This document shows, one piece after another, positions 1 through 64,000 of a stretch of DNA of 64,000 nt. The stretch lies in NCBI RefSeq assembly GCF_026898095.1, contig NZ_CP114015.1, positions 2,356,001-2,420,000 of the forward strand. Direction: 5' to 3'. The notes beneath the pieces are model-generated. The model had not been told where the DNA came from and made no database searches. It was given only the letters and a program-made list of their open reading frames with translations. This DNA is from Arthrobacter sp. ATA002. Lineage in GTDB: Bacteria; Actinomycetota; Actinomycetes; Actinomycetales; Micrococcaceae. Numbering within the stretch: position 1 is the first letter of the stretch; each line of letters opens with the position of its first letter. The position numbers and the translations under genes are program-made.

Positions 1-49
1 CGGTCCTGCCCTCGACGGGGTGAAAGACGGCGGCCGATAGACTGCCTGG

Positions 50-518
50 ATGAATGTTGTTCCCTTGTCCAAGTCCGTAGCCGGCCAACTCCAGGAGCTG
101 ATTGCCGGCTCGGAGTCCGTGGAACTTTTCCTGGAAGCCTTCGCCGTCCACGCCGCCGGGCTCGTCAGCGGCGGGATCGAGGTGCTCGCGGAGGTGACTT
201 TGCTGCGAAACAAGGAAGGCACCACCGTTGCCGGCAGCAGCGGGTCTGCCCGGGCACTGGACGAGGTCCAGTACGGTTTCGGTACGGGCCGTGGGGCATA
301 AAAGCACCGCAGAGCATCTGCGTGCTGCCCTGGAATCCCGCACCACCATCGACCTGGCCGTGGGCATCATCATGGTGCAGAATAAATGCAGCCAGGACGA
401 AGCCTTCGCGATCCTGCACCGTGCCGCGGGTAACCGCAACGTCAAGCTCCGAGACCTCGTTTCACGGGTCGTGCAGGCCGTCACGGCCGAGACCGTCAAA
501 ACCCACTTCGTCGCCTAA
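50..518 (+). pseudogene. GAF-ANTAR antiterminator, broken
   Basis: Remnant of a GAF-ANTAR RNA-binding antitermination regulator. The first frame (50-301) carries the N-terminal start of a GAF domain, ending at DEVQYGFGTGRG. The C-terminal ANTAR helices (AEHLRAALESRTTIDLAVGI, then CSQDEAFAIL and NVKLRDL) follow from about 300 to 518 in another frame. Intact family members are about 230-240 residues, with roughly 100 residues of GAF between these two segments. Here that middle is missing and the frame changes at the junction near 290-305. I read this as an internal deletion rather than a one-base sequencing error. An ANTAR-only product could start inside, but no good ribosome site is seen there. 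Confidence 0.75.
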
Positions 519-666
519 ACACCCGCAACCGCACCGGCGCCCCCGGGTGGCGGGAAGCGTTAGTGACAGGTAATGGATAAAGCGTCAGCCAGAACGTGGG
601 GGGAGGCTGCAACTGATGCTCAATCACCAACTGGGCAGCGCCCGGCCGGGCGGTTCCCCGCCCCGG

Positions 667-722
667 GTTACCGGCCCAGAGTTCTCAGCCCAGGGTTCTC
701 AGCCCAGGGTTACCGGCCCAGT
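667..722. repeat. four 14-bp tandem units, A-B-B-A
   Basis: Four consecutive 14-bp units: GTTACCGGCCCAGA, then GTTCTCAGCCCAGG twice, then GTTACCGGCCCAGT. The last unit contains the stop codon of the minus-strand cysteine-rich gene (710-712). The end of that gene therefore lies inside a repeat array that could vary in copy number. Confidence 0.85.
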
Positions 723-1120
723 GAGGACAGCAGCGTCTGGCAGGCCTGCTCGCAGCGCCGGCAGGCCTGGGCGCAGATACGGCAGTGTTCGTGCATGTCG
801 GCGTGCTGTGCGCACTCATCACCGCACGCCCTGCACGCAGTCCTGCATGCTTCAAGGGCGGCGCGGATCATGACGAGATTATTCCCGGTCTGCCGGGAGA
901 GGATCCTGCCGGTGACAGCGCACAGATCCGCGCAGTCAAGGTTGGTGCGGATACATACCCTCAGCTCGGCGGCCATGTCCTCGGCCAGGCATGCATCAGC
1001 GCAGGCAGAGCAGGCCTGGGAGCAGTCGAAGCAGGCCTGGATGCATTCTGCCAGCGCGTCCCGGTCAATGGTGCCAAGGTCCCCGGGATAGGTCTCCAGC
1101 ATGTCCTGCACGTTCGTCAT
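710..1120 (-). CDS. four-helix-bundle copper-storage-type protein (DUF326/Csp)
   Basis: A 136-residue cytosolic protein with 18 cysteines spread along amphipathic helices as CxxxC, CxxC and CxxCxxxC patterns (ACFDCSQACSACADAC, then ACRTACRACGDEC and HCRICAQACRRCEQAC). This is the signature of DUF326/Csp copper-storage proteins, whose cysteines line the core of a four-helix bundle and bind many Cu(I) ions. There is no signal peptide, so it resembles the cytosolic Csp3 type. I chose the ATG at 1120 because AAGGAGG lies 7 bases upstream; the frame stays open for 22 more codons without another good site. No copper efflux gene is adjacent. Its role is probably buffering of copper or another soft metal. 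Confidence 0.85.
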   Translation of the reverse strand: MTNVQDMLETYPGDLGTIDRDALAECIQACFDCSQACSACADACLAEDMAAELRVCIRTNLDCADLCAVTGRILSRQTGNNLVMIRAALEACRTACRACGDECAQHADMHEHCRICAQACRRCEQACQTLLSSLGR

Positions 1121-1394
1121 TGATGCCTCCTTCGATAAGATTCTGCGGGTCAGGGTGTCTGTTCCATCACTGGATCGACAGTACACTTAGTAATTTGTGC
1201 GGGGCAACCGGTATTATGGGCCGATACCTGGATCCTGCTTCGCCGCTGTCCGGGAGACGATCCCGCCGGTGTGTTCCTGCCCAGGACGAAGGACAGATCC
1301 GTCTCCGGTCCGGGAAGACGTTCGGCGGTGCCTGGGGTCAGGAGCCGGGCGGATCCGATTACGGTGGATCCCATACCCACTGAAGGAGGACCCT

Positions 1395-1621
1395 GTGTCC
1401 AAAGGCGATATCGAGACCTACCACGAGAACGGCACCTGGCAGTCCAAGCGCGAATCCACCGGCGGCGCCTGTTCGGGCAGGCCGGCACCAAGGAAGAAGC
1501 CGTACGCATGGGCCGCGCCGCCGCCCGGCAGGACAAGGACGAACACATCATCCGCAACCTGGACGGAACCATTGCCGAGAAGAACAGCTACGGGCACGAC
1601 CCGCGGAGCATCCCCGGTTAA
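1395..1621 (+). pseudogene. DUF2188 small protein, frameshifted
   Basis: The GTG at 1395 sits behind a strong AAGGAGGA (1383-1390) and starts MSKGDIETYHENGTWQSKRE, the conserved N-terminus of DUF2188 proteins. The conserved C-terminal half (GTKEEAVRMGRAAARQDK, then HIIRNLDGTIAEKNSYGHDP) continues in the next frame to the TAA ending at 1621. One missing base between about 1459 and 1475 reconnects the halves to about 75 residues, the family's normal size. DUF2188 members are small proteins of unknown function, often near stress genes. This is either a pseudogene or a consensus error. Confidence 0.75.
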
Positions 1622-2039
1622 AGCCGTGCAGCTGTTCCACCCGGGCAGGTGTGCGCATAGCAACGCCTGATGCGCATACCCGACTGTTGTCCCGACCCGT
1701 CATTGACTCCAGGCTCCGGGGAGGGCCGTGAAAACCATTGCCGCATCCGGTACGCTGCCGGCGGCCATGTGTACGGGCCTAAGCCGAAGGGTTACCGGGC
1801 CGGGCCCCTGCCAGGATGCTCACATCAGTGAGGACTGCCGGATGCAAAGATTGCTGTGGCCCGGCCGGCACGGCGCCGGTCCGGGAAGCTTACGTGCCGG
1901 CATCGATGACTTCCGCGGTGACGGGCACCGGCGCCGGCCCTGTATGGGTGAACAGGCTGTCATAGGCAGCGGTGATACACGGAAGCGTGTGGATTAAACC
2001 GAGGGAGGTTCTGCGCGGAGGGGTGTGCTGTGACCTGTC
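1622..2039. other. no supported gene
   Basis: 418 bases with no reading frame I can defend. A minus-strand frame ending near 1890 has a protein-like tail (TAAYDSLFTHTGPAPVPVTA), but it is interrupted upstream and I do not recognise it. It may be debris of another broken gene. Confidence 0.4.
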
Positions 2040-2423
2040 ATGGCCTTGGTATGCGGTGCGGCTCTGAGCGGATGCTCGGGTGCTAATCCCGGAACGACGA
2101 CGGCGGCTGCTGATGCTGCCTTGGCGTTCCATGAGGCAGTTGCCGCCCCTCCGATTACGGTGCGGCGCGTTCCATGCTCACCCCGGCGGTTGGAAAAGGT
2201 GGAGGACCAGGAGGAAGGCACCTGCCCCGCCCAACTGGCCAAAGAAGGTTTGGGCGGGGCAGGCACGGTTCTCTCCAGTAAGGCATACGGGCGTAACGCC
2301 CAGGTCCTCATGGACACCGATACCGTGTTCCTGACCCTCTCCGGGGGCAGGTGGAAGATCATGGGAGCCGGGTGCACGGCCTGTGGGGAGCGGCCCTACA
2401 ACTGCAGTGTGGAAGGGGACTGA
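2040..2423 (+). CDS. putative lipoprotein, 127 aa
   Basis: Small exported protein with a short hydrophobic N-terminus and a lipobox-like ALSGC (Cys13 of the predicted product), suggesting lipidation and anchoring outside the membrane. The C-terminal half has the pattern of actinobacterial hypothetical lipoproteins (KAYGRNAQVLMDTDTVFLTL, then WKIMGAGCTACGERPYNC). The middle (about 2155-2200) reads poorly in this frame and better in another, and the signal peptide lacks a charged n-region just after an upstream stop. Frame errors near both places are likely, and the real start may be 5-10 codons upstream. It is followed after one base by a 35-residue membrane protein, a likely operon partner. 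Function unknown. Confidence 0.55.
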   Translation: MALVCGAALSGCSGANPGTTTAAADAALAFHEAVAAPPITVRRVPCSPRRLEKVEDQEEGTCPAQLAKEGLGGAGTVLSSKAYGRNAQVLMDTDTVFLTLSGGRWKIMGAGCTACGERPYNCSVEGD

Positions 2424-2424
2424 C

Positions 2425-2532
2425 GTGCGGGGAAACAGCGGACTGTGGGCTTTCGTCCTATCCCTGGGCTTTATCGGTCTGGGTCTGGTGTACGTGATCC
2501 TGATCGGAGTGCTGGGCCGGTCAAAACACTGA
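2425..2532 (+). CDS. 35-aa single-span membrane protein
   Basis: The GTG at 2425 begins one base after the stop of the lipoprotein gene and encodes 35 residues ending RSKH. Residues 7-31 form one continuous hydrophobic helix (LWAFVLSLGFIGLGLVYVIL), with a charged N-terminus and a basic C-terminal tail, so a one-pass inner-membrane protein is expected. GGAAGGGG lies about 10 bases upstream. Tight coupling to the lipoprotein suggests they are made together. Function unknown. Confidence 0.6.
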   Translation: MRGNSGLWAFVLSLGFIGLGLVYVILIGVLGRSKH

Positions 2533-3318
2533 AGGAAAACGGTTTGTTCACTATTTTTTTCGCCCTGTTTCTTCCGTCCCTGACCCGGGCAGGCTTTCTC
2601 AGGGGTTTACCTGTTCAATGAACAGCAGACAGCCTCCGGGCTTGAGAACATCAGTTTCTGGCAGTACGTGACGTCCTCAAGTTCCGCTGTGGACGTGTCC
2701 GAGAACTGGCAGTCCGAATTCCTGCAGTTCCTTCTGCTGATCCTGGCCCGGTGTGGTTCATGCAGAAAGGGCCCCCGGAGTCCAAGAAACCCGGCCGGCC
2801 GGACCTGGAATCGGATAAGGACCAGCTGGTCGGTGCCCATGCGCGGAAAAACTCACCGGCGTGGGTGCGTGCCGGCCGGTGGCGCACCGCAGTGTATTCA
2901 AACTCCTTGGCTTTAGTCTTGGGAACGGTTTTCCTGCCGTCCTGGCTGGCGCAGTCCATTGCAGGGTTCAGCGCTTACGCCGAAAAGCAGCTGGCCAACC
3001 TGCAGGACCCCGGCACCTGGGTCGGGTATGTGGGATCAGCGGACTTCTGGGGGCAGGACCCTGCAGAACTGGCAGTCTGAATTCCTCGCCGTGGCATCCA
3101 TGGTCATCCTCAGCGTTTATCTGCGCCAGCACAGATCCCCTGAGTCCAAACCGGTCGGAGAACCACATGATGCCACCAACGTCGAAGGAAAAGACCCGCC
3201 GCTGCCGCCTCATCTGTGCCCCGCCCTCCCCTGCTCTGCCCTGGCTGGTTATAGGGGAAGGGCAGTAACTTCGCCGAAGGCGGCGGTGCCGCAGGCCTGG
3301 GGGAAAGGACAGCCATGA
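2529..3318 (+). pseudogene. DUF6766-type membrane protein, several frameshifts
   Basis: Pieces of one membrane protein lie in order in changing frames. They are LKENGLFTIFFALFLPSL (from 2529), FWQYVTSSSSAVDVSENWQ (about 2655-2745), then VWFMQKGPPESKKPGRPDL through WRTAVYSNSLALVLGTVFLP to WLAQSIAGFSAYAEKQL (about 2751-3050), and NWQSEFLAVASMVILSVYLR (from about 3068). Together they match the shape of DUF6766 family proteins (about 210 residues, four membrane spans, two ENWQSEF/QNWQSEF repeats). At least three frame changes are needed. Similarity fades after about 3190. The last open frame stops at 3316-3318, overlapping the next gene's ATG. Assignment to DUF6766 is from memory of the family. 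Confidence 0.6.
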
Positions 3319-3734
3319 ACACCAGCGGTGAACCGCTCATTGACAATCTGAAGGACCTGGAACATTCGGTCATAGCGGAGAAGGACGTGTATCTGCGCTA
3401 CTCCAGGGGATACGCAGCAGACAGAGGTTCAGGAAGCCTGGACGGGGAAAGCGGACTGCGGCTCCCGGGCCTGTCCCGTGAACCCGCTCACACCTGAACC
3501 CTGGTGGACAAGACCCCTGAGGCACTAGCTGGCCCGGCAGATATCCCACTACATGCACCTGAATGAAGAGCAGGACCGGTACGCCTGGGCCCTGACCGGC
3601 ACCTGTCTTGGCCGGGGCCGGACTGTGAATCCCTCCTGGCCGGTGTGCGTCCGCTGGGACGGCTGAGCGACACCCTTTTGAATGAAGCTGAACACTTGTA
3701 CGAAGAGCACTTCACTCCGGGCCGCACCCCCTAA
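3315..3734 (+). pseudogene. DUF6098-type protein, frameshifted
   Basis: The ATG at 3315 starts a protein whose first 60 residues (DVYLRYSRGYAADRGSGSLD, then SGLRLPGLS) fit DUF6098, a family of about 140 residues with unknown function. After about 3490 the conserved EPWWTRPLR motif, a tryptophan-rich middle (LARQISHYMHLNEEQDRYAW) and the tail LLNEAEHLYEEHF appear in other frames, ending at the TAA 3732-3734. A frame change near 3490, a possible in-frame TAG near 3527 and another change near 3615 break the gene. It overlaps the preceding DUF6766 frame by 4 bases, a typical operon junction. Confidence 0.6.
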
Positions 3735-3982
3735 AAACCCGCCGCCCCGCATTTTCCGGCGAACTATCCCATACCCGGGCTTCCCTGGGGGAAGCTCTCG
3801 TTCGCACCGGCTTTGGCCCCGCCTCCGTTTGCCTTGTTCCTTTTAAATACCCTGCTCCTCGTAAGTAATTTCTTACTGCAGTGAATAATATGCTTAGCTG
3901 TTTTACTAGGGGACGACGATGATCCCGGCCGGCAGCGGCGGGTTCTCAGGCGCTCCCGCATTGACGTGGCAGGGAAGGGAAC

Positions 3983-4162
3983 GTGGCAGGCATGTTCGAG
4001 GTATGTGCCGATAGTCAGGAAAAATTCAGCTTCCGGCTCACCGATGATGACGGCCAGACCCTTGCGACAAGCGGACCCTACGCTGATAAACAAACAGCAG
4101 CCCAAGGCATCGAAGGGGTGCGTGAGGGCGCTTCCACCGCTCATATTGCAGACCTGACGTAA
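3983..4162 (+). CDS. YegP/DUF1508 family small protein
   Basis: A 59-residue protein read from GTG 3983 (VAGMFEVCADSQEKFSFRLT, then TLATSGPYADKQTAAQGIEG, VREGAS, ADLT). This is one complete DUF1508/YegP unit: an F-E-V strand, an FxFRL strand and a Y-x-x-K-x-x-A-x-x-GI-x-x-VR helix. YegP folds as a small alpha/beta domain of unknown function and is often stress-associated. GGAAGGGA lies just upstream. It is too short for common ORF cut-offs but is clear from the motif. Neighbours are other small stress-type families. Confidence 0.75.
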   Translation: MAGMFEVCADSQEKFSFRLTDDDGQTLATSGPYADKQTAAQGIEGVREGASTAHIADLT

Positions 4163-4780
4163 GAGCAAGCAGTGTGCCGGCAAGGGCCATGGCCTTCACC
4201 CCTTGCGTCCGGAGGGCCGGTGTCAGCGTCACTTCCTGTCATCTGGTGTTCCTTCCCTGCTGACAGGTCATCAGGCCGGCGGGAAAAGGATGGCGACAGC
4301 TGTCAGGACAACCCCGGCCAGGACGCCCAGCACTATAAGCGCTGATTCTGCGATGGTGAACAGTGTTCCCGAATGCAGGAAGCTGTCGATTCGTGAACGT
4401 TGCGGACCACCGCCGGCGGCTGGCAAACGGGCTGAACGACCCGGGCGGTAATCTGGGTTCCTTTGTACCGGATTCTGTTCCTAGTTTCTCCGTTGTCTCT
4501 GGTGGTGGCGAACCGGTAAACGGTGCCTGCCTGCCCTGTGCCCGACGTGCAGGTTCCCGGGAGGGATTTCTTCGCCTCGTTCCACGACGGCACTGATTCC
4601 CAGTGGTTCCGGCTGGAGCATCCCGTCGCCGGCCGGTATCGGCGAATAAGCCCGGACAGGAAATATCGGCACCAGGAAATAAGGTGTCAGGAAATAACAA
4701 GGGCGGGCCATGCGCCGGGATGATCCGCCGGGACCGGAGCATTGGCGCAGCCTGTCCGCAATTACCCTTGCCGGAGGCCT
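4163..4780. other. no intact gene; possible minus-strand remnant
   Basis: No complete gene. On the minus strand, one frame from about 4370 to 4262 reads SGTLFTIAESALIVLGVLAG and on to a stop, a convincing membrane helix. About 100 bases upstream another frame gives AGTVYRFATTRDNGETRNRI, which looks like a beta-rich domain. These could be pieces of one or two decayed minus-strand genes, but I cannot assign a family. Confidence 0.4.
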
Positions 4781-4996
4781 CTAATGCTCAGAGCCGGCGG
4801 CGTTCACGGTGTCGCGGGCGGTGGCGAGCATCTCGGTTCTGCCAATGCCGTGCTCCGGACCCCAATAAGTTCTAATCCGTTGTTCCAACTCGTCTGCGGT
4901 GTGCTCCTGATCCAATGCGGCCGCAGCCGGAGCGACTTCACGCACCGCCCGCACAACGGCCTCGAACAGGGTGTGACAGGGTATGGTTTCGGACAT
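4781..4996 (-). CDS. small conserved protein, paralogue of the 12.6-kb gene
   Basis: A 71-residue protein starting at ATG 4996, with GAGAGGGG about 7 bases upstream. Its C-terminal 40 residues (DELEQRIRTYWGPEHGIGRT then EMLATARDTV) align closely with the gene at 12553-12921 (QLEERIQYYWGADHGIGTDE then LRATARDII). The two are paralogues sharing a W-G-x-x-H-G-I-G core. The N-terminal part differs but has a similar acidic-aliphatic helix. I know no function for the family. It is probably soluble and cytoplasmic. Confidence 0.65.
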   Translation of the reverse strand: MSETIPCHTLFEAVVRAVREVAPAAAALDQEHTADELEQRIRTYWGPEHGIGRTEMLATARDTVNAAGSEH

Positions 4997-5257
4997 CTTC
5001 GGCCCCTCTCATAAGACTGCGCCGGGGTTCCGGGGCGGCCATGGGAACCGGTACCTTCGGCTTTAATGAAACTCCCGGAGGCCTCTACGGGGTGCTCTCT
5101 TCTTCCCCCGCTGCCTGTGAAACACCAGCTGTTCCGACCCTAGCAGAGACCACCGGCACGATGATAAGGGAACTTATTACATTTTGCTTTCTCTTGGATT
5201 CGTCCCTACGGTGGGTTGTGTAGTTGTCGATACGAAGACGAAATGAAGGAGAGAGTG

Positions 5258-5458
5258 ATGGCTGACCAGAACAATCCCGGACAGTTCGGAAACCGCAGCG
5301 ACACTGAGGAGCAGGCCTCCAAGGGCGGGCAGGCCAGCACCGGCAGTTTCGGCAGCGACAATGCTGCCGATGCCAGTGAGGCCGGCCGCAAGGGCGCCCA
5401 GGCGCAGCCCACCGAGGCCAAGGCTCAAGGCGGAGAAAACAGCCACAACGGCAGCTAG
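5258..5458 (+). CDS. KGG-repeat general stress protein
   Basis: A 66-residue, very hydrophilic protein (ATG 5258, with AAGGAGAGAG just upstream). It contains KGG-type repeats (EEQASKGGQASTGSFGSDNA and DASEAGRKGAQAQ), the stress-induced acidophilic repeat motif of GsiB-like proteins. Such proteins are glycine-, glutamine- and charge-rich, intrinsically disordered, and linked to desiccation, heat or general stress. A strong terminator follows directly, so it is transcribed as a single gene or as the end of a short unit. Confidence 0.8.
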   Translation: MADQNNPGQFGNRSDTEEQASKGGQASTGSFGSDNAADASEAGRKGAQAQPTEAKAQGGENSHNGS

Positions 5459-5471
5459 TACCCGCTAAAAG

Positions 5472-5510
5472 AGAACGGAGAGGAGACTTTACCTCCTCTC
5501 CGTTCTTTTT
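5472..5510 (+). terminator. rho-independent terminator
   Basis: A 13-bp perfect stem (AGAACGGAGAGGA, 5472-5484, pairing with 5494-5506) with a 9-base loop, followed by a run of T to 5510. It lies 14 bases after the KGG-repeat gene. Confidence 0.9.
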
Positions 5511-5687
5511 AAAGTGCGGGGCTCCAAAAGTCTGATTCTTGGGCCCGGGTCTTTAGTATGGTTCTTCGGACGGACGTTTCTGCCGGAGGAAGCCCGGCAC
5601 CTGCTTTCGGGCCAGCCCCTGGTGCCGGGGCCCGGGAACCGCGCAATTTCCACTACGCGTAGATACGTGCACTGACAGGAGTCTGGG

Positions 5688-7054
5688 ATGGAATCCTCCA
5701 ACACACTTCCCCGGGCCACGGTGCGGGAGACAGCGGCTTTTCTGGTCGAGGTGTTCCTGCCCACCGTGGCCAAGGGTCCGATTATCCGCCGTCCCCGGGC
5801 GGTGGCTCTGGCCGGGCGCCTGGGCCTGGATGAGCGGGCGGTGCGCAGGGTTAAAAGCTCGCCGGCAAATACCAGGCCGGCCCGCTGCTGCTGCGCCTGC
5901 CCGTGCGCAGACAGGCAGTAATCCTGCAGCCCGACCAGCTGCACTACGTCCTGGAGAATTCCCCGGATCCCTTCTCTCCGGCAAGCAGCGAAAAGAAGGC
6001 CGCGCTGAATCACTTCGAGCCCCGGAATGTCCTGATTTCACAGGGCAGGGAACGCACCGTACGAAGGGCCCTGCAGGAACAGGTCCTGGATACGCACAGC
6101 CCCGTTCACCGCCTTGCTTCCTCCTTCCTTCCGGTCATAGACCAGGAAACGGCCCAGCTGCTGGAGGACATTGAGCGCACAGGCAGAGCTGTCGGGAACA
6201 CGCTTGCCTGGGAGGACTTCATTAGTGCCTGGTACCGGATTGTGCGCCGTACCGTGTTTGGGGATCATGCCCGCGATGATGAAGAACTCACGCACATGAT
6301 CACCGAACTGCGCCGGGACGGGAACTGGTCCTTCCTCAAGCCCCCTCACCGCAGGCTCCGGGCACGGTTCCTGCAGCGGGTCCGGGACAGCATGGATACC
6401 GCCGGTCCGGGCAGCCTGGCACACACCCTGAGGAACCTGCCAGAACACAAGGACGCTGCCCCGGTTGAGCAGATACCGCAGTGGCTGTTCGCCTTTGACC
6501 CTGCGGGCATGGCAGCGTTCAGGACCCTCGCGCTGCTGTCCACCCATCCTGAGCAGCAGGCCCGGGCAGTGGCGGAAATCCGGGAAGACACCACCGGAGG
6601 TCAGCAGCTGCCGTACCTGCGCGCCTGCGTCCTGGAATCCCTGCGGCTATGGTCCACCACACCCATGATCCTGCGCCAAAGCACCCGGGAAGTGCACTGG
6701 CCAGACGGGACCATGCCGGGCAACTGCGGTGTACTGATCTACACCCCGTATTTCCATCGTGATGAGGACAACCTTCCGCACGCACACGCTTTCCGGCCAG
6801 AACGCTGGCTGGCAGACGCCGAGGATACTGACTGGCCGATGGTGCCCTTCAGTGAAGGCCCGGTCATCTGCCCGGGACGCCAGCTCGTACTGATGATGAC
6901 CAGCGCCATGCTCGCATCCCTGCTGGAAAACAGAACCTTCACCCTGGCCTCCAGCCAGCACCTGTCCCCGAAGGCGCTTCTGCCCGGCACCCTGGACCAC
7001 TTCTCTCTACGGTTCACCATCCACGACCAGGACCAGGGCGCACCCCATACCTAG
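5688..7054 (+). pseudogene. cytochrome P450, one-base frameshift
   Basis: A P450 of 455 residues once one base is restored. The first 56 codons start at ATG 5688 (AGGAG 9 bases upstream). The rest continues in the next frame to 7054. Adding one A to the AAAA run at about 5855 gives VKKLAGKYQAGPLLLRLPVR and joins them. Visible motifs are E-S-L-R (K-helix ExxR), the PERW-type meander (FRPERWLA) and the heme loop FSEGPVICPGR with its Cys thiolate. The I-helix segment reads WLFAFDPAGMAAFRTLALLS and lacks the usual acid-Thr pair. No ferredoxin is adjacent. The indel is in a homopolymer, so the gene may be intact in the organism. Confidence 0.8.
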
Positions 7055-7299
7055 GACGGCGCCGGGGCCTCCCGTGCTGTGCGTTGCTGCCCGGACCGGA
7101 CCCGCAGTGCCGGATTGGTCGACGGGATGGGTAGGCTCGAATCATGAGCATCAACCACCAGGATGCCTGTGTTGCCGCCGGGCTTCAGCATCATCCAGGC
7201 AGGTACGGCCGGTACTGCTGCCGGGGGCGGTGCGGGCCTGACCTACTATGGTTCACATGCGGCGGCACCGCCGTATGACCCAAACGGAAGGGGCATCAG

Positions 7300-8508
7300 A
7301 TGAAGGCAGTGGTCTGGCACGGCATTGGAGATATCCGTCTTGACGAGGTTGACCAACCAACCATTCAGGACCCGCACGATGCGGTCGTGCGCATCACCGG
7401 CAGCGCGATCTGCGGCACGGACCTGCACTTCATCCGCGGGACCATGGCACCAATGCAGGAAGGTACGATCCTTGGCCACGAAGCTGTCGGTGTCATCACC
7501 GAGGTAGGCGATAAGGTACGCGGCTTCAGTCCCGGGGACCGTGTCCTTGTTAACAGCACTATCTCCTGCGGAGCGTGCCGTCACTGTCGGATGGGCCAAA
7601 CAGCGCAGTGCGATATCTCCAACCCCCGCGGTCCCGAGGCCGGAACCAGCTTCTTCGGCGGCCCTGAATCCACCGGCCCCGTCAATGGGCTTCAGGCCGA
7701 GTATGCGCGTATCCCCTGGGCGCAGGGCACCCTGCATCCGTTGCCGGAGAACGTCAGCGATGAGCAGGCCATCCTGCTCAGCGATATCTTCCCCACCGCG
7801 TGGTTCGGTGCCGAACTCGCCGGCATCACCCGCGGAGATACTGTGGCGGTGTTCGGTGCCGGGGTTGTCGGGCAGTTCGCCATCGCCTCCGCCTTCAAGC
7901 AGGGGGCCAGCCGTGTCATCTGCGTGGACGGCATCGAATCCCGCCTCGCCCAGGCACGCACGCAGAACGCGGAGATTGTGAACTTCAATGAGGAAGATCC
8001 GGTTGCTGTCATTAAGGACCTGACCAACGGGTTCGGGGTTGACGCCGTTATTGACGCCGTCGGAGTTGATGCCCAGCACCCCTCCCGCGGGCCGGCCGCG
8101 CCGTCGGCGGAGGAGAAGGCCGGGTTTGAGTCCGAGGTGGCCCAGGTGGCACCGGATGCCGATCCGCAGGGCGGCACATGGGTTCCCGGGGACGGCCCGT
8201 CCCAGGCTTCGCGCTGGGCAGTGCAGGCTGTTGCCAAGTACGGCCGCATCGGCATCATCGGCGTCTACCCGCCCTCATTCCAGACCTATCCCATGGGTGA
8301 GGCCATGAATAAGAACCTCACTATCCGTATGGGTAACTGTGATCATCACTCTGTCACCCCGGCGCTGATCGACATGGTCGCCGCGGGCCAGTTCGATCCG
8401 ACCGCACTGATTACCCAACACGAGAACATCACCTCAGCCATCCACGCCTACGAGGCCTTCGACCGGCGGGAACCGGGCTGGACGAAAGTCGAACTGAGCA
8501 TGCCCTGA
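7300..8508 (+). CDS. zinc-dependent alcohol/formaldehyde dehydrogenase family
   Basis: A 402-residue medium-chain dehydrogenase. It has the catalytic zinc site (GSAICGTDLHF and GHEAVG), the four-cysteine structural zinc loop (CGACRHCRMGQTAQC) and the Rossmann motif VFGAGVVGQFA. Its length and the insertion around residues 250-300 (GVDAQHPSRGPAAPSAEEKA) fit the glutathione-independent formaldehyde dehydrogenase-like branch, which oxidises small alcohols or aldehydes with NAD. The start at 7300 has GAAGGGG 8 bases upstream. It stands alone on the plus strand about 250 bases after the P450. The substrate is not readable from sequence. Confidence 0.85.
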   Translation: MKAVVWHGIGDIRLDEVDQPTIQDPHDAVVRITGSAICGTDLHFIRGTMAPMQEGTILGHEAVGVITEVGDKVRGFSPGDRVLVNSTISCGACRHCRMGQTAQCDISNPRGPEAGTSFFGGPESTGPVNGLQAEYARIPWAQGTLHPLPENVSDEQAILLSDIFPTAWFGAELAGITRGDTVAVFGAGVVGQFAIASAFKQGASRVICVDGIESRLAQARTQNAEIVNFNEEDPVAVIKDLTNGFGVDAVIDAVGVDAQHPSRGPAAPSAEEKAGFESEVAQVAPDADPQGGTWVPGDGPSQASRWAVQAVAKYGRIGIIGVYPPSFQTYPMGEAMNKNLTIRMGNCDHHSVTPALIDMVAAGQFDPTALITQHENITSAIHAYEAFDRREPGWTKVELSMP

Positions 8509-8626
8509 CTGTTCATTCCATGCTGGCTGCCTGAAGACTATGTCCTAGCGAAGCGGCTAGCCTCATGTACCGGTATAGCGCCTAACCGGTCACCTTCAAA
8601 GACGCCCAGGGCCCGACCGTGCGACT

Positions 8627-9034
8627 TTGGAGGAGATGGTCGCGAACCGCCGCGCTGTGGTGCGAATGGAAGTTGCCTTCAGCCCCGCGGCTGACGCCGA
8701 TCTGCTCGCCCTATTTGGAGGGGAACGACGAAGTGCCCATGTTCGGCGGGCCGTCGCTGCCAACCCGAACACGCCCGTAGCAGTATTGCGCTCACTTGCC
8801 GACGACAAAGACGACCAAGTTCGCCAGGCAGCCGCCTTCAATGGTGCAACCCCGGGGACTCTCCTCGCAAAGCTAGCCGGCCGCAGTATCGACCTCGCTG
8901 TCCTCATTACCATGAATCCTGACGTCCCCAACACCGTCCTCAACCCTCTTGCCCAAGATAGCAATCCGATCATCCGTTCTGTCTCCACCGGCCACCGGCA
9001 AGCTCGCATATCCCTATCAGGAGAAACACCCTGA
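8627..9034 (+). CDS. LRV-repeat (leucine-rich variant) protein
   Basis: About 135 residues with two or three leucine-rich-variant repeats of the form VRRAVAANPNTPVAVLRSLA, then VRQAAAFNGATPGTLLAKLA, then LAVLITMNPDVPNTVLNPLA. LRV/HEAT-like repeats stack into a right-handed solenoid used for protein binding. The start is uncertain: TTG 8627 is the most upstream, GGAGGAG directly abuts an ATG at 8636, and a later ATG (8669) gives a cleaner repeat-only protein. No partner gene is evident. Function unknown. Confidence 0.6.
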   Translation: MEEMVANRRAVVRMEVAFSPAADADLLALFGGERRSAHVRRAVAANPNTPVAVLRSLADDKDDQVRQAAAFNGATPGTLLAKLAGRSIDLAVLITMNPDVPNTVLNPLAQDSNPIIRSVSTGHRQARISLSGETP

Positions 9035-9274
9035 GCACCAGTGTGTGGCTGAAGGCACCCTTCCGGCCGACCTTAGTCGCATTCAACCGACTTCAGTTCC
9101 TCCAGCAGGGAACGGGAAGCGCCGATAACAGCGCTTCCGTCAACGATTCGGCCCGCCTAACGATCTGGTCTCACATGCCCAAGCAGTAGCCACCTCATTA
9201 CTAAGTATGCTTATCATGAAAGCGAACAGCTTCACCGGTAACCGGTGATTGGACGCAAGAGACGGGTAGGAGCA

Positions 9275-9736
9275 ATGTCTAATTCAGGCAACACCGTTAA
9301 TAACTCCGGGCGCACCAATGTCCAGAAGGCGGCGATGATCTTTGGCGTCGTTTTCCTGCTGGTGGGCATTCTGGGATTCATTCCGGGGGCAACCACCAAT
9401 TACGATGAGCTTTCCTTCGCCGGCCACCATTCAGAAGCAAAGCTCCTGGGCATCTTTCAGGTGTCCGCCTTGCACAACATAGTTCACCTTCTGTTCGGAA
9501 TAGCCGGGCTTGCCTTCGCACGCTCCATCTCCGCAGCACGCGGATACCTCATTTGGGGCGGCGTGATCTACGCGCTGCTCCTGATCTACGGACTGTTTGT
9601 CGACCACGATTCCTCGGCCAACTTCGTTCCGCTGAATACTGCGGACAACTGGCTGCACGCTGTTCTGACCGTCACGATGATTGGCTCCGGCCTGGCGCTG
9701 ACCAGGAATCACCGGGACACCGCAGCACGCGCCTGA
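9275..9736 (+). CDS. DUF4383 membrane protein
   Basis: A 153-residue protein with four predicted membrane helices (around residues 22-42, 68-88, 95-115 and 128-145) and the DUF4383 pattern LGIFQVSALHNIVHLLFGIA, where the paired histidines sit at the membrane edge. DUF4383 proteins are common in actinobacteria and have no known function. The frame opens at GTG 9245, but ATG 9275 has TAGGAG close upstream and is preferred. A TATGCTTATCA element lies about 60 bases upstream, and a strong hairpin follows the stop. Confidence 0.8.
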   Translation: MSNSGNTVNNSGRTNVQKAAMIFGVVFLLVGILGFIPGATTNYDELSFAGHHSEAKLLGIFQVSALHNIVHLLFGIAGLAFARSISAARGYLIWGGVIYALLLIYGLFVDHDSSANFVPLNTADNWLHAVLTVTMIGSGLALTRNHRDTAARA

Positions 9737-9748
9737 ACCACGCAACTC

Positions 9749-9790
9749 CCGCCGCATGTCCGGGTTCCCCAGCCCGGACGTGCGGCGGTT
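9749..9790 (+). terminator. hairpin terminator after DUF4383 gene
   Basis: 16-base arms CCGCCGCATGTCCGGG (9749-9764) and CCCGGACGTGCGGCGG (9773-9788) pair with one mismatch around an 8-base loop, 12 bases after the stop. There is only a short T-rich tail. Confidence 0.7.
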
Positions 9791-10112
9791 CCGTCTCAAG
9801 ACAAGACCGGTCGCATGCAACCATGACTAGCGAGACGTAACTGATCCTTGCCCCATGGGTATCAGACGGGCCACTGGGACGACGGAATTCCAGCTACTGT
9901 TTACTGCAGCCGCCCCAGCGAATGACCGGCCGTTGAAAGACGCGCTTCAGTGTGGCCGCTCCGCTCCGGGCCCACAGCGCAGCGTCAGGTCGGCCGGCAA
10001 AGTCATACCGTGCGGAAAAGTACGCGCACGGGTCGCACCCACTCAAATACACAGTATCCCCAGTAATTCATCCCTGACCCACGAACCGTACACATCTTCC
10101 GTATGGGTTCTT
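9791..10112. other. no supported gene
   Basis: 322 bases between the terminator and the 3' end of the minus-strand DUF421 gene. I see no family motif and no good start site with a ribosome site in either direction. Confidence 0.5.
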
Positions 10113-10631
10113 TCACAGATCCTCGGTCCCGCTGATACCTTCCAGTGCGTTTCCGCTGCCGTATTTTGCGGTGCTGATGATGCTAATTTTCCCGTTGGTT
10201 TCCAGCACCACCGCTTTCACGTCGGAGAGGTCACCGGTGCCCTGCATACGGATGGCCTGGCGGAGTTCGGCTTCAGTAAGGCGGTTCCGACGCAAGGCGT
10301 CCTGATGTACGCGCCCGTTGGACAACAGCAGCGCCGGTTTGGCAGTGAGGGTGCCGCGGGCACCCGGCCACCTCACCGACAGCCAGGCCACGAGGAATTG
10401 CAGCGCAGCCAGAAGCACCAGGGCCGTAATGCCTTCGGAAAAGGAAACCTCGGAACTGAGCAGGATGGTGGCCAGGGTCGAGCCGAATGAAACCGTAACC
10501 ACGAAATCAAAGGCGTTCAGTTGTGCCAGCGTGCGCTTGCCGGACATGCGCAGCACCACAATGAGTACAACGTATGCTGCCGCTCCCACCAGAACGATGC
10601 GCAGCAGGTCATCCAGGGAGTCAAACCACAT
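10113..10631 (-). CDS. DUF421 (YetF-like) membrane protein
   Basis: A 172-residue protein. Three N-terminal membrane helices (about residues 11-27, 42-60 and 67-85) are followed by a cytoplasmic DUF421 domain with RMSGKRTLAQLNAFDFVVTV and the later LLLSNGRVHQDALRRNRLTE and LRQAI motifs. This is the YetF family: membrane-anchored proteins of unknown biochemical role, linked in Bacillus to spore germination and in others to stress. The start ATG 10631 follows AAAGGCAACC. It is a single gene whose upstream region faces the Xre/RES pair on the other strand. Confidence 0.85.
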   Translation of the reverse strand: MWFDSLDDLLRIVLVGAAAYVVLIVVLRMSGKRTLAQLNAFDFVVTVSFGSTLATILLSSEVSFSEGITALVLLAALQFLVAWLSVRWPGARGTLTAKPALLLSNGRVHQDALRRNRLTEAELRQAIRMQGTGDLSDVKAVVLETNGKISIISTAKYGSGNALEGISGTEDL

Positions 10632-10850
10632 GTGCGGTTGCCTTTCTGCTTGGTCCCGCCGGCCAGGTGCAGCGGATGAGGGATTTATCGGACTCTACTG
10701 CCTATCTCGGCCGCGTGCCGCTGCGGTCACTCACTGATCGGTACTCTCCCCACACAGTGTGCCGACCCTGCCTCATATACATGGGATTTAGGGTGGGATA
10801 CATAGGGGTGTCCGCTTGCACTCGGACCGGATCCGGGAGATGGTCAGGCT

Positions 10851-11236
10851 ATGAGCCAGACAGCATCTCCGGGCATCCGTGCCTACCGCGAGTCCATCAA
10901 CCTTGAGGTTGCTCCCCTGGTGGCGGAGCTCCGTGACATGCTCGGCGCCAGACTTGTTGCCTACCTGGCAGGAGTCGGTGAAACCCGGGCGGTCCGCCAA
11001 TGGGCTGAAGGCACCCGCAGGATGCCTTCCGAAACCGAAGCGCGCCTGCGGCTGGCCTATCACGTGGCAGGGATCATCCTGGAGTCAAACGGCCCCCGGA
11101 TTGCTCAGACCTGGTTTCAGGGCATGAACCCGCAACTGGAGGACCGCTCCCCGCGCGCATAATCCGGGAAACCCACCCGGATCAGTCCGGTCCTGAAGTT
11201 CTGGCCGCGGCCCGCGCGTTCGCCCGTCTGGGATGA
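10851..11236 (+). pseudogene. Xre-type antitoxin of a RES module, frameshifted
   Basis: Antitoxin-like protein (ELRDMLGARLVAYLAGVGET, then VRQWAEGTRRMPSETEARLR) with an Xre-like helix-turn-helix and a tail that reads like the DUF2384 toxin-binding region. As written it stops at 11160-11162. Restoring one base in the CCCCGCGCGC stretch just before gives an ending with RIIRETHPDQSGPEVLAAAR whose TGA (11234-11236) overlaps the RES gene's ATG by 4 bases, the normal architecture of this operon. The restored protein is about 128 residues. Confidence 0.65.
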
Positions 11237-11944
11237 AATTCGCAGACTTGGATCAGCGCGTCTGACGTGTGGGATTCCTACCCCAGCCCTGGGAATGGTC
11301 AGGCTGGCGGTGGGCCGGCCCGGACGGACGGTTCAACGGCCGGTGGGATCCGCTCGATCATGGCCTCTACCGCACGATCTACGCGGCAGACTCACTCCTG
11401 GCGTGCCTGGTGGAGCTCCTGGCACCTCACCGGCCCGACCCTTACCTCGTGGCAGAGATCGATGACATCGTTGAAGATGACTCCGATGCGGAGCAGTTCC
11501 CCAGCGCACGTCCCGGGGAACTGGACATTGACCAGTGGCTGGCGAACCGGGTTGCCGGCACAGCTCATCTGACGGGCCTGTTTGTTGATATCACCGCCGC
11601 CGAGACAGTCGCGGCCCTGTATCCGCTGTTCAAGGGCAAGGCTTTGGCCTACAACTTGAAGGACTTCGACGCCGCTGCCCTGAAGAACGCAGAAAACCGG
11701 CTGCTCACCCAGGAAGTTTCACAGTTCCTGTGGACCCGGAAAAAATTCTGACGGCACTGATTTTTGCGACGGGATCCAATTCCGTTCCAGACATGGTGAT
11801 GATCTGCTGCTCTGGGCCGTCTATGAGCGCGACACCGACGGACAAACCAGTGCGCACATCACCGGCATCGAACTCGCGGACCTCAGCTCCAACACCCCCG
11901 AACTCCGTGCTGCCCTATCCCTGCTGGGGCTCTCCTCCCGCTGA
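11233..11944 (+). pseudogene. RES-domain toxin, nonsense codon and frameshift
   Basis: RES toxin (NAD-degrading ADP-ribosyl-transferase-like family) recognised by GPDGRFNGRWDP, the LYRTIYAADSLLACLVELLA helix and, after a frame change, DGIQFRSRHGDDLLLWAVYE with HITGIELADLS. ATG 11233 begins KFADLDQRV, then an in-frame TGA (11263-11265, codon 11), then the conserved FLPQPWEW. A GTG at 11269 could only restart after the lesion. Near the end, six A at 11740-11745 should be five; with that fixed the frame runs to TGA 11942-11944 (236 residues). Two independent lesions suggest a genuinely inactive toxin, unless both are consensus errors. Confidence 0.7.
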
Positions 11945-12169
11945 ACGGAAGGAGCAATCGGCGGCACCCGGAGTGAATCTCCGGCTTGGGCGTTACGTAC
12001 CTGCGGAGCTCAGGAATGCGTTGCCCGCTGGTATCTACGGTTGCTTACTATTTGCCAGAATCTAAAATGCAGAGAGACTCTCGACATGGTTGTAGCAGCG
12101 ATCAGAGTTAGTACTGTCCCCAAGAACACCGCCGCCGCCCACGCTTGACCCCTTGAAAGCTGAGACGCC

Positions 12170-12480
12170 ATGGACAACGAAAGCCACGTCCGCCATTTCC
12201 TCACCGAGTGCACCGTGCGGGATCTCGATGACAGTGAAGTCCTGCCCGTCGCGGACCTCTACGGCATGTACATCATCTGGTGCGAGCAGCACGACACAGC
12301 CCCGCTGGCCGTCCAGGTCTTCTCGCAGATGATGCGGCAGGAGGGAATCGAGGCAGGGGTGCTGCGCAAGGAAAAGTCGTCAAGGGAGTAATGGCCACCG
12401 GTGCCATTCCCATCCAGTACATCCTCGAGACCGATAAAGCTCCGGGACCCAACAGCACATTAGGATTCCCCCAGCTCTGA
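12170..12480 (+). pseudogene. primase D5 C-terminal-like (winged-helix) protein, frameshifted
   Basis: Starts at ATG 12170 (FLTECTVRDLDDSEVLPVAD, then LYGMYIIWCEQHDTAPLAVQ and VFSQMMRQEGIEAGVLRK). After one restored base near 12370 it continues VVKGVMATGAIPIQYILETD to the stop at 12480. The LYxxYxxWC...F...L...G layout is that of the C-terminal winged-helix tail of D5-type phage/plasmid primases. The piece is only about 103 residues, with no helicase domain, so it is either a free-standing small protein or a remnant. The AAGGAAAAG run is the likely indel site. Confidence 0.5.
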
Positions 12481-12552
12481 ACCTCACCTCGGGCAACACC
12501 GGATCAGCCTGCCCCCGCCCCTTGAGGAGCGGCCCCGTGGAGGTAGAGAGTA

Positions 12553-12921
12553 GTGAATGTGCAACCAGTTCATAACCCTGCATCCTCCAAGTCCCAGTCC
12601 GGCGGATCAGCGTCCGGGGCCGGAAAGGCACGCCCGCCGGAATACCGGCTGGTCTCCACTGACCAGGTGGGAACCGCCGGAACCGGTTCCGGCACCAGTG
12701 AACCGCACCGGCGCTGCAACACTCTGGTCGCGGCGGTGAAACAAGCCGCGCAGGACATGTCAGGAAAGAAAACGCTCATCGACGTCGAGCACGTCGCACG
12801 CCAGCTGGAAGAGCGAATCCAATATTATTGGGGCGCAGATCATGGCATTGGCACCGATGAGCTGCGGGCAACTGCCCGGGACATCATTTCCTCCCGGCCG
12901 ATAACGGGCCGGCACGCTTGA
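12553..12921 (+). CDS. small conserved protein, paralogue of the 4.8-kb gene
   Basis: 122 residues from GTG 12553 with GGAGG 10 bases upstream. The first 70 residues are low-complexity, rich in Ser, Gly and Pro. The last 45 hold the same core as 4781-4996: HVARQLEERIQYYWGADHGI then GTDELRATARDII. The conserved part is about 40 residues and mixed helical, with invariant YWG and HGIG. Function unknown. Two copies 8 kb apart on opposite strands suggest an old duplication or repeated acquisition within this accessory region. Confidence 0.65.
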   Translation: MNVQPVHNPASSKSQSGGSASGAGKARPPEYRLVSTDQVGTAGTGSGTSEPHRRCNTLVAAVKQAAQDMSGKKTLIDVEHVARQLEERIQYYWGADHGIGTDELRATARDIISSRPITGRHA

Positions 12922-13936
12922 ACTGGCCCGCCCCTGCCAGCCGCTTCCGGGCGTTATGGCCGGCACGTGGTTGCAGCCGGTGATTGGGAGTGCTCGATAT
13001 GGCCAGTTACGACGATTCGAACAAGGCGATAGTAGGCCGACAAGCGTGAGGATGCTTCCCGCGCTTCGGCCTCTGCTGATACCCAGGCCGTGGCTTATCA
13101 GCGTGCTCGATTTGATCAGCCGCAGCGGTGAACTGAAGCTTCATGGTGAAGATGGCACTATCCGTGAGAAGGCCGCCGTCGCCCCCGCGGTCGACCCCAG
13201 AAGCACTAAGGCGGGCCCGACCACCTGTTGGCGAAGTCCCTGACAGCGTCCGGGCCCGCACAATATCCGGACCTAAGCATGCGGGGAGCACCTGTTCAGC
13301 TTCAAGATGATGTGCCAGGTCTGTGGCGGGCTACGCATCCCATGCGGACACAGAAGGCAGTCAAACAAGTGTCCGGGGATTTCACTGCCGTATGGTGTCC
13401 CGCCCTCCTAAGCAGATAGATCCTAAAACAGCCCGCTTAGGCAGGTCTTCCTGTCCGATAGCGGCGAGCCCGTTGCCGCTGTTACCGACTTTGCCGGGGT
13501 CATCTGACACGTTTCTTGGAAGGTCGGCCTTCCAGATCGTGGTTCCAGGAACGTGCGTATAACCCAAGCGCGGCCTCATCCGTGACGGAAATGCCAAACC
13601 GGTTCAGTAAGCCGCGGCTTTCCATCATGACCAGCTGCTGCACTGCGGCTCACCCCTGTCCTGTCTGCCCGGTAAAGGTACATATCGGTGGCCCGCGCCC
13701 AGCGCTTGCGCCAGAGATCAACAGAGGGCTCCGAGGCCACGGCCGCCATGAGCCGATGTGCTGGAATAATCCTCGAATCCAGCTGGTGCGTCAGTTTCCT
13801 GCGCGCTTCTTCCCCGCGTGAACCTAAAGAAGCGGTGCAGCTAAGCAGGTGTGTGTCCCAAAAAATATCCCAGGTCACTGTCCTGCGGTCCGGCCATATC
13901 GATGACCGGGGCCCCAACCAGTGAGAACATCACGGA
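12922..13936. other. about 1 kb without a supported gene
   Basis: No family I recognise. On the plus strand a short peptide beginning MASYDDSNKAIVGRQA (from about 12999) runs into a stop and seems to go on in another frame (EDASRASASADTQAV). On the minus strand an open frame 13917-13576 (113 codons, including LTHQLDSRIIPAHRLMAAVA) and a following frame to about 13382 (GYTHVPGTTIWKADLPRN) read as plausible protein and could be one frameshifted gene of about 180 residues. The stretch is probably gene debris. Confidence 0.35.
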
Positions 13937-14710
13937 GTGACCGACGAGACTTCGCTAGAACTGCCGCCCCTGTATGAGTCCCTGACCTGGCTCACCCCAA
14001 TTTCCGAGGAACGCGCCGGCCACCTTGTGGCATTCTTGTCCGACCCGGCGCCGGCTGAGGTTCTGGACATGGGGTGTGGATGGGGTGAACTGCTGCTTCG
14101 GGTTTTGACGTCGGCCCCGCAGGCACGTGGACGCGGAGTGGACAGTGCTCCCGCGTCCATCGACCGGGCGAGGCAACAGGCATTGACCCGTGGGCTGCTC
14201 AACAGAGCGACGTTTGATGCGATGCCCGGGGCAGAAACGCAGGCCCGCCCCGCAGACGCCGTCATCTGCATCGGCGCGAGCCAGATCTGGGGGCCGCCGG
14301 TAGAGGACGCGCAGCCGCTCGACTACGGCGCAGCCCTGCGCGCTCTTCGAGCCCTGGTGCTCCCCGGCGGCCGACTCGTTTACGGCGAGGCGATCTGGTC
14401 GGCGACACCTCATCCGGCTGCTACGGCCCCTCTGGCTGGACGTGATGACGAGTACCTGAGCGCAGATGCGTTACGCGAGCAGATCCGCGCCGCTGGTTTC
14501 GAGGTGGTGGACGACGACCTTGCGAGCGTTCAGGAGTGGGACGTCTTCGAGGCCGGATATCGCGACAGGTTTACCCGTTGGCTTGAAGCACACGACGCTC
14601 ACCATCCCGCCGCAGGGCAGGTCCGTCGGCAATACGAGGATCAGCGCGCTGCATATGAAGAGGGCTATCGAGGCGTACTCGGGATGGCGTATTTCTGCCT
14701 CAGGGGGTAG
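13937..14710 (+). CDS. class I SAM-dependent methyltransferase
   Basis: 257 residues from GTG 13937. Motif I of class I methyltransferases (VLDMGCGWGELLLRVL, residues about 38-53) binds S-adenosylmethionine. The acidic end of strand 2 (GRGVDSAP) and motif IV region (ADAVICIGASQIWG) follow, then the post-core strand LRALVLPGGRLVYGEAIW. The C-terminal third carries a helical substrate region (DEYLSADALREQIRAAGFEV). The methyl acceptor is unknown; small-molecule methylation is most likely. It stands alone, and the aldo/keto reductase converges on it. Confidence 0.85.
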   Translation: MTDETSLELPPLYESLTWLTPISEERAGHLVAFLSDPAPAEVLDMGCGWGELLLRVLTSAPQARGRGVDSAPASIDRARQQALTRGLLNRATFDAMPGAETQARPADAVICIGASQIWGPPVEDAQPLDYGAALRALRALVLPGGRLVYGEAIWSATPHPAATAPLAGRDDEYLSADALREQIRAAGFEVVDDDLASVQEWDVFEAGYRDRFTRWLEAHDAHHPAAGQVRRQYEDQRAAYEEGYRGVLGMAYFCLRG

Positions 14711-14797
14711 GGGTCATGTGAACCGACGTTTCCCCCGTTTGATCACGACTTCCTCCCGACATGGCCCGCAGTGCTTCATCGCGGCTCGCCCGGGGGG

Positions 14798-15643
14798 CTA
14801 CTCCATCGTCACTCCGCTCAGCCGGGCCACGGCTTCCGGGTCCCGGTGGTCAAAAAACAACGAACGGCCGGTGTCCAGATCAGCGATTGAGGCCATTTCC
14901 TGGGGGCTGAGCTCGAAGTCGAACACGTTCATGTTTTCCGCCATCCGGTCCGGCCGTACCGACTTGGGGATCACGACGACGCCGCGCTGGATCAGCCAGC
15001 GGAGCACCACCTGCGCAATCGACTTTCCGTGCGCGCCGGCGATGTCGGTCAACGTCGGATCGGAAAAGAGGTTGTTCTTGCCCTCCGCGAACGGCGCCCA
15101 GGACTCGTGCCGAACGCCGCGGTCACTCATTAACTGGCTCTCGACCGCCCGCTGGTAGAAGGGGTTGGTCTCGATTTGGTTGACCGCAGGTACGACCTCG
15201 TTGTGAATGATCAGGTCCACGAGCCGGTCGGAGGTGAAATTGGAAACCCCGATGGCCCGCGTGCCGCCGTCGTTGTAGAGCTTCTCCATGACCCGCCACT
15301 CACCGTAGACATCCCCAAAGGGCTGGTGGATTAGGTACAGGTCCACGTATTCCATGCCCAGGTTTTGCAGGGAGGCGTCAAACGCGCGCTGGGTGGCTGC
15401 CTCGCCATTGTCCTGGATCCAGAGTTTGGTGGTGATGAACAATTCGTTGCGCGGGATGCCGCTCTTTTGCACAGCACGGCCCACTGCATCCTCGTTTTGG
15501 TACGCGGCGGCGGTGTCGAGGGAGCGGTAGCCCGCAGCCAGGGCGTTGCTTACCGCTTCTTCGGTTCGATCCGGTGGAACCTGGTACACGCCAAATCCCA
15601 GGATCGGCATTTCAACGCCGTTGTTCAGGGTGACATACTCCAT
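14798..15643 (-). CDS. aldo/keto reductase
   Basis: 281-residue AKR, NADPH-dependent carbonyl reductase (2,5-diketo-gluconate reductase-like branch). The catalytic tetrad is visible: Asp and Tyr in [15 protein letters not shown], Lys in FITTKLW, His in YLIHQPFG. C-terminal cofactor residues are in [20 protein letters not shown]. The frame is open far upstream, but ATG 15643 ([18 protein letters not shown]) has AAAGGAAA upstream and matches the family start. It is divergent from the DUF2891 gene. Confidence 0.9.
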
Positions 15644-15826
15644 GTGATTTCCTTTCGGTCCCTTCGACACTACAAGCGGGGGTCCGGACGGCGGGAGGGG
15701 CGCGGCCCGGTTACGCCCGCACCCCGCAAAATAACCGGCGGTGAGATGATTCCTCTGAAGGTGCGCACCGGCCGGCGCGGACCCGTCCCAGGCACATCCC
15801 GGTTCGGACCGGGGAACGGAGAAACC

Positions 15827-16969
15827 ATGCCCCAGTCCTTCCTTTCCGCCCCCGGCACGCACAGCGGCACATCCATCGGTGCCCACGCCGGCACCGCACC
15901 CGGCACGGCCGCGGCAGCCGGCAGTCCGCGCCGGGCCCGGCTCGCCGCCGTCTACGCCGACGTCGTCCTCGACAACCTGCGCCGCCCCTACCCGTATGCC
16001 TCCCACCATGTCCAAACGTCACCGGCGGACCGGCCGGACCCCCGGGAGCTGCACCCGGCTTTCCACACATCCTTCGACTGGCACTCCTGCGTTCACATGC
16101 ACTGGCTGGGAGTGAGCCTGCTGGATTACGGGCTTGATGCCGGCCGTGACGCCGCGCTCCGCATGGAGCTGGAGGCCACCCTGACCGCAGAGAACCTGGC
16201 CACGGAAGGGGCCTACCTGCTGGCGAACCCCGGCTGGGAACGCCCCTACGGATGGGCCTGGCTGGTCCGTCTCGCGGATGCCGCATCGGCATCCTCCGAT
16301 CCCCAGATCCGCCGCTGGGCCTCGGCCCTGGATCCGCTCGTGGATGCTGCAGCGCAGCTGGTGAGCGGCTGGACGGCACGGGTGGAGTATCCGGTGCGAC
16401 ACGGCGTGCACACCAATACGGCGTTCGGCGCGGGCATGCTGCACAATTCGTTCCGGTCCCTGGGCCGGTTCGAGGCTGCGGAAACGTGCGCTGCGGCAGC
16501 TCGGCGGTGGTTTAGCGGTGACACCGGCTGGGCCGCCGACTGGGAGCTGAGCGGCCAGGACTTCCTCTCCGCAGGCCTCAGCGAGGCGGATCTGATGGCC
16601 CGCATCCTGGAACCTGCCGCTTTCAGTGCATGGTTTGAGGCATTCCTGCCCGGCCTGACACCGGCATCGCGGATCCTGCAGCCGGTCTCGGTCCGGGACG
16701 AGACCGACGGCCACATGGTCCACCTGCACGGGCTGAACCTCTCGCGTGCCGGCCAGGCGGCCCGGATCATCAGCGTGCTCGACGGCGCCGGTGCACGCAC
16801 CGCAAGCGCAGACGCCCTGGCGCAGGCCGTGGATCCGCTGCTCGCCGCCGGCCTGGACGCGGCGGTCAGCGCCGAGTTCATGTCCTCGCACTGGCTGGCC
16901 AGTTTCGCCTGGGACGCACTGGGAAGCAGGGACCTCCTTCAGGACACGGTCACCAACCCGGCACAGTAG
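15827..16969 (+). CDS. DUF2891 family protein
   Basis: 380-residue DUF2891 protein. Characteristic pieces are [20 protein letters not shown] (near residue 80), [52 protein letters not shown] and [17 protein letters not shown]. The family looks like an (alpha/alpha) barrel, and the conserved His/Asp/Trp suggest an enzyme, possibly acting on sugars, but the reaction is unknown. I chose ATG 15827 with CGGAG upstream; the frame is open earlier but crosses the aldo/keto reductase gene. The esterase gene follows after 20 bases, a probable two-gene operon. Confidence 0.85.
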
Positions 16970-16989
16970 AACCAGGAAGGGGACACAAC

Positions 16990-17955
16990 ATGGCACGGAT
17001 GGATTTACGCGTTCGACTGGCCGCCGCGGTGATGGACCGGTTCTCGGTTGCGCACAAGAGCGATTCACAGATCCTTGCTGACCAGCGGCGCAGGATCAGG
17101 CACAACCGCGTGGTCGACTGGGTGCTGGGCGGGCTTGCTCCGGGAGTGGAGGTTCGCAACGGGACTGCCGCCGGCGCCGAGGGCCGGATTCCCGTCCGGG
17201 TCTACCGGCCCCGGGGTGCCGAGGGCACGCTCCCCCTGGTGATCCTGATCCACGGCGGCGGGTGGACCTTCGGCACCCTGGATATCTACGACGGCCTGGG
17301 CAGCACCATTGCCCGGGACGCAGGCGCCGTCGTCGTCTCCTTGGACTACCGGCTCGCGCCTGCGCATCCGTTCCCCGCGGCAGCGGAGGACTGCTACGCC
17401 GCACTCCTGGACCTCACGGCCCGCGCCGGAGAGTGGGACGCCGACGCCGGCAGGCTGGCTGTGGTGGGTGACAGTGCCGGTGGCAACCTGGCCGCAGTGC
17501 TGACACTGATGACCCGGGACCGGTCCGGGCCAGCCATCGCCTTCCAGGGACTGCTGTACCCGGCGACCGATCTGACGATGGGCAGCCCGTCCATCGAGAA
17601 GAATGCCAACGCGCCCCTTCTCACCAAGCAGGACATGCTCCGCTACCGCAGCCTCTACCTTCCGCGGGAAAAGGAGTACGGCGACCCCTATGCCTCTCCC
17701 CTGCTGGCCCCGGACCATTCCGGACTGCCGCCGGCCCTCATCCAGGTGGCCGAACACGACCCGCTCCGCGACGACGGGCTGCGCTATGCCGATGCTCTCC
17801 GCGCCGCCGGCGTCCCGGTCCGCGTCACCACCTACGTTGGGATGCCGCACGGGTATCTTGCCTTTCCCCGCCTCTTCCGCAGCGCTCCGCAGGCCGTGGC
17901 AGAGCTGTGTGCCGAACTTGCACGGCAGCTGCCCGGATCCGGAGGTGCCACGTAG
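16990..17955 (+). CDS. alpha/beta hydrolase, HSL-type esterase
   Basis: 321-residue carboxylesterase of the hormone-sensitive-lipase group. It has the oxyanion HGGGW (IHGGGWTFG), the nucleophile elbow GDSAGGN, the acid Asp in EHDPLRDDGL and the catalytic His in MPHGYL. ATG 16990 has AGGAAGGGG upstream. It follows DUF2891 in the same direction. It is predicted cytoplasmic and acts on short-chain esters. It resembles the hydrolase at 36791-37741 in overall plan. Confidence 0.9.
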   Translation: MARMDLRVRLAAAVMDRFSVAHKSDSQILADQRRRIRHNRVVDWVLGGLAPGVEVRNGTAAGAEGRIPVRVYRPRGAEGTLPLVILIHGGGWTFGTLDIYDGLGSTIARDAGAVVVSLDYRLAPAHPFPAAAEDCYAALLDLTARAGEWDADAGRLAVVGDSAGGNLAAVLTLMTRDRSGPAIAFQGLLYPATDLTMGSPSIEKNANAPLLTKQDMLRYRSLYLPREKEYGDPYASPLLAPDHSGLPPALIQVAEHDPLRDDGLRYADALRAAGVPVRVTTYVGMPHGYLAFPRLFRSAPQAVAELCAELARQLPGSGGAT

Positions 17956-17998
17956 CGTCCGCCGGCCGCTGCGGGGCGGTAAAAAGGTGCAAAAAGGT

Positions 17999-18046
17999 GT
18001 CAACTGGCTGTTGACGCTCTTATAGCCGTCAAGCTCTAATTGACAC
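17999..18046 (+). promoter_or_regulatory. promoter with two GTCAA-N7-TTGAC operators, leaderless start
   Basis: Two inverted repeats of the same design, GTCAA-N7-TTGAC, at 17999-18015 and 18028-18044 (centres 29 bp apart). The first includes a -35 like TTGACG (18011-18016); a -10 like TCTAAT (18035-18040) follows after 18 bp and lies in the second. Transcription should start at or next to ATG 18047, and there is no ribosome site, so the mRNA is probably leaderless. The predicted HTH protein at 18316 is a candidate autoregulator. Confidence 0.6.
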
Positions 18047-18319
18047 ATGACTACTCGACGCACCTTTTTCTGGATGGGATTCCTCCTGCTGGCCCTCGGT
18101 CTCGCGCTGGGCAGCCTCTACCTGTTCCTCGGGCTGGACGGATTCCTGGGTGGCATGTGCTCCGGCGCCTCAGTGATGCTGATGATCATTGCCGCGTATA
18201 TCTTCGCCCGCTGCATCTGGTGGGAACGAAGCCGGGGCAGCGCCGGCAACACTGGTTGGCTGCCCAGCCGCGACCGCAACGACTGGCTGCCCAGCCGGGA
18301 CCGAAAGGACCGGCCGTGA
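18047..18319 (+). CDS. two-span membrane protein with C-terminal repeats
   Basis: 90 residues. Two membrane helices (about 8-28, FFWMGFLLLALGLALGSLYL, and 36-56, CSGASVMLMIIAAYIFARCI) are followed by a cytoplasmic tail made of two 9-residue copies, WLPSRDRND and WLPSRDRKD. The ATG lies at the predicted transcription start. The stop overlaps the next gene's GTG (GTGA), so the two proteins are translationally coupled. It might anchor or sense for the DNA-binding partner; that is inference. Confidence 0.7.
   Translation: MTTRRTFFWMGFLLLALGLALGSLYLFLGLDGFLGGMCSGASVMLMIIAAYIFARCIWWERSRGSAGNTGWLPSRDRNDWLPSRDRKDRP
18257..18310 (+). repeat. 27-bp tandem duplication
   Basis: Two adjacent 27-bp units beginning TGGCTGCCCAGCCG (18257-18283 and 18284-18310), differing at 4 positions, encoding WLPSRDRND/WLPSRDRKD at the tail of the membrane protein. 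Confidence 0.9.
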
Positions 18320-18855
18320 CGGACCAGTCCGGCGCGGACCTGCAGGAACAAATTGGCGCCCTCATCCTCGGCGACCGCAACGACCGGGCCAACCTTACCG
18401 AGGCAGACCACCTCGTCCTGGTCCGCAGGGCAGGCGCCGCAGAGCAGGCCAGTCAGCGGCTGCAGCACCTCGCCGTCGCGGCCGCACGCAGCGCGGGGGT
18501 CAGCTGGGCCGCCCTGGGCCGTGAACTGGGCATGAGCCGGCAGGCTGCACAACAGCGTTTCGGTGGCCGGCCGGAGGAGCCGGCACCGGATGACCGGGAA
18601 CGCTGGCTCGGCCCGGTCACTGCATTCGATGAAATGGCCGAACTCGAGCTCGCCGGAAGGCTGGGCTGGCGGACCATCGGCGTGGACATGCTGAGGCACC
18701 GGATGCTGCGGACCGACACCCAGTGGGAGCACCGCCGGGTGCTGTGGGCACGCCCGGCCCAGCATTATGAAACGGACGGTTGGCAGGTGGGCTGCCGTGC
18801 GTTTCCGTGGCTCTATCTGGTGCGTGACCTGCACCGGGCCCCTGAGGACGGATGA
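18316..18855 (+). CDS. predicted HTH DNA-binding protein
   Basis: 179 residues from GTG 18316, overlapping the previous stop by 4 bases. The middle (AVAAARSAGVSWAALGRELG then MSRQAAQQRFGG) is a helix-turn-helix of the type found in actinobacterial small regulators: a helix, then VSWAALGRELGMSRQAAQQRF as the turn and recognition helix. The C-terminal 80 residues (WRTIGVDMLRHRMLRTDTQW then QVGCRAFPWLYLVRDL) are rich in Trp, as in proteins that bind a small molecule or partner. Coupling to a membrane protein suggests a signalling pair that may bind the operators at 17999-18044. Confidence 0.65.
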   Translation: MTDQSGADLQEQIGALILGDRNDRANLTEADHLVLVRRAGAAEQASQRLQHLAVAAARSAGVSWAALGRELGMSRQAAQQRFGGRPEEPAPDDRERWLGPVTAFDEMAELELAGRLGWRTIGVDMLRHRMLRTDTQWEHRRVLWARPAQHYETDGWQVGCRAFPWLYLVRDLHRAPEDG

Positions 18856-18913
18856 GTGCCCGGCACTGCCATGATGCTGCCTGCCCACAACGGGTCCCGC
18901 CAATGGATTTCGG

Positions 18914-19471
18914 TTACGGCCGAAGCTGTCCCAGGAACCGGTCCAGAAGCCGCTGCGCGCGCTCCGGCGTCATCCGGTCAGACTCCGTGGCCCTCGCTAC
19001 GGCAAGGCCGTCAAGAAAGGCCATCAGCAGCGCAGCGTCGTCGGCTCCGAACGCCGGATCCAGCCGCTGAAGCAGGGCGGTCAGTCCTTGCTCCATGAGG
19101 CGCCAGGACTGCCGGTGGGCCCGGGCCACAGCGTCGCTTGTAGCCGCCTTGGACGCGTAGGCCAGCCAAATAACCGAGGCGGGCCGGGATTCCGCGTCCA
19201 CGGAACCAAGGATCCGGCACACGGCCTCAAGATTGGATCGGGCCGGTGCGTCCGGATCCAGCACTGCGGTCACGTCGGCGACGAAGGCCTCGGAGACCTG
19301 GTCCATGGCGGCCATCAGCAGTTCATCTTTGGTCTTGTAGTGATGCTGGACGGCACCAACGGAGACGCCGGCAGCCGCGGCCACGTTGCGGATGGACACC
19401 TCCTCGATCCCGCGGCTCATCAGGATCTCCTGTACCGCGGTGAGGATGCGCTGGGCGGCGGAGGTCATCAT
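18914..19471 (-). CDS. TetR family repressor
   Basis: 185 residues. The N-terminal TetR HTH (ILMSRGIEEVSIRNVAAAAG then VSVGAVQHHYKTKDELLMAA) is followed by a helical ligand domain (AFLDGLAVARATESDRMTPE), ending LLDRFLGQLRP. It is divergent from the DUF998 gene with a palindrome between them (19493-19510), so it very probably represses that gene and itself. Start ATG 19471, or the next codon ATG 19468, is possible; no strong ribosome site is visible. Confidence 0.85.
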   Translation of the reverse strand: MMTSAAQRILTAVQEILMSRGIEEVSIRNVAAAAGVSVGAVQHHYKTKDELLMAAMDQVSEAFVADVTAVLDPDAPARSNLEAVCRILGSVDAESRPASVIWLAYASKAATSDAVARAHRQSWRLMEQGLTALLQRLDPAFGADDAALLMAFLDGLAVARATESDRMTPERAQRLLDRFLGQLRP

Positions 19472-19492
19472 TCGACACTACCTTGCTGGCTA

Positions 19493-19510
19493 ACAATACA
19501 GTCGTATTGT
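19493..19510. promoter_or_regulatory. TetR operator ACAATAC-N4-GTATTGT
   Basis: Perfect 7-bp inverted repeat ACAATAC / GTATTGT with a 4-base spacer, in the 50-bp gap between the TetR gene and the DUF998 gene. TATTGT (19505-19510) can serve as the -10 of the plus-strand gene, placing its transcription start within a few bases of ATG 19522. Confidence 0.75.
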
Positions 19511-19521
19511 ACGCTCATGGC

Positions 19522-20310
19522 ATGACACGACTTCGATGGGGCGCGACCCTCTGGATTTGCGGCCTGATAATGCTTCCGGCCCAGGTTTTCGCGGCAGCGA
19601 TGTGGACCCGCCCCTATTCCTGGCGGGCCAACTTCATCAGCGACCTGGGCGTGACGGCCTGTGCGACCTTCGACGCCGGCACCCGGGTGGAGCGGTACAT
19701 CTGTTCGCCTGCCCATCTGCTGGCCAACGGTTCCACCATCGCCAACGGAGCGTTTCTGGCACTTGGCGCGGTTCTGCTCTGGTCCGCGTGGCCCCGCCGC
19801 CGTGCAGGCCGGTCGGCCATGGGTTTTCTGGCTGCCGGCGGCGTGCTGGTTATGCTGGTCGGTTTGCTGCCCTGGGATGTGCAGCCTGCCGCCCATGACG
19901 CAGTGGCCCTGGCCCAGGCCGCGGTGCAGTGGGTGGGAATGATCCTCCTGCTCGTCGCCCTGCGGGGCCATCCCGGCGCCCGCACTGCTTCCGTACTGAC
20001 GGCCGTGAGCCTGGCCGTTTCAGTGGCCGGTTTCCTTCTGTTTATCGATGCGGTAAGCGGAGGCCCGTCACTGGCACTGGGCCTGGGCATCACGGAACGC
20101 CTGGCGTTCGACACCCTCACGCTCTGGGGAGCTGCCCTGGGCCTGCTGCTGCTAATGCCGCAACGATCCAAAGGGTTCCCAAAAGAAGTCGAAGTTGTCC
20201 TGCGGTCCCCCCATAAAGCGCTGGGTAAAGACGACGCCGATGTCCCCGTCAGGGTACACGGCGGCACTGACGCCGGTGCCCCCGGCCCAGCCCCACATTC
20301 CGGGCGCTGA
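19522..20310 (+). CDS. DUF998 membrane protein
   Basis: Membrane protein of the DUF998 type: about six helices, with an extracytoplasmic loop after helix 1 containing YSWRANFISDLGVTACATFD and CSPAHLLANGSTIANGAFLA, the family hallmark. I chose ATG 19522, just after the TetR operator; no ribosome site is seen, so a leaderless mRNA is possible. The last 52 codons (after LLLLMPQ) are charged and run 159 bases into the convergent serine hydrolase gene. The true stop is more likely the TAA at 20153-20155, reached after a frame correction near the end. Confidence 0.75.
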   Translation: MTRLRWGATLWICGLIMLPAQVFAAAMWTRPYSWRANFISDLGVTACATFDAGTRVERYICSPAHLLANGSTIANGAFLALGAVLLWSAWPRRRAGRSAMGFLAAGGVLVMLVGLLPWDVQPAAHDAVALAQAAVQWVGMILLLVALRGHPGARTASVLTAVSLAVSVAGFLLFIDAVSGGPSLALGLGITERLAFDTLTLWGAALGLLLLMPQRSKGFPKEVEVVLRSPHKALGKDDADVPVRVHGGTDAGAPGPAPHSGR

Positions 20311-21273
20311 CCAGGGCGCACCCGGTCCGACCTGCACGGCGGTCATGAACCCCCAGGATTCGTCCGGTCCGGCCATCTCCGCCATGCCGGCGCGCTGTGG
20401 GGAGGTTAGCTGGTCCTCCGTCATCTGCCGGCGCAGCACCGGCGGCAGGACGGTGTCCCTCGCCAGCGCCGAGAGGAAGGTGAGGTAGTCGGGAACAGTG
20501 GAAACCATGCCCCCGGCCAGGGACGGAAACTCCGGCGGGCCGGCCATGGCGTCTCGGTAGGAGACCGCCTCCCGCAGCCCGCCGCCGCCGTCGGCCTCAT
20601 AAACGGTCGGGTACCGCTCGACACCGGAAGGAAAGCCCGTGCCGGCGAGATGGAACGGTTCGCTGATCCGCTCCCGGACCAGTTCGCCCAGCGGTGTTCC
20701 GGTCACAGCCGGCAGCAGCGCGGAGAGCAGGTCGGCGCAGGCGTGATACATCCAGCGGTCCCCGGGCTGGTGCGCCAGTGGCAGCTCTCCAATCCGGGCC
20801 ACATACTCCTCCGGATCCATGGCAGGCGGGTTTGGCCCCCACAACAGATCCCGGGTGGCGGTCTGGTAGGGGGTGGATCCAAAGTCAATGCCCAGCCCGG
20901 CCGTAAACGTCAGCAGCTGCCGGACAGTAACGGGTCCTCGCGCCGGCACGGTCATCGACAGCGGCGCATCGGGGGTCACCAGGACGCGGAGGTTGGCCAG
21001 CGCCGGAAGCCAGCGTCCGACGTCGTCGTCCAGGCCCAGCGTGCCGTCAGCGACCAGGCTCAGCGCCAGCGCGCCGCCAAACAGCTTGCTGAGCGAGGAG
21101 ATGCGGAACGGGGTGTCCTCGGCCATCGGTTCCGGACGGGAGAAATCCAGCGTTCCAGTGGCAAAGACCTCGGTTTTCCCGTTGATGCTGATGCCGGCGA
21201 CGAGTCCCGGGCACCAGCCCGAGCGTACGGTTTCGGCCAGGCTGTTCCACAACGATGCGGCGGATTCAGGCAT
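20152..21273 (-). CDS. serine hydrolase, beta-lactamase/EstB-like
   Basis: 373 residues from ATG 21273. Class C beta-lactamase/esterase fold: SxxK nucleophile motif in RISSLSKLFGG, the tyrosine motif as YHACAD instead of YxN, and a C-terminal WGWAGGTG in place of KTG/HTG. The gene lacks a signal peptide, so it is a cytoplasmic esterase or peptidase-like enzyme rather than a secreted beta-lactamase. The C-terminal sequence GVVFTQRFMGGPQDNFDFFW is typical for the group. GGAGGA abuts the ATG, so a nearby alternative start is possible. Confidence 0.8.
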   Translation of the reverse strand: MPESAASLWNSLAETVRSGWCPGLVAGISINGKTEVFATGTLDFSRPEPMAEDTPFRISSLSKLFGGALALSLVADGTLGLDDDVGRWLPALANLRVLVTPDAPLSMTVPARGPVTVRQLLTFTAGLGIDFGSTPYQTATRDLLWGPNPPAMDPEEYVARIGELPLAHQPGDRWMYHACADLLSALLPAVTGTPLGELVRERISEPFHLAGTGFPSGVERYPTVYEADGGGGLREAVSYRDAMAGPPEFPSLAGGMVSTVPDYLTFLSALARDTVLPPVLRRQMTEDQLTSPQRAGMAEMAGPDESWGFMTAVQVGPGAPWSAPGMWGWAGGTGVSAAVYPDGDIGVVFTQRFMGGPQDNFDFFWEPFGSLRH

Positions 21274-21323
21274 TCCTCCACTGTCCGGCAGCCAAAGCCG
21301 CAGAGTCAACGGTGCTCGGCGCG

Positions 21324-21905
21324 TTAATCCGGCCGAGGCTGCCGGCCCCGCACTGCGGCGTAGAGCAGCATGTCCCGCCGTTCTCCGGCGATTTCGGAGT
21401 GGCTGTGGAGAAGACCTTCCCGGGTGAAGCCGGAGTATTCCGCGGTACGCGTCGAGGCCATGTTCCACGGCTCGATGAACAGTTCCACCCGGTGCAGCCC
21501 GGGGATCGTCCAGCCGAAGTCCAGCAGGGAGAGCAGCGCACGGGTGCCGACGCGGCGGCCGCGGGCACCGGGCGCGACGCCGTAGCCGGCTTGGGCGCGG
21601 CCTGCGTCCAACTCACGGAGCCACAGTCCCAACTGGCCCAGAGCCTGGTCGGTGGCGGCATCGGCGATGCAAAAGGCAAACCCTGTTCCCCGGATGTGGT
21701 GCTGCCGCTGGCGTTCGACCCAGGCCAGGGCCTGCTCCGCCGATGCCTGCGGAGGAAGGGTGCCGATTGTCGGAACGTAGTCATCGAGGGAGAGCTCCAC
21801 GGCCATTGCCGCATCTTCATCCCGGAACTTCCGCAGCCGCACCCCGCCACAGCTTGGGTCGACGGCGGGCCACGGCGGAAATGCAGCGTTCGATTCCATG
21901 GCCAC
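21324..21905 (-). CDS. GNAT N-acetyltransferase (RimJ/RimL type)
   Basis: 193 residues. Acetyl-CoA-binding segment AGYGVAPGARGRRVGTRALL (motif A, Q/RxxGxG/A) and the motif-B region VELFIEPWNMASTRTAEYSG with Asn and a following FTREG. It belongs to the ribosomal-protein-acetyltransferase-like GNATs that modify amines on proteins or small molecules. The start could be ATG 21905 or 21899. It lies just downstream of the DUF2254 gene on the same strand. Confidence 0.85.
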   Translation of the reverse strand: MAMESNAAFPPWPAVDPSCGGVRLRKFRDEDAAMAVELSLDDYVPTIGTLPPQASAEQALAWVERQRQHHIRGTGFAFCIADAATDQALGQLGLWLRELDAGRAQAGYGVAPGARGRRVGTRALLSLLDFGWTIPGLHRVELFIEPWNMASTRTAEYSGFTREGLLHSHSEIAGERRDMLLYAAVRGRQPRPD

Positions 21906-21947
21906 AGCTTGCCACAGCCGATGGGCCGGCGGCGGAGCAACCCGTGC

Positions 21948-23325
21948 CTACACCGACCGCGTCTCCCTGCCCGGTCCGCGAAGGCCGCCCGGAGGTCCCC
22001 GGCAAGGGCCTCCTCCACCCGGCGGGCCATGTCCCGGATCTCACGGTCGTCGGCAACCACCAGATGGTCGCGGGTGGTCGCCAACACCAAGGCCGACTGG
22101 CGGCGGATCTCCTCCCGCTGGCCGTCGTTGACGGCGTTGGCGGCGCAGTCCCGCAGCAGCCGCAGGACGGCGGTGAGCACCAGGGGCTCCGAATCCGCGA
22201 AGCGCCTTACCGGCCCACAGACCAGGTCCAGGAAGTAGCGGTAGTCGCGTCCCACCGTGACTAGCCGAAGCACCCCGGCGGCGTCTTCGTGGCCCTCCGG
22301 CCCGAGCCGCCGCTGCAGCGCCACCAGCAGGTCGGCGCAGTAGCCCATGGAGTGGGCCGCCGTAATGGGATCGTTGATGCTGGGCGAGATCGCCTTCACC
22401 GCGATGTCGGTCAACTGGCGCAGCCCCAGCGCCGCATCCTGCTCTGCGGTGCGTTCGTAGCCAATCTCCATGGCGTCGGCCAGCGCTTTCCGCACTGCGC
22501 CCATGGGAATGCTGCCGCCGCCGTCACTCCAGACCCGGGCCGCCGGCGTACCAACCGTGATCTGGTCTCCGGGCTGCACGTCAATCCGCATGGTCAGTCC
22601 GTACCGGCGGAGCATGTCCACCAGGGCGTGGGCCGCACCGCCTGGATAATCCCGCTGCGCCGCGCCGGAACCGCAGTGCCGCCGCCGGGCTCCGGAAAGT
22701 ACTGCACTTCGCCGGTCTCGGATGCGGGATAGGTTTCGTCCATCACGGCCAGGCAGCCCTGATGGGAGTTGAGCATCATGGTGTCCACCCGCAGCGAGCG
22801 GGTGATGTGGCCGATGAACAGCAGCAGCACCACTCCGCTGGCAATCCCCAGCACATAGACCAGGCCCACCACCAGCACCGGGACCGGCCGGTTCGGATCC
22901 ATGCCGTGCAGCCCCGTCATGCTGACCATGAAGGTGCCAAGGAGTACGCCCAGGACCGTCTGGGTGCGCGTATCCCGGGCGAAGTCACGCAGCAGCCGGG
23001 GAGAGAACTGCTGGGATGCCAGCTGCAGGGCCACCACGGTCAGGGAAAACGTCACGGTGACGGCGGTCATCACACTGGTGGCCACAGTCTGGAGCAGGCT
23101 GCTCGCGGCGGCGACGCCGGACGGCCAGATCCACTGCGCCCATTCCGCCTCCTCACCGGGCCGCACTTGGAGCAGCAACAGGGACAACAGAAGTGCAGCC
23201 AGGGAAGCACAGGCGGGCCAGAACCACAGCGATGCCCGCAGCGACTCGCGGTTGATACGGAACCTCGGCTCCGGTCCCGGGTGGCGCGGACGGAAAGTCG
23301 ACGAACCATGCCCTGTGTTGCTCAT
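21948..23325 (-). pseudogene. DUF2254 membrane protein, two frameshifts
   Basis: About 459 residues when restored. N-terminal membrane helices (ASLAALLLSLLLLQV, then TSVMTAVTVTFSLTVVALQL, SMTGLHGM, LVVGLVYVLGIASGVVLLLF) are followed by a soluble domain (QITVGTPAARVWSDGG, then AVKAISPSINDPITAAHSMG) typical of DUF2254. One base is missing near 22625-22643, between GIIQAV and ALVDMLRRYG. Another is missing in a GGG run near 21962; with it the protein ends ETRSV at the TAG 21948-21950. ATG 23325 has GAGGGGC upstream. Function unknown. Confidence 0.75.
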
Positions 23326-23413
23326 CAGTGCCCCTCGGGAAGCGGAAACTAAGCCTGCTTCATTGTGGCGGTGGTGAACGCGGCGGTCCAATCCCGGTAC
23401 GGAATCCGCACCG

Positions 23414-23938
23414 TTAGGACCGCGGCTTGTGCCCGTTCCCGGCCAGCTGCCCCAGAAGGCGGGCCAGCTCGGCCCGATCGCCGGGCTCTAAAACTGAGAA
23501 GAACTCGTCTGCCTCGCGCTTCCGGTCAGCCAGCACGGTCTTCCACAGCCGCTCCCCCGCCCCGGTCAGCACCAGCAGCGCCGCACGCCGGTCCGTCGGG
23601 TGGGCCCGTCGTTCCACCAGCCCTTTGCCCTCTAACTGGTCAACAACCTCGGTCGCCGACCGGGGCGCGATGCGCAGCCGCTCCGCCAGCTCCTTCAGCC
23701 GCAGTCCCGGCTCGCTGCCTGTGCCGGTGGCCGCGGCGGGATCGCCGCCGTGCTCGCCGGCGTGATCGCCCGGCCCGTTCCCGCCGGGAGCTTTCCGGGC
23801 GACCGCGCTCAAGGCCCGGAATTGGTGGGGCGTCAGCCCGTAGGGGGCGAGCTGCTGCATCCAGCGCTTTCGCAGGCCGCGGAATGCGGCGTGCATCAGT
23901 TCACCCAGGGCCGCCGGATCGGCGGAAGCATTCGTCAT
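23414..23938 (-). CDS. MarR family regulator
   Basis: 174 residues from ATG 23938. Winged-HTH of the MarR type: LTPHQFRALSAVARK, then LRLKELAERLRIAPRSATEV, VDQLEGKGLVERR and the wing PTDRRAALLVLTGAG. A Gly/Asp-rich insert of about 30 residues separates helix 2 from the recognition region. It is divergent from the ABC exporter at 24031, with palindromes between, so it probably controls the exporter. Confidence 0.85.
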   Translation of the reverse strand: MTNASADPAALGELMHAAFRGLRKRWMQQLAPYGLTPHQFRALSAVARKAPGGNGPGDHAGEHGGDPAAATGTGSEPGLRLKELAERLRIAPRSATEVVDQLEGKGLVERRAHPTDRRAALLVLTGAGERLWKTVLADRKREADEFFSVLEPGDRAELARLLGQLAGNGHKPRS

Positions 23939-23948
23939 GAAAAACAGT

Positions 23949-23987
23949 CTACCCATGTAGCGGGTAGCCACATAGTGAGGTAACCTC
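23949..23987. promoter_or_regulatory. MarR operators between marR-type gene and exporter
   Basis: CTACCC-N7-GGGTAG (23949-23967, perfect 6-bp arms) and, 9 bases on, GAGGTAACCTC (23977-23987, near-perfect palindrome). Both lie in the 92-bp divergent gap. Confidence 0.6.
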
Positions 23988-24030
23988 TCTATTAGCTGCG
24001 GCGCAGATACCCGCAGCCTCAGGAGGAACC

Positions 24031-25881
24031 ATGGCAATTCCCGAAGCGGCCCCGGCGGGCCCCGGTAGCGGCAGGGGATCCGGCGGCGGCCGCGGCCCTG
24101 CGCGGTTGAACCCAGCAGATAAGAAGCAGTTGAAGCGGCACCCCGTGAGCTTGAAGCGCATCGCGGCCCTGTTCGCCCCGCACAAGGGAACCATCGCCGT
24201 CGTCGTCGCGCTCATTACGCTGTCCTCGGTCATCACTTTGGCCCAGCCGTTCCTGGTCCGCGCCGTGATTGACGACGCCCTGCCGTCCGGAAACATCCGG
24301 CTGCTGCTGGTCCTGGCGGCATCGATGGTGGCGGTGGCCGCCCTTACCTCGGTGATCGGCGTCATACAGACCTGGCTGGCCACGGGCATGGGGCAGCGGG
24401 TGATGCACGCCCTGCGCGTGCGGCTGTTCACCCACCTGCAGGCGCAGTCGCTGGGCTTCTTCACCCGCACCCGCGGCGGCGAGGTGCAGTCCCGGCTTAC
24501 CCACGATATTTCCGGCATGCAGTCGGTGGTCACCACCACTGCCACCGGCGTCGCCTCCAACCTCACGACGGCGGTGGCCACGGTTGTCGCGATGGTGGCC
24601 CTGTCCCCCGGACTGAGCCTCATCTCCCTGGTGGTCCTGCCGCCGGCGGTCTGGCTCTCCCGCCGCGTGGCGCAGATCCGCCGCACGGTTACCGACGAGC
24701 GCCAGCGCGAACTTGCCGCCCTGCACACCCAGGTGGAGGAAGGACTGTCAGTCTCCGGAGTCCGTCTGGCCAAGACCCTGGGCACCGTGCCGCGGGACAC
24801 CGACAAGTTCCGCGACCGGTCCGAAAAGCTGGTGGGCCTGGAGCTGCGCAGCCAGCTCGCCGGCAGCTGGCGGATGGCCACCATGCAGATTGTCTTTGCG
24901 GCGATTCCGGCCGTCATCTATCTTGCGGCCGGCTTTCCGGCCACCAGCGGCGGCATGACCATCGGTACACTCGTGGCCTTCACTGGCCTGCAGGCCGCCG
25001 TCTTCCGCCCGGTCATGGGACTGCTGAACATCGGCGTCCAGTGGGTCACGGCGCTGGCGTTCTTTTCCCGGATCTTCGAATACCTGGATCTGGTGCCGGC
25101 CATCCGGGCGCCGAAGCATCCGGTCCGGATGGACCCGGCTTCGGTGCGCGGCGAGGTCCGGTTCGAGGGGGTCAGCTTCGCATACGACGGCGGTGCGGAC
25201 GTCCTGCGCGGGATCGACCTGGCGCTGCCACCGGGGACGACCACCGCCGTCGTCGGGCCCACCGGCTCCGGTAAGAGCACACTGGCATCGCTGCTGCCGC
25301 GCCTGAACGAGGTCAGCGCCGGCCGCGTCACCATCGACGGAGTGGACGTACGCGAAATTGCGCCCGCGGACCTGGCCCGGATTGTCGGCGTCGTCTCGCA
25401 GGAGACCTACCTGGTCCATGCCTCGGTGCGCGAGAACCTGCTCTTGGCGGCGCCGGACGCCGGCGACGAGCAGCTGTGGAGCGCACTTGCCGCCGCGCAG
25501 ATTGCCGATTCCATCGGCGCACTGCCGGAGGGGCTGGAAACACTGGTGGGCGCGCGCGGGCACCGCTTCTCCGGCGGCGAGCAGCAGCGCCTGGCCATTG
25601 CCCGCACCATCCTGCGCAACCCGCCGGTGCTGGTGCTGGACGAAGCCACCTCCGCGCTGGACAACACCACTGAAGCCCAGGTGCAGCAGGCGCTGGAGCG
25701 GCTCGCGGCCGGCCGAACCACGCTGACCATTGCGCACCGGCTCTCCACCGTGGAGAACGCGGAGCAGGTGGTGGTGCTCGACGCCGGACGCATCGTGGAG
25801 CGCGGCACGTCAGCCCGGCTGCGGGCGGCGGGCGGCGCGTTTGCCCGGCTGGCGGCGCGTCACGAGCTGGCACGGAGCTGA
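24031..25881 (+). CDS. ABC exporter (fused permease-ATPase)
   Basis: 616-residue half-transporter. Six membrane helices span residues about 55-330 ([20 protein letters not shown] and so on). The NBD has Walker [10 protein letters not shown], a Q-loop ([20 protein letters not shown]), the signature [12 protein letters not shown] (SGG form), Walker [13 protein letters not shown] and the switch His in IAHRLST. It works as a dimer exporting drugs or lipids. The start has AGGAGG before ATG 24031. The divergent MarR gene is its likely repressor. Confidence 0.92.
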
Positions 25882-25969
25882 CCGCAGGTCCTAACCACCC
25901 GGTCAGGTGGAGGAGGTGCGCCGTGGCGGGAAACAGAAGCCCAGGGCAGGGATCTGGCAAGATAGAGCC

Positions 25970-26268
25970 ATGAAAACATCCCGCGCCGACACCGTTGCCG
26001 AAGAGGGCTTTTTCCGTGGCCGCGCGAAGTGCCCACCGAATGGCTCCTCCGTGCGCACCCGGCCATTCTGATGGTTTCGGCGCTGGTGCTGTATCACCAG
26101 TTTGTGCCGCTGCCCGCCAGCCCCATGGGCCTGGTGAGCGAGCTATTTGTGTTGAGTACCGCGTTCTCCCTGCTCTCGGGGCGCGGCCGGAAGGCGTCGA
26201 AGACCCGAGGCCCCGCGGCCGGCGGTTCCGCAGCTTCCCAGGACGGACCGGAGCGTCCGGCGGAGTAG
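25970..26268 (+). pseudogene. small membrane protein, one-base frameshift
   Basis: ATG 25970 gives KTSRADTVAEEGFFRGRAK and then reads into stops. One added base near 26028 joins it to VPTEWLLRAHPAILMVSALV, then LYHQFVPLPASPMGLVSELF, VLSTAFSLLS and a Gly/Ala/Ser-rich tail ending at 26268, giving about 99 residues with one or two membrane helices. GTG 26029 could start a shorter form but has no ribosome site. A 14-bp terminator stem follows. Function unknown. Confidence 0.5.
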
Positions 26269-26306
26269 GCTCCGCCGGACGCTTACAGAACGCAGCCGCT
26301 TACAAA

Positions 26307-26338
26307 AATGAGCCGGACCCTTCAGGGTCCGGCTCATT
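26307..26338. terminator. bidirectional terminator
   Basis: Perfect 14-bp stem AATGAGCCGGACCC / GGGTCCGGCTCATT with a 4-base loop. It lies between the plus-strand small gene and the 3' end of the minus-strand MarR gene, serving both directions. Confidence 0.85.
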
Positions 26339-26371
26339 CCGTCTTAGTCCGGTTCGGGCAGCCGGCCGGGT

Positions 26372-26860
26372 CTAACCCCCGCTGCCCGGGGAGCCGGGGG
26401 CGCCCGCCGCGTCCGGTGAACGCCGCCGGCCCAGCCGGGACAAATACTCCGCAAACTGATGCAGTTCATCCGCTGACCAGGAATCAAGCACATCCGGGTC
26501 CAGCATGATGCCGGTTCGAACTGCCGCCACCTGTGCGTCGGCTACGGGTGTGAGCAGCAGCAGCCGGGCACGGCCGTCGTTCGGGTCCGGCTGAACCTCA
26601 ATCAGGCCAAGCTCCTCCAGCTGGCGCGACTGCCTGCTGATGACACTCTTGTCCACCATCAGCAGTTCCGCGGCTGCACCAGAATGAAGCGGGCCCTCGC
26701 GCTTGAGCAGCTGGAGCATCTTCAGTCCGAACAGGGACAGGGCCGGATCAATCCGTTTGGCCGCGTCCCGCATGCTGGCCCGGACAATTTCGGTAAGCAG
26801 CCGGAGGTTTTCCTCGACCTCGTGGACAGCCTCGGCGTGGGCGGCCTGCTGCGGAGTCAC
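26372..26860 (-). CDS. MarR family regulator of the DHA2 pump
   Basis: 162 residues. MarR winged helix: LLKREGPLHSGAAAELLMVD, then KSVISRQSRQLEELGLIEVQ and the wing PDPNDGRARLLLLTP. GTG 26860 overlaps the stop of the MFS gene by 4 bases (GTGA), so regulator and pump form one operon. The operators at 28599-28645 lie at the operon promoter, fitting autorepression relieved by pump substrates. Confidence 0.88.
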   Translation of the reverse strand: MTPQQAAHAEAVHEVEENLRLLTEIVRASMRDAAKRIDPALSLFGLKMLQLLKREGPLHSGAAAELLMVDKSVISRQSRQLEELGLIEVQPDPNDGRARLLLLTPVADAQVAAVRTGIMLDPDVLDSWSADELHQFAEYLSRLGRRRSPDAAGAPGSPGSGG

Positions 26861-28584
26861 TTGACCGGATGCTCCGGGCTGGCGGTCCGAACGGGTGACA
26901 TCGGATCCACCAGGGCAACGGCCCCCGTGGCGACCTCCGCCAGCGTCAGCTCCGGTGCGGATTCCGACTCGGCGGCGGCCTTCTTCAGCTGCACGGCGTT
27001 TTGCCGTCCCAGCGGGGCGTTGGGCAGGAAGATGACCGCGAGAAGCGTGATGACGGCCAAGGGAACGCTGTACAGGAAGACCGAGCCGACGCCTACGCCG
27101 TAGGCGCTTTCAACCACGACGGCGACGGCGTCCGGCAGCGTTGAAACCTGCGGGATGCTTCCGCTGCCTAGAGCAGCGGCGGCGGCCGCCTGGTCCGCGG
27201 GCGCCAGGTCCGCGATGCCGGTCTTGATTTCCTGCGCCACGATGGTTCCCAGGACCGACCCCAGCACCGAGACTCCAACAGTGCCGCCAAGACTGCGGAA
27301 GAAGGTCACGGCACTGGTGGCCACACCGAGGTTCTTCACCTCGATGGAGTTCTGGACCACGAGCACCAGGTTCTGCATCAGCATGCCCAGCCCGGCGCCG
27401 AGCACGGCCATGTAAATGCCCACGAGCACCAGATTGGTGTCATAGGCCAGGGTGCCCAGCAGGACGGAACCCACCACAGTGAGGACGGCACCGACGATCA
27501 TCACGGCCTTCCACTTGCCGGTGCGGCTGATGACGCGGCCAAAGTAAGTCGAGGAGATCAACAGTCCGGCCATCATCGGAATTGTGAGCAGGCCGGATTC
27601 GGTGGGGGTGGCTCCGCGGGCCAGCTGCATGTACTGGGCCAGGAACACCGACGTGCCGAACATGGACACGCCGACGGCGATGCTGGCAACCACGGAAAGG
27701 GTGAACGTCCGGTTCTTGAACATGGACAGCGGAATGATGGGTTCCGGGGACTTGAACTCCACCAGGACAGCAGCGATCAGCAGCACAGCGGAGCCGGCCA
27801 CCATCAGGAATGAGGCGAGCGAGGCCCAGCCGAACTGGTTGCCTGCCAGCGTGACCCAGATCATCAGCAGCGACACGCCGCCGGCGATCAGGACTGCGCC
27901 GAGGTAGTCGATGTGGACCTTGCGCTTGGGGTGCTTGGGCAGGTGCAGGGTCAGCTGCAGCAGGATGATCGCTGCAATGGCCACCGGAAGGGCGATGAAG
28001 AAGTTCCAGCGCCAGCCGAAGGCGTCGGTGACGACGCCGCCCAGCAGCGGTCCGCCGACGGTGCCCACAGCCATCACGGCACCGAACAGACCGGCGTACT
28101 TGCCGCGGTCGCGCGGGCTGATGATGTCCGCCATGATGATCTGGCTCAGGGCGGCAAGACCGCCGGCACCGAGGCCCTGGAAGACGCGGAAGACAATGAG
28201 GGTGCTGGTGTCCTGCGAGAAGCCGGCGAGGGCCGAGCCGAGCACGAAGATGCCCAGGGCCAGCTGAATGAGCAGCTTGCGGTTAAAGAGGTCCGCGAAC
28301 TTACCCCACAGCGGGGTGGAAACGGTGGTTGCCAGCAGCGTTCCGGTCACCACCCAGGTGTAGGCGGACTGGTTGCCGTCGAGGTCCGAGATGATCAGCG
28401 GAAGCGACGTGGAGACCACGGTGCCGGCCAGGATGGAAACGAACATGCCCAGCAGCAGCCCTGACAGTGATTCCAGCACCTGCTTATGGGTCATGGTGCC
28501 GTCGGGCGAGGCCGTCGGTTTGGGTGCCTTGGCCTTTCGTTCCTTCTTTGGCTTGGTCTGTACGGGACGCTTATCCGGGGACAT
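26857..28584 (-). CDS. DHA2 (EmrB/QacA) 14-TMS efflux pump
   Basis: 575-residue major facilitator. A Lys-rich N-terminus (about 25 residues) is followed by 14 helices. The loop 2-3 motif A is GKFADLFNRK, motif B lies around VFRVFQGLGAGGLAALSQII, and the antiporter motif C is GTVGGPLLGGVVTDAFGWRW. It exports toxic hydrophobic compounds in exchange for protons. It is first in an operon with the MarR gene. ATG 28584 follows AGGAGCCAG. Confidence 0.92.
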   Translation of the reverse strand: MSPDKRPVQTKPKKERKAKAPKPTASPDGTMTHKQVLESLSGLLLGMFVSILAGTVVSTSLPLIISDLDGNQSAYTWVVTGTLLATTVSTPLWGKFADLFNRKLLIQLALGIFVLGSALAGFSQDTSTLIVFRVFQGLGAGGLAALSQIIMADIISPRDRGKYAGLFGAVMAVGTVGGPLLGGVVTDAFGWRWNFFIALPVAIAAIILLQLTLHLPKHPKRKVHIDYLGAVLIAGGVSLLMIWVTLAGNQFGWASLASFLMVAGSAVLLIAAVLVEFKSPEPIIPLSMFKNRTFTLSVVASIAVGVSMFGTSVFLAQYMQLARGATPTESGLLTIPMMAGLLISSTYFGRVISRTGKWKAVMIVGAVLTVVGSVLLGTLAYDTNLVLVGIYMAVLGAGLGMLMQNLVLVVQNSIEVKNLGVATSAVTFFRSLGGTVGVSVLGSVLGTIVAQEIKTGIADLAPADQAAAAAALGSGSIPQVSTLPDAVAVVVESAYGVGVGSVFLYSVPLAVITLLAVIFLPNAPLGRQNAVQLKKAAAESESAPELTLAEVATGAVALVDPMSPVRTASPEHPVK

Positions 28585-28598
28585 CTGGCTCCTGCTAG

Positions 28599-28645
28599 TA
28601 GTTGACTAAGGTCAACTATATAAAGTAGTTGCCGTATATCAACTA
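28599..28645 (-). promoter_or_regulatory. two 20-bp MarR operators
   Basis: TAGTTGAC-TAAG-GTCAACTA (28599-28618, perfect 8-bp arms) and TAGTTG-N8-CAACTA (28626-28645). Both are 20 bp and offset by 27 bp, directly upstream of the DHA2 pump gene. Their identical outer arms suggest they bind the same repressor, probably the MarR encoded in the operon. Confidence 0.75.
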
Positions 28646-28880
28646 TTAAGTGTCCAGAGACACGTTGCCCTTCCCGGGAGAAATGCCGGGCTGACCAAAA
28701 AGCCCGCACCAGGGGGTCTCCGGTAGGCTCCGACGCTGGCGGGCACTTTCGACTAGGGGTCCACAATGTTCACCATCCCTCATCTGGCATTTGTCGCGGA
28801 GAACGGCGGGCCTTATGACCCCGTTAGCACGCGGTGCCGAACGAGCAGCTCGACCCCGACGGAACCAGTCGGGACATGAC

Positions 28881-28906
28881 AAAGCCCCGGCCATAACCGG
28901 GGCTTT
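28881..28906 (-). terminator. hairpin terminator
   Basis: Perfect 10-bp stem AAAGCCCCGG / CCGGGGCTTT with loop CCATAA, 10 bases after the small minus-strand membrane gene. A-runs on one side become T on the minus strand. Confidence 0.75.
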
Positions 28907-28916
28907 GAGCGTCAGC

Positions 28917-29057
28917 TCATTCTCTGCGGCGTGCCGTGCGCCTGACAACGCGCTGCGGCACACCCTTTCGCGCGACGTAGACGATCCCGAGGACCACCGC
29001 GGCAATTAGGAGAATCATGAGGAACACGGTCAATGTCCAGCCTGCGATAACACTCAT
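28917..29057 (-). CDS. 46-aa single-span membrane protein
   Basis: Reads MSVIAGWTLTVFLMILLIAA, then VVLGIVYVARKGVPQR and a very basic tail ending RRTARRRE. One helix (residues 5-28) has the basic tail in the cytoplasm by the positive-inside rule. ATG 29057 has GGAAGGA 9 bases upstream, and a clean terminator follows, so I believe it is a real gene despite its size. Function unknown. Confidence 0.6.
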   Translation of the reverse strand: MSVIAGWTLTVFLMILLIAAVVLGIVYVARKGVPQRVVRRTARRRE

Positions 29058-29525
29058 TTCATTTGTCCTTCCGTCGAGCCAGCGGAGAGGCTGCCCCTGC
29101 CTCCGGCAAAACTAATATGTCACATACTCAACAACGGCTGGCCGCCGCCGCCGTCGTCTCCTCAGTACTGCGGAAGCTAAACGGTGGCCGTGGCGAAGTC
29201 GTAGTCCGGAAAAAGAGGTCCAGGGCGTTGCCGTTGGGGATGTATGTTGTGGCCGGGTTCTCGGTGGTGCCGCCAAGGCTCACGGGATGGGGCCTTCTTG
29301 CCGGGGAAAGGGGTAACAGTTCACAAAAGCGCATTCGGCGTCAGGGCCCGCCATTCGGGTCCAAGTAAGGCGCCGGTATTTTTTCCGGCTGCACCCCGCC
29401 CTGAGGAGCTCCTCACCGGTGACCGCGGAGCCCGGCGGAGTAAAATGGAGACTCACCAAAACCCGCAGATGATGACCGTTCGATCCGAACCGTCCTGCGG
29501 ATATCGTGTGGTCGGAGGTAGCACA
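29058..29525. other. no supported gene; CarD upstream region
   Basis: 468 bases. An open frame leads into the CarD gene from the left, but its extra 94 codons are not CarD-like. I see no other gene. The stretch probably holds the CarD-type gene's promoter and leader. Confidence 0.5.
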
Positions 29526-30017
29526 TTGCCACTTTCCAAGGGCCAGATCCTGGTCCATCCCCACCATGGACCCGCCGTCGTCATGTCGTTTGAAATGCAC
29601 CCGCGCCTTCAGAAGGAGTGCGTGGTCCTCGAGGTGCAGGCCTCGCATCTGATGGTCTGGGTTCCTGTGGACCAGATGGACCGCGTCGGCCTGCGGCCGG
29701 TGCTGGATGCCGCCGGCCTGGAGGCCCTGTTCCGGGTCCTTGGCGCGCCGGCCGACCAGGAGGACGTCCAGTGGTCCCGGCGGTTTAAGGACAACACCGA
29801 AAAACTCGCCACCGGGGATCCGCTGGTGATCGCCGCCGTCGTCCGCAACCTCATGCTTCGGAACGCCGCAGACGGACTTTCGCAGGCCGAACGGGACATG
29901 CTCCGCCAGGCACGACGGCCGCTGCTGACTGAAATTTCGCTGGCGCTGGGGATTTCCGAGGACGACGCCGGAGTGCGGCTCGACAGCCTGTGGCCGCCGT
30001 TCCGGGCGCTGGCCTAG
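29526..30017 (+). CDS. CarD family transcription factor
   Basis: 163 residues starting at TTG 29526, with GGAGG (29514-29518) 7 bases upstream. The frame is open earlier, but this start gives the family's normal length and N-terminus (LSKGQILVHPHHGPAVV). Residues 1-60 are the Tudor-like RNA-polymerase-beta-binding domain (CVVLEVQASHLMVWVPVDQM). The C-terminal helical DNA-binding domain follows (VQWSRRFKDNTEKLATGDPL, VAQVV-like IAAVVRNLMLR, then LSQAERDMLRQARRPLLTEI). CarD stabilises open promoter complexes at rRNA and other genes. Whether this is the essential copy or a second one is not visible. Confidence 0.88.
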   Translation: MPLSKGQILVHPHHGPAVVMSFEMHPRLQKECVVLEVQASHLMVWVPVDQMDRVGLRPVLDAAGLEALFRVLGAPADQEDVQWSRRFKDNTEKLATGDPLVIAAVVRNLMLRNAADGLSQAERDMLRQARRPLLTEISLALGISEDDAGVRLDSLWPPFRALA

Positions 30018-30046
30018 GGGCGCTGCTGCCCCTGCTGCCTCTTGGG

Positions 30047-30664
30047 TCAGCTGCCTGCGCCGCACAGTAGATGGTGCCAGCTGTCGGCCAGGACCTCGAC
30101 GGCGTGCTCCCGGTTGGGCTCAAGCCGCCGGCGGGTCCACAGCGTGGCAACGTAGTCCAGCTGCTTGTAGGCCAGGGTTGCGCGAAGATGCCAGGTCTCC
30201 GCGGGGAAGCGCCCGGCCAGCTCCATGCCCCGGACCATGTCCGAAATGACCTCTTCATTCCAGGCTTCGAGCATGGAACGGACGTCGGCATCCACCGCGG
30301 CGGCGTCGCTCAGCACATCCAGATAGGGGCGGAACACGGGCCACAGCGCGGCCCGCGATTCGATCCAGGCGAGGATGCCGGCCAGTTCTCCGGAACATAC
30401 GACGTCGACCAGCTCGGCAGCCGTTGACGGGCGCCCGGGTCCGCTGCTGCGGTCCAGGACGGCGTTCACGCGCGCCATGAAATCCTTCATCAGGTCCGTG
30501 CGTGAAGGGTAATAGGCGTAGAACGTCACCCGGGTGGTGCCGGCCGCCGCGGCGATTTCATCGATGGTGGTGGCGGCGTATCCCTTGCCAGTGAAGAGCT
30601 CCAGCGCCCGCTCGACGATCGTGTCGCGCGTCAGTTGCTTCTGGGCTTCTCTTAGCGACGGCAT
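30047..30664 (-). CDS. TetR family regulator of the catabolic module (candidate)
   Basis: 205 residues. TetR HTH: IVERALELFTGKGYAATTID, then EIAAAAGTTRVTFYAYYPSR, TDLMKDFMA. The helical C-terminal domain binds a ligand or dimerises. It sits last in the minus-strand group behind ferredoxin reductase (28-bp gap). It is the only regulator in the module and so the best candidate to bind the palindromes at 33331-33446; this is inference from position. Confidence 0.85.
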   Translation of the reverse strand: MPSLREAQKQLTRDTIVERALELFTGKGYAATTIDEIAAAAGTTRVTFYAYYPSRTDLMKDFMARVNAVLDRSSGPGRPSTAAELVDVVCSGELAGILAWIESRAALWPVFRPYLDVLSDAAAVDADVRSMLEAWNEEVISDMVRGMELAGRFPAETWHLRATLAYKQLDYVATLWTRRRLEPNREHAVEVLADSWHHLLCGAGS

Positions 30665-30692
30665 GACACAACCTTAACAGGGCGCAGTCGCT

Positions 30693-31867
30693 TCAAACGG
30701 CCACCTGAACCGCAGGGCCGGTGTTGGCCAGACGGCGGAGCTTTGGCACGGGAATCCGGTAGTTCAGTGCGGCCGCAGTTCCGGTGCCGTCCCTGTTCTC
30801 CCACCTGACCAGCATCGATTCCTCGTCCGCGCCCGGCTCCCAGTAACCGGGGATTCCTTCCACGGGCGTGAAACCCACCGATTTGAGCGATACACCGAAC
30901 GCTTCAGTCCAGAAATACGGCTGGAAATCGAGCGCCGGGGCCCGGTCGCCCAGGAGCAGGCCCAAGGCTGCAGCTTTCGCCTGCTCAATGGCGCTGATCC
31001 ACAGCGGAACCCGCCCTGTTCCCTGCCGGGCGGGTATTGACGCGACGTCGCCGGCGGCAACGATGTCCGGCCTTACCCGTCCCCGGGAGTCGACCCGCAA
31101 CTCGCCGCCAACGAGCAGTCCCGTGCCGGCCAGCCAGCTGACATTGGGTTCATCACCTATGGCGCTCACGATGAGTTCCGCTTCCAGCTCAGTGCCGTCC
31201 GCCAGAACGACGCGCGGACCCGAGCCGGAATCCGCAATCCGCGCCCTCGTTCCGGAGACCAGCCGCAACCCACGGCGGGTGGCAGCGGCTACGAACACTC
31301 CGGACAGAAAACCGCCGAGCTGGCGTGTGAGCGGCGGCGCGTCGGAGACCAGCGTGACGCTGCAGCCCGCCTGCAGGCAGCCGGACGCGACTTCCATGCC
31401 GAGAGCCCCGCCCCCGACCACCACAACCGAAGGACGCCGCACAATCTGCTCCCGCAGCGCAAGGGCATCCTCAAACGTGCGCAGCGTCAGTTCACGCGAA
31501 GCCTCCCCGGACCGGCCGGCGTCGTGCTCCGGCGCAAGCCGTTTCGCCCTGGACCCGGAAGCAATGACCAAGCCGTCATACGGCAGTCCCCCTCCCCGGC
31601 CAGCCGGACAATCCGTGCTTCAGGATCCAGTCCGTCAGCGCTGACGCCCAGCATCTCGGTTGCCCCGTGGGACGGGTCGGGCAGCTCGTGTGCCGTCAGG
31701 CCGCCGTCGTGCAGCAGCGCCTTGGACAGTGCGGGCCTGCTGTAGGGCTGGTGCTGTTCGGTGCCCACAACCGTCAAGTCGCCGTCGAAACCCGCCGAGC
31801 GCAGAGAGTCGCAAGCGGTCAGCCCGGCAATGCCGTTGCCGACCACGACAATGCGGTCCATTTTCAT
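30693..31867 (-). pseudogene. ferredoxin reductase (FAD/NADH), one-base frameshift
   Basis: 391 residues when restored. The N-terminus has the FAD motif IVVVGNGIAGLTACDSLR and YSRPALSKALL, then the frame breaks at GGGGG (31588-31592). One more G gives GLPYDGLVIASGSRAKRL and continues. The NAD motif VVVVGGGALGMEVAS and the conserved DIVAAGDVAS (FAD-binding Asp) follow, with a C-terminal reductase domain (YFWTEAFGVSLKSVG). This is a rubredoxin/P450-type ferredoxin reductase, moving electrons from NADH to the [3Fe-4S] ferredoxin at 31881. It is a likely consensus error, since the rest of the module is intact. Confidence 0.85.
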
Positions 31868-31880
31868 GCCCGCCCCGCCG

Positions 31881-32075
31881 TCACGCCTGCACCAGGCGGA
31901 GGGCCGCAACCGGGCAGACCCGAACCGCCGCCTTGGCAGGCTCGAGCTGCGGTCCCTCCACGTCCGGGACATCGATCACGAGGTCGCCGTCATCGTCCAG
32001 ATGCATAAGTTCCGGTGCCGCTTCCTCGCAGAGTCCGTGGCCTTCGCATCGGGGCTGATCGAGTTCGATCCTCAT
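31881..32075 (-). CDS. [3Fe-4S] ferredoxin, P450 partner
   Basis: 64 residues with CEGHGLCEEAAPE and CPVAAL: three cluster cysteines in the CxxHxxC...CP pattern, which coordinates a [3Fe-4S] cluster in P450-linked ferredoxins. The acidic middle (LDDDGDLVIDVPD) is usual. The start overlaps the P450 stop by 4 bases (ATGA), and the reductase gene follows after 13 bases, so all three are one operon. Confidence 0.9.
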   Translation of the reverse strand: MRIELDQPRCEGHGLCEEAAPELMHLDDDGDLVIDVPDVEGPQLEPAKAAVRVCPVAALRLVQA

Positions 32076-33243
32076 GCTGCCTCCACCGCCGCAACGTTCA
32101 GGGTTTCAAAGCTGCGGGTGATGTTGCTCGGGATCCGCTCCCCGTTTCCCACGCTCATGGTTTTCACGCGGCGGGCCAGCGCTGCGATGATGGCGTGGCC
32201 TTCGAGCCTGGCCAGGCCCTGCCCGGCGCAGCCGTGCGGGCCGTAGCCGAACGAGAGATGGTCAACCGGGTTGCGGCTCACCTCAAAAGCATCCGGATTC
32301 TCGTAGTGCCTCGGGTCGTGGTTTCCGGCACCGATGAGGAGGCCCAGTTGGGCTCCGGCGGGAACGGTGACACCACCGATGTCGACCTCGCGCGTTGCCG
32401 TTCGGCCCCAGATGTGCATGGGAGCCCAGTAGCGGAGGACCTCGGCGAAGGCTGCGGGAACCAGATCCGGGTTGTCGCGGACAAGTTTCAGCTGCTCCGG
32501 GTGGCGGCCGAACAGGGCAACGGTGTTTCCAATCGAGGCAATCGTGGTGTCGACGCCGGCGCCGAGGTACTGATGGATGATGTGCCCTGCGGAGCCTGCG
32601 GGAATGTCGCCGCGGGCTTCGGAATCGAAAATTCCGCGGCCGATGGAGCCGGGCGCGAGGTCACCGGCGCTCACCGATGAGCACCAGGCATAGAGCTCGC
32701 CGGCAATGGGGAAGTTCTCTCCGGTCCGGCGGTTCATCGGACCCAGGACCTGCATGGCGGCCTGCCCCCACCGCAGCATGTTCTCCTTCACATGGCCGTT
32801 GAACCCGATGAGATCGGCAACGATTTCGAGGGAAAGGCGCGGGCCAAAGAGTCGACTGCTTCAAAGCTTCCGCCGCTGACCAGCTCTGCGACGAGTTTGT
32901 CGGCCTTTTCGTCGATGGTGACTTTGAGCCCGCGCAGGGCACGGGGCGTGAGGTTCTGTGACAGGGCCGCGCGCAGCTGCGTGTGCTGCGGCGGGTCGGA
33001 GGCCAGCGATGTGCCCTGCAGTGCCTCGTTCACCATCGCATTGAAGCCCAGCGAGGTGGAGGAAAACGCTTCCGGGTCCCCCAGGACGTCGCGGATGACG
33101 TCATAACGCGTCAGCACATAGATTCCGTTTTCCGGAAGGTGGACAACGCCGGCCTGTTCACGCAGCGCGGCGTACGTCGGGTAGGGGTTGACCAGGACGT
33201 CGTCGGCCCAGATATCAATGTTTGATTCAGTCGGTACTGCCAT
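32072..33243 (-). pseudogene. cytochrome P450 of the module, one-base frameshift
   Basis: 390 residues if one base is restored near 32830-32832, where GGG on the plus strand (CCC in the gene) should be four, giving FPLEIVADLIGFNGHVKENM. Motifs are the I-helix oxygen-activation site YLGAGVDTTIAS, ExxR as AEVLRYW, and the heme loop FGYGPHGCAGQGLARLE with the Cys ligand. It is a class I P450 with its own ferredoxin and reductase downstream. ATG 33243 lies behind GAAAGGAG. The substrate is unknown; the hydrolases on the other strand suggest an ester, lactone or terpenoid-like compound. Confidence 0.85.
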
Positions 33244-33330
33244 GGTGTCTCCTTTCGGAGGTCTTTGTTGGCCCGGCTGCAGGCGCCGAGGAGGATGTGG
33301 CGGAAGTCACATGAGAAGTGTGCCGGGTAG

Positions 33331-33446
33331 CTTTACGTCATGTCAAGAAACGGGACGCGTCGTTCAGTTTGTGGTCGTTTTGCCACCAACATCTCCAGCG
33401 ACACCTCCTAGTGATACCCGGACAGTTTTCTTGACATCGTGTAAAG
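33331..33446. promoter_or_regulatory. divergent promoter with two 17-bp palindromes
   Basis: Two near-identical imperfect palindromes in opposite orientation: CTTTACGTCATGTCAAG (33331-33347) and CTTGACATCGTGTAAAG (33430-33446). Each contains a TTGACA, one pointing to the P450 operon and one to the phosphotriesterase-like operon, so each can act as the -35 of its promoter. -10 elements are weak, suggesting activation or tight control. A single regulator could therefore switch both operons. Confidence 0.65.
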
Positions 33447-33534
33447 AAATCTGTGATGCTTGGCACTTCCACGGAAGTGACGGCAGTCTCATCAGACCCC
33501 GCCTCCGCAGTATCGAGCTCCAAAGGAGGGGCCA

Positions 33535-34596
33535 GTGAGCCACCCAGCAGACACAGGTGTTGCCGGCATGACGCCCAGCACCGCACTGAAAACCGCCACA
33601 GTCAACACCGTCCTCGGACCCGTGCCGGCTGACGAACTGGGCGTGGTCGCGGTTCACGAGGCATTGCTCTGCGTGCTTCCCGGCGCTGAGCACGCCCCCG
33701 ACATCACCTTTGACCGGGCGGAGATCTTCGAGATCCTGGCGGCCAAGCTCACGGACTTCCGTACCCACGGCGGAAACACCATCGTCGACAGCACCGGAAT
33801 GTTCCACGGGCGCGACCTCAAACTCTACGAAGCTCTCTCCCGCACCACCGGAGTAAACATCATTGCCTCCACGGGAATGGGTCCCGAGGAAATGCTGGGC
33901 GGCTATTTCCTGACTCCGCAGACGAACCCGCCCACCCCGTGGCCGGCCGAGAAGTTCGCCTCCCTGTTCACGAAAGAGGTCACCGAAGGCATGGTGGTTC
34001 CGCGCGTCGAACGCCGCGCCGCCGCCGGCCTGGTGGCCAGCGTGGCGCACCGAAACGGCATGACGGCGACGGAGGAGAGCCTGTTCCGCGGGGCGGCGCG
34101 CACCGCTGCCGCCACCGGCATCCCGGTGTCCATCCGGTTCGGCGCCGACGCCGTCCACGACCTGGACATCGTGCTGAGCGAGCAGCTGCCGGCAAACCGC
34201 GTCATGGTTGGCGGCCTGGACCGCCGCGACGCTGCCGGCGCCGCCCTTGAGGTGGCCCGCCGCGGCGCCTACGTCGTCCTGGATCACGTGGGACTCAACG
34301 ACGACGGCGCCTACCTCAGCGACCGCGCACGCGCGGCCCTGGTGCTCGAGCTGGTCGCGGCCGGCTATGCGGACCGGATCCTGCTCTCCACCAATGCGGT
34401 CGGCGTGGCCAAGGGCATCCCGTCCTACGACCTGCCGTACAGCCACGTCCTGTCCACGTTCATGCCTTTCCTGGCGTCCCTGGGCCTGACCGACGAGGAT
34501 GCCCGGCGCATCCTCGCGGACAACCCCGGGACCTGCTCTCGGTGCGCTGAAGCACCGCCAGCGAATGATCCGGATTCTTTTCTAATTTTGAGGTGA
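33535..34596 (+). CDS. phosphotriesterase-like protein lacking metal ligands
   Basis: 353 residues, clearly paralogous to the next gene over the whole length (VNTVLGPVPADELGVVAVHE against VNTVLGTIPAEELGLVAVHE). Aligning the two, the metal-site residues of PTE-type hydrolases are replaced here: HxH is H-E-A, the bridging Lys is Ala (GLVASVAHRNG), the two later His are Arg (PVSIRFG) and Gly (VMVGGLDRRD), and the Asp is Asn (LLSTNAVG). Only the first His remains. The barrel is intact in length, so this is probably a structural or regulatory partner. GTG 33535 has GGAGG 6-10 bases upstream. Its stop overlaps the next gene's GTG by 4 bases. Confidence 0.85.
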   Translation: MSHPADTGVAGMTPSTALKTATVNTVLGPVPADELGVVAVHEALLCVLPGAEHAPDITFDRAEIFEILAAKLTDFRTHGGNTIVDSTGMFHGRDLKLYEALSRTTGVNIIASTGMGPEEMLGGYFLTPQTNPPTPWPAEKFASLFTKEVTEGMVVPRVERRAAAGLVASVAHRNGMTATEESLFRGAARTAAATGIPVSIRFGADAVHDLDIVLSEQLPANRVMVGGLDRRDAAGAALEVARRGAYVVLDHVGLNDDGAYLSDRARAALVLELVAAGYADRILLSTNAVGVAKGIPSYDLPYSHVLSTFMPFLASLGLTDEDARRILADNPGTCSRCAEAPPANDPDSFLILR

Positions 34597-35555
34597 AGCA
34601 GTTGTCCAAGGTAAACACAGTGCTGGGAACCATTCCGGCCGAAGAACTGGGCCTCGTGGCAGTCCACGAGCACATCGGCTACGGGATGCCCGGCAGCGAG
34701 CTGGACTCCCAGTGGTGGAAGACGCCCGAGCAGGCCTACGAGGAAACGGTGCCCAAGCTCCGCCGGTTCCATGAGAACGGCGGCGGTACCTTCGTGGATG
34801 CCACCGGCATCTGCAACGGCCGCGACATCGACTACTACAAGTCCCTGTCCAAGAAGACCGGCGTGAACATTGTGGCCTGCACGGGCTTCGTGGGCGGAGA
34901 CACCGCGCTGCCGCATTTCTCCCGGGCCAGCGTGGAATATCTGGCCCGGGTCTTTATCTCCGAAATCACCGTGGGCATCGGAAACACCGGCAGCAAAGCC
35001 GGCGTCATCAAGGTTGGCGTGAGCCGCGGCGGGCGGATGACGGAGCTGGACAAGCGCATTTACCGGGCGGCGGCACGCGCAGCCGTCGTCACCGGAGCGC
35101 CGGTGCTCACCCACCTTGCCATCGATCCGCAGCCGGCCATCGACATCTTCGCCGAGGAAGGGCTGCCGCTGGACCGCGTGCTTTTCGGACATGCCGACGA
35201 CGGACTGAACGCCGCGGACACCCCCAGCGAGTGGATCATGGGCCAGGGCGGCCGGATCGGCTTTGACACCTTCGGCTACGAAACCGAGCTGCCGGACCCG
35301 CCGTTCTGGGCCCGTCCCCGCAAGGAACGCCTGGATCACTTCCTGTCCCTGGTGGAAAAGGGCTTTCTGGATCAGCTTCTCGTCTCCGCGGATGCCAACT
35401 GCAGTCCGCTGGGCTGGCCCGGCGTCAAAGGCCACACGGTGAACTACATTTTCGAAACCCTGATCCCGGACCTGCAGCGCAACGGGATTGACGACGCGCA
35501 GATCCGGCGCATCTTTGTCGAGAATCCCGCTGCCTTCCTGTCCCTCTCTGCCTGA
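34593..35555 (+). CDS. phosphotriesterase-like lactonase/esterase
   Basis: 320 residues with the full binuclear metal site: HEH in VAVHEHIGYG, the carboxylated Lys in AGVIKVGVSR, His in VLTHLAID and VLFGHADD, and Asp in LLVSADANCS. These PTE-like enzymes of the amidohydrolase superfamily hydrolyse lactones, phosphotriesters or carboxylic esters. GTG 34593 overlaps the previous stop; TTG 34602 (MSKVNTVLG) is an alternative start with GAGGTG upstream. Followed by the FAD monooxygenase after 65 bases. A lactonase fits the pathway better than an organophosphate role, but that is inference. Confidence 0.88.
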   Translation: MKQLSKVNTVLGTIPAEELGLVAVHEHIGYGMPGSELDSQWWKTPEQAYEETVPKLRRFHENGGGTFVDATGICNGRDIDYYKSLSKKTGVNIVACTGFVGGDTALPHFSRASVEYLARVFISEITVGIGNTGSKAGVIKVGVSRGGRMTELDKRIYRAAARAAVVTGAPVLTHLAIDPQPAIDIFAEEGLPLDRVLFGHADDGLNAADTPSEWIMGQGGRIGFDTFGYETELPDPPFWARPRKERLDHFLSLVEKGFLDQLLVSADANCSPLGWPGVKGHTVNYIFETLIPDLQRNGIDDAQIRRIFVENPAAFLSLSA

Positions 35556-35620
35556 CCGGCCAAGACCCCACCCCATTTGTCCACGGCGCAGCGACGCGCC
35601 GGATACAGAAAGCGAAAGCC

Positions 35621-36739
35621 ATGAAGATTTCCGAGTTCAAAGACCTGCACATCGCCATTGTCGGCGGCGGCTACGGCGGAGCTGCCGCAGCCATTGCCCT
35701 GAAGAGCATCGGCGCGGAAAACGTCCATGTCTATGAGCAGGCACCGGCCTTCGGCCAGGTTGGCGCCGGCATCGGCCTGCGCCCGACCACCGTTGAACTG
35801 TTCCGGCAGTGGGGCATCTTTGACGCAGTTGCGGCCGTCAGCTCGCCCAGCGAGCACCTGGAGATCATTACCGCCGACGGCGGACACGTGATCGTCCAGG
35901 AGGAATGGCCGATGCTGCACGGGTACGCCCAGACCAACCACACCCGCATCATTCACCGCGGCGACTTCATCGACGCGCTCTTCGGCGCACTTCCGGCGAA
36001 AATGGTGCACGTGGGTTACAAGCTCACCGGCATTGCGGATGAAGGCACGACGTCGACGCTCACCTTCGAAAACGGCGAAACCGTCACCGCGGACCTGGTC
36101 ATCGGCGCCGACGGCATCCGCTCCCTGGTCCGCCAGCAGCTGTTCAGCGACAAGGCTCCGGTCTTCGCCGGCGAGCATGCGTACCGCACCGTGATCTCCA
36201 TGGACGACGCCTTTGACCTGGTCACCGATGACAACCCCCGCTTCTTTGTCGCCCAGAACGGCACCGTTGCCTACAACCTGCCGCTGCGGCACCGCAACGA
36301 AGTCTCGTACGACATCACTGCCCGTTCCGAGGACGACACCTGGGCGCCGGTCATCACCAATGAATACCTCGTCTCACTCCTCGAGGGCTTCGACGAGCGG
36401 GTTGTGAACGTTGCCCGCACGCTGGACATCAGCAAGGTCACCAGCCGTTCGGTATACGACATCGATCCGATCGATGTCTGGCATACGAATTCCGTCACCC
36501 TGCTGGGCGACTCGGCGCACGCCATGCTCCACCACCAGGGCCAGGGCGCCAACTCCGCCATCCAGGATGCCGGCGCGCTCGCCGACGCCCTGCTGGAAGC
36601 CGGTTCCGTCCCCGAGGCCCTGGCTCTCTTCCAGGCCACCCGCAAGCCGGTCACCGATGAACTGCAGCGGCTCTCCCGGCTGGGCTGGACGCCGGAATCA
36701 GCAGAAAACGCCTTCCCCGAGCAGACCCCGGCCAACTAG
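35621..36739 (+). CDS. FAD-dependent monooxygenase (salicylate-hydroxylase-like)
   Basis: 372 residues. FAD-binding GxGxxG in IAIVGGGYGGAAAAIALK, the second FAD motif DLVIGADGIRSLVRQ (DG), and the third GD motif VTLLGDSAHAMLHHQGQG. This is the class A flavin monooxygenase fold, using NAD(P)H and O2 to hydroxylate aromatic or other ring compounds. It is in the same operon as the phosphotriesterase-like genes. Start ATG 35621 after AGAAAGCGAAAG is a weak but workable site. Confidence 0.88.
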   Translation: MKISEFKDLHIAIVGGGYGGAAAAIALKSIGAENVHVYEQAPAFGQVGAGIGLRPTTVELFRQWGIFDAVAAVSSPSEHLEIITADGGHVIVQEEWPMLHGYAQTNHTRIIHRGDFIDALFGALPAKMVHVGYKLTGIADEGTTSTLTFENGETVTADLVIGADGIRSLVRQQLFSDKAPVFAGEHAYRTVISMDDAFDLVTDDNPRFFVAQNGTVAYNLPLRHRNEVSYDITARSEDDTWAPVITNEYLVSLLEGFDERVVNVARTLDISKVTSRSVYDIDPIDVWHTNSVTLLGDSAHAMLHHQGQGANSAIQDAGALADALLEAGSVPEALALFQATRKPVTDELQRLSRLGWTPESAENAFPEQTPAN

Positions 36740-36790
36740 CCGGCCGCTCACCGCGACCGCAGCATCCCAGCAACACCGCAAGGACACGCC

Positions 36791-37741
36791 ATGACGATTC
36801 ACCCCGAAATTGCCAAGATTCTCAGCACTATTCCCGCCCCCGACGGCTCCCCGCTCGATCCGCAGGCCATGCGTGCCGGCGAGGCTGCCCAGGTTCCTCC
36901 GCTTGAGGAGCGGCTTCCGCTGCACGGCGTGGAGGACAGAATTGTTTCCACCTCGGCGGGCGAGGTGCCGGTGCGTATCTACACCCCCGCCGAGGCGGAG
37001 TCCTACGGCCTGATCGTCTACTTCCACGGCGGCGCCTTCTTCCTGGGCAGCCTCGATACCCACGACCACGTTGCCCGGTCCCTGGCCAAGGAGACCGGCC
37101 ACAAGGTCATCTCGGTGGACTACCGGCTGGCACCGGAGGCGGCCTTTCCGGCCGGCCTCTCGGACTGCTACGGCGTGGTCCGCTGGGCGGCGGAGCACGG
37201 CAGCGAGCTGGCGTGGAACGGCGCCACCCTCGCCGTCGCCGGTGACAGCTCCGGCGGAACCTACGCAGCCGCGGTGGCGGCCATGGCTCACGAGGACGGA
37301 TTCGACGCCGTCACGCACCAGATCCTTTTCTACCCGTCGCTGGACCTGGACTTCGACGTCGACCGCTATCCCTCGATGCGGGAGAACGCCGAGGGCTACG
37401 GCTTGGAAACCGCAGGCCTGGCGCCCTTCAACGCGTTCTACCTCAACAGCGGAGCGGATCCCGCGGATCCGCTGGTCTCCCCCATCAAGCGCCGCGACCT
37501 CACCGGCCTGCCGCCGGCCCTGGTCATCACCGCCGAGCACGATCCGCTGCGCGACGAGGGTGAGCTGTACGGGAAGCGGCTGCAGGAAGCAGGCGTGAAC
37601 ACAACGGTCAGCCGCTACGCCGGGGCAAACCACGGCTTCGTGGCCAACTTCTCCTGGCTTCCGGAGTTCTATCAGGCCTTCCGGGAAGCGGGGAACTTCC
37701 TGGCGGGCAACGCTCCGGCCGGGCAGGACCGCGCCTCATGA
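36791..37741 (+). CDS. alpha/beta hydrolase, HSL-type
   Basis: 316 residues. HGGAFFLGS oxyanion motif, nucleophile in AGDSSGGTYAA, acid in AEHDPLRDEGE, His in ANHGFV. Short-chain esterase or lactone hydrolase of the hormone-sensitive lipase family. The end overlaps the next ATG (ATGA). ATG 36791 follows AAGGACACGCC. It is in the middle of the catabolic operon and so probably acts on the same pathway intermediates. Confidence 0.9.
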   Translation: MTIHPEIAKILSTIPAPDGSPLDPQAMRAGEAAQVPPLEERLPLHGVEDRIVSTSAGEVPVRIYTPAEAESYGLIVYFHGGAFFLGSLDTHDHVARSLAKETGHKVISVDYRLAPEAAFPAGLSDCYGVVRWAAEHGSELAWNGATLAVAGDSSGGTYAAAVAAMAHEDGFDAVTHQILFYPSLDLDFDVDRYPSMRENAEGYGLETAGLAPFNAFYLNSGADPADPLVSPIKRRDLTGLPPALVITAEHDPLRDEGELYGKRLQEAGVNTTVSRYAGANHGFVANFSWLPEFYQAFREAGNFLAGNAPAGQDRAS

Positions 37742-38679
37742 CCGGCGCCGCTGTTCATCCGCTGTTCTCGCCCTGGGGACGGTTCGGCCTGTACAGCTAC
37801 TTTATTGACGCGCCGGAACCGGCAATCGTGGACACCGGCATCGCGTCGTCCCCGGCTAAAGGCCTGATTCCGGCCCTCGAAGCACTCGGACGAAGCATCG
37901 AGGAGGTCCGCTGGATCCTGTTGACGCACGGCCACATCGACCACCTCGGCGGCGCCAAGGCTCTGTGGGAACTTACCGGAGGCAAGGCGAAGGTCGTTAT
38001 TCATGCCGCGGACGCACCCCTGCTGCGGTCCCGGCAGGTACACGTGGAGGACTACGTGAACGGCCGCAGCCGTTACCTCAAGGATCCCGGCGGAGCCGAG
38101 AACCAGGCGAGGACGGCGCAGGCCGTGATCTCGGGCGAGATGGAACCGGCAGTGCTGCTGCAGGGCGGGGAAACCCTCTCCCTCGGCGGTGACGTGACCG
38201 TCTCCGTTCACCACGTTCCCGGCCACACACCGGGGTCCGTGGCCTATGTCCTGGACGGGCAGGATGCCGTCTTCACCGGAGATGCCGTGCAGATCCACGG
38301 AGCCGCCAATCGCTTTCCCGGCTATACGGATCCGAACGCCTACCGGGCCAGCCTGGAATACCTGCGCGATGAGGTCCGGCCGCAGCGCCTGTACCTGGGC
38401 CACCCGTACCGCGGGGCGGACGGCGAGCCCAACGGCGTCGAACTGGACCGTGAGCGGGCCCGGCGGGCACTGCAGGAAAGCCTGGATCTTGAGGCACGCA
38501 TCCGGAACAGCATGTCCGACGCCGGGCTGCAGGACGGCCCGGAGGACGTGGACTCCGTATATTTCCCGTTCGCCCGGGTGGCCGCCGACCTCGGCTACAC
38601 CTCCGACCCCACCCTCGAGCCGTCACCGTTTTTCACCACACTTGACGGCTACCGCACCCAGTTGAACCTGTTGTCCTGA
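37738..38679 (+). CDS. MBL-fold metallo-hydrolase
   Basis: 313 residues. Metal motif HxHxDH in LLTHGHIDHLGG, then VPGHTPGSVAY (His), FTGDAVQ (Asp) and YLGHPYRG (His): the complete two-zinc site of metallo-beta-lactamase-fold hydrolases. The family includes glyoxalase II, lactonases (AHL lactonase type) and thioesterases. It is translationally coupled to the upstream hydrolase through ATGA. A lactonase or thioesterase role in the pathway is plausible. Confidence 0.9.
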   Translation: MTGAAVHPLFSPWGRFGLYSYFIDAPEPAIVDTGIASSPAKGLIPALEALGRSIEEVRWILLTHGHIDHLGGAKALWELTGGKAKVVIHAADAPLLRSRQVHVEDYVNGRSRYLKDPGGAENQARTAQAVISGEMEPAVLLQGGETLSLGGDVTVSVHHVPGHTPGSVAYVLDGQDAVFTGDAVQIHGAANRFPGYTDPNAYRASLEYLRDEVRPQRLYLGHPYRGADGEPNGVELDRERARRALQESLDLEARIRNSMSDAGLQDGPEDVDSVYFPFARVAADLGYTSDPTLEPSPFFTTLDGYRTQLNLLS

Positions 38680-38699
38680 TGCAAGGAGCTTTTCCGAAG

Positions 38700-40430
38700 A
38701 TGGCCAGTTACCAGACAATCGACGCCGGCGGCCTGCCGATCGCGGTCCGCAAGGACCTCCGGGTTCCGATGCGGGACGGTGTCGAGCTCGCCGCCGATGC
38801 CTACTCGGCCCCGGATGAGAAGCCGCGGCCCGCGCTCGTCGCGCTGAGTCCCTACGGCAAGGAACTGCAGGCTCTTGCGCTGACCATGCCGCCGCAGCGC
38901 AGGCCCAGCCCGATGTGGGACGGGTGCATCGAAGCCGGCGACATCGCCCGCATCGTGGAGGAGGACTACGTCCACGTCATCGGCGACCTGCGCGGCTCGG
39001 GGCACTCCGGCGGCGAACACATCGGCAACTACAACGCCGGCGGGGTTTCCCTGGGCGAAGACGCCTACGACTTCATTGAATGGGTGGCGGCCCAGCCCTG
39101 GTGCGACGGCAACGTCGGCATGGTGGGCATCTCCTACTTCGGCTCCATGCAGGTGCTAGCCGCTGCCGAGCGTCCCCCGCATCTGAAGGCCATCTTCGTT
39201 TCCGGCGGACACTACGACTTCTACGAAACCACCTACCACGGCGGCGTCATGTGGTTCATGCCGCGCGCCGCCCGCGAAGGCCGCGGCGGCGACTCCGGCT
39301 GGGCGTTCACCGACCGCGTGAAGTCCCGGATGATCGAGAAGTACTCCCCCGGCGAGCTGCAGGAGCTGGTCGCCAAGCGCCTGGCGGATCCCGACGTCGC
39401 CGCCTGGCCAAACCTGGTGCACGTGCTGAACTACCCGAAGAACCATGAGGCCTGGTTCGACATCGTCATGAACGAGCTCGACGGCGACTGGTACGAGGAG
39501 CGCAACCCCATCACGCTGGCGCCGAATATCGACATCCCGGTGTACCTGCAGATCGACCAGGGCCGCGGCTGGACGATGGACGGCACGATCGAACTGTTCG
39601 ACGCCCTTCAAGGTCCGCGGAAGCTCGATATTGGCCCCTACCCGCCCATGCAGTCGCGGCCGTTCATCGAAGAACACGACAAGATGTTCCGCTGGTACGA
39701 CTACTGGATCAAGGGCATCGACAACGGCGTGATGGACGAGCCCGCCGTCAGCGTTTTCGTGGAGGGATCGCGGAAGCACGTCACCGGCGAAGCGTGGCCG
39801 CCGAAGGAGGTCGAGTACAAGCCGCTGTACCTGCGTCCCCGCGGCAAACTGAGCGCCGACCCTGAACGGATGGGCGTCCGGCATGCTGCTCCGGACGGCT
39901 TCTACCAGGCGCCGCTGACGGTGACGGACAAGGTGGAGATTCTCTCCTGGAGCACTGAGGTGTTCGAGGAGGACACCGAGCTGATCGGATCCGGCGCGGC
40001 GCACCTTTTCGCCGAGATCGACCAGCCCGACACCAACTTCATCCTGCGCCTCTGGGACTACGCTCCCACCGGCAAACGCCAGCTCATCACCACCGGCTAC
40101 CTCAAGGCCTCGCACCGTGAGCTGGATGCGGAGCGCACCACCGAGGGGAATCCGTTCCATCCGCACACACGGGCAGTGCCGGTGGAGCCGGGGAAGATTG
40201 AGGAATACGTGGTGCGCCTGTATCCGTTCGCGACCACGTTCCTTCCCGGACACAAGCTGGTGGCAGAGCTCTCCAACGCCGAACCGCTGGCGGATGAACA
40301 CAACGCGCTGCTGCCTCCGGATGCCTTCCATCTCCCAGTGGGCCGTCCGGTGACGCACAAAATCCACCGTGACGCCGAGCATCCGTCGCGGCTCGTACTG
40401 CCCTTCACCGCGGGCAGCGTGAAGAACTAA
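38700..40430 (+). CDS. CocE/NonD family hydrolase
   Basis: 576 residues from ATG 38700 (AAGGAG 11 bases upstream; the earlier in-frame ATG 38679 has no site). Alpha/beta hydrolase domain with VPMRDGVELAADAYS at the start, nucleophile in GMVGISYFGSMQ (GxSYxG), then a cap and a C-terminal jelly-roll domain (LSWSTEVFEEDTELIGSGAA and after). This CocE/NonD family includes cocaine esterase and X-Pro dipeptidyl peptidases and typically cleaves bulky esters or amides. It is the last gene of the catabolic operon; a 19-bp terminator stem follows. Confidence 0.88.
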   Translation: MASYQTIDAGGLPIAVRKDLRVPMRDGVELAADAYSAPDEKPRPALVALSPYGKELQALALTMPPQRRPSPMWDGCIEAGDIARIVEEDYVHVIGDLRGSGHSGGEHIGNYNAGGVSLGEDAYDFIEWVAAQPWCDGNVGMVGISYFGSMQVLAAAERPPHLKAIFVSGGHYDFYETTYHGGVMWFMPRAAREGRGGDSGWAFTDRVKSRMIEKYSPGELQELVAKRLADPDVAAWPNLVHVLNYPKNHEAWFDIVMNELDGDWYEERNPITLAPNIDIPVYLQIDQGRGWTMDGTIELFDALQGPRKLDIGPYPPMQSRPFIEEHDKMFRWYDYWIKGIDNGVMDEPAVSVFVEGSRKHVTGEAWPPKEVEYKPLYLRPRGKLSADPERMGVRHAAPDGFYQAPLTVTDKVEILSWSTEVFEEDTELIGSGAAHLFAEIDQPDTNFILRLWDYAPTGKRQLITTGYLKASHRELDAERTTEGNPFHPHTRAVPVEPGKIEEYVVRLYPFATTFLPGHKLVAELSNAEPLADEHNALLPPDAFHLPVGRPVTHKIHRDAEHPSRLVLPFTAGSVKN

Positions 40431-40445
40431 CCCCGCAGCCAAGCA

Positions 40446-40487
40446 AACAGCAGAGGCGGGCACCGTTCGGTGCCCGCCTCTGCTGTT
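40446..40487. terminator. bidirectional terminator
   Basis: Perfect 19-bp stem (40446-40464 with 40469-40487; arms begin AACAGCAGAGG) with loop GTTC, between convergent CocE and glpD genes. This sharply separates the catabolic module from glycerol metabolism. Confidence 0.95.
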
Positions 40488-40498
40488 GAAACGTCTGG

Positions 40499-42234
40499 CT
40501 AGACCGCGGCGGCGATCTTCATGCCGTGCATCGTGACCAGCAGGTCACGAGCGGACTCAACCTGGCGGCGGCTCTCCGCCTCGTTCCAGCCCAGCTGCGG
40601 AGCGAGCAGTTCGGCCATCTCGGTGAGCATGGCCTCGGTGACCAGGCCGCGGAAGGCCAGCGAGGTGCGGCGGATGAGCACGTCGGCCAGGCGGGTGATC
40701 TGCTCGTTCTGCACCATGTAGGTCAGTTCGCGGGTGCTGATCTCATTGGTGGAAGCCAGCAGCTGGTCTCCGCCCTGGCCCAGGAATTCCAGCACGTCGG
40801 TGGCGCGGGTGCCGTAGCGGGTCAGGAGCACGCGGACGCGGTCGCGGTCGGCAACCTCGTTCGCGGTGCGGTTGACCCACAGGCGCTCCTCGGCCTGGGT
40901 GCGCGGGAAGTCCTTGCCGCCGCCGATCTGAAGTTCCGACGTCGTCGTCTTGCGCGGCATGCCCAGTGCGGTCATGGCCTCGGAGGCCAGGTTCTCGGAC
41001 AGGGCGCGGAACGTGGTCCACTTGCCGCCCACGAGGGACAGGGTGGTGACGTTCTTGCCGGCACGGCGGTCAGTGCGCTTCTCGATGCGGTAGTCACGGG
41101 ACACGAAGCCGGGCTGCGTGTCATCGTGCTTGGGCAGCGGGCGGACGCCGGAGAAGGTGTAGACGATGTGGTCGCGGCGCACGTCGATGGTCGGGAACAC
41201 ATGAGCGACGAGCTCGAAGAAGTACTCGATCTCCTCATCGGTGCAGATGGAGTCCTCGGTGATGTCGGCGTCGATGTCCGTGGTGCCCACCAGTACGCGG
41301 TCACCCATCGGATAAATGAGGACGATGCGGCCGTCGGTGTGCTCGAAGAACAGCTCGCGGCCGTTGCAGGCCTCCAGCAGCTCCGGGTGGTCCAGGACGA
41401 TGTGCGAGCCCTTGGTGCCGCCCATGAAGGAAGTGCGCTTGCCAAAGGAGTCGTTGGTCTCGTCCACCCAGGCGCCGGTGGCGTTGATGACGACGTCGGC
41501 GTCGAACAGGAATTCCTCACCCGTCAGTTCGTCGCGCAGCAGCGTGCCGGCGTCCGTGGTTCCCACGGCCGAAACGTAGTTGCTGGCGCGGGACTGCTTG
41601 TTGGCTTCGAGGCCGTCGCGCAGCACATCCAGGGTCAGGCGCTCGGGGTTGTGCACCGACGCGTCAAAGTACGTGGCGGTGTACTTGACGTCGGAGCGCA
41701 GCTTGGGCAGTTCCTGCAGGGACTTCTTCCTGCCGACAAAGTTGTGGCGCGGTGCTACGCGGCCACCGCGGAGAAGAAGTCATACATCAGCAGGCCGGCC
41801 TTGATGAGCACGGCGCCGCGCTCGTTCGGCTTGCCCTGCTTGTGCGTCAGGAAGCGCATCGGCGCTGCCGTGATGCCGGCGAAGGTGCTGGTGATGGGGA
41901 TGGTGGTCTGCAGCGGCTTGACGTAGTGCGGGGCCAGCCGGAGCAGCGCATTGCGCTCGACGACGGACTCGTGCACAAGGCGGAACTCGCCGTTTTCCAG
42001 GTAGCGGATGCCGCCGTGGATCATGTGTGACGAGGCGCCGGAAGCGCCCTGGCAGTAGTCCCCGCGTTCCACGAGGGCTACGTCCACGCCCTGCAGCGAC
42101 AGGTCACGGAAGGTGCCTACGCCATTGATGCCGCCGCCAACGATCAGCACTGAGGCCCGGGGGCGGTCCTTCAGCTGCTGAACCACCGGACGGGCGGCAG
42201 TTTTTCCCTTAATGGGGTTCACGGAATTGTCCAC
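40499..42234 (-). pseudogene. glpD: glycerol-3-phosphate dehydrogenase, one-base frameshift
   Basis: About 578 residues once joined. The N-terminal FAD motif VLIVGGGINGVGTFRDLSL and GASSHMIHGGIRYLENGEFR are in the first frame (to about 41763). The second frame holds PRHNFVGRKKS, then VINATGAWVDETNDSFG, GTKGSHIVLDHPELL, RVLVGTTDIDADITEDSICT and the C-terminal helical domain. One base missing around 41757-41772 breaks it. I prefer GTG 42234 as start (GGAG 6 bases upstream); ATG 42270 is the next upstream option. GlpD oxidises glycerol-3-phosphate to DHAP at the membrane. It is a conserved gene, so a consensus error is likely. Confidence 0.88.
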
Positions 42235-42312
42235 GACTATCTCCAAACGCTTCTGTGGCGGCTTTGCCATTCCCTCAATGGTCGAAGCCGGACGGCCGCA
42301 GTGCCGAACGAT

Positions 42313-42326
42313 TGCACAAACGTGCA
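42313..42326. promoter_or_regulatory. putative SorC-type operator TGCAC-N4-GTGCA
   Basis: Inverted repeat TGCACAAACGTGCA in the gap between glpD and the divergent SorC-type regulator. A CATAAT-like -10 is 7 bases downstream of it on the plus strand. Confidence 0.5.
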
Positions 42327-42376
42327 CGCTGTCATAATGGATGCATGAGCAACACAGCGCTTTCGCGGGAGCAGAA

Positions 42377-43387
42377 GTGAACATTGGTGTCAGTCCGCGG
42401 CCCGGAACCCGGTCCGGCGGAGGAACCGTCCGCGCGGAATCGGAAACCCGGACCCGGGACGCCCTCCGGGCCGCACAGATGTACTACCTGCAGAACCTGA
42501 CCATGGAGGCGATCGCCCGGGAGCTGCGGATTTCACGGTCCACGGTGTCGCGGCTGCTTTCCCACGCCCGGAGCACCGGGCTGGTGGAAATTAAGATTCA
42601 GAGCGCGGCGGACCGGGCCCCGGCTCTCGAACGGGAGATCAGTGCCCGTTTCGGCGTCCAGGCCAAGGTGGTTCCGGTTGCCGAGGGCGTATCCCCCGCG
42701 CAGATCCTGCAGCGGGTTGCAGTGCAGGCCGCCCACCTCATCAACCCGTTGATTGATTCGGATGCGATTGTCGGGGTTGCGTGGGGCTCCACGCTGACCG
42801 CGGTCAGCCAGCACCTCTCAGTGAAGAACACGCATGACAGCACGATTGTGCAGATGAACGGAGCCGGAAACTTCCGAACGTCCGGCATCACCTACGCCAG
42901 CGAAATCCTGCAGCGGTTCGGGCACGCCTACGGCGCACGCGTCGTGCAGTTCCCGGTGCCTGCTTTTTTCGACCATACGGAAACCAAAGAAGCCATGTGG
43001 CGGGAACGGCCGGTGAAGCGTGTGCTGGACCTGCAGGCGCGGATGAACACCGCCATCTTTGGCGTGGGTTCCATGGAGGCCGGTGTCCCCAGCCACGTGT
43101 ACAACGGGGCGTATTTGGACGACGAGGATCTGGACGATCTGCTGGCCGAGGATGTGGTGGGCGACGTCGCCACCATGTTCTACCGCGCCGACGGGACCTG
43201 GGATGGGATCCGGCTCAACGACCGCAGCACCGGCCCGGACCTGGACGTGCTGCGCCTGGTTCCGCGGCGGATCTGCATCGTGGCCGGCGAGGCCAAGACC
43301 ACCAGCCTGCTGGGGGCGCTCCGCGCCGGGCTGGTGACGGATCTGATCCTGGACGAAAACTCCGCCCGGCGGTTGGCCTCCAGCTGA
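42377..43387 (+). CDS. SorC/DeoR-type sugar-binding transcription regulator
   Basis: 336 residues from GTG 42377 (GGGAGCA upstream). N-terminal HTH: AAQMYYLQNLTMEAIARELR then ISRSTVSRLLSHARSTGLVE. The C-terminal domain (residues about 80-336) is the SorC sugar-phosphate-binding fold: VGVAWGSTLTAVSQHL, VQMNGAGNF, FGVGSMEAGVPSHV, DVVGDVATMFYRADGTWDGI, RICIVAGEAKTTSLLGALRA. It is divergent from glpD and so may respond to glycerol-3-phosphate, which is inference from position. Confidence 0.88.
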   Translation: MNIGVSPRPGTRSGGGTVRAESETRTRDALRAAQMYYLQNLTMEAIARELRISRSTVSRLLSHARSTGLVEIKIQSAADRAPALEREISARFGVQAKVVPVAEGVSPAQILQRVAVQAAHLINPLIDSDAIVGVAWGSTLTAVSQHLSVKNTHDSTIVQMNGAGNFRTSGITYASEILQRFGHAYGARVVQFPVPAFFDHTETKEAMWRERPVKRVLDLQARMNTAIFGVGSMEAGVPSHVYNGAYLDDEDLDDLLAEDVVGDVATMFYRADGTWDGIRLNDRSTGPDLDVLRLVPRRICIVAGEAKTTSLLGALRAGLVTDLILDENSARRLASS

Positions 43388-43474
43388 CCGGACCCGGCAC
43401 GCCCGGGCCGGAATTTGCCTGCCCGAACGTCCAGACGCACGCGTTGCAGCGGTGTACTGGCTGACATGTCGGCC

Positions 43475-45705
43475 TCAGTCCTGGGAGGAGGATCCGGTCT
43501 CAAGATGGAGAATGCGCATTTGGTCCGGAAGCAGTCCGGGAACAAAGACGCCGGCCTGTTCCAGGACATGCCCCGGGAGGACGGTTCCTTCGCTCCCCGG
43601 CCACCACGCCGGACGCCGGAAACCCTGGGGATCCGGGCCGGGCGTGACGTCCCGGAGGCGGTAGGAACTCGTGAGGTCCAGGCCGCGCAGACGGAACCTG
43701 CCCAGCGGTTCGACGTCGGACACTGCCGTCCGGACGACGGCGAAAAGCGCTTCCGTGGCGTTTGAATTCACGACGCCGTGGATATGCAGCGCCGGATCGA
43801 AGGAATCCATGCGCACCATGCGGCCGCCGTGCAGCAGCCGGCGGTGCACCTTATAGAATGCCACCCAGTCGCCGAGCTCCCGGTTTTCCTCGGGGGTTGC
43901 CCGGGTCAGATCCCACTCGATGCCCAGGTGGCCCCAGATTGCCGTGCCGGCCCGAAAATGCAGGGAGTGCATCCGGCCGGTGGTATGCGAGCGCAGCGAC
44001 GCGATGTGCGAGCCCATCAGCTCCGGGGTAATGAGCTGCTGCGTCCACCGGTGCATGCGCTGGCGTTCGAGCGGGTCGATGCAGTCGGAGGTCCAGACCC
44101 GGTCGGTGTGCTCCAGTACGCCCAGGTCCACCCGCGCTCCGCCGGAGGAGCAGGATTCGATCTCCAGGCCCGGGAAAAGCTCCTTCAGTTCGGCCATCAG
44201 GCGGTAGGCGGCCAGCGTCTGGGCATGCACCCCCGGTCGTCCGTCGGGGCGGCTGCCGGCCTCGGTAAGGTCCCGGTTGTGGTCCCATTTAATGTAGGCG
44301 ATGGGATAGCGCTCCAGCAGGGCGACCATTTGGTTGCGGACGTGCTCATAGGCACCCGGCATGCCGAGGTTGAGCACCTGCTGCCGGCGGGCTTCGACGG
44401 GCAGCCGGCCGGCGGGGCCCATGATCCACTCAGGGTGCGCCCGGGCCACGTCGGAGTCCGGGTTGACCATCTCCGGTTCAAACCACAGCCCAAACTCCAT
44501 GCCGAGGGACCGCACGTGGTCAATCAGCGGCTCCAGGCCGTCCGGCCAGACCTGGTCCGACACAACCCAGTCCCCCAGTCCGGAGGTGTCGTCGCGGCGT
44601 GAACCGAACCAGCCGTCGTCGAGCACGTACCGCTCCACGCCCACCTTCGCCGCGTGGTCGGCGAGCTCGGTGAGGCGGTCCAGCCGGTGGTCGAAGTACA
44701 CGGCTTCCCACACATTGAGGGTAACCGGCCGGGGCCGCGACGGATGCTGCGGCCGGGCCCTGAGCCACTCGTGGAAGCGCGCCGCCTGCTCATCCAGCCC
44801 GTTTCCCCACACACCGTAGATCCAGGGCGAGCTGTAACTCTCGCCGGCGCCGAGGACAACCTCCCCGGGCAGGAGCAGCTCGGATCCGCCCAGCACCTGG
44901 TGGCCGTTCGACAGGCGCTCAGCCCAGGTGCGGTGGTTGCCCGAAAAACCCACGTGGAAGCCCCAAACCTCGCCGCGGGCGAAACCGAACCCGGGCTCAC
45001 CCGCGGAAAGGACATACGCGGCGTCCGCACCCGTGCGGCCCTTGCGGCCCTCCCTCAGGTGAACCCCCACCGGCAGCGGCGTACGCTGGGGTGCGCGCTC
45101 GCCGCCCCAGTGACCGGCGAAATCCAGGATTTCCCGGGCCTGCGAGGGAAGGGGCAGGAGAATTCCCAGTTCCTGCAGCCGGTAAGGCTCCTCGGCCGTG
45201 TTGGTCAGCTCCGCCCGCGCACGCAGCAGGCCCGACGGCGCCAGCTCCAGTTCGAGCAGGATCTGCAGTCCGGCCTCGACATCTTCGGCGGTAACCGACA
45301 GGCGGGCCGCTCCGGCACTGGTGAGGGATCCTTCTGTTTGCACCCCGTGCGCCGCCTGCGGTTCAAGCCGGGCTTCGCGTACGCGGAACAGGGCGACCAG
45401 TCCCGCCCGCCGCGGTCCCCCGCCAGCCCCGGAGTCCCCGTCCAGGCGGTGTGCAGCGAGCCAAGCAGATCCAGGCGCAGCGGCACGTCCGGCCCGTTGG
45501 CGAACAGGTGCGGCAGGGCCGCGTCCACCAGCACTGCTGCCTCCGTGGCGTCAAGGCCGGGCAGCTCCGCTCCCCAATGCGCCACCGACGGCAGCTGGTT
45601 CTCCGAAAGATCCAGCAGCACCGAGACGCCTCCGCTGCGCAAATGCAGCTGGCAGGGCCCGGCGGCGTCCAGGATAGAGGTCGGCTCGAGGACTACTGCG
45701 GTCAC
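43475..45705 (-). pseudogene. GH36 alpha-galactosidase, one-base frameshift
   Basis: 743 residues when joined. The N-terminal beta-supersandwich starts at 45705 (TAVVLEPTSILDAAGPCQLH). The frame breaks near GGG 45391-45393, where one missing base reconnects to VREARLEPQAAHGVQTEG. The barrel carries the nucleophile Asp in AYIKWDHNRDLTEAGS and the acid/base Asp in WTSDCIDPLERQRM, with WFEPEMVNPDSD and GMPGAYEHV, all GH36 hallmarks. It hydrolyses alpha-1,6-galactosides such as melibiose and raffinose. It appears cytoplasmic, with no transporter adjacent. Confidence 0.9.
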
Positions 45706-45785
45706 GGAAACTCCTGGGGCATTAGGCGAGCGGCGAACCTGCGCCGGAGGGGCAAGGAAAAGGTGATCTGCGTCATACTATAACC

Positions 45786-45801
45786 ACGGAGATTTCTCCG
45801 T
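45786..45801 (-). promoter_or_regulatory. operator ACGGAGA-TT-TCTCCGT with -10
   Basis: Perfect 7-bp arms around TT, upstream of the alpha-galactosidase gene. A TATAGT -10 on the minus strand lies just downstream. The regulator is not identified in the window. Confidence 0.6.
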
Positions 45802-45959
45802 ACCCGCTAACGGCAATCATCCACAGCCAGAATTGTGAATCGCCCATGCGGCGCTTTTGACGGTGGACACTGTCCTGCATGGGAGCAGTCACCCCGCAGG
45901 CTGACCGCTCCGCCAGCAGCCGGTCCGGGCCCGGGGCAGAACTGCGCCTCGGTCGGCCG

Positions 45960-46781
45960 TCAGCGCCCCAGCAGTGCGATGGTCCGGTTCCAGAGACGAA
46001 GCGCCAGCACGCCGTCGTACGCCTGCCTGTTGGGCCGGGCGACCTTGCTGCGACGGTAGTACCTGCCCGTTTCATAGTCCTTCACGGGAATGCCCTCGGC
46101 CAGATACACGAGCGTCCGGGCCCCGGTGTCCGGCGTCGCGGCCAGCCGGCGCAGGGGCGAGCGGTAGGCGGCACGCGCGAGGGCGCCGTGCCCGTTGAGG
46201 AAGCCGGACCCCACCAGACCGGGGTGGAAGGCTGTGGCGGTGGCTCCGTGGGAGCGGTGGCGGCGGTCGAACTCCCCGGCGAACAGGATCTGCTCAAGCT
46301 TGGCGGCGGCATAGGCACGGAAGGGGCCGTAGTCCTTTTCGTGCTCGAGGTCATCCAGGTCAACCCGCCCGAACCGGTTCGCCGTGCTGGAAGTGTTGAT
46401 GACTGTGCCCCGTGATTCCAGTAGCCGGTCGGTCAGCAGCCGGGTCAGCAGAAACGGCGCCAGGTAGTTCACCTGGAAGGTCATCTCGTGGCCGTCCCGG
46501 GTCACCTGCCGTTCCCGGCCGAAAATGGCCCCGGCATTGTTCGCCAGCACGTCGATCCGCGGAAAACGCTGCAGGATTTCCGAGGCGAGGTTCCGGACGC
46601 TGTTCAGGTCAGCGAAATCGGCCGAGAGGGCATGGCCGCCGAGGCTTTCGGCAACCGCCGCCGTCTTATCCGGGGACCTGCCCACCACCACCAGCCGGTG
46701 GCCGTCCCGGGCCAGCTTCCGGGCTGCGGCCGCCCCTATCCCGTCGCTCGCGCCGGTGATCACAATGGTCCTGGAAACCAC
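45960..46781 (-). CDS. SDR family oxidoreductase (retinol-dehydrogenase-like)
   Basis: 273 residues. NADP motif TGASDGIG (residues about 9-16), NAG in LANNAGAIFG, catalytic Ser in VINTSSTANRFG and YxxxK in YAAAKLEQ. The sequence around DGHEMTFQVNYLAPFLLTRL and the tail GRYYRRSKVARPN fit the WWOX/retinol-dehydrogenase branch. It acts on hydrophobic carbonyl or alcohol substrates. Start at GTG 46781 is the most upstream. It stands alone between GH36 and the BASS transporter. Confidence 0.88.
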   Translation of the reverse strand: MVSRTIVITGASDGIGAAAARKLARDGHRLVVVGRSPDKTAAVAESLGGHALSADFADLNSVRNLASEILQRFPRIDVLANNAGAIFGRERQVTRDGHEMTFQVNYLAPFLLTRLLTDRLLESRGTVINTSSTANRFGRVDLDDLEHEKDYGPFRAYAAAKLEQILFAGEFDRRHRSHGATATAFHPGLVGSGFLNGHGALARAAYRSPLRRLAATPDTGARTLVYLAEGIPVKDYETGRYYRRSKVARPNRQAYDGVLALRLWNRTIALLGR

Positions 46782-46882
46782 GACAGTCCGCTTTCCTCGA
46801 TGGGACCCGGGCCCATCACCCTAACGGGGCGGGCCCGCTGCGGACCAGATGGTTCATCCTGTTCGGGACGGCCGCCGGACGC

Positions 46883-47856
46883 TTAGTCCAGGGGCCGGCG
46901 CCGCCAGAAGGCTGCCATCAGGGCGCCGGACACGTTGTGCCACACCGAAAACACGGCAGCGGGCAGGGCAGCCTCCGGCGAGAAGTAGTCCTTCGCCAGA
47001 CCGGCCGCCAGCCCCGAGTTTTGCATGCCCACCTCAACGGCCATGGTGCGCCGCGCGGGAACGGGCTGCCGGAAGAGTTTGGCGGCGCCGTATCCCACGC
47101 CCAGTCCCAGTCCGTTGTGCAGCACCACGGCCAGCAGGATCAGCCACCCGGCTGTGAAGATGGCCTCCGAGCTTCCGGACACCACGGCAATCACCACGAA
47201 CGTGATCGCCGCGACCGAAATCCACGGCAGCGCCGGCAGCACCCGGTCCACGAGTTTCGGAACCAAATACCGGATGACCAGCCCCAGCACCACGGGAATC
47301 AGCACGATCTGGACAATGGACAGCGCCATCGACCCGGCGTCGACGGACATGTAGCGGTTGGCCAGCCACAGGGCCAGCAGCGGCGTGAAAATGGGGGCGA
47401 GCAGGGTGGACACCGAGGTCATGGCCACCGAAAGGGCCAGGTTTCCCGGGCCAGGTAGGTCACCACATTGGAGGCTGTTCCGCCCGGCGCGCAGCCCACG
47501 AGGATCACGCCGACGGCAAGCTCCGGACTCAGCTGCAGTGCCCACGCCACGGCAACTCCGAGCAGCGGCATGATCATGTACTGCGCAACGACGCCGAGCA
47601 GCACTGGCAGCGGCTGCCGGATAACCAGCGCGAAGTCCGGCAGCGTCAGGGTCAGGCCCATGCCGAACATGATCAGCATCAGTCCCGGATTGACGTAGGC
47701 AGACAACCCTGCGTCGGTGAACGGCTCCGGGAAGAACAGCGCCGCCGCTCCCCCGGCAAGGATCAGCAGGGGAAAGACGGTGACGGCCACGCGGGCGCTG
47801 CGCTCCTCGGCCGTGCGGGGAGTTGGCGGCGCTGCGGAAACAGGATTCGGAGACAT
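46883..47856 (-). pseudogene. BASS family (bile acid:sodium-type) transporter, one-base frameshift
   Basis: About 324 residues restored. The N-terminal half (to about 47445) has FPLLILAGGAAALFFP, MLIMFGMGLTLTLPDFALVI and the signature VGVILVGCAPGGTASNVVTY. One missing G in CCCGGG near 47445 leads into GNLALSVAMTSVSTLLAPIF, then LLALWLANRYM and VGMQNSGLAAGLAKDYFSPE. Ten helices, SBF family: sodium-coupled uptake of organic anions (bile-acid-like, pantothenate or other). ATG 47856 is a reasonable start. It is a likely consensus error. Confidence 0.85.
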
Positions 47857-48123
47857 GCCCACATGCTGGCACTGCACGCCCCCGCACGCTATTTATGACG
47901 CCGCATGTGACCGGTTGTGACCGGCAGCCGGCCTTTCGGCGTCAGCTCCGCCGGGCCGAACGCCGGGCCGGCGCGCATCACCGGCGGCGGCCGTCTTTCT
48001 TGCGCATATCCTGCGCCAATCTTGAGCATAAACAGCATCCAGCCGGGGAAGGTGTCCTAGGCGGGACGTAGAGACCCCCGCCTGGAGCGCATGCCCGGGG
48101 AAACCCGGCATGGGATCCGCGGG

Positions 48124-48203
48124 AGGCCTTCGTTTGAGACCAACGGAGGCCTTCCGGAACTCCCCAGAGAGCGAAGGGCCGCTGCAGCTGCAGCGGCCCT
48201 TCG
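48124..48203 (-). terminator. double hairpin after the duplicated membrane gene
   Basis: A perfect 32-bp palindrome (48172-48203, starting CGAAGGGCCGCTGCA) and a second stem (48124-48153, AGGCCTTCGTT / AACGGAGGCCT with a 7-base loop and one mismatch). They lie just beyond the restored stop (48239) of the membrane gene, whose uncorrected frame would run straight through them. Confidence 0.7.
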
Positions 48204-48238
48204 TCGTCGACCGCAGACACCGGCTGTGCAGGTTCCCG

Positions 48239-50416
48239 CTAAACCGAAGGCACTTCTTTTCCTTGGGCGGGGCTGTTGAAGCAGCCGCGTCTCCGGCGGC
48301 CGGTCCGTCCACCGGATAGGGTTCGGTGCGCGGCGGCCGGATCCGGTCGATCACGACCAGCAGCACCAGGGAAACAGCACCCCAGATACCGAGGGTCAGC
48401 AGGTGCGTTCCCACGGTGTCGCCGCCGAAGTACAGGATTGAGCGGATGGACTCCACGGCTGCGGGCATCGGCAGGACTTCATGCAGGAAACGGAAGATGT
48501 CCGGCTCCATGTAAATGGACATGGCGGCGCCGGAGGCCGGAACACCAAGGAACATCAGGATGCCAATGACCGGCAGGATGGCCAGCATGCCCATGAACCG
48601 CTCTAAGACCGCGGTGAACATGGCCACGCAGAACACCGTGACGGCGCCCACGCCCAGGAGCGGCCAGAAGTGCCCGTCGATAGCACCCACAAAGACATCG
48701 GCAATCACCCACAGGAAAGCGGAGATGCCCACCGCCCAGGCGGCAACGATCGGGATCAGCTTGCGCAGCGGCCGGCTTGCCGGAGCCGCGGTGGAACCCA
48801 CAACAATGATCATGAACCCTGCCATGATCCAGCCCATGGCCAGGTACATGGTGGCCATGCCCATGGAGTCGCCGTCGCGAAGCGGCGCAACGTCTTCGGC
48901 TTTGAGCTCCATTTGCTGCCCGGCGGCAACCTGGCCGAACACTGAGTTCACCACCTGCTGCTGGCTCATGCCGGCTGCTTCGTTGCTGATCAACGCTGCC
49001 GCGGGACTCTCCGCGGACGGCAGAACGAAGGCGGCAACGACGGTGCGGTCCCGAACCTGTTCCCGCGCCTCGACAACGGAGTCCAGCACGCGCAGGTCGA
49101 AGAGCCCGGACATACTTTCCTCCAGTCCGGACACTGTCTGCCCGGCCTGTTCGGCCGTGGCGCCGACGACGGCGACAGGCATGTCGCGCGGTGCCGGCTG
49201 GTACATCGCGCCCAGCATGAACGAGAGCATCATCGTGACCATGGCCAGCGGGAACCCGGCCAGTGCGACATAGCGCCAGCGGCGGCGCTGGGGCGCGGCC
49301 CGCCGTGAAGCGAGGCCACGTTGATTGCCGGCGGGGCGGCGTCGGGCTTGCGGCGCCGCTTCAGCGCGTCCAGGCAAAGGGTGAGCAGCAGCGAAGCCGC
49401 GGCTCCGATGGCCAGCACGAGCAGGTGCCTGCCGACGCCGTTTCCGTCAAAGAAGAGAACCGACCGCAGCGACTCGCCGGTGGCGGCCGCGGGCAGGAAG
49501 CTGTGCAGGAACGGGTAAAGCTCCGGCAGCGTATGCACCGACATGCTCATATTGGAGGCCGGAACACCCAGCACCATCAGGAACAGCATGCCCACGAGCA
49601 CGGCCATCGGCCCAAAAATGCGTGTCAGGAGCAGCTGCACGCTGCCTACGGCGAAAACCGACAGCGCACAGATACCCAGCACCGCGGCGGCGTGGCCTTC
49701 AACCACTCCCATGACGGGCCCGACGACGGTCCACACCAGCGCAGCAATCAGCGCCGACCAGCCGGCCAGCAGCGGAACAAAGCGCCGGAACCTCATCAGC
49801 TCCGGGGAGTTGGACAGCATCAGGCTCAGCGGCATGTACCCCGCGAGCATCAGCGCCGTGGTCATGAACATGGCGCCCAGGCCGGCGGAGTCGTTCTCCG
49901 GCAGCGGGGCAAGGTCCTCGGACTGCAGGGCCAGGCCCTGCGCCAGGACCTGCGGTGCCACGAGGGCAGTCACCGATCCGGCCTGCGAGGCTCCGGCGGC
50001 GCCGGCCGTGTACAGGGTGGCGGTGCCGTCGGCCAGGACGACGGCGCCCGCGACCTCGCGGTCCATCACCAGTTCCCGTGCGTCCCCGGCACTCCCGGTG
50101 ACCCGGACGTCCACTGCCTCGGGATCGGCGGCCTCAAATGCGTCCGCGAACGCGGAGGCCTGCTGAGCGGTGCCGGCAACGGCGATCGGCATGTCGTTCG
50201 GAGCGGGAGCGTGCATGGCCGCGAGGTACCCGCCCACCAGCATGGACACCATAAGGAGCGGCATGAGGAACATGGCGACATAGCGGCCGATCTTCTCGGC
50301 CCTGGCCCGCTTCAGCGCGGCGGCGTCGAGACCGTCGGCAGCAGCCGGGTCCCCGTCCTGTTCCCCGGGGCTTTGCCCGGCGGGTAGTCGGTGGACGTGG
50401 GGGAATTGGAACTCAA
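48239..50416 (-). pseudogene. duplicated YhgE/ABC-2-type membrane protein, frameshifts
   Basis: Two homologous halves on one strand. The first (about 50345-49330) and second (about 49290-48239) each have an N-terminal helix, a P-x-P-x-DMPxAVxG ectodomain start, then helices ending in GVPAS...MS(V/I), FLH..LP and SLRSVLFF / SIRSILYF. The first starts at TTG 50416 (AGGAG upstream) with a G-run indel at 50361-50364. At the junction (GGGG 49290-49293) one base joins the halves in frame with no stop between; if so, the product is one protein of about 725 residues. The end needs one base near 48256-48262 to reach TAG 48239-48241. An ABC-2-like export permease role is a guess. Confidence 0.6.
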
Positions 50417-50507
50417 GGTCGCGCTCCTGTGCTGTGGTTCGATGGTGGTGCGAGGAACACACCGGCCGGACGGCCGGTGCGCGGCCTGTGGGACCGACTC
50501 GTCAAAA

Positions 50508-50525
50508 TTACGCCATGTGGCGTAA
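50508..50525. promoter_or_regulatory. TetR operator TTACGCCA-N2-TGGCGTAA
   Basis: Perfect 8-bp inverted repeat with a 2-base centre in the 150-bp divergent gap between the TetR gene (50567) and the duplicated membrane protein. It is very probably the TetR binding site controlling both. Confidence 0.85.
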
Positions 50526-50566
50526 AGTTGGTTAATCGAGGCAACCATTACGAATGAGGCACATCC

Positions 50567-51228
50567 ATGGGCCAGCACGGCGATCATGCACGCGGAATCC
50601 TGCTGGACGCGGCCGAGGAGCTTTTTGCCCGCCACGGGATTGACGCCGTGTCCAACCGGCGAATCGCCGAACATGCCGGCACCGCCAACCATTCCGCCGT
50701 CGCCTACCACTTTGGCGGCCGCGAAGATCTGTTGCGCATCCTGGTGACCCGCCACGTTGACGAGACGAACCGGCGCCGTACGGACCTGGCCCGCGGGCTG
50801 GGGGACGATCCATCACTGAGTGATCTGTTGGCATGCCTGATCCTGCCCTGGACCGAGCATCTGGCCTCACTGCCGGTTCCCGGCTGGCGCGCACGCTTTC
50901 TCAACCAGGTCCGGACCGTACCTTCAGTTCACGGAATTCTCACCCGCACGGCCACCGCAAGCCCGCTGACAGAGGACCTCATCCGGCGCGCTCAGGGTGC
51001 CCTCGTCGCCACGCCCCGTTCCGTGGTGCACGGGCGGTCCTGGATTCTCGGCAACATGGTGCTCGGGGTGTGCGCCGAGTACGAGGCGAGAATCCAGGAC
51101 GGCGCGGAAGAACCCAACTGGACCGGCGTCGGCTACTTCCTCATCGATTCCTGTTCGGGGATGCTCTCGGCTCCGGTGACGCACCAGGGGGATTTCATCA
51201 CGCAGCCCTCCCCCTCTATCTGCTGTAG
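50567..51228 (+). pseudogene. TetR family regulator, late frameshift
   Basis: ATG 50567. TetR HTH: GILLDAAEELFARHGIDAVS then NRRIAEHAGTANHSAVAYHF, GGREDLLRIL. The C-terminal domain follows. The frame as written runs 139 bases into the convergent FAD reductase gene. One extra G in GGGGG (51187-51191) instead gives GGFHHAALPLYLL and a stop at 51226-51228 (220 residues), 21 bases before the neighbour's end. The product is probably functional, as only the last 14 residues are affected. It should control the divergent membrane protein. Confidence 0.82.
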
Positions 51229-51249
51229 CCGGCCCTCTCTCGTCGGACC

Positions 51250-52232
51250 TCACCGCCGGTGTGCCTCCACGGCCAGCCGGGTGTCCTCCGCCATCAAATC
51301 GCCGTTGATCGCCGCGCCGGCCGCGAGCCCTGCTGCAGCCGCCGCCATCACCTGCGTCATGGGTGCCGTGAGGTTGCCGGCGGCATAGAGTCCCGGCACT
51401 CCGGTGGCCCCCGCAGCATCGACCGCCACTGCCGTCCCGACATACAGTCCGCCGGCAAACTGTTCCTCGGGTTCAATCCCCAGGTCCGCCAGGTATCCGG
51501 CCCGCGCGCTGAGCCGCGAGAACACCACCACGGCCTGCCGCGGCACCAGTTCCCCGGAGTCCAGCCGGACACCGCCCAGCTGCGGGCCGCCTTCCACTGC
51601 AGCCACCTTGCCGCCGACCACCCGGATGCCGCGGGCGGCCAGCTGCTCGGCCTGCCCGCCGTCCGGTTCGCCGCATCCGTTCAGGAACAGCACGACGTCG
51701 TCACTCCACTGCCGCCACAGCAGAGCCTGGTGGATGGACGTCCCAAGGTCCGTGGCCAGGATACCGATGGCCTGGTCCTGAACTTCCCAGCCGTGGCAGT
51801 AGGGGCAGTGCAGCACTCCGGTACCCCAGTGTTCCGCCAGCCCGGAAACGTCCGGCAGCACGTCCCGGACGCCGGACGCAGCCAGCAACCGGCGTGCGCG
51901 CAGCACGCGCCCGTCCTCAAGCCGGACATCAAACCGTCCGTCCGGATTCCGTGTCACGGTGGACACCGCGCCCGCCACGAGGGTGCCGCCGTAACCGGCC
52001 ACTTCAGCGCGGCCGGCCTCGTAGAGCTCCCCGGCGCCGTACCCTCACGCCCCAGATAATTGTGCACATGGGCCGCGGGGGCGTTGCGCGGATCTCCGGC
52101 ATCCACCACCGCTACGGACCGCCGTGCCCGGACCAGTGCCAGGGCCCCGCTGAGTCCGGCTGCGGCACCGCCGACCACGACGACGTCGTACTCTTCCGTC
52201 CGTGCCGCCGTTGAGCTTTTATTCCCTGCCAT
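51250..52232 (-). pseudogene. FAD/NAD(P) thioredoxin-reductase-like protein, one-base frameshift
   Basis: About 327 residues restored. FAD motif DVVVVGGAAAGLSGALAL and HVHNYLGREGTAPGE are in the first frame. One missing base in CCCC (52029-52032) leads to LYEAGRAEVAGYGGTLVAGA. Then come LHCPYCHGWEVQDQAIGILA, with a CxxC that is redox-active in true thioredoxin reductases, and the C-terminal FAD site GLYAAGNLTAPMTQVMAAAA. It may reduce a small-molecule disulfide or quinone. No thioredoxin gene is adjacent. It is divergent from the Xre-cupin regulator at 52338, which may control it. Confidence 0.85.
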
Positions 52233-52337
52233 GATGTCCTCCGGATTCGTGGTGCCGGGACTTCCCGGCTGTCCTTCCAGTCTGAATCCCGCCCATCAGG
52301 GCAGCAATGTTTCTTGCTGGTATGGCAAAATCAAGCC

Positions 52338-52937
52338 ATGAGCACAGATGAAAATGACACCCTCAGCGGAGTCGGTCCCCGGCTCCGAACCCTGCGGTCG
52401 GACCGCAGCACCACGCTGGCAGCGCTCTCGGCCGCCACCGGTATTTCGGTGAGTACGCTTTCACGGCTGGAATCCGGGCAGCGCCGGCCCACGCTCGAAC
52501 TGCTGCTGCCGCTGGCCAGGACCTACGGCGTCACCATCGACGAACTGGTGGGCGGGCCGGCAACCGGAGATCCGCGGGTACACATGCAGCCGATCAAACG
52601 CGGCGGGGCGGTGATCATTCCGCTTACGGAAAAGGCCGGGGGCATCAGCGCCTACAAGTACATTCTGCCGGCACAGCGCACACCTTCAGTGCCTGATCCC
52701 CGCACCCATGAGGGCTACGAGTGGCTCTATGTGCTGAGCGGAAAGCTGCGGCTCGTCCTCGGCGAGCAGGAACTAATCCTGCATCCGGGCGAAGCCGCGG
52801 AGTTCAACACCCGCCTGCCGCACTGGCTGGGCACTGCAGACCTGAAGGCGGTCGAGTTCATCACCCTGTTCGGCCCGCAGGGCGAGCGCGCCCACCTGCG
52901 GGCCCGTCCGTCCCCGACCCGGCGCCCGGCGGGCTGA
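52338..52937 (+). CDS. Xre-cupin transcriptional regulator
   Basis: 199 residues from ATG 52338. HTH: LRTLRSDRSTTLAALSAATG then ISVSTLSRLESGQRRPTLEL. The cupin domain (residues about 115-185) has EGYEWLYVLSGKLRLVLGEQ and ELILHPGEAAEFNTRLPHW, whose histidines can bind a metal or small ligand. It is divergent from the FAD reductase. It resembles regulators of oxidative stress or amine catabolism. No ribosome site is apparent before the ATG. Confidence 0.88.
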   Translation: MSTDENDTLSGVGPRLRTLRSDRSTTLAALSAATGISVSTLSRLESGQRRPTLELLLPLARTYGVTIDELVGGPATGDPRVHMQPIKRGGAVIIPLTEKAGGISAYKYILPAQRTPSVPDPRTHEGYEWLYVLSGKLRLVLGEQELILHPGEAAEFNTRLPHWLGTADLKAVEFITLFGPQGERAHLRARPSPTRRPAG

Positions 52938-53001
52938 CCGGGCGAAACCGGCAAGTCACCCGGGCGCCGGCTCCGCAGTGCCCGGCAAGTCAGTGCCCGG
53001 C

Positions 53002-53952
53002 CTAATAGACCGCGATAAAACGCCCGACGACGCCGCCGGTCCGCAGCTTGTTGATCGCCTCCGGAATCTCCGCCTGCGTAATGATGTTCATCGGCGGGTT
53101 CAGCTTGCCGGACTTCATCAGGTCATACAGCGCCTCGAGATCGTCCTTGGTGCCGGATTTGGAGCCCTTGATGGAGAGCTGGTTGATGATGATCGGATAG
53201 GTGTTGATGGTGGCCTCCAACCGGCCCATGCCCACCTGGACCAGCGTGCCGAACTCCGCGAGCGTTTCAACGCCGGCGGCGGTGGTCGTGCCGAAACCGG
53301 CATAGTCCACGATCAGGTCCAGGTTCCTGTCCTTGAACTCACTGATGGATTCCGCCACGCCGGACAGCCCGATCTCATCGGCAAGGTTGCGGGTTTCAGG
53401 GTTGATCTCAGCGCCGTACACCTCGGCGCCGGCCAGCACGGCCACCCGCGCACCAATGTAGCCAAGACCGCCGAGGCCGATGATCCCCACCTTCATCCCG
53501 CGCCTGGCGCCGCCCACGGCCATGACCGCGTGGTAGGCGGTGAGTCCGGCGTCGGTGGCCATTGCCGCCAGGTCAAAGGGAACCTCGTCCGGCAGCCGGA
53601 CCAGGTTGTCGTCGGTGGCCAGGAGTTTGGGGCCGAATCCTCCGTCCCATTTCCCGTAACCGAGCGCGTCGCCGTCGCTCATGACCGGCGCCAGTCCCAC
53701 CCGGTCGCCGACCTTCCAACGCTCCATTCCCTCACCCACTTCGGAGATGACACCCGCGTTCTCGTGTCCCATGGTGCGCGGAAGCTCAAAGAACAGCGGC
53801 ATCCAGCCGGGATCGTCCAGGGCCGTGACATCGGAGTGGCACACGCCGGCCGCCTTGACGTCGACGACCACCTGCCCGGGTCCGGCGTGCGGTTCGGGAA
53901 CTTCGTTGAGCTCCAGTGGATTGTTGGTGCCGGTGAACTGCCATGCCTTCAT
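53002..53952 (-). CDS. zinc-type alcohol dehydrogenase family, lacking structural-zinc cysteines
   Basis: 316 residues. Catalytic site AAGVCHSDVTAL (Cys) and MGHENAGVISEVG (His-Glu). NAD fold IIGLGGLGYIGARVAVLAGA. The four-Cys structural zinc loop expected around residue 95 is absent (APVMSDGDALGYGKWDGGFG), and the protein is shorter than the usual 340-350 residues. It still has the typical C-terminus (RTGGVVGRFI). AAGGAG sits 8 bases before ATG 53952. Likely an NAD(P)H alcohol or aldehyde reductase. Confidence 0.85.
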   Translation of the reverse strand: MKAWQFTGTNNPLELNEVPEPHAGPGQVVVDVKAAGVCHSDVTALDDPGWMPLFFELPRTMGHENAGVISEVGEGMERWKVGDRVGLAPVMSDGDALGYGKWDGGFGPKLLATDDNLVRLPDEVPFDLAAMATDAGLTAYHAVMAVGGARRGMKVGIIGLGGLGYIGARVAVLAGAEVYGAEINPETRNLADEIGLSGVAESISEFKDRNLDLIVDYAGFGTTTAAGVETLAEFGTLVQVGMGRLEATINTYPIIINQLSIKGSKSGTKDDLEALYDLMKSGKLNPPMNIITQAEIPEAINKLRTGGVVGRFIAVY

Positions 53953-54063
53953 GGGAAGGCTCCTTCCAGATGGTTGTTTTCGTTCCTGCCCGGGTCTGGG
54001 GAGGCCGGGTGCCGGCCCGGGCGGAGGACCGGTTTATGACGCCGGCCAGCTGCCCGGCGCCGG

Positions 54064-55503
54064 TCAGGCCGAAACCGCCGGGATCCGCCGCCGGCCGAAG
54101 GCCCGCTCGTACCCGAAGGCAAAGACCAATCCCACCGCCACCGCAATGGCGATGAGGATCAGCATGCCGATGATGCCGCTTTGCAGTCCCGCGGACGCAT
54201 CGGCGTCGAAGTACAGCACGGCGCGGTTCGCCATGGTCATTTGATACAGCGGCTCGCCGCGGGCAATAAAACGGAAGAACCCGGGCAGGGCCTCCAGCGG
54301 CACCACGCCGCTTGCCGCAGGCAGCCCCATGAACACGACATAGATCATCGACAGGATCATTCCTGCGCTGCCCAGCGCCGTGATCAGCGAAAACGCCACC
54401 GCTGACACCGTCACAATGGATAGCCACGTGGTGAAGAAATACCAGACCCCGTGCGGGAGCGGCATGCCGACGGCGGCAGCGACCCACATCATCAGCCCGG
54501 CCGTGGGGAGGGCAGCGAGGACCACGATGCCCCACTTCGTGAGGAACGTGACCCAGCGGGGCGGCCGCACCGGAGGTCCCAGGACAAAGCGCGGCCCCAG
54601 CTCGATCGGCAGCACCCCGAGCCGGGAGTCGACCAGGAAATGGATGGCCACGGAACCGGCGACACCCACGACCATCAGCAGCACCGAATAGAAAAACGCA
54701 CCCATGCCCAGCGCGGTCCCTTCCTGCGGTGTCTCATACGCAGTGGTGGTGACCTGGATCGGGTCGTTCAGCAGATCGGCTGACGTGCCGGCCACTCTCG
54801 GTGCGAGCTGTTGCTCGAGCTGCGTCGGCAGGTCGGCTCCGGCGGCGCGCAGCCGGCGGTCCTGTTCCGCCGCCGCTGCCGACTGGGCCTCCTGCGCCGC
54901 GGAGGTCAGCTGCTCCCCCACGTTCCTATTGGCCTGTTCCAGCGCGGGGTTCACGGCGTTGGTGGCCAGGCTGCTGGCCAGCGGGCCGGCCAGCGGATTG
55001 GTAAAGACGGTAATGGAGGGGCGAACCACTTCGGAATCCGACAGGGCTCCGCTTACCAGGGCAAGCGCATCCGCGGAGAAAGACTCGGGGATGACGACGG
55101 CGGCATGGATCTGGCCCTTTTCCAGCTGGTCCCGGGCCTCGTCCCAGGACAGCACCCGCAGGTCAATCTCGTCGCTGCGGGAAAAGCCCTGCCTCATCTG
55201 GTCGGTGATGGTGGCACCCAGGTCTTCCCGGCCGCCCCCGGTTGCCTCGGCGCCGGCGTCCTCGTCGACGACGGCGATGGGAAAGTGGTTCAGGTTGTTG
55301 CCCGGACTGCCCAAGCCGCCGATGTAGAGTGCCGTGCCGGTTCCGCCCAGCAGCAGAAGCACCAGCAGCGGCAGCAGCCACAGCCGGGGCGACAAATACG
55401 GATGATGTTCCTTGGCATGGCGGACCCGGCGGGGGCTGGAACCGGAGTCTGTGTTGGAACCTGAGCCATTTGTTGAACCGGAGTCCATGGGGTGGGCGGG
55501 CAT
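54064..55503 (-). CDS. YhgE/Pip (DUF3533) membrane protein
   Basis: 479 residues. One N-terminal helix (LWLLPLLVLLLLGGTGTALY), a large extracytoplasmic domain (HFPIAVVDEDAGAEATGGGR, then IHAAVVIPESFSADALALVS and VFTNPLAGPLASSLATNAVN), and five or six C-terminal helices (FFYSVLLMVVGVAGSVAIHF through LIAIAVAVGLVFAFGYERAF). This is the YhgE/Pip, ABC-2-like family, linked to phage receptors, type VII secretion or export of lipids. It is related in plan to the duplicated protein at 48-50 kb. GGAGG lies 9 bases before ATG 55503. Confidence 0.85.
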   Translation of the reverse strand: MPAHPMDSGSTNGSGSNTDSGSSPRRVRHAKEHHPYLSPRLWLLPLLVLLLLGGTGTALYIGGLGSPGNNLNHFPIAVVDEDAGAEATGGGREDLGATITDQMRQGFSRSDEIDLRVLSWDEARDQLEKGQIHAAVVIPESFSADALALVSGALSDSEVVRPSITVFTNPLAGPLASSLATNAVNPALEQANRNVGEQLTSAAQEAQSAAAAEQDRRLRAAGADLPTQLEQQLAPRVAGTSADLLNDPIQVTTTAYETPQEGTALGMGAFFYSVLLMVVGVAGSVAIHFLVDSRLGVLPIELGPRFVLGPPVRPPRWVTFLTKWGIVVLAALPTAGLMMWVAAAVGMPLPHGVWYFFTTWLSIVTVSAVAFSLITALGSAGMILSMIYVVFMGLPAASGVVPLEALPGFFRFIARGEPLYQMTMANRAVLYFDADASAGLQSGIIGMLILIAIAVAVGLVFAFGYERAFGRRRIPAVSA

Positions 55504-55814
55504 GGGGCGTACCTCCAGAAGCAGGAGTTCTCGCGCTGACCTACCTTTCGAGCGTATCGGCGGCGCCGTGCTGCGGATACACGTTTGCCCCGAAACCGTC
55601 GGGCGGGCACACCACTATCCGCCGCCGTCATGCAGGCCGCAGGCGTTGGGCTGTTTCAAACCGGCCACCCTTTCATGCTTTCCCCTGGAAGCACCGCCAA
55701 CATCCCACGGAGCATTGCCCGTCTCGATGCCGTGCGCAGGAAATCACGGGCGGCTGCCCCTGGATCCGCACTCGCTCAGCAATGGGAATGCCTATAATTA
55801 AATGATCCGGTTGT
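55504..55814. other. no supported gene; TATAAT element
   Basis: 311 bases between divergent genes. A clear TATAAT (55793-55798) points to the following plus-strand gene. I see no gene. Confidence 0.5.
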
Positions 55815-56987
55815 GTGGCCGCTGGCCCCTCCGGCCGATCCAATGGTCCGTTTCTGTCCCACCTGGTGATTCAAGTGCCCCTCGTGCGTACTGGCTCCGA
55901 GTTCTCAAGGTCCACAGCACCCACCAGCAGGCCACCGCTGCCCTCACGCGGGCTGCTCCTTGATTGGGATCCCGCGACCTATCGGCAAACACTGGAGCGG
56001 TTCGCCGGGGAACAGCCGCTCGCCGTCCCGCCCACGCAGTCCGGGTCAGGCTCGCCGTTTCCGTTCCGCCTGAAGGTCTTGGACGCCGATGTTCCGCCGC
56101 CGATCATGCTGCACCCGCACTGGGAACAGGCCCTGGCCGGATTCGTCCGGGAACAGGCCCGGGGCGTGCCGATGGGCGCCGGAAACCGCAATTACAAGGA
56201 CCGCAACCCAAAGTGTGAGGTCGCCGTAGCCCTCACGCCGCTGCGTGTGCTTGCCGGGGAGCGGACCACAGAGGAGCTTCAATCCATCGCTTCGGCACTG
56301 GAACTGCCCTGGCTTCGTTCCTACCTTTCCTTCCGCCATGAGACCGCCATCCACTCGATACTGCGCATGTCGCCCTCCGAATTGGCCGCTGCGCTGCGGG
56401 AAACGGCCGACGCCGCGGACCGGGTCCACCCCCTCGAAGGACCGGCCGCCGAAGCGGTGACCGTAGTACGGCGCCTGCAGCAGCAGTTCCCCCACGACCG
56501 AGGTATCCTGCTGGCCATCTGCATGAAGCTGATCCATCTCGAACCCGGCCATGCGGCAGTGATACCTCCCGGGTGCATGCATACCTATCTGTCCGGCCAG
56601 GCCGTGGTGGTTATGGGCGTCTCCGATAATGCGCTGCACGCCGGTTTGACCAAGGGGTGCGTGGATCTCTGCGAACTGCAGCAGTTGACGTCCGCCGGAC
56701 AGCCCCAGCCCTGCCCCCTGCCCGTTCTCGATGTTGGCGACGGTGAGCAGCGGATTCCGCTCTGGAGTGACGATCTGGATCTGCGGCGTGTGGTCGTGGG
56801 CGATGATCCCAAACCCGTACGGGTGGGGCCGTTCAGCGTTGTGCTGGCCGCGATGGAGCCTGCCGCCATCACCGTCAACGAGGTCACCGCGGACATGGAG
56901 CCCGAAGCGAAAATCCTGTACGCCGGGGAACCTGTGACGGCCACACTCACCGGACCGGCCCAGATCTTCGTCGCGTCAACGCGCTAG
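55815..56987 (+). CDS. mannose-6-phosphate isomerase-like protein, diverged
   Basis: 390 residues from GTG 55815. From about residue 80 it follows type I phosphomannose isomerase (FPFRLKVLDADVPPPIMLHP, RNYKDRNPKCEVAVALTPLR, GHAAVIPPGCMHTYLSGQAV, SDNALHAGLTKGCVDLCEL). Compared with ManA, the zinc-ligand Gln of IQVHP is Met (IMLHP), His and Glu remain, and the catalytic Arg of SDNVLRAGLT is His. The N-terminal motifs (YAWGS, AELWMGAH) are missing; the first 75 residues are low-complexity. Isomerase activity is therefore doubtful. A frame error near the start could hide part of the N-terminus. Confidence 0.6.
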   Translation: MAAGPSGRSNGPFLSHLVIQVPLVRTGSEFSRSTAPTSRPPLPSRGLLLDWDPATYRQTLERFAGEQPLAVPPTQSGSGSPFPFRLKVLDADVPPPIMLHPHWEQALAGFVREQARGVPMGAGNRNYKDRNPKCEVAVALTPLRVLAGERTTEELQSIASALELPWLRSYLSFRHETAIHSILRMSPSELAAALRETADAADRVHPLEGPAAEAVTVVRRLQQQFPHDRGILLAICMKLIHLEPGHAAVIPPGCMHTYLSGQAVVVMGVSDNALHAGLTKGCVDLCELQQLTSAGQPQPCPLPVLDVGDGEQRIPLWSDDLDLRRVVVGDDPKPVRVGPFSVVLAAMEPAAITVNEVTADMEPEAKILYAGEPVTATLTGPAQIFVASTR

Positions 56988-57178
56988 CATGCCGGCGGGC
57001 GGACCGGATTCTGCCTCACCGATCCTGGTTACTGGCGGCTGAGGATCTTGTCAGGTTTAGGTCCGAGCAGCAAGCCACCCCTGACGGGCATCCGGCTCGA
57101 TGGTCTCGATGTACTCCCGCTCCTGGCGGAAGATGAACGGCAGATCGCTTACTTCCGCTGGGCGAAGGCGAGATGTGC

Positions 57179-58092
57179 TCATGAACCCGAGCATCCCGCA
57201 TCGTCCGCCTGCATCCCTCGAAGGGCGCCAACAACCTGTTGGACTGCGGTCCGCTGGAGGGCTTCCGGCCGGCAGAGGACGTCAACGCGTCTGGCCAACG
57301 GCAGATCACGAATCGGCTTGAGCACAATTCCGCTGCCGGACGGCGGGGACGCGGTGTGGCGGGGCATCAGCGCGATGGCCGGGCCGGCGGACACGACCGC
57401 GGCGGCAATGAAGAACTCGTTGATCCGGTGCGTGATCTTGAGGGGCTGACCCGTATGGACGGCAATGGCCTGCAGGGCTGGCAGGAGCGGAAAACCGTCC
57501 TGAACGGACACCCATTCTTCATTGGTGAGGTCGGCAATGCTGACGCTTGGCTCGCCGGCGAGCCGGTGCTGGTCCGACATGGCGACATCCAGGGGCTCGC
57601 GCACCAGCGGCCGGACGGTGACCGAGTCGGGCCACGGCGGACTGTGCTCGAGGCGGTGCGCGATGACCAGGTCGTAATCGGCGGTCAGGGCCGGGAAATC
57701 TTCCTGTCCCACGTCCCTGTCGCAGCAGATCAGCCGCGGGCTGCCAGCACCGGACAGGGCCTGCAGGAGGGGGCCGAAGTAGGTCAGGCCTGCACTGTTG
57801 AACGCGCAGAGGCTCACTGTCGCACTGGGATCCTGAAGGTACTGGCTGACTGCCTGCTCGGCGGAGTGGATCGCGGCGCTGATGTCGACGGCGGCTCGGG
57901 CCAGCGCCTGACCGGCACCGGTCAGGACGAGATTCCGCCCCGCCGTTCGGTCAGAGGAACCTCTACCCGGCGCTGCAGTGCCGTGAGTTGCTGCGAAACC
58001 GCCGATGCCGAGACATGAAGGGAGCGGGCGACGGCGGCGAGGCTGCCTCGGTCACCCAGCTCCCTCAGCAAGCGCAACTGATGGAGATCCAT
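57179..58092 (-). pseudogene. LysR family regulator, one-base frameshift
   Basis: 304 residues restored. HTH from ATG 58092: LHQLRLLRELGDRGSLAAVA, then RSLHVSASAVSQQLTALQRR. At TTCC (57933-57936) one base is missing (RRGGNLVLTGAG), and the effector domain continues to 57179 (SLCAFNSAGLTYFGPLLQAL, DYDLVIAHRL, VTVRPLVREPLDVAMSDQHR). It is divergent from the EamA exporter, the usual layout for a LysR controlling an amino-acid or metabolite exporter. Confidence 0.85.
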
Positions 58093-58104
58093 AAGGACAA
58101 CCTA

Positions 58105-58115
58105 AACTATTAGTT
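58105..58115. promoter_or_regulatory. palindrome AACTATTAGTT
   Basis: Perfect 11-bp palindrome (AACTA-T-TAGTT) 12 bases upstream of the LysR start and about 50 before the EamA gene. It is a possible LysR recognition half-site or autoregulatory element. Confidence 0.45.
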
Positions 58116-58164
58116 CACCAATTGCCCTCTCGTCTTACCTGTGCGGCGCCGACAAACTTAGAAG

Positions 58165-59127
58165 GTGCCTCCCTTACAGACTCCCCTCCAGCGAAAACAC
58201 GGTGGACGACAAAGCCCGCTTGCCTCGCTCCTTGCAGCGCACAGGGTGGACCTTTTCCTGCTCCTGGTCGCCATTGTGTGGGGCAGCAGCTACCTCGCAG
58301 CCAAAACCCTCACCGACACGGTGGGCGTCAGCGTAATCCTCTCGCTGCGCTTCCTCATCACCACGGCGGCCCTGGCATTAATCTGGCTGATCTGGAACCG
58401 CCGCCGAAGCGGACCCCGCGAAATCGTCGTCGGCGTCATCCTGGGCCTCACGCAGGCTGCGGTACTCATCCTCGAAACCCACGGGATCGCCGGCACCAGC
58501 GCCACAAACGCCGGGCTGATCATCAGTCTCGTCATTGTTTTTACCCCCTTTACTGAAAGCGCGGCCTTCCGGGTACGGGTGCCGCGCACGGTATTCGCCG
58601 CCGGCGTTATCGCTGTCACGGGTGTTTGCCTGCTGGTCTCCGGCGACGGGTTCGCCACGCCAACCCTTGGGGACATGCTCGTGCTCGCGGCAGCCTTCGT
58701 ACGCGCCATCCACGTCACCGCAGTCTCCGCTCTTACCCGGGGACGCGACTACGGCGCACTGAATTTGACCCTCATCCAGAGCGCGGTCTGCGCCGTTATC
58801 TACACCTCCGCTGATTACCCGGGCGTGCTCCGGGCGGTGCAAAGTTTCGATGCGGGTGAATGGACGGGTGTTCTTTACCTTGGGCTGGCGTGCAGCGTGT
58901 TCGCCTTCCTTGTCCAGACCTGGGCCATTCAACAAACATCAGCGTCCCGGGTCAGCCTCCTCATGGGAACCGAACCCATCTGGGCCGTCCTCATCGGAGT
59001 CACCATTGGCCGGGAAACTCTCGCCCTGCCGGGAACCGCCGGTGCCGCACTCATCATCGCCGGGACCTACCTGGGACTGCGGGCCGAAACACGCCACCGC
59101 GCATCAGTGCCCGCGAACTCCGGGTGA
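58165..59127 (+). CDS. EamA/DMT-family exporter
   Basis: 320 residues with ten membrane helices in two EamA repeats. The first begins LFLLLVAIVWGSSYLAAKTL (with VWGSS) and the second LGDMLVLAAAFVRAIHVTAV. The end of repeat 2 shows LLMGTEPIWAVLIGVTIGRE, LALPGTAGAALIIAGTYLGL. It exports small metabolites. GTG 58165 is the apparent start. It is divergent from LysR; its end overlaps the TetR gene by 24 bases. Confidence 0.88.
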   Translation: MPPLQTPLQRKHGGRQSPLASLLAAHRVDLFLLLVAIVWGSSYLAAKTLTDTVGVSVILSLRFLITTAALALIWLIWNRRRSGPREIVVGVILGLTQAAVLILETHGIAGTSATNAGLIISLVIVFTPFTESAAFRVRVPRTVFAAGVIAVTGVCLLVSGDGFATPTLGDMLVLAAAFVRAIHVTAVSALTRGRDYGALNLTLIQSAVCAVIYTSADYPGVLRAVQSFDAGEWTGVLYLGLACSVFAFLVQTWAIQQTSASRVSLLMGTEPIWAVLIGVTIGRETLALPGTAGAALIIAGTYLGLRAETRHRASVPANSG

Positions 59128-59731
59128 GCGGCGTCGTCCGTTTCGCGGCGGCTCAGCCCTGTGGCTTTCATCGCCTTGGGTGCCGGCCTGCAGCATGCGC
59201 TCGACGGCGGTGACTACCGCCTGCCGGCGAGCGGCAATTTCCTCGCCGCGAACCGGGTTTTCCACAAGACCGGTAAGCCCCTCCGGCGACAGCTGCCAGG
59301 CCTGCGCGATGGCGTAAATGAAGACCAGAACGTCGACGGCCGACAGTGGGCGTGCTGCCGCCGCGACGGCTAGCGCCTTGTTCCGATAGACATCGCCCGG
59401 CTCGGCGGTGGCCTCCGGCCGCTCGAGCTGAGCCCACATGCTCAGGCGGAGGACCTCGGGGAAGCGCTGATGATGATCAAAGACGTCCCCGGCCCAGCCG
59501 GCAAGGTCCCCGGGTCGCGGGGGACATTCTCGGCCATGCGGCGCAGCGCCTCGGCCACTGTCGCATCGAACAGGCCGCTCTTGCTGCCGTAGTACGCGTA
59601 GATCATCCTCACGTTGCTCTGCGCCTGGCCTGCGATCCGCTCCACGCGTCCGCCGGCGAAACCGTGGGCCGCAAATTCCGCGGTCGCGGCGGCCAGTATC
59701 CGCTCCTCGTGGCTTCAGCGTCACGTGCCAT
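59104..59731 (-). pseudogene. TetR family repressor, two one-base frameshifts
   Basis: 209 residues restored from ATG 59731 (GAGGGG upstream). One missing base near 59703 gives ERILAAATAEFAAHGFAGGR, then VERIAGQAQSNVRMIYAYYG, SKSGLFDATVAEAL. The second missing base is in CCCC at 59508-59511, leading to DLAGWAGDVFDHHQRFPEVL and the C-terminal domain. It is divergent from the SDR at 59815 with an operator between. Both breaks are at short runs, so a consensus error is favoured. Confidence 0.8.
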
Positions 59732-59782
59732 GCGTTTCCCCTCGGTAGGTATTGACGGGCCTGTGCCCGGACACTAGTTTAC

Positions 59783-59802
59783 AAGTAAGTATCCATTTAC
59801 TT
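59783..59802. promoter_or_regulatory. TetR operator AAGTAA-N8-TTACTT
   Basis: Perfect 6-bp inverted repeat spaced by 8 bases, directly upstream of the ribosome site (TAGGAG) of the SDR gene and in front of the divergent TetR gene. Confidence 0.7.
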
Positions 59803-59814
59803 ATAGGAGTCGAC

Positions 59815-60561
59815 ATGACCCGCATTGCTTTGGTAACCGGAGCCAACCGTGGACTCGGCCGGGCCACCGCGCTCGCTTTGGCCCGGAACAAGATCAACGT
59901 CGTCGCCGCCTCGAGGGGCGGTGCGGGCGAGGTCGTGGACGAAATCCTTGAAATGGGCGGCGAATCCTTCGCCGTCCAGCTGGACGTCGCAGATCTGTCC
60001 TCCATCGAGGCGGCCCGCGCCGCGGTGCTCGCCGGGATCAGGCAGGAGTGGAACGCCCGCACTATTGATGTGCTGGTCAACAATGCCGGGGTGGGACTGT
60101 TCGCACCGCTGGGCGCCATCACGGCAGAAGACTTCGACACCACCTTCGCCGTCAACGTCCGTGGTCCACTCTTCGTCATCCAGGCCTTCCTGCCCCATTT
60201 GTCGGAGGAAGCAAGCATCGTGAACGTCTCGAGTTCACTCAGCCGCCACGTCAGCCCGGCCACCTCCGTGTATGCGGCATCGAAGAAGGCACTCGAGGCA
60301 CTTACCCGGAGCCTCGCCGTCGAACTGGGTCCGCGGGGTATCCGGGTCAATTCGATCGCCCCCGGACCGACCGCAACCGACTTCAACGGTGGAGCCATGC
60401 GCGACAGCGAAGACATGCGCGCCGCGCTGTCCAGCCAAACCGCTCTCGGGCGGGTGGGCGACCCAGCGGACATCGCGGACGCCATCTCTGCCCTGGCGTC
60501 CCACGAGTTCCGCTGGGCAACAGGTGAGCGCATCGAGGTGTCCGGTGGAGTGCTGTTGTAA
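59815..60561 (+). CDS. SDR family oxidoreductase
   Basis: 248 residues. TGANRGLGRAT cofactor motif, NNAG in VLVNNAGVGLFAPL, catalytic Ser in NVSSSLSRHVSP, YxxxK in YAASKKAL, and the SDR signature IRVNSIAPGPTATDF. ATG 59815 has TAGGAG 8 bases upstream. It is divergent from the TetR gene, whose operator sits at its promoter, so it is probably induced by a substrate or toxic compound. The DUF385-like fragment is coupled to its stop. Confidence 0.9.
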   Translation: MTRIALVTGANRGLGRATALALARNKINVVAASRGGAGEVVDEILEMGGESFAVQLDVADLSSIEAARAAVLAGIRQEWNARTIDVLVNNAGVGLFAPLGAITAEDFDTTFAVNVRGPLFVIQAFLPHLSEEASIVNVSSSLSRHVSPATSVYAASKKALEALTRSLAVELGPRGIRVNSIAPGPTATDFNGGAMRDSEDMRAALSSQTALGRVGDPADIADAISALASHEFRWATGERIEVSGGVLL

Positions 60562-60815
60562 TGGATGAACGTATCGAGCACGCCCTAGCCATCACTCCGT
60601 CGTCGTCGGCCGCCGCGCGCACTGTCGAGATCACGACCATCGGGGCGAAGACCGGGCGCAAACGCCGCATCGAGATCTGGTTCTATCGAGTCCACGACAA
60701 GATCTACCTCACCACTCAGCCGCTGCACCGCGCCTACATCTCTCAGCGAGTCCAGCCCATCGAAGAGTGGATGACCGGCAGCCCGCTCATGCACGTCACC
60801 TTCCAGCAGGGCTGA
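60561..60815 (+). pseudogene. DUF385-type (F420/nitroreductase-family) fragment
   Basis: 84 residues starting on the last base of the SDR stop. The first 55 (ITPSSSAAARTVEITTIGAK then TGRKRRIEIWFYRVHDKIYL) match the N-terminus of DUF385 deazaflavin-dependent/nitroreductase-family proteins, which are usually about 130-150 residues. After TTQP the sequence (RAYISQRVQPIEEWMTGSPL) departs from the family and stops. I read it as a 3'-truncated gene joined to unrelated sequence. No active product is expected. Confidence 0.55.
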
Positions 60816-60827
60816 AGGGGCACACCC

Positions 60828-61320
60828 TTATCTGGCGCTGGCTTCCGTGCTGTTTCCGGCGTATACCGACTCCATGGGCCTGGATGCCTTGACGAGGAAA
60901 CGCCGGCTGCGAACTTCGAACCCACCGGTTTGTGCGATCTGCTCGTGAATGCGCCAGAGATGCTCGCGGTGACTCACGGCATCGAAACCAGGTGCTTGCC
61001 AGGGAACCGCCCGCAGCTGGAACACGACAGCTCCCACATCGAGAAAACGCGTTGATACCAGCTTTTCGATCACTTGGCAGTTGACGAATCCCGCCCGGCT
61101 TATGATGTCTTGAAGCTCTTGAGTAGAGGCTGGCGCATTGATGTTAGCTGATGCCGGGATCCCCAGTGCTTCGTTGAACTCGAGGTCATTTAATAGTCCA
61201 ACCTGCTGCGTCAGCAGAAATCCCCCAGGGTTAGCACCCGGCGGAACTCCTCAAGATTTAGGTAGCCGTGGCGGTTGAGGATCAGGTCGAATGAGGCATC
61301 ATCAACAGGCAATAGTTCAC
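60828..61320 (-). pseudogene. methyltransferase C-terminal fragment
   Basis: The end of a class I SAM methyltransferase: CELLPVDDASFDLILNRHGY, LEEFRRVL (about 61305-61235), then after one missing G near 61228, LTQQVGLLNDLEFNEALGIP, FVNCQV, STRFLDVGAVVFQLRAVPWQ, HREHLWRIHEQIAQTGGFEV and a tail. The SAM-binding half (motif I) is absent: the znuB-type gene's 3' end lies where it should continue. The gene is thus 5'-truncated. Confidence 0.65.
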
Positions 61321-62225
61321 ACGTGCGTTTTTTCACTTCTATGCCAGTGTGGCTTCGCGTGCCTGTGCAAGGGTCGAATGACAGGCCGCAACACTGCGAG
61401 AGCCGCGTAGAGAGCAATCGAGGTCATGGTGATCGTGGCGCCTGGGGACAGTGGGTGGAAGTACGTGATGGATAGTCCGATAACGCAGACGGTTCCGCCG
61501 ATACCCATGGCCAATGCCATCGTGTGGCGGAATGAAGTGGCGATCAGTTGCGCGACTGCCACCGGTACGATCATTAGCGCCGACACCAGGAGCACTCCCA
61601 CCACCCGCATGGAAATCGCGACAGTCAGTGCTGCAGTGACTGCGACAAGAATGTTCAGGCTCCGGGCGGGGAGCCCGCTTGCCCGGGCGAATTCCTCATC
61701 GTGGCAGAGGGCGAAGAGCGCCGGTCGAAGTCCCAGACCGACGCCGAGAATGAGCACTGACAGGCCCCCGGTCAACCAGACATCGAGCTGATCCACCGTG
61801 GAAATGGAGCCGAAGAGGTACCCGGTGAGGTTAGCTGAGGTGCCCCCGGCAAGGCCGATGATGAGCACGCCGCCGGCGATTCCGCCGTAGAACAAAAGGG
61901 CAAGGGCCACGTCAGCGCTGCTTTTGCCCTTCCCTCGGACGTATTCGATCATGAGAGCTCCAGTGATGGAGGCGCCGATCGCCCCGGGTACGGCCCAAGC
62001 GTCCACTGATGTGCTGCCCGCCGCCGCGCCGACCAGCCAGCCCATTGCGACCCCTACGAGCGCAACATGCCCAATGCCGTCACCGACGAGGGCCAGCTTG
62101 CGTTGCACCAGGTAGGTCCCAATCACCGGTGCCGTCGTTCCGACCAGCACAGCAATTATCAGCGCGCGCTGCATTAGCGGACTTGCGAGCATTGCCGCGA
62201 ACGTATCCCAGAAATCCGCGCTCAT
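61317..62225 (-). CDS. znuB: zinc ABC transporter permease
   Basis: 302 residues, eight or nine membrane helices, ABC-3 family (ZnuB/TroC type): RALIIAVLVGTTAPVIGTYL, LALVGDGIGHVALVGVAMGW, SSADVALALLFYGGIAGGVL, VGVLLVSALMIVPVAVAQLI and the C-terminal GLSITYFHPLSPGATITMTS. It forms the channel for Zn(II), or possibly Mn(II), import. The start overlaps the ATPase gene's stop by 4 bases. Its tail is His-rich (HRHAKPHWHRSEKTH) in the cytoplasm. Confidence 0.9.
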   Translation of the reverse strand: MSADFWDTFAAMLASPLMQRALIIAVLVGTTAPVIGTYLVQRKLALVGDGIGHVALVGVAMGWLVGAAAGSTSVDAWAVPGAIGASITGALMIEYVRGKGKSSADVALALLFYGGIAGGVLIIGLAGGTSANLTGYLFGSISTVDQLDVWLTGGLSVLILGVGLGLRPALFALCHDEEFARASGLPARSLNILVAVTAALTVAISMRVVGVLLVSALMIVPVAVAQLIATSFRHTMALAMGIGGTVCVIGLSITYFHPLSPGATITMTSIALYAALAVLRPVIRPLHRHAKPHWHRSEKTHV

Positions 62226-62953
62226 TTATGCATCCCTGCCGCGAAACCGTGAAGCGGGCCATCCTGGAGTACTTTTCCTTGATCAAGGACCACGGCACGC
62301 TCAATCATGCTGCCGAGTTCGGCCAGCTCATGCAAAACCACCACGATGGTTGTCCCGGCGCCGCGTAGGCGCTGCAGACTGGCAGCCAGCGCAGCTTTGG
62401 ACGCTCGATCGATGCCTGATAGTGGTTCATCCACGATCAGCAGCCCCGGCTGACGGATCAGGGCCCTGGCGATCAGGACACGCTGCTGCTGTCCACCGGA
62501 GAACAAGTGCACGCTCTCGTCTGCACGCTCGGCCAGACCCACCTCCGCGAGGGCATTCCGCGCTCGGTCCCGGCTCCCCGGCCCCGGACGTAGGTGCCGG
62601 CCGCTGAGCAACCCGGACATTACGACCTCTTCGGCCGTTGCCGACATCGAAGGACTTGAGTTGACGCGTTGGGGCACATATCCGATACGTGACCACGGGA
62701 CCGTGCTCCGGGCCGAGACATCGGAGCCATACAGGGCCGCGCTCCCGGAACTGAGCGGGACCAAACCCATCAGCGCCTTCACCAAGGTGGTCTTACCCGA
62801 ACCGTTAGCGCCCAGAAGTGCCACTGTCTCACCGCCGGCTACCTGCAGGTTGATTCCGCTGAGGATTGCACCAGCCCCGAGGTCGACAGAGAGATCTTCG
62901 AGGAGGACCGCGGGCGCAGCCTTAGTCTGACTATTCACAGCCGAGCGCCTCAC
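62222..62953 (-). CDS. znuC: zinc ABC transporter ATPase
   Basis: About 240 residues. Walker A GANGSGKTT, Q-loop IGYVPQRVN, signature FSGGQQQRVLIARAL, Walker B LLIVDEPLSGID and switch His in VVLHELAELG. The most upstream GTG is 62953; GTG 62938 is also possible and starts inside the znuA stop region, with GAGGCG upstream. It overlaps znuA and znuB, so the three genes are coupled. It energises zinc import. Confidence 0.9.
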   Translation of the reverse strand: MRRSAVNSQTKAAPAVLLEDLSVDLGAGAILSGINLQVAGGETVALLGANGSGKTTLVKALMGLVPLSSGSAALYGSDVSARSTVPWSRIGYVPQRVNSSPSMSATAEEVVMSGLLSGRHLRPGPGSRDRARNALAEVGLAERADESVHLFSGGQQQRVLIARALIRQPGLLIVDEPLSGIDRASKAALAASLQRLRGAGTTIVVVLHELAELGSMIERAVVLDQGKVLQDGPLHGFAAGMHK

Positions 62954-63869
62954 GTAAGGCGGCCAGGTTGGAACGCATCACCACGAGGTAGTTGGTACTG
63001 GGATCGGCCAAGGTTTCCAGCGGGTCCAGCACCGCGGTCTGGATCCCGAGGTCGGCGGCTATGGTTTCGGCGACCTTGGGGTTGACCAGCGACTCGGTAA
63101 AGATCGTTGACACATCTTCACCGTCGACGACCCGCTGGATCTTCGCCACTCGCGCGGGAGCAGGTTCGGCTTCGGGATCGATTCCCGCAATGCCCATCTG
63201 CTGCAGGCCGTACTGCGTGACCAGATATCCGTAGGCTTCGTGCGACACGACAATCGTGTCCCGCTCACACGCGGCTAGGCCGGCGGTATATTCCTCATCC
63301 AGGGCCGAGAGTTCCTGGATGAGCTGGTCCGCATTGTCTCCATATGTCGCCGCGTTCTCGGGATCGACGTCGCTGAGAGTTACTTCGACTTGCTCAGCGA
63401 CCGCAGCCAACCGGTTGGGATCAAGCCAGAAATGTGGATCCGCCGAGCTGTTCCCCGCTCCTTCGCTGAGACTGGATCCGTCAGCGTTTTGCAGATTCGC
63501 TGACTCGGCAGCATCGATGGCGTGGTCCGGATTGGTCTGTTCGATTGCCTCATCAACCGCGGGCTGGAAGCCGGACGAATACACCACCACCGAGGCTTCA
63601 CCCAGATCCCCGACCATGGCCGGGGAGAGCTCCAGGTTGTGCGGCTCCGCGCCCGGAGGCGTTAGGGAGCCGACGTCGACGGCGTCCCCTCCGACGGTCT
63701 GCATGACAAATTGCAGGGGGTAGAAAGACGCTAACGCTTTCACAGCTGTTTCACTGCCGCTGCCGCCAGCGGTGCCCCCGCCCGAGCCGCAGGCGGAAAG
63801 AGCCAGGGTGAATACTGCAGCGGGTGCTACTAGTGAGCGGCGCGGTAAGGCCGTCATCGGTATCCTCAT
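62931..63869 (-). CDS. znuA: zinc-binding lipoprotein of the ABC transporter
   Basis: 312 residues. Signal peptide with lipobox LALSAC (Cys27). Cluster A-1 metal-binding protein (ZnuA/TroA): ligand His in GAEPHNLELSP, DPHFWLDPNR and VVSHEAYGYLV, and the late acidic residue in FTESLVNPKVAE or DPLETLADP. The usual His-rich loop is replaced by a Ser/Gly/Asp stretch (SEGAGNSSADPH). It captures Zn(II) outside and delivers it to the permease. No Zur box is seen in the short upstream sequence. Confidence 0.9.
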   Translation of the reverse strand: MRIPMTALPRRSLVAPAAVFTLALSACGSGGGTAGGSGSETAVKALASFYPLQFVMQTVGGDAVDVGSLTPPGAEPHNLELSPAMVGDLGEASVVVYSSGFQPAVDEAIEQTNPDHAIDAAESANLQNADGSSLSEGAGNSSADPHFWLDPNRLAAVAEQVEVTLSDVDPENAATYGDNADQLIQELSALDEEYTAGLAACERDTIVVSHEAYGYLVTQYGLQQMGIAGIDPEAEPAPARVAKIQRVVDGEDVSTIFTESLVNPKVAETIAADLGIQTAVLDPLETLADPSTNYLVVMRSNLAALREALGCE

Positions 63870-63875
63870 CGTGTC

Positions 63876-64000
63876 CTAGTGCCCGTGCTCTTCATCCGCG
63901 TGGTCGTGGCCTTCGTGGCTTGATGACTCCGGGCCGCCGGTGACGACAACGAGCTCGGTCGGTGCCTCAGGCAGGTCGAAGCTATCCAGGACAGTGCCGG
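63876..64000 (-). CDS. partial gene, His/Asp-rich C-terminus
   Basis: Only the last 41 codons lie in the window. They read SFDLPEAPTELVVVTGGPES and then SSHEGHDHADEEHGH before the stop at 63876-63878. The tail has six His with several Asp/Glu, a typical zinc-binding end. It lies 6 bases upstream of znuA on the same strand, so it is probably the first gene of the zinc operon. It may be a zinc-handling or surface-anchored protein; family unknown. Confidence 0.55.
   Translation of the reverse strand, partial: GTVLDSFDLPEAPTELVVVTGGPESSSHEGHDHADEEHGH

Follow-up and report, generated by a model that had tools for sequence, protein, structure and literature searches.

The window, by which we mean the whole stretch of 64,000 nucleotides that was analysed, carries two adjacent genes of the phosphotriesterase (PTE) family, here called gene 1 (product P1) and gene 2 (product P2). 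They and their neighbours are listed below; the counts in brackets refer to a set of 60 loci described further on, some of which are cut by contig ends.

30047..30664, minus strand: TetR-family regulator (TetR match in 41/60 loci)
30693..31972, minus strand: ferredoxin reductase, two ORFs split by a frame change (C part in 26/60 loci, N part in 25/60)
32072..33243, minus strand: cytochrome P450, two ORFs split by a frame change (N part in 29/60 loci, C part in 28/60)
33535..34596, plus strand: gene 1 (P1), PTE-fold pseudoenzyme with H41, A43, A168, R201, G227 and N287 at the ligand positions
33880..33948, plus strand: residues 116-138 of P1, loop after strand 3, better conserved than any other 23-residue window of P1
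34593..35555, plus strand: gene 2 (P2), predicted PTE-family metallohydrolase that keeps all the ligands H25, H27, K140, H174, H200 and D267
35621..36739, plus strand: FAD-dependent (class A) monooxygenase (58/60 loci)
36791..37741, plus strand: alpha/beta hydrolase of the hormone-sensitive-lipase (HSL) type (58/60 loci; nearest solved relatives HSL-type esterases)
37738..38679, plus strand: MBL-fold hydrolase (54/60 loci, on the opposite strand in 8 of the 54)
38679..40430, plus strand: CocE/NonD-type hydrolase (53/60 loci, one of them a remnant, L076; nearest solved relative cocaine esterase)

An earlier note on this DNA had described two neighbouring reading frames as a PTE-like pseudoenzyme followed by its intact paralogue. 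Both open reading frames are indeed present, and both products match the Pfam PTE family (PF02126, cut-off 22.4 bits), gene 1 with 124.5 bits over residues 32-331 and gene 2 with 173.2 bits over residues 17-316; they share 33.5% identity over 322 residues. The match of gene 1 runs across the whole domain, and its predicted model has the (beta/alpha)8 fold of the PTEs. The binuclear centre of active PTEs and PTE-like lactonases (PLLs) is held by the ligand set H, H, K, H, H, D. This set is complete in gene 2 (HHKHHD), whereas gene 1 has HAARGN; as the note had stated, five of the six ligands are replaced and the first His alone is kept, and it is by this lost metal centre that gene 1 differs from the PTE/PLL family. 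The two genes are the sole PTE matches in the whole 3.9-Mb genome, and gene 2 reached no NCBIfam equivalog cut-off.

The two genes had also been called coupled. They do overlap by four bases in the window, and tight spacing proved to be general, with a median gap of 36 nt (range -13 to 56) over the 60 loci, but this particular overlap is not. The last 20 or so codons of gene 1 (34523-34596) are out of frame in the window relative to its relatives, most of which end in a motif like NPRDLLSVR followed by the stop codon; in Caballeronia the pair has a separate 4-base overlap. Frame changes also split the P450 gene and the ferredoxin-reductase gene immediately upstream, whereas in relatives the P450 reads through in a single frame at 26 of 28 loci and the reductase at 24 of 25. 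Three frame changes (reductase, P450 and the C-terminus of gene 1) are thus clustered at 30693-33243 and 34523-34596. The completeness of this genome is 94.24%. Assembly indels are a likely cause of the frame changes, another option being recent decay in this genome. Indels do not account for the loss of ligands in gene 1, because the same replacements recur in the relatives, and assembly error as its source is therefore ruled out.

The genes downstream and upstream give an idea of the pathway in which the pair may act. The nearest solved relatives of the FAD monooxygenase are 6-hydroxynicotinate 3-monooxygenase, tropone 2-monooxygenase and salicylate hydroxylase, those of the MBL gene are B3-type MBL and other hydrolases, and the Caballeronia P450 is CYP199-like, CYP199 being its nearest solved relative. 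Taken with the esterase-like hydrolases listed above, these relatives point to the catabolism of an oxidised aromatic compound bearing an ester or a lactone. The TetR matches have 38-82% identity, so that not all of them need be orthologues. No characterised operon of this kind was found among the PDB relatives of the neighbours or in the open-access literature searched. The whole operon is also aboard a betaproteobacterial plasmid (L106; NC_021295.1, 124527-137194), which suggests transfer between phyla; on plasmid p2 of Caballeronia insecticola the genes run in the order TetR, P450, ferredoxin, reductase, gene 1, gene 2, monooxygenase, alpha/beta hydrolase, MBL, CocE, transporter and MFS. 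At two other loci an MFS transporter gene adjoins the alpha/beta hydrolase (L040:10292-11605 and L039:4587-5876), with no MBL or CocE gene in the stretch retrieved there; this transporter is perhaps the uptake system of the pathway.

How widespread the pair is was assessed in several sets of genomes. A pattern scan for gene 1 over one genome per species (84,980 species) gave 60 confirmed loci, all of them actinobacterial, in which gene 1 is 58-79% identical. The scan used short exact peptide patterns from gene 1, and hence distant copies are missed and a gene 2 without gene 1 is undetectable in this set. Not one of the 60 copies of gene 1 has the canonical ligand centre: the strings are HAARGN (23 loci), HATRGN (14), HAARGG (8), HAARGS (5), HATRDN (3) and seven others found once each. 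Gene 2, by contrast with its neighbour, reads HHKHHD in all 59 loci that have it. Outside the actinobacteria, the Caballeronia copy of gene 1 is 59% identical to that of the window and has the string SSVRGS.

Whether gene 2 occurs without gene 1 was assessed by searching the family and the phylum with gene 2 as query. In the family sample, in which the two genes were queried separately, 29 of 295 genomes (our own included) hold a close gene 1 (at least 57% identity), and the identical 29 hold a close gene 2 (at least 76%), the two being adjacent by coordinates. In the phylum sample both are found in the same 2 of 396 genomes, one of which is the window's own. No close gene 2 without a close gene 1 was found in these 295 and 396 genomes. 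Within the class, 296 genomes were scanned with Pfam, which gave at least four such pairs (G000, G348, G753 and G897), and those of G753, G897 and G348 were each confirmed by a further check. These counts are not independent, because the genomes share ancestry and the sets overlap: L133 (G897) is the same genome as L068, and L134 (G753) the same as L031. The earlier note had proposed looking for the same pair elsewhere, and gene 1 and gene 2 do recur together, in 59 of the 60 loci and in all 29 family genomes; at every locus where a whole pair was found, they adjoin. Gene 1 therefore shows two of the marks by which a pseudoenzyme partner is recognised, namely a conserved protein that has lost its catalytic residues, and co-occurrence with a presumably active paralogue.

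Homologues in which the first gene is absent or frameshifted at random had been named as evidence that would go against a selected role. In the family and phylum samples gene 1 was never absent beside a close gene 2, but damaged copies do exist: the C-terminus is affected in the window and in L069, G128 has a mid-gene frame change, and the L076 copy contains a stop codon. In L076, a Streptomyces and the one locus without gene 2, everything between the end of gene 1 and the last part of CocE (residues 465-577) has been deleted, and the one leads straight into the other (L076:6001-7278); the operon is disappearing here in one piece, and we count this locus in favour of a partnership of the two genes. 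In G128, on the other hand, gene 2 is intact beside the frame-changed gene 1, which counts against gene 1 being a partner of gene 2. Two irregular copies of gene 2 were also seen, with about 70 codons inserted in frame in L054 (near 7672-7889) and a frame change in L043 (near 7747).

Selection on the two genes was compared by dN/dS, estimated by a simple Nei-Gojobori count that in these high-GC genomes has comparative value only. With L043, L054, L076 and identical sequences left out, there were 1540 pairs, 1362 of them with dS <1 in both genes; the medians for pairs with dS <1 are 0.29 for gene 1 (1357 pairs) and 0.22 for gene 2 (1360 pairs), and in a few close pairs gene 1 reaches 0.78. The conservation of P1 was followed in an alignment of 62 rows for gene 1 and 61 for gene 2, from which rows of <290 residues (gene 1 of L076 and gene 2 of L043) were dropped; L085 and L087 have the same sequence, leaving 61 distinct gene 1 rows. 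Residues 116-138 have a mean identity of 0.987, the highest of any 23-residue window in P1. Positions conserved in at least 95% of rows make up 20 of the 23 in 115-137, whereas in the domain as a whole they number 134 of 310 (hypergeometric 9e-6, for a window picked post hoc). The Caballeronia loop is identical at 22 of the 23 residues, though this copy has no ligand left.

The earlier note had suggested selection for a non-catalytic role, such as a hetero-oligomer partner, a stabiliser or a ligand-binding regulator. The part of this interpretation that stands is a selected role independent of the PTE metal centre: the ligands are gone in 60 of 60 loci, dN/dS is low, and in the family sample gene 1 occurs in the same genomes as gene 2. 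As to what the role is, we favour, with moderate confidence, a PTE-fold subunit that has no catalytic function and forms a pair with the metallohydrolase encoded by gene 2, and we infer the physical association. The dead twin, which many soil bacteria have next to the live enzyme within one catabolic operon, is probably a partner of that enzyme, because its metal centre was lost while one loop stayed nearly unchanged, and the position of that loop favours the same role. We take it to align with residues 97-98 of SsoPox, just after a shared TG motif, going by the motif and a provisional alignment and not by coordinates. In SsoPox, residues 97 and 98 are described as lining a groove between the monomers that joins the active sites, at the homodimer interface (PMC7084321). 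Five PLLs, SisLac and SsoPox among them, are reported to be homodimers, and in SisLac the exchange of interface position 34, in some variants along with position 14, cost much of the lactonase activity (PMC3468530).

A heterodimer of gene 1 and gene 2 would take the place of the homodimer typical of PTEs and PLLs. In it, the near-invariant loop of gene 1 would pack on the mouth of the gene 2 active site, and this contact could order the active site, shape the substrate pocket or stabilise the enzyme. The substrate of gene 2 is probably a lactone, an ester or a similar intermediate supplied by the P450 and the FAD monooxygenase of the operon, to judge from the neighbours only. In the predicted monomer model of gene 1, pLDDT falls below 50 at residues 122-132, which lie in the loop, as well as at 49-53 and at both termini; the gene 2 model has no run of three or more such residues. 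The low values in the loop might indicate a segment that is ordered by its partner alone, and plain flexibility or a shallow alignment can produce them as well. The co-occurrence of the two genes also agrees with two proteins that act separately within one pathway.

Among the other roles to be considered, the one that survives best is that of a ligand-binding protein of the pathway, in which the metal-free pocket with R201 and H91 would bind a substrate or a product, whether for regulation, for buffering or for passing an intermediate on. The pocket-side residues of gene 1 are conserved (R201 in 61, H91 in 60 and D229 in all of the 62 rows), the Arg that replaces the strand-5 His could hold a carboxylate, and a purely structural role does not require that R201 and H91 be kept. 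However, D229 is kept in gene 2 as well and may for that reason be structural, conservation peaks in the loop and not at the strand ends that bore the former ligands, and a TetR gene already stands beside the operon in 41 of the 60 loci. We consider this role unlikely, while giving it real weight. Less probable again is that gene 1 is an enzyme working without a binuclear centre, through acid-base residues or a single metal held by other residues such as H41, H91 and H251. Metal-free hydrolases exist in other folds, and H41 (61 of 62 rows) and H251 (52 of 62) are, like H91, largely retained; but H251 is replaced by N, Q or S in the 10 other rows, and the Caballeronia copy has Ser at the position of H41, which makes a metal site built on this residue unlikely.

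A second tandem, in which a degenerate PTE gene directly precedes an intact one, was found in three genomes: G012 (L107:8569-10709, on G012:C7), G090 (L129) and G112 (L130). In G012, which is of the same genus, the dead gene ps2 (356 aa, RH-P-DRS) has a 4-base overlap with the live gene in2 (357 aa, HHEHHD); in G090 and G112 the dead copy has the string GHVDGG, and that of G090 matches Pfam PTE weakly (33.2 bits). The gene order resembles that of gene 1 and gene 2, but the ligand set of the live copy is of the Glu type and the neighbours in G012 (amidohydrolase, aldo-keto reductase, MoaF, O-methyltransferase and SDR) are different. In the tree, gene 1 falls beside gene 2 (84/66, weak), and ps2 falls inside the Glu-type group to which in2 belongs (99/95, starred). 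Grouping of the two dead lineages, as a single ancient dead-PTE family would have it, is rejected by the tree and the AU test (p-AU 0.0103), with the caution that the branches are long, the placements unsure and the tested group named after the tree was seen.

Dead copies as unlike each other as these (G012 is 37-38% identical to the other two) might mean that tandem PTE copies merely drift and that ligand loss in one of them is unremarkable. Tandem pairs in G785 and G848, however, have both copies intact, and in G840, where the contig ends within the second copy, the first is intact and all five visible ligand positions of the second are retained. Tandem arrangement alone thus does not bring decay, which refutes the notion that all tandem PTEs decay, as far as the contig runs in the case of G840; together with the failure of the two dead lineages to group, this makes mere drift very improbable. 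Hardly credible at all is a functionless, decaying duplicate: the broken or frame-changed copies described above and the somewhat faster evolution of gene 1 speak for it, but its identity across 60 actinobacterial loci and a betaproteobacterium, its median dN/dS and its near-invariant loop speak against it, and conservation and dN/dS rule out a pure pseudogene.

Returning to gene 1 as a subunit of gene 2, a more general proposal, which we put forward tentatively and would sooner doubt than accept, is that PTE-family hydrolases became obligate dead/live heteromers at least twice independently, and that in the widespread form the near-invariant 23-residue loop of the dead chain crosses the dimer interface and completes the live active site, a division of labour in which lid and metal centre would be uncoupled.

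The nearest precedent is the pseudo-dihydroorotase (pDHO), a relative of an amidohydrolase-superfamily enzyme. This protein is inactive and is reported to be needed for the ATCase activity of Pseudomonas aeruginosa (PMC7053772). Like gene 1, pDHO is an inactive relative of a superfamily enzyme, but the ATCase that it supports is of unrelated fold, whereas the proposed partner of gene 1 is a neighbouring, presumably active paralogue from the same family. A comparable setting is provided by QsdA, a PTE-type lactonase. The qsd catabolic operon of Rhodococcus erythropolis is described as containing QsdA and a fatty acyl-CoA ligase (PMC6476934, PMC6262395). It is likewise a catabolic operon of an actinobacterium, and the excerpts of these articles name one lactonase and mention no dead twin. 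No description of a dead/live PTE pair was found in the open-access literature, nor one of this conserved catabolic operon in the literature searched.

PTEs and PTE-like lactonases serve as a model family in the study of enzyme evolution and in enzyme engineering. How important the dimer is to them biologically has been called unclear (PMC3468530). A natural pair that is kept in many actinobacteria and has one chain freed from catalysis would, if our reading is true, make the role of the second subunit directly testable, and the pair marks a conserved catabolic operon.
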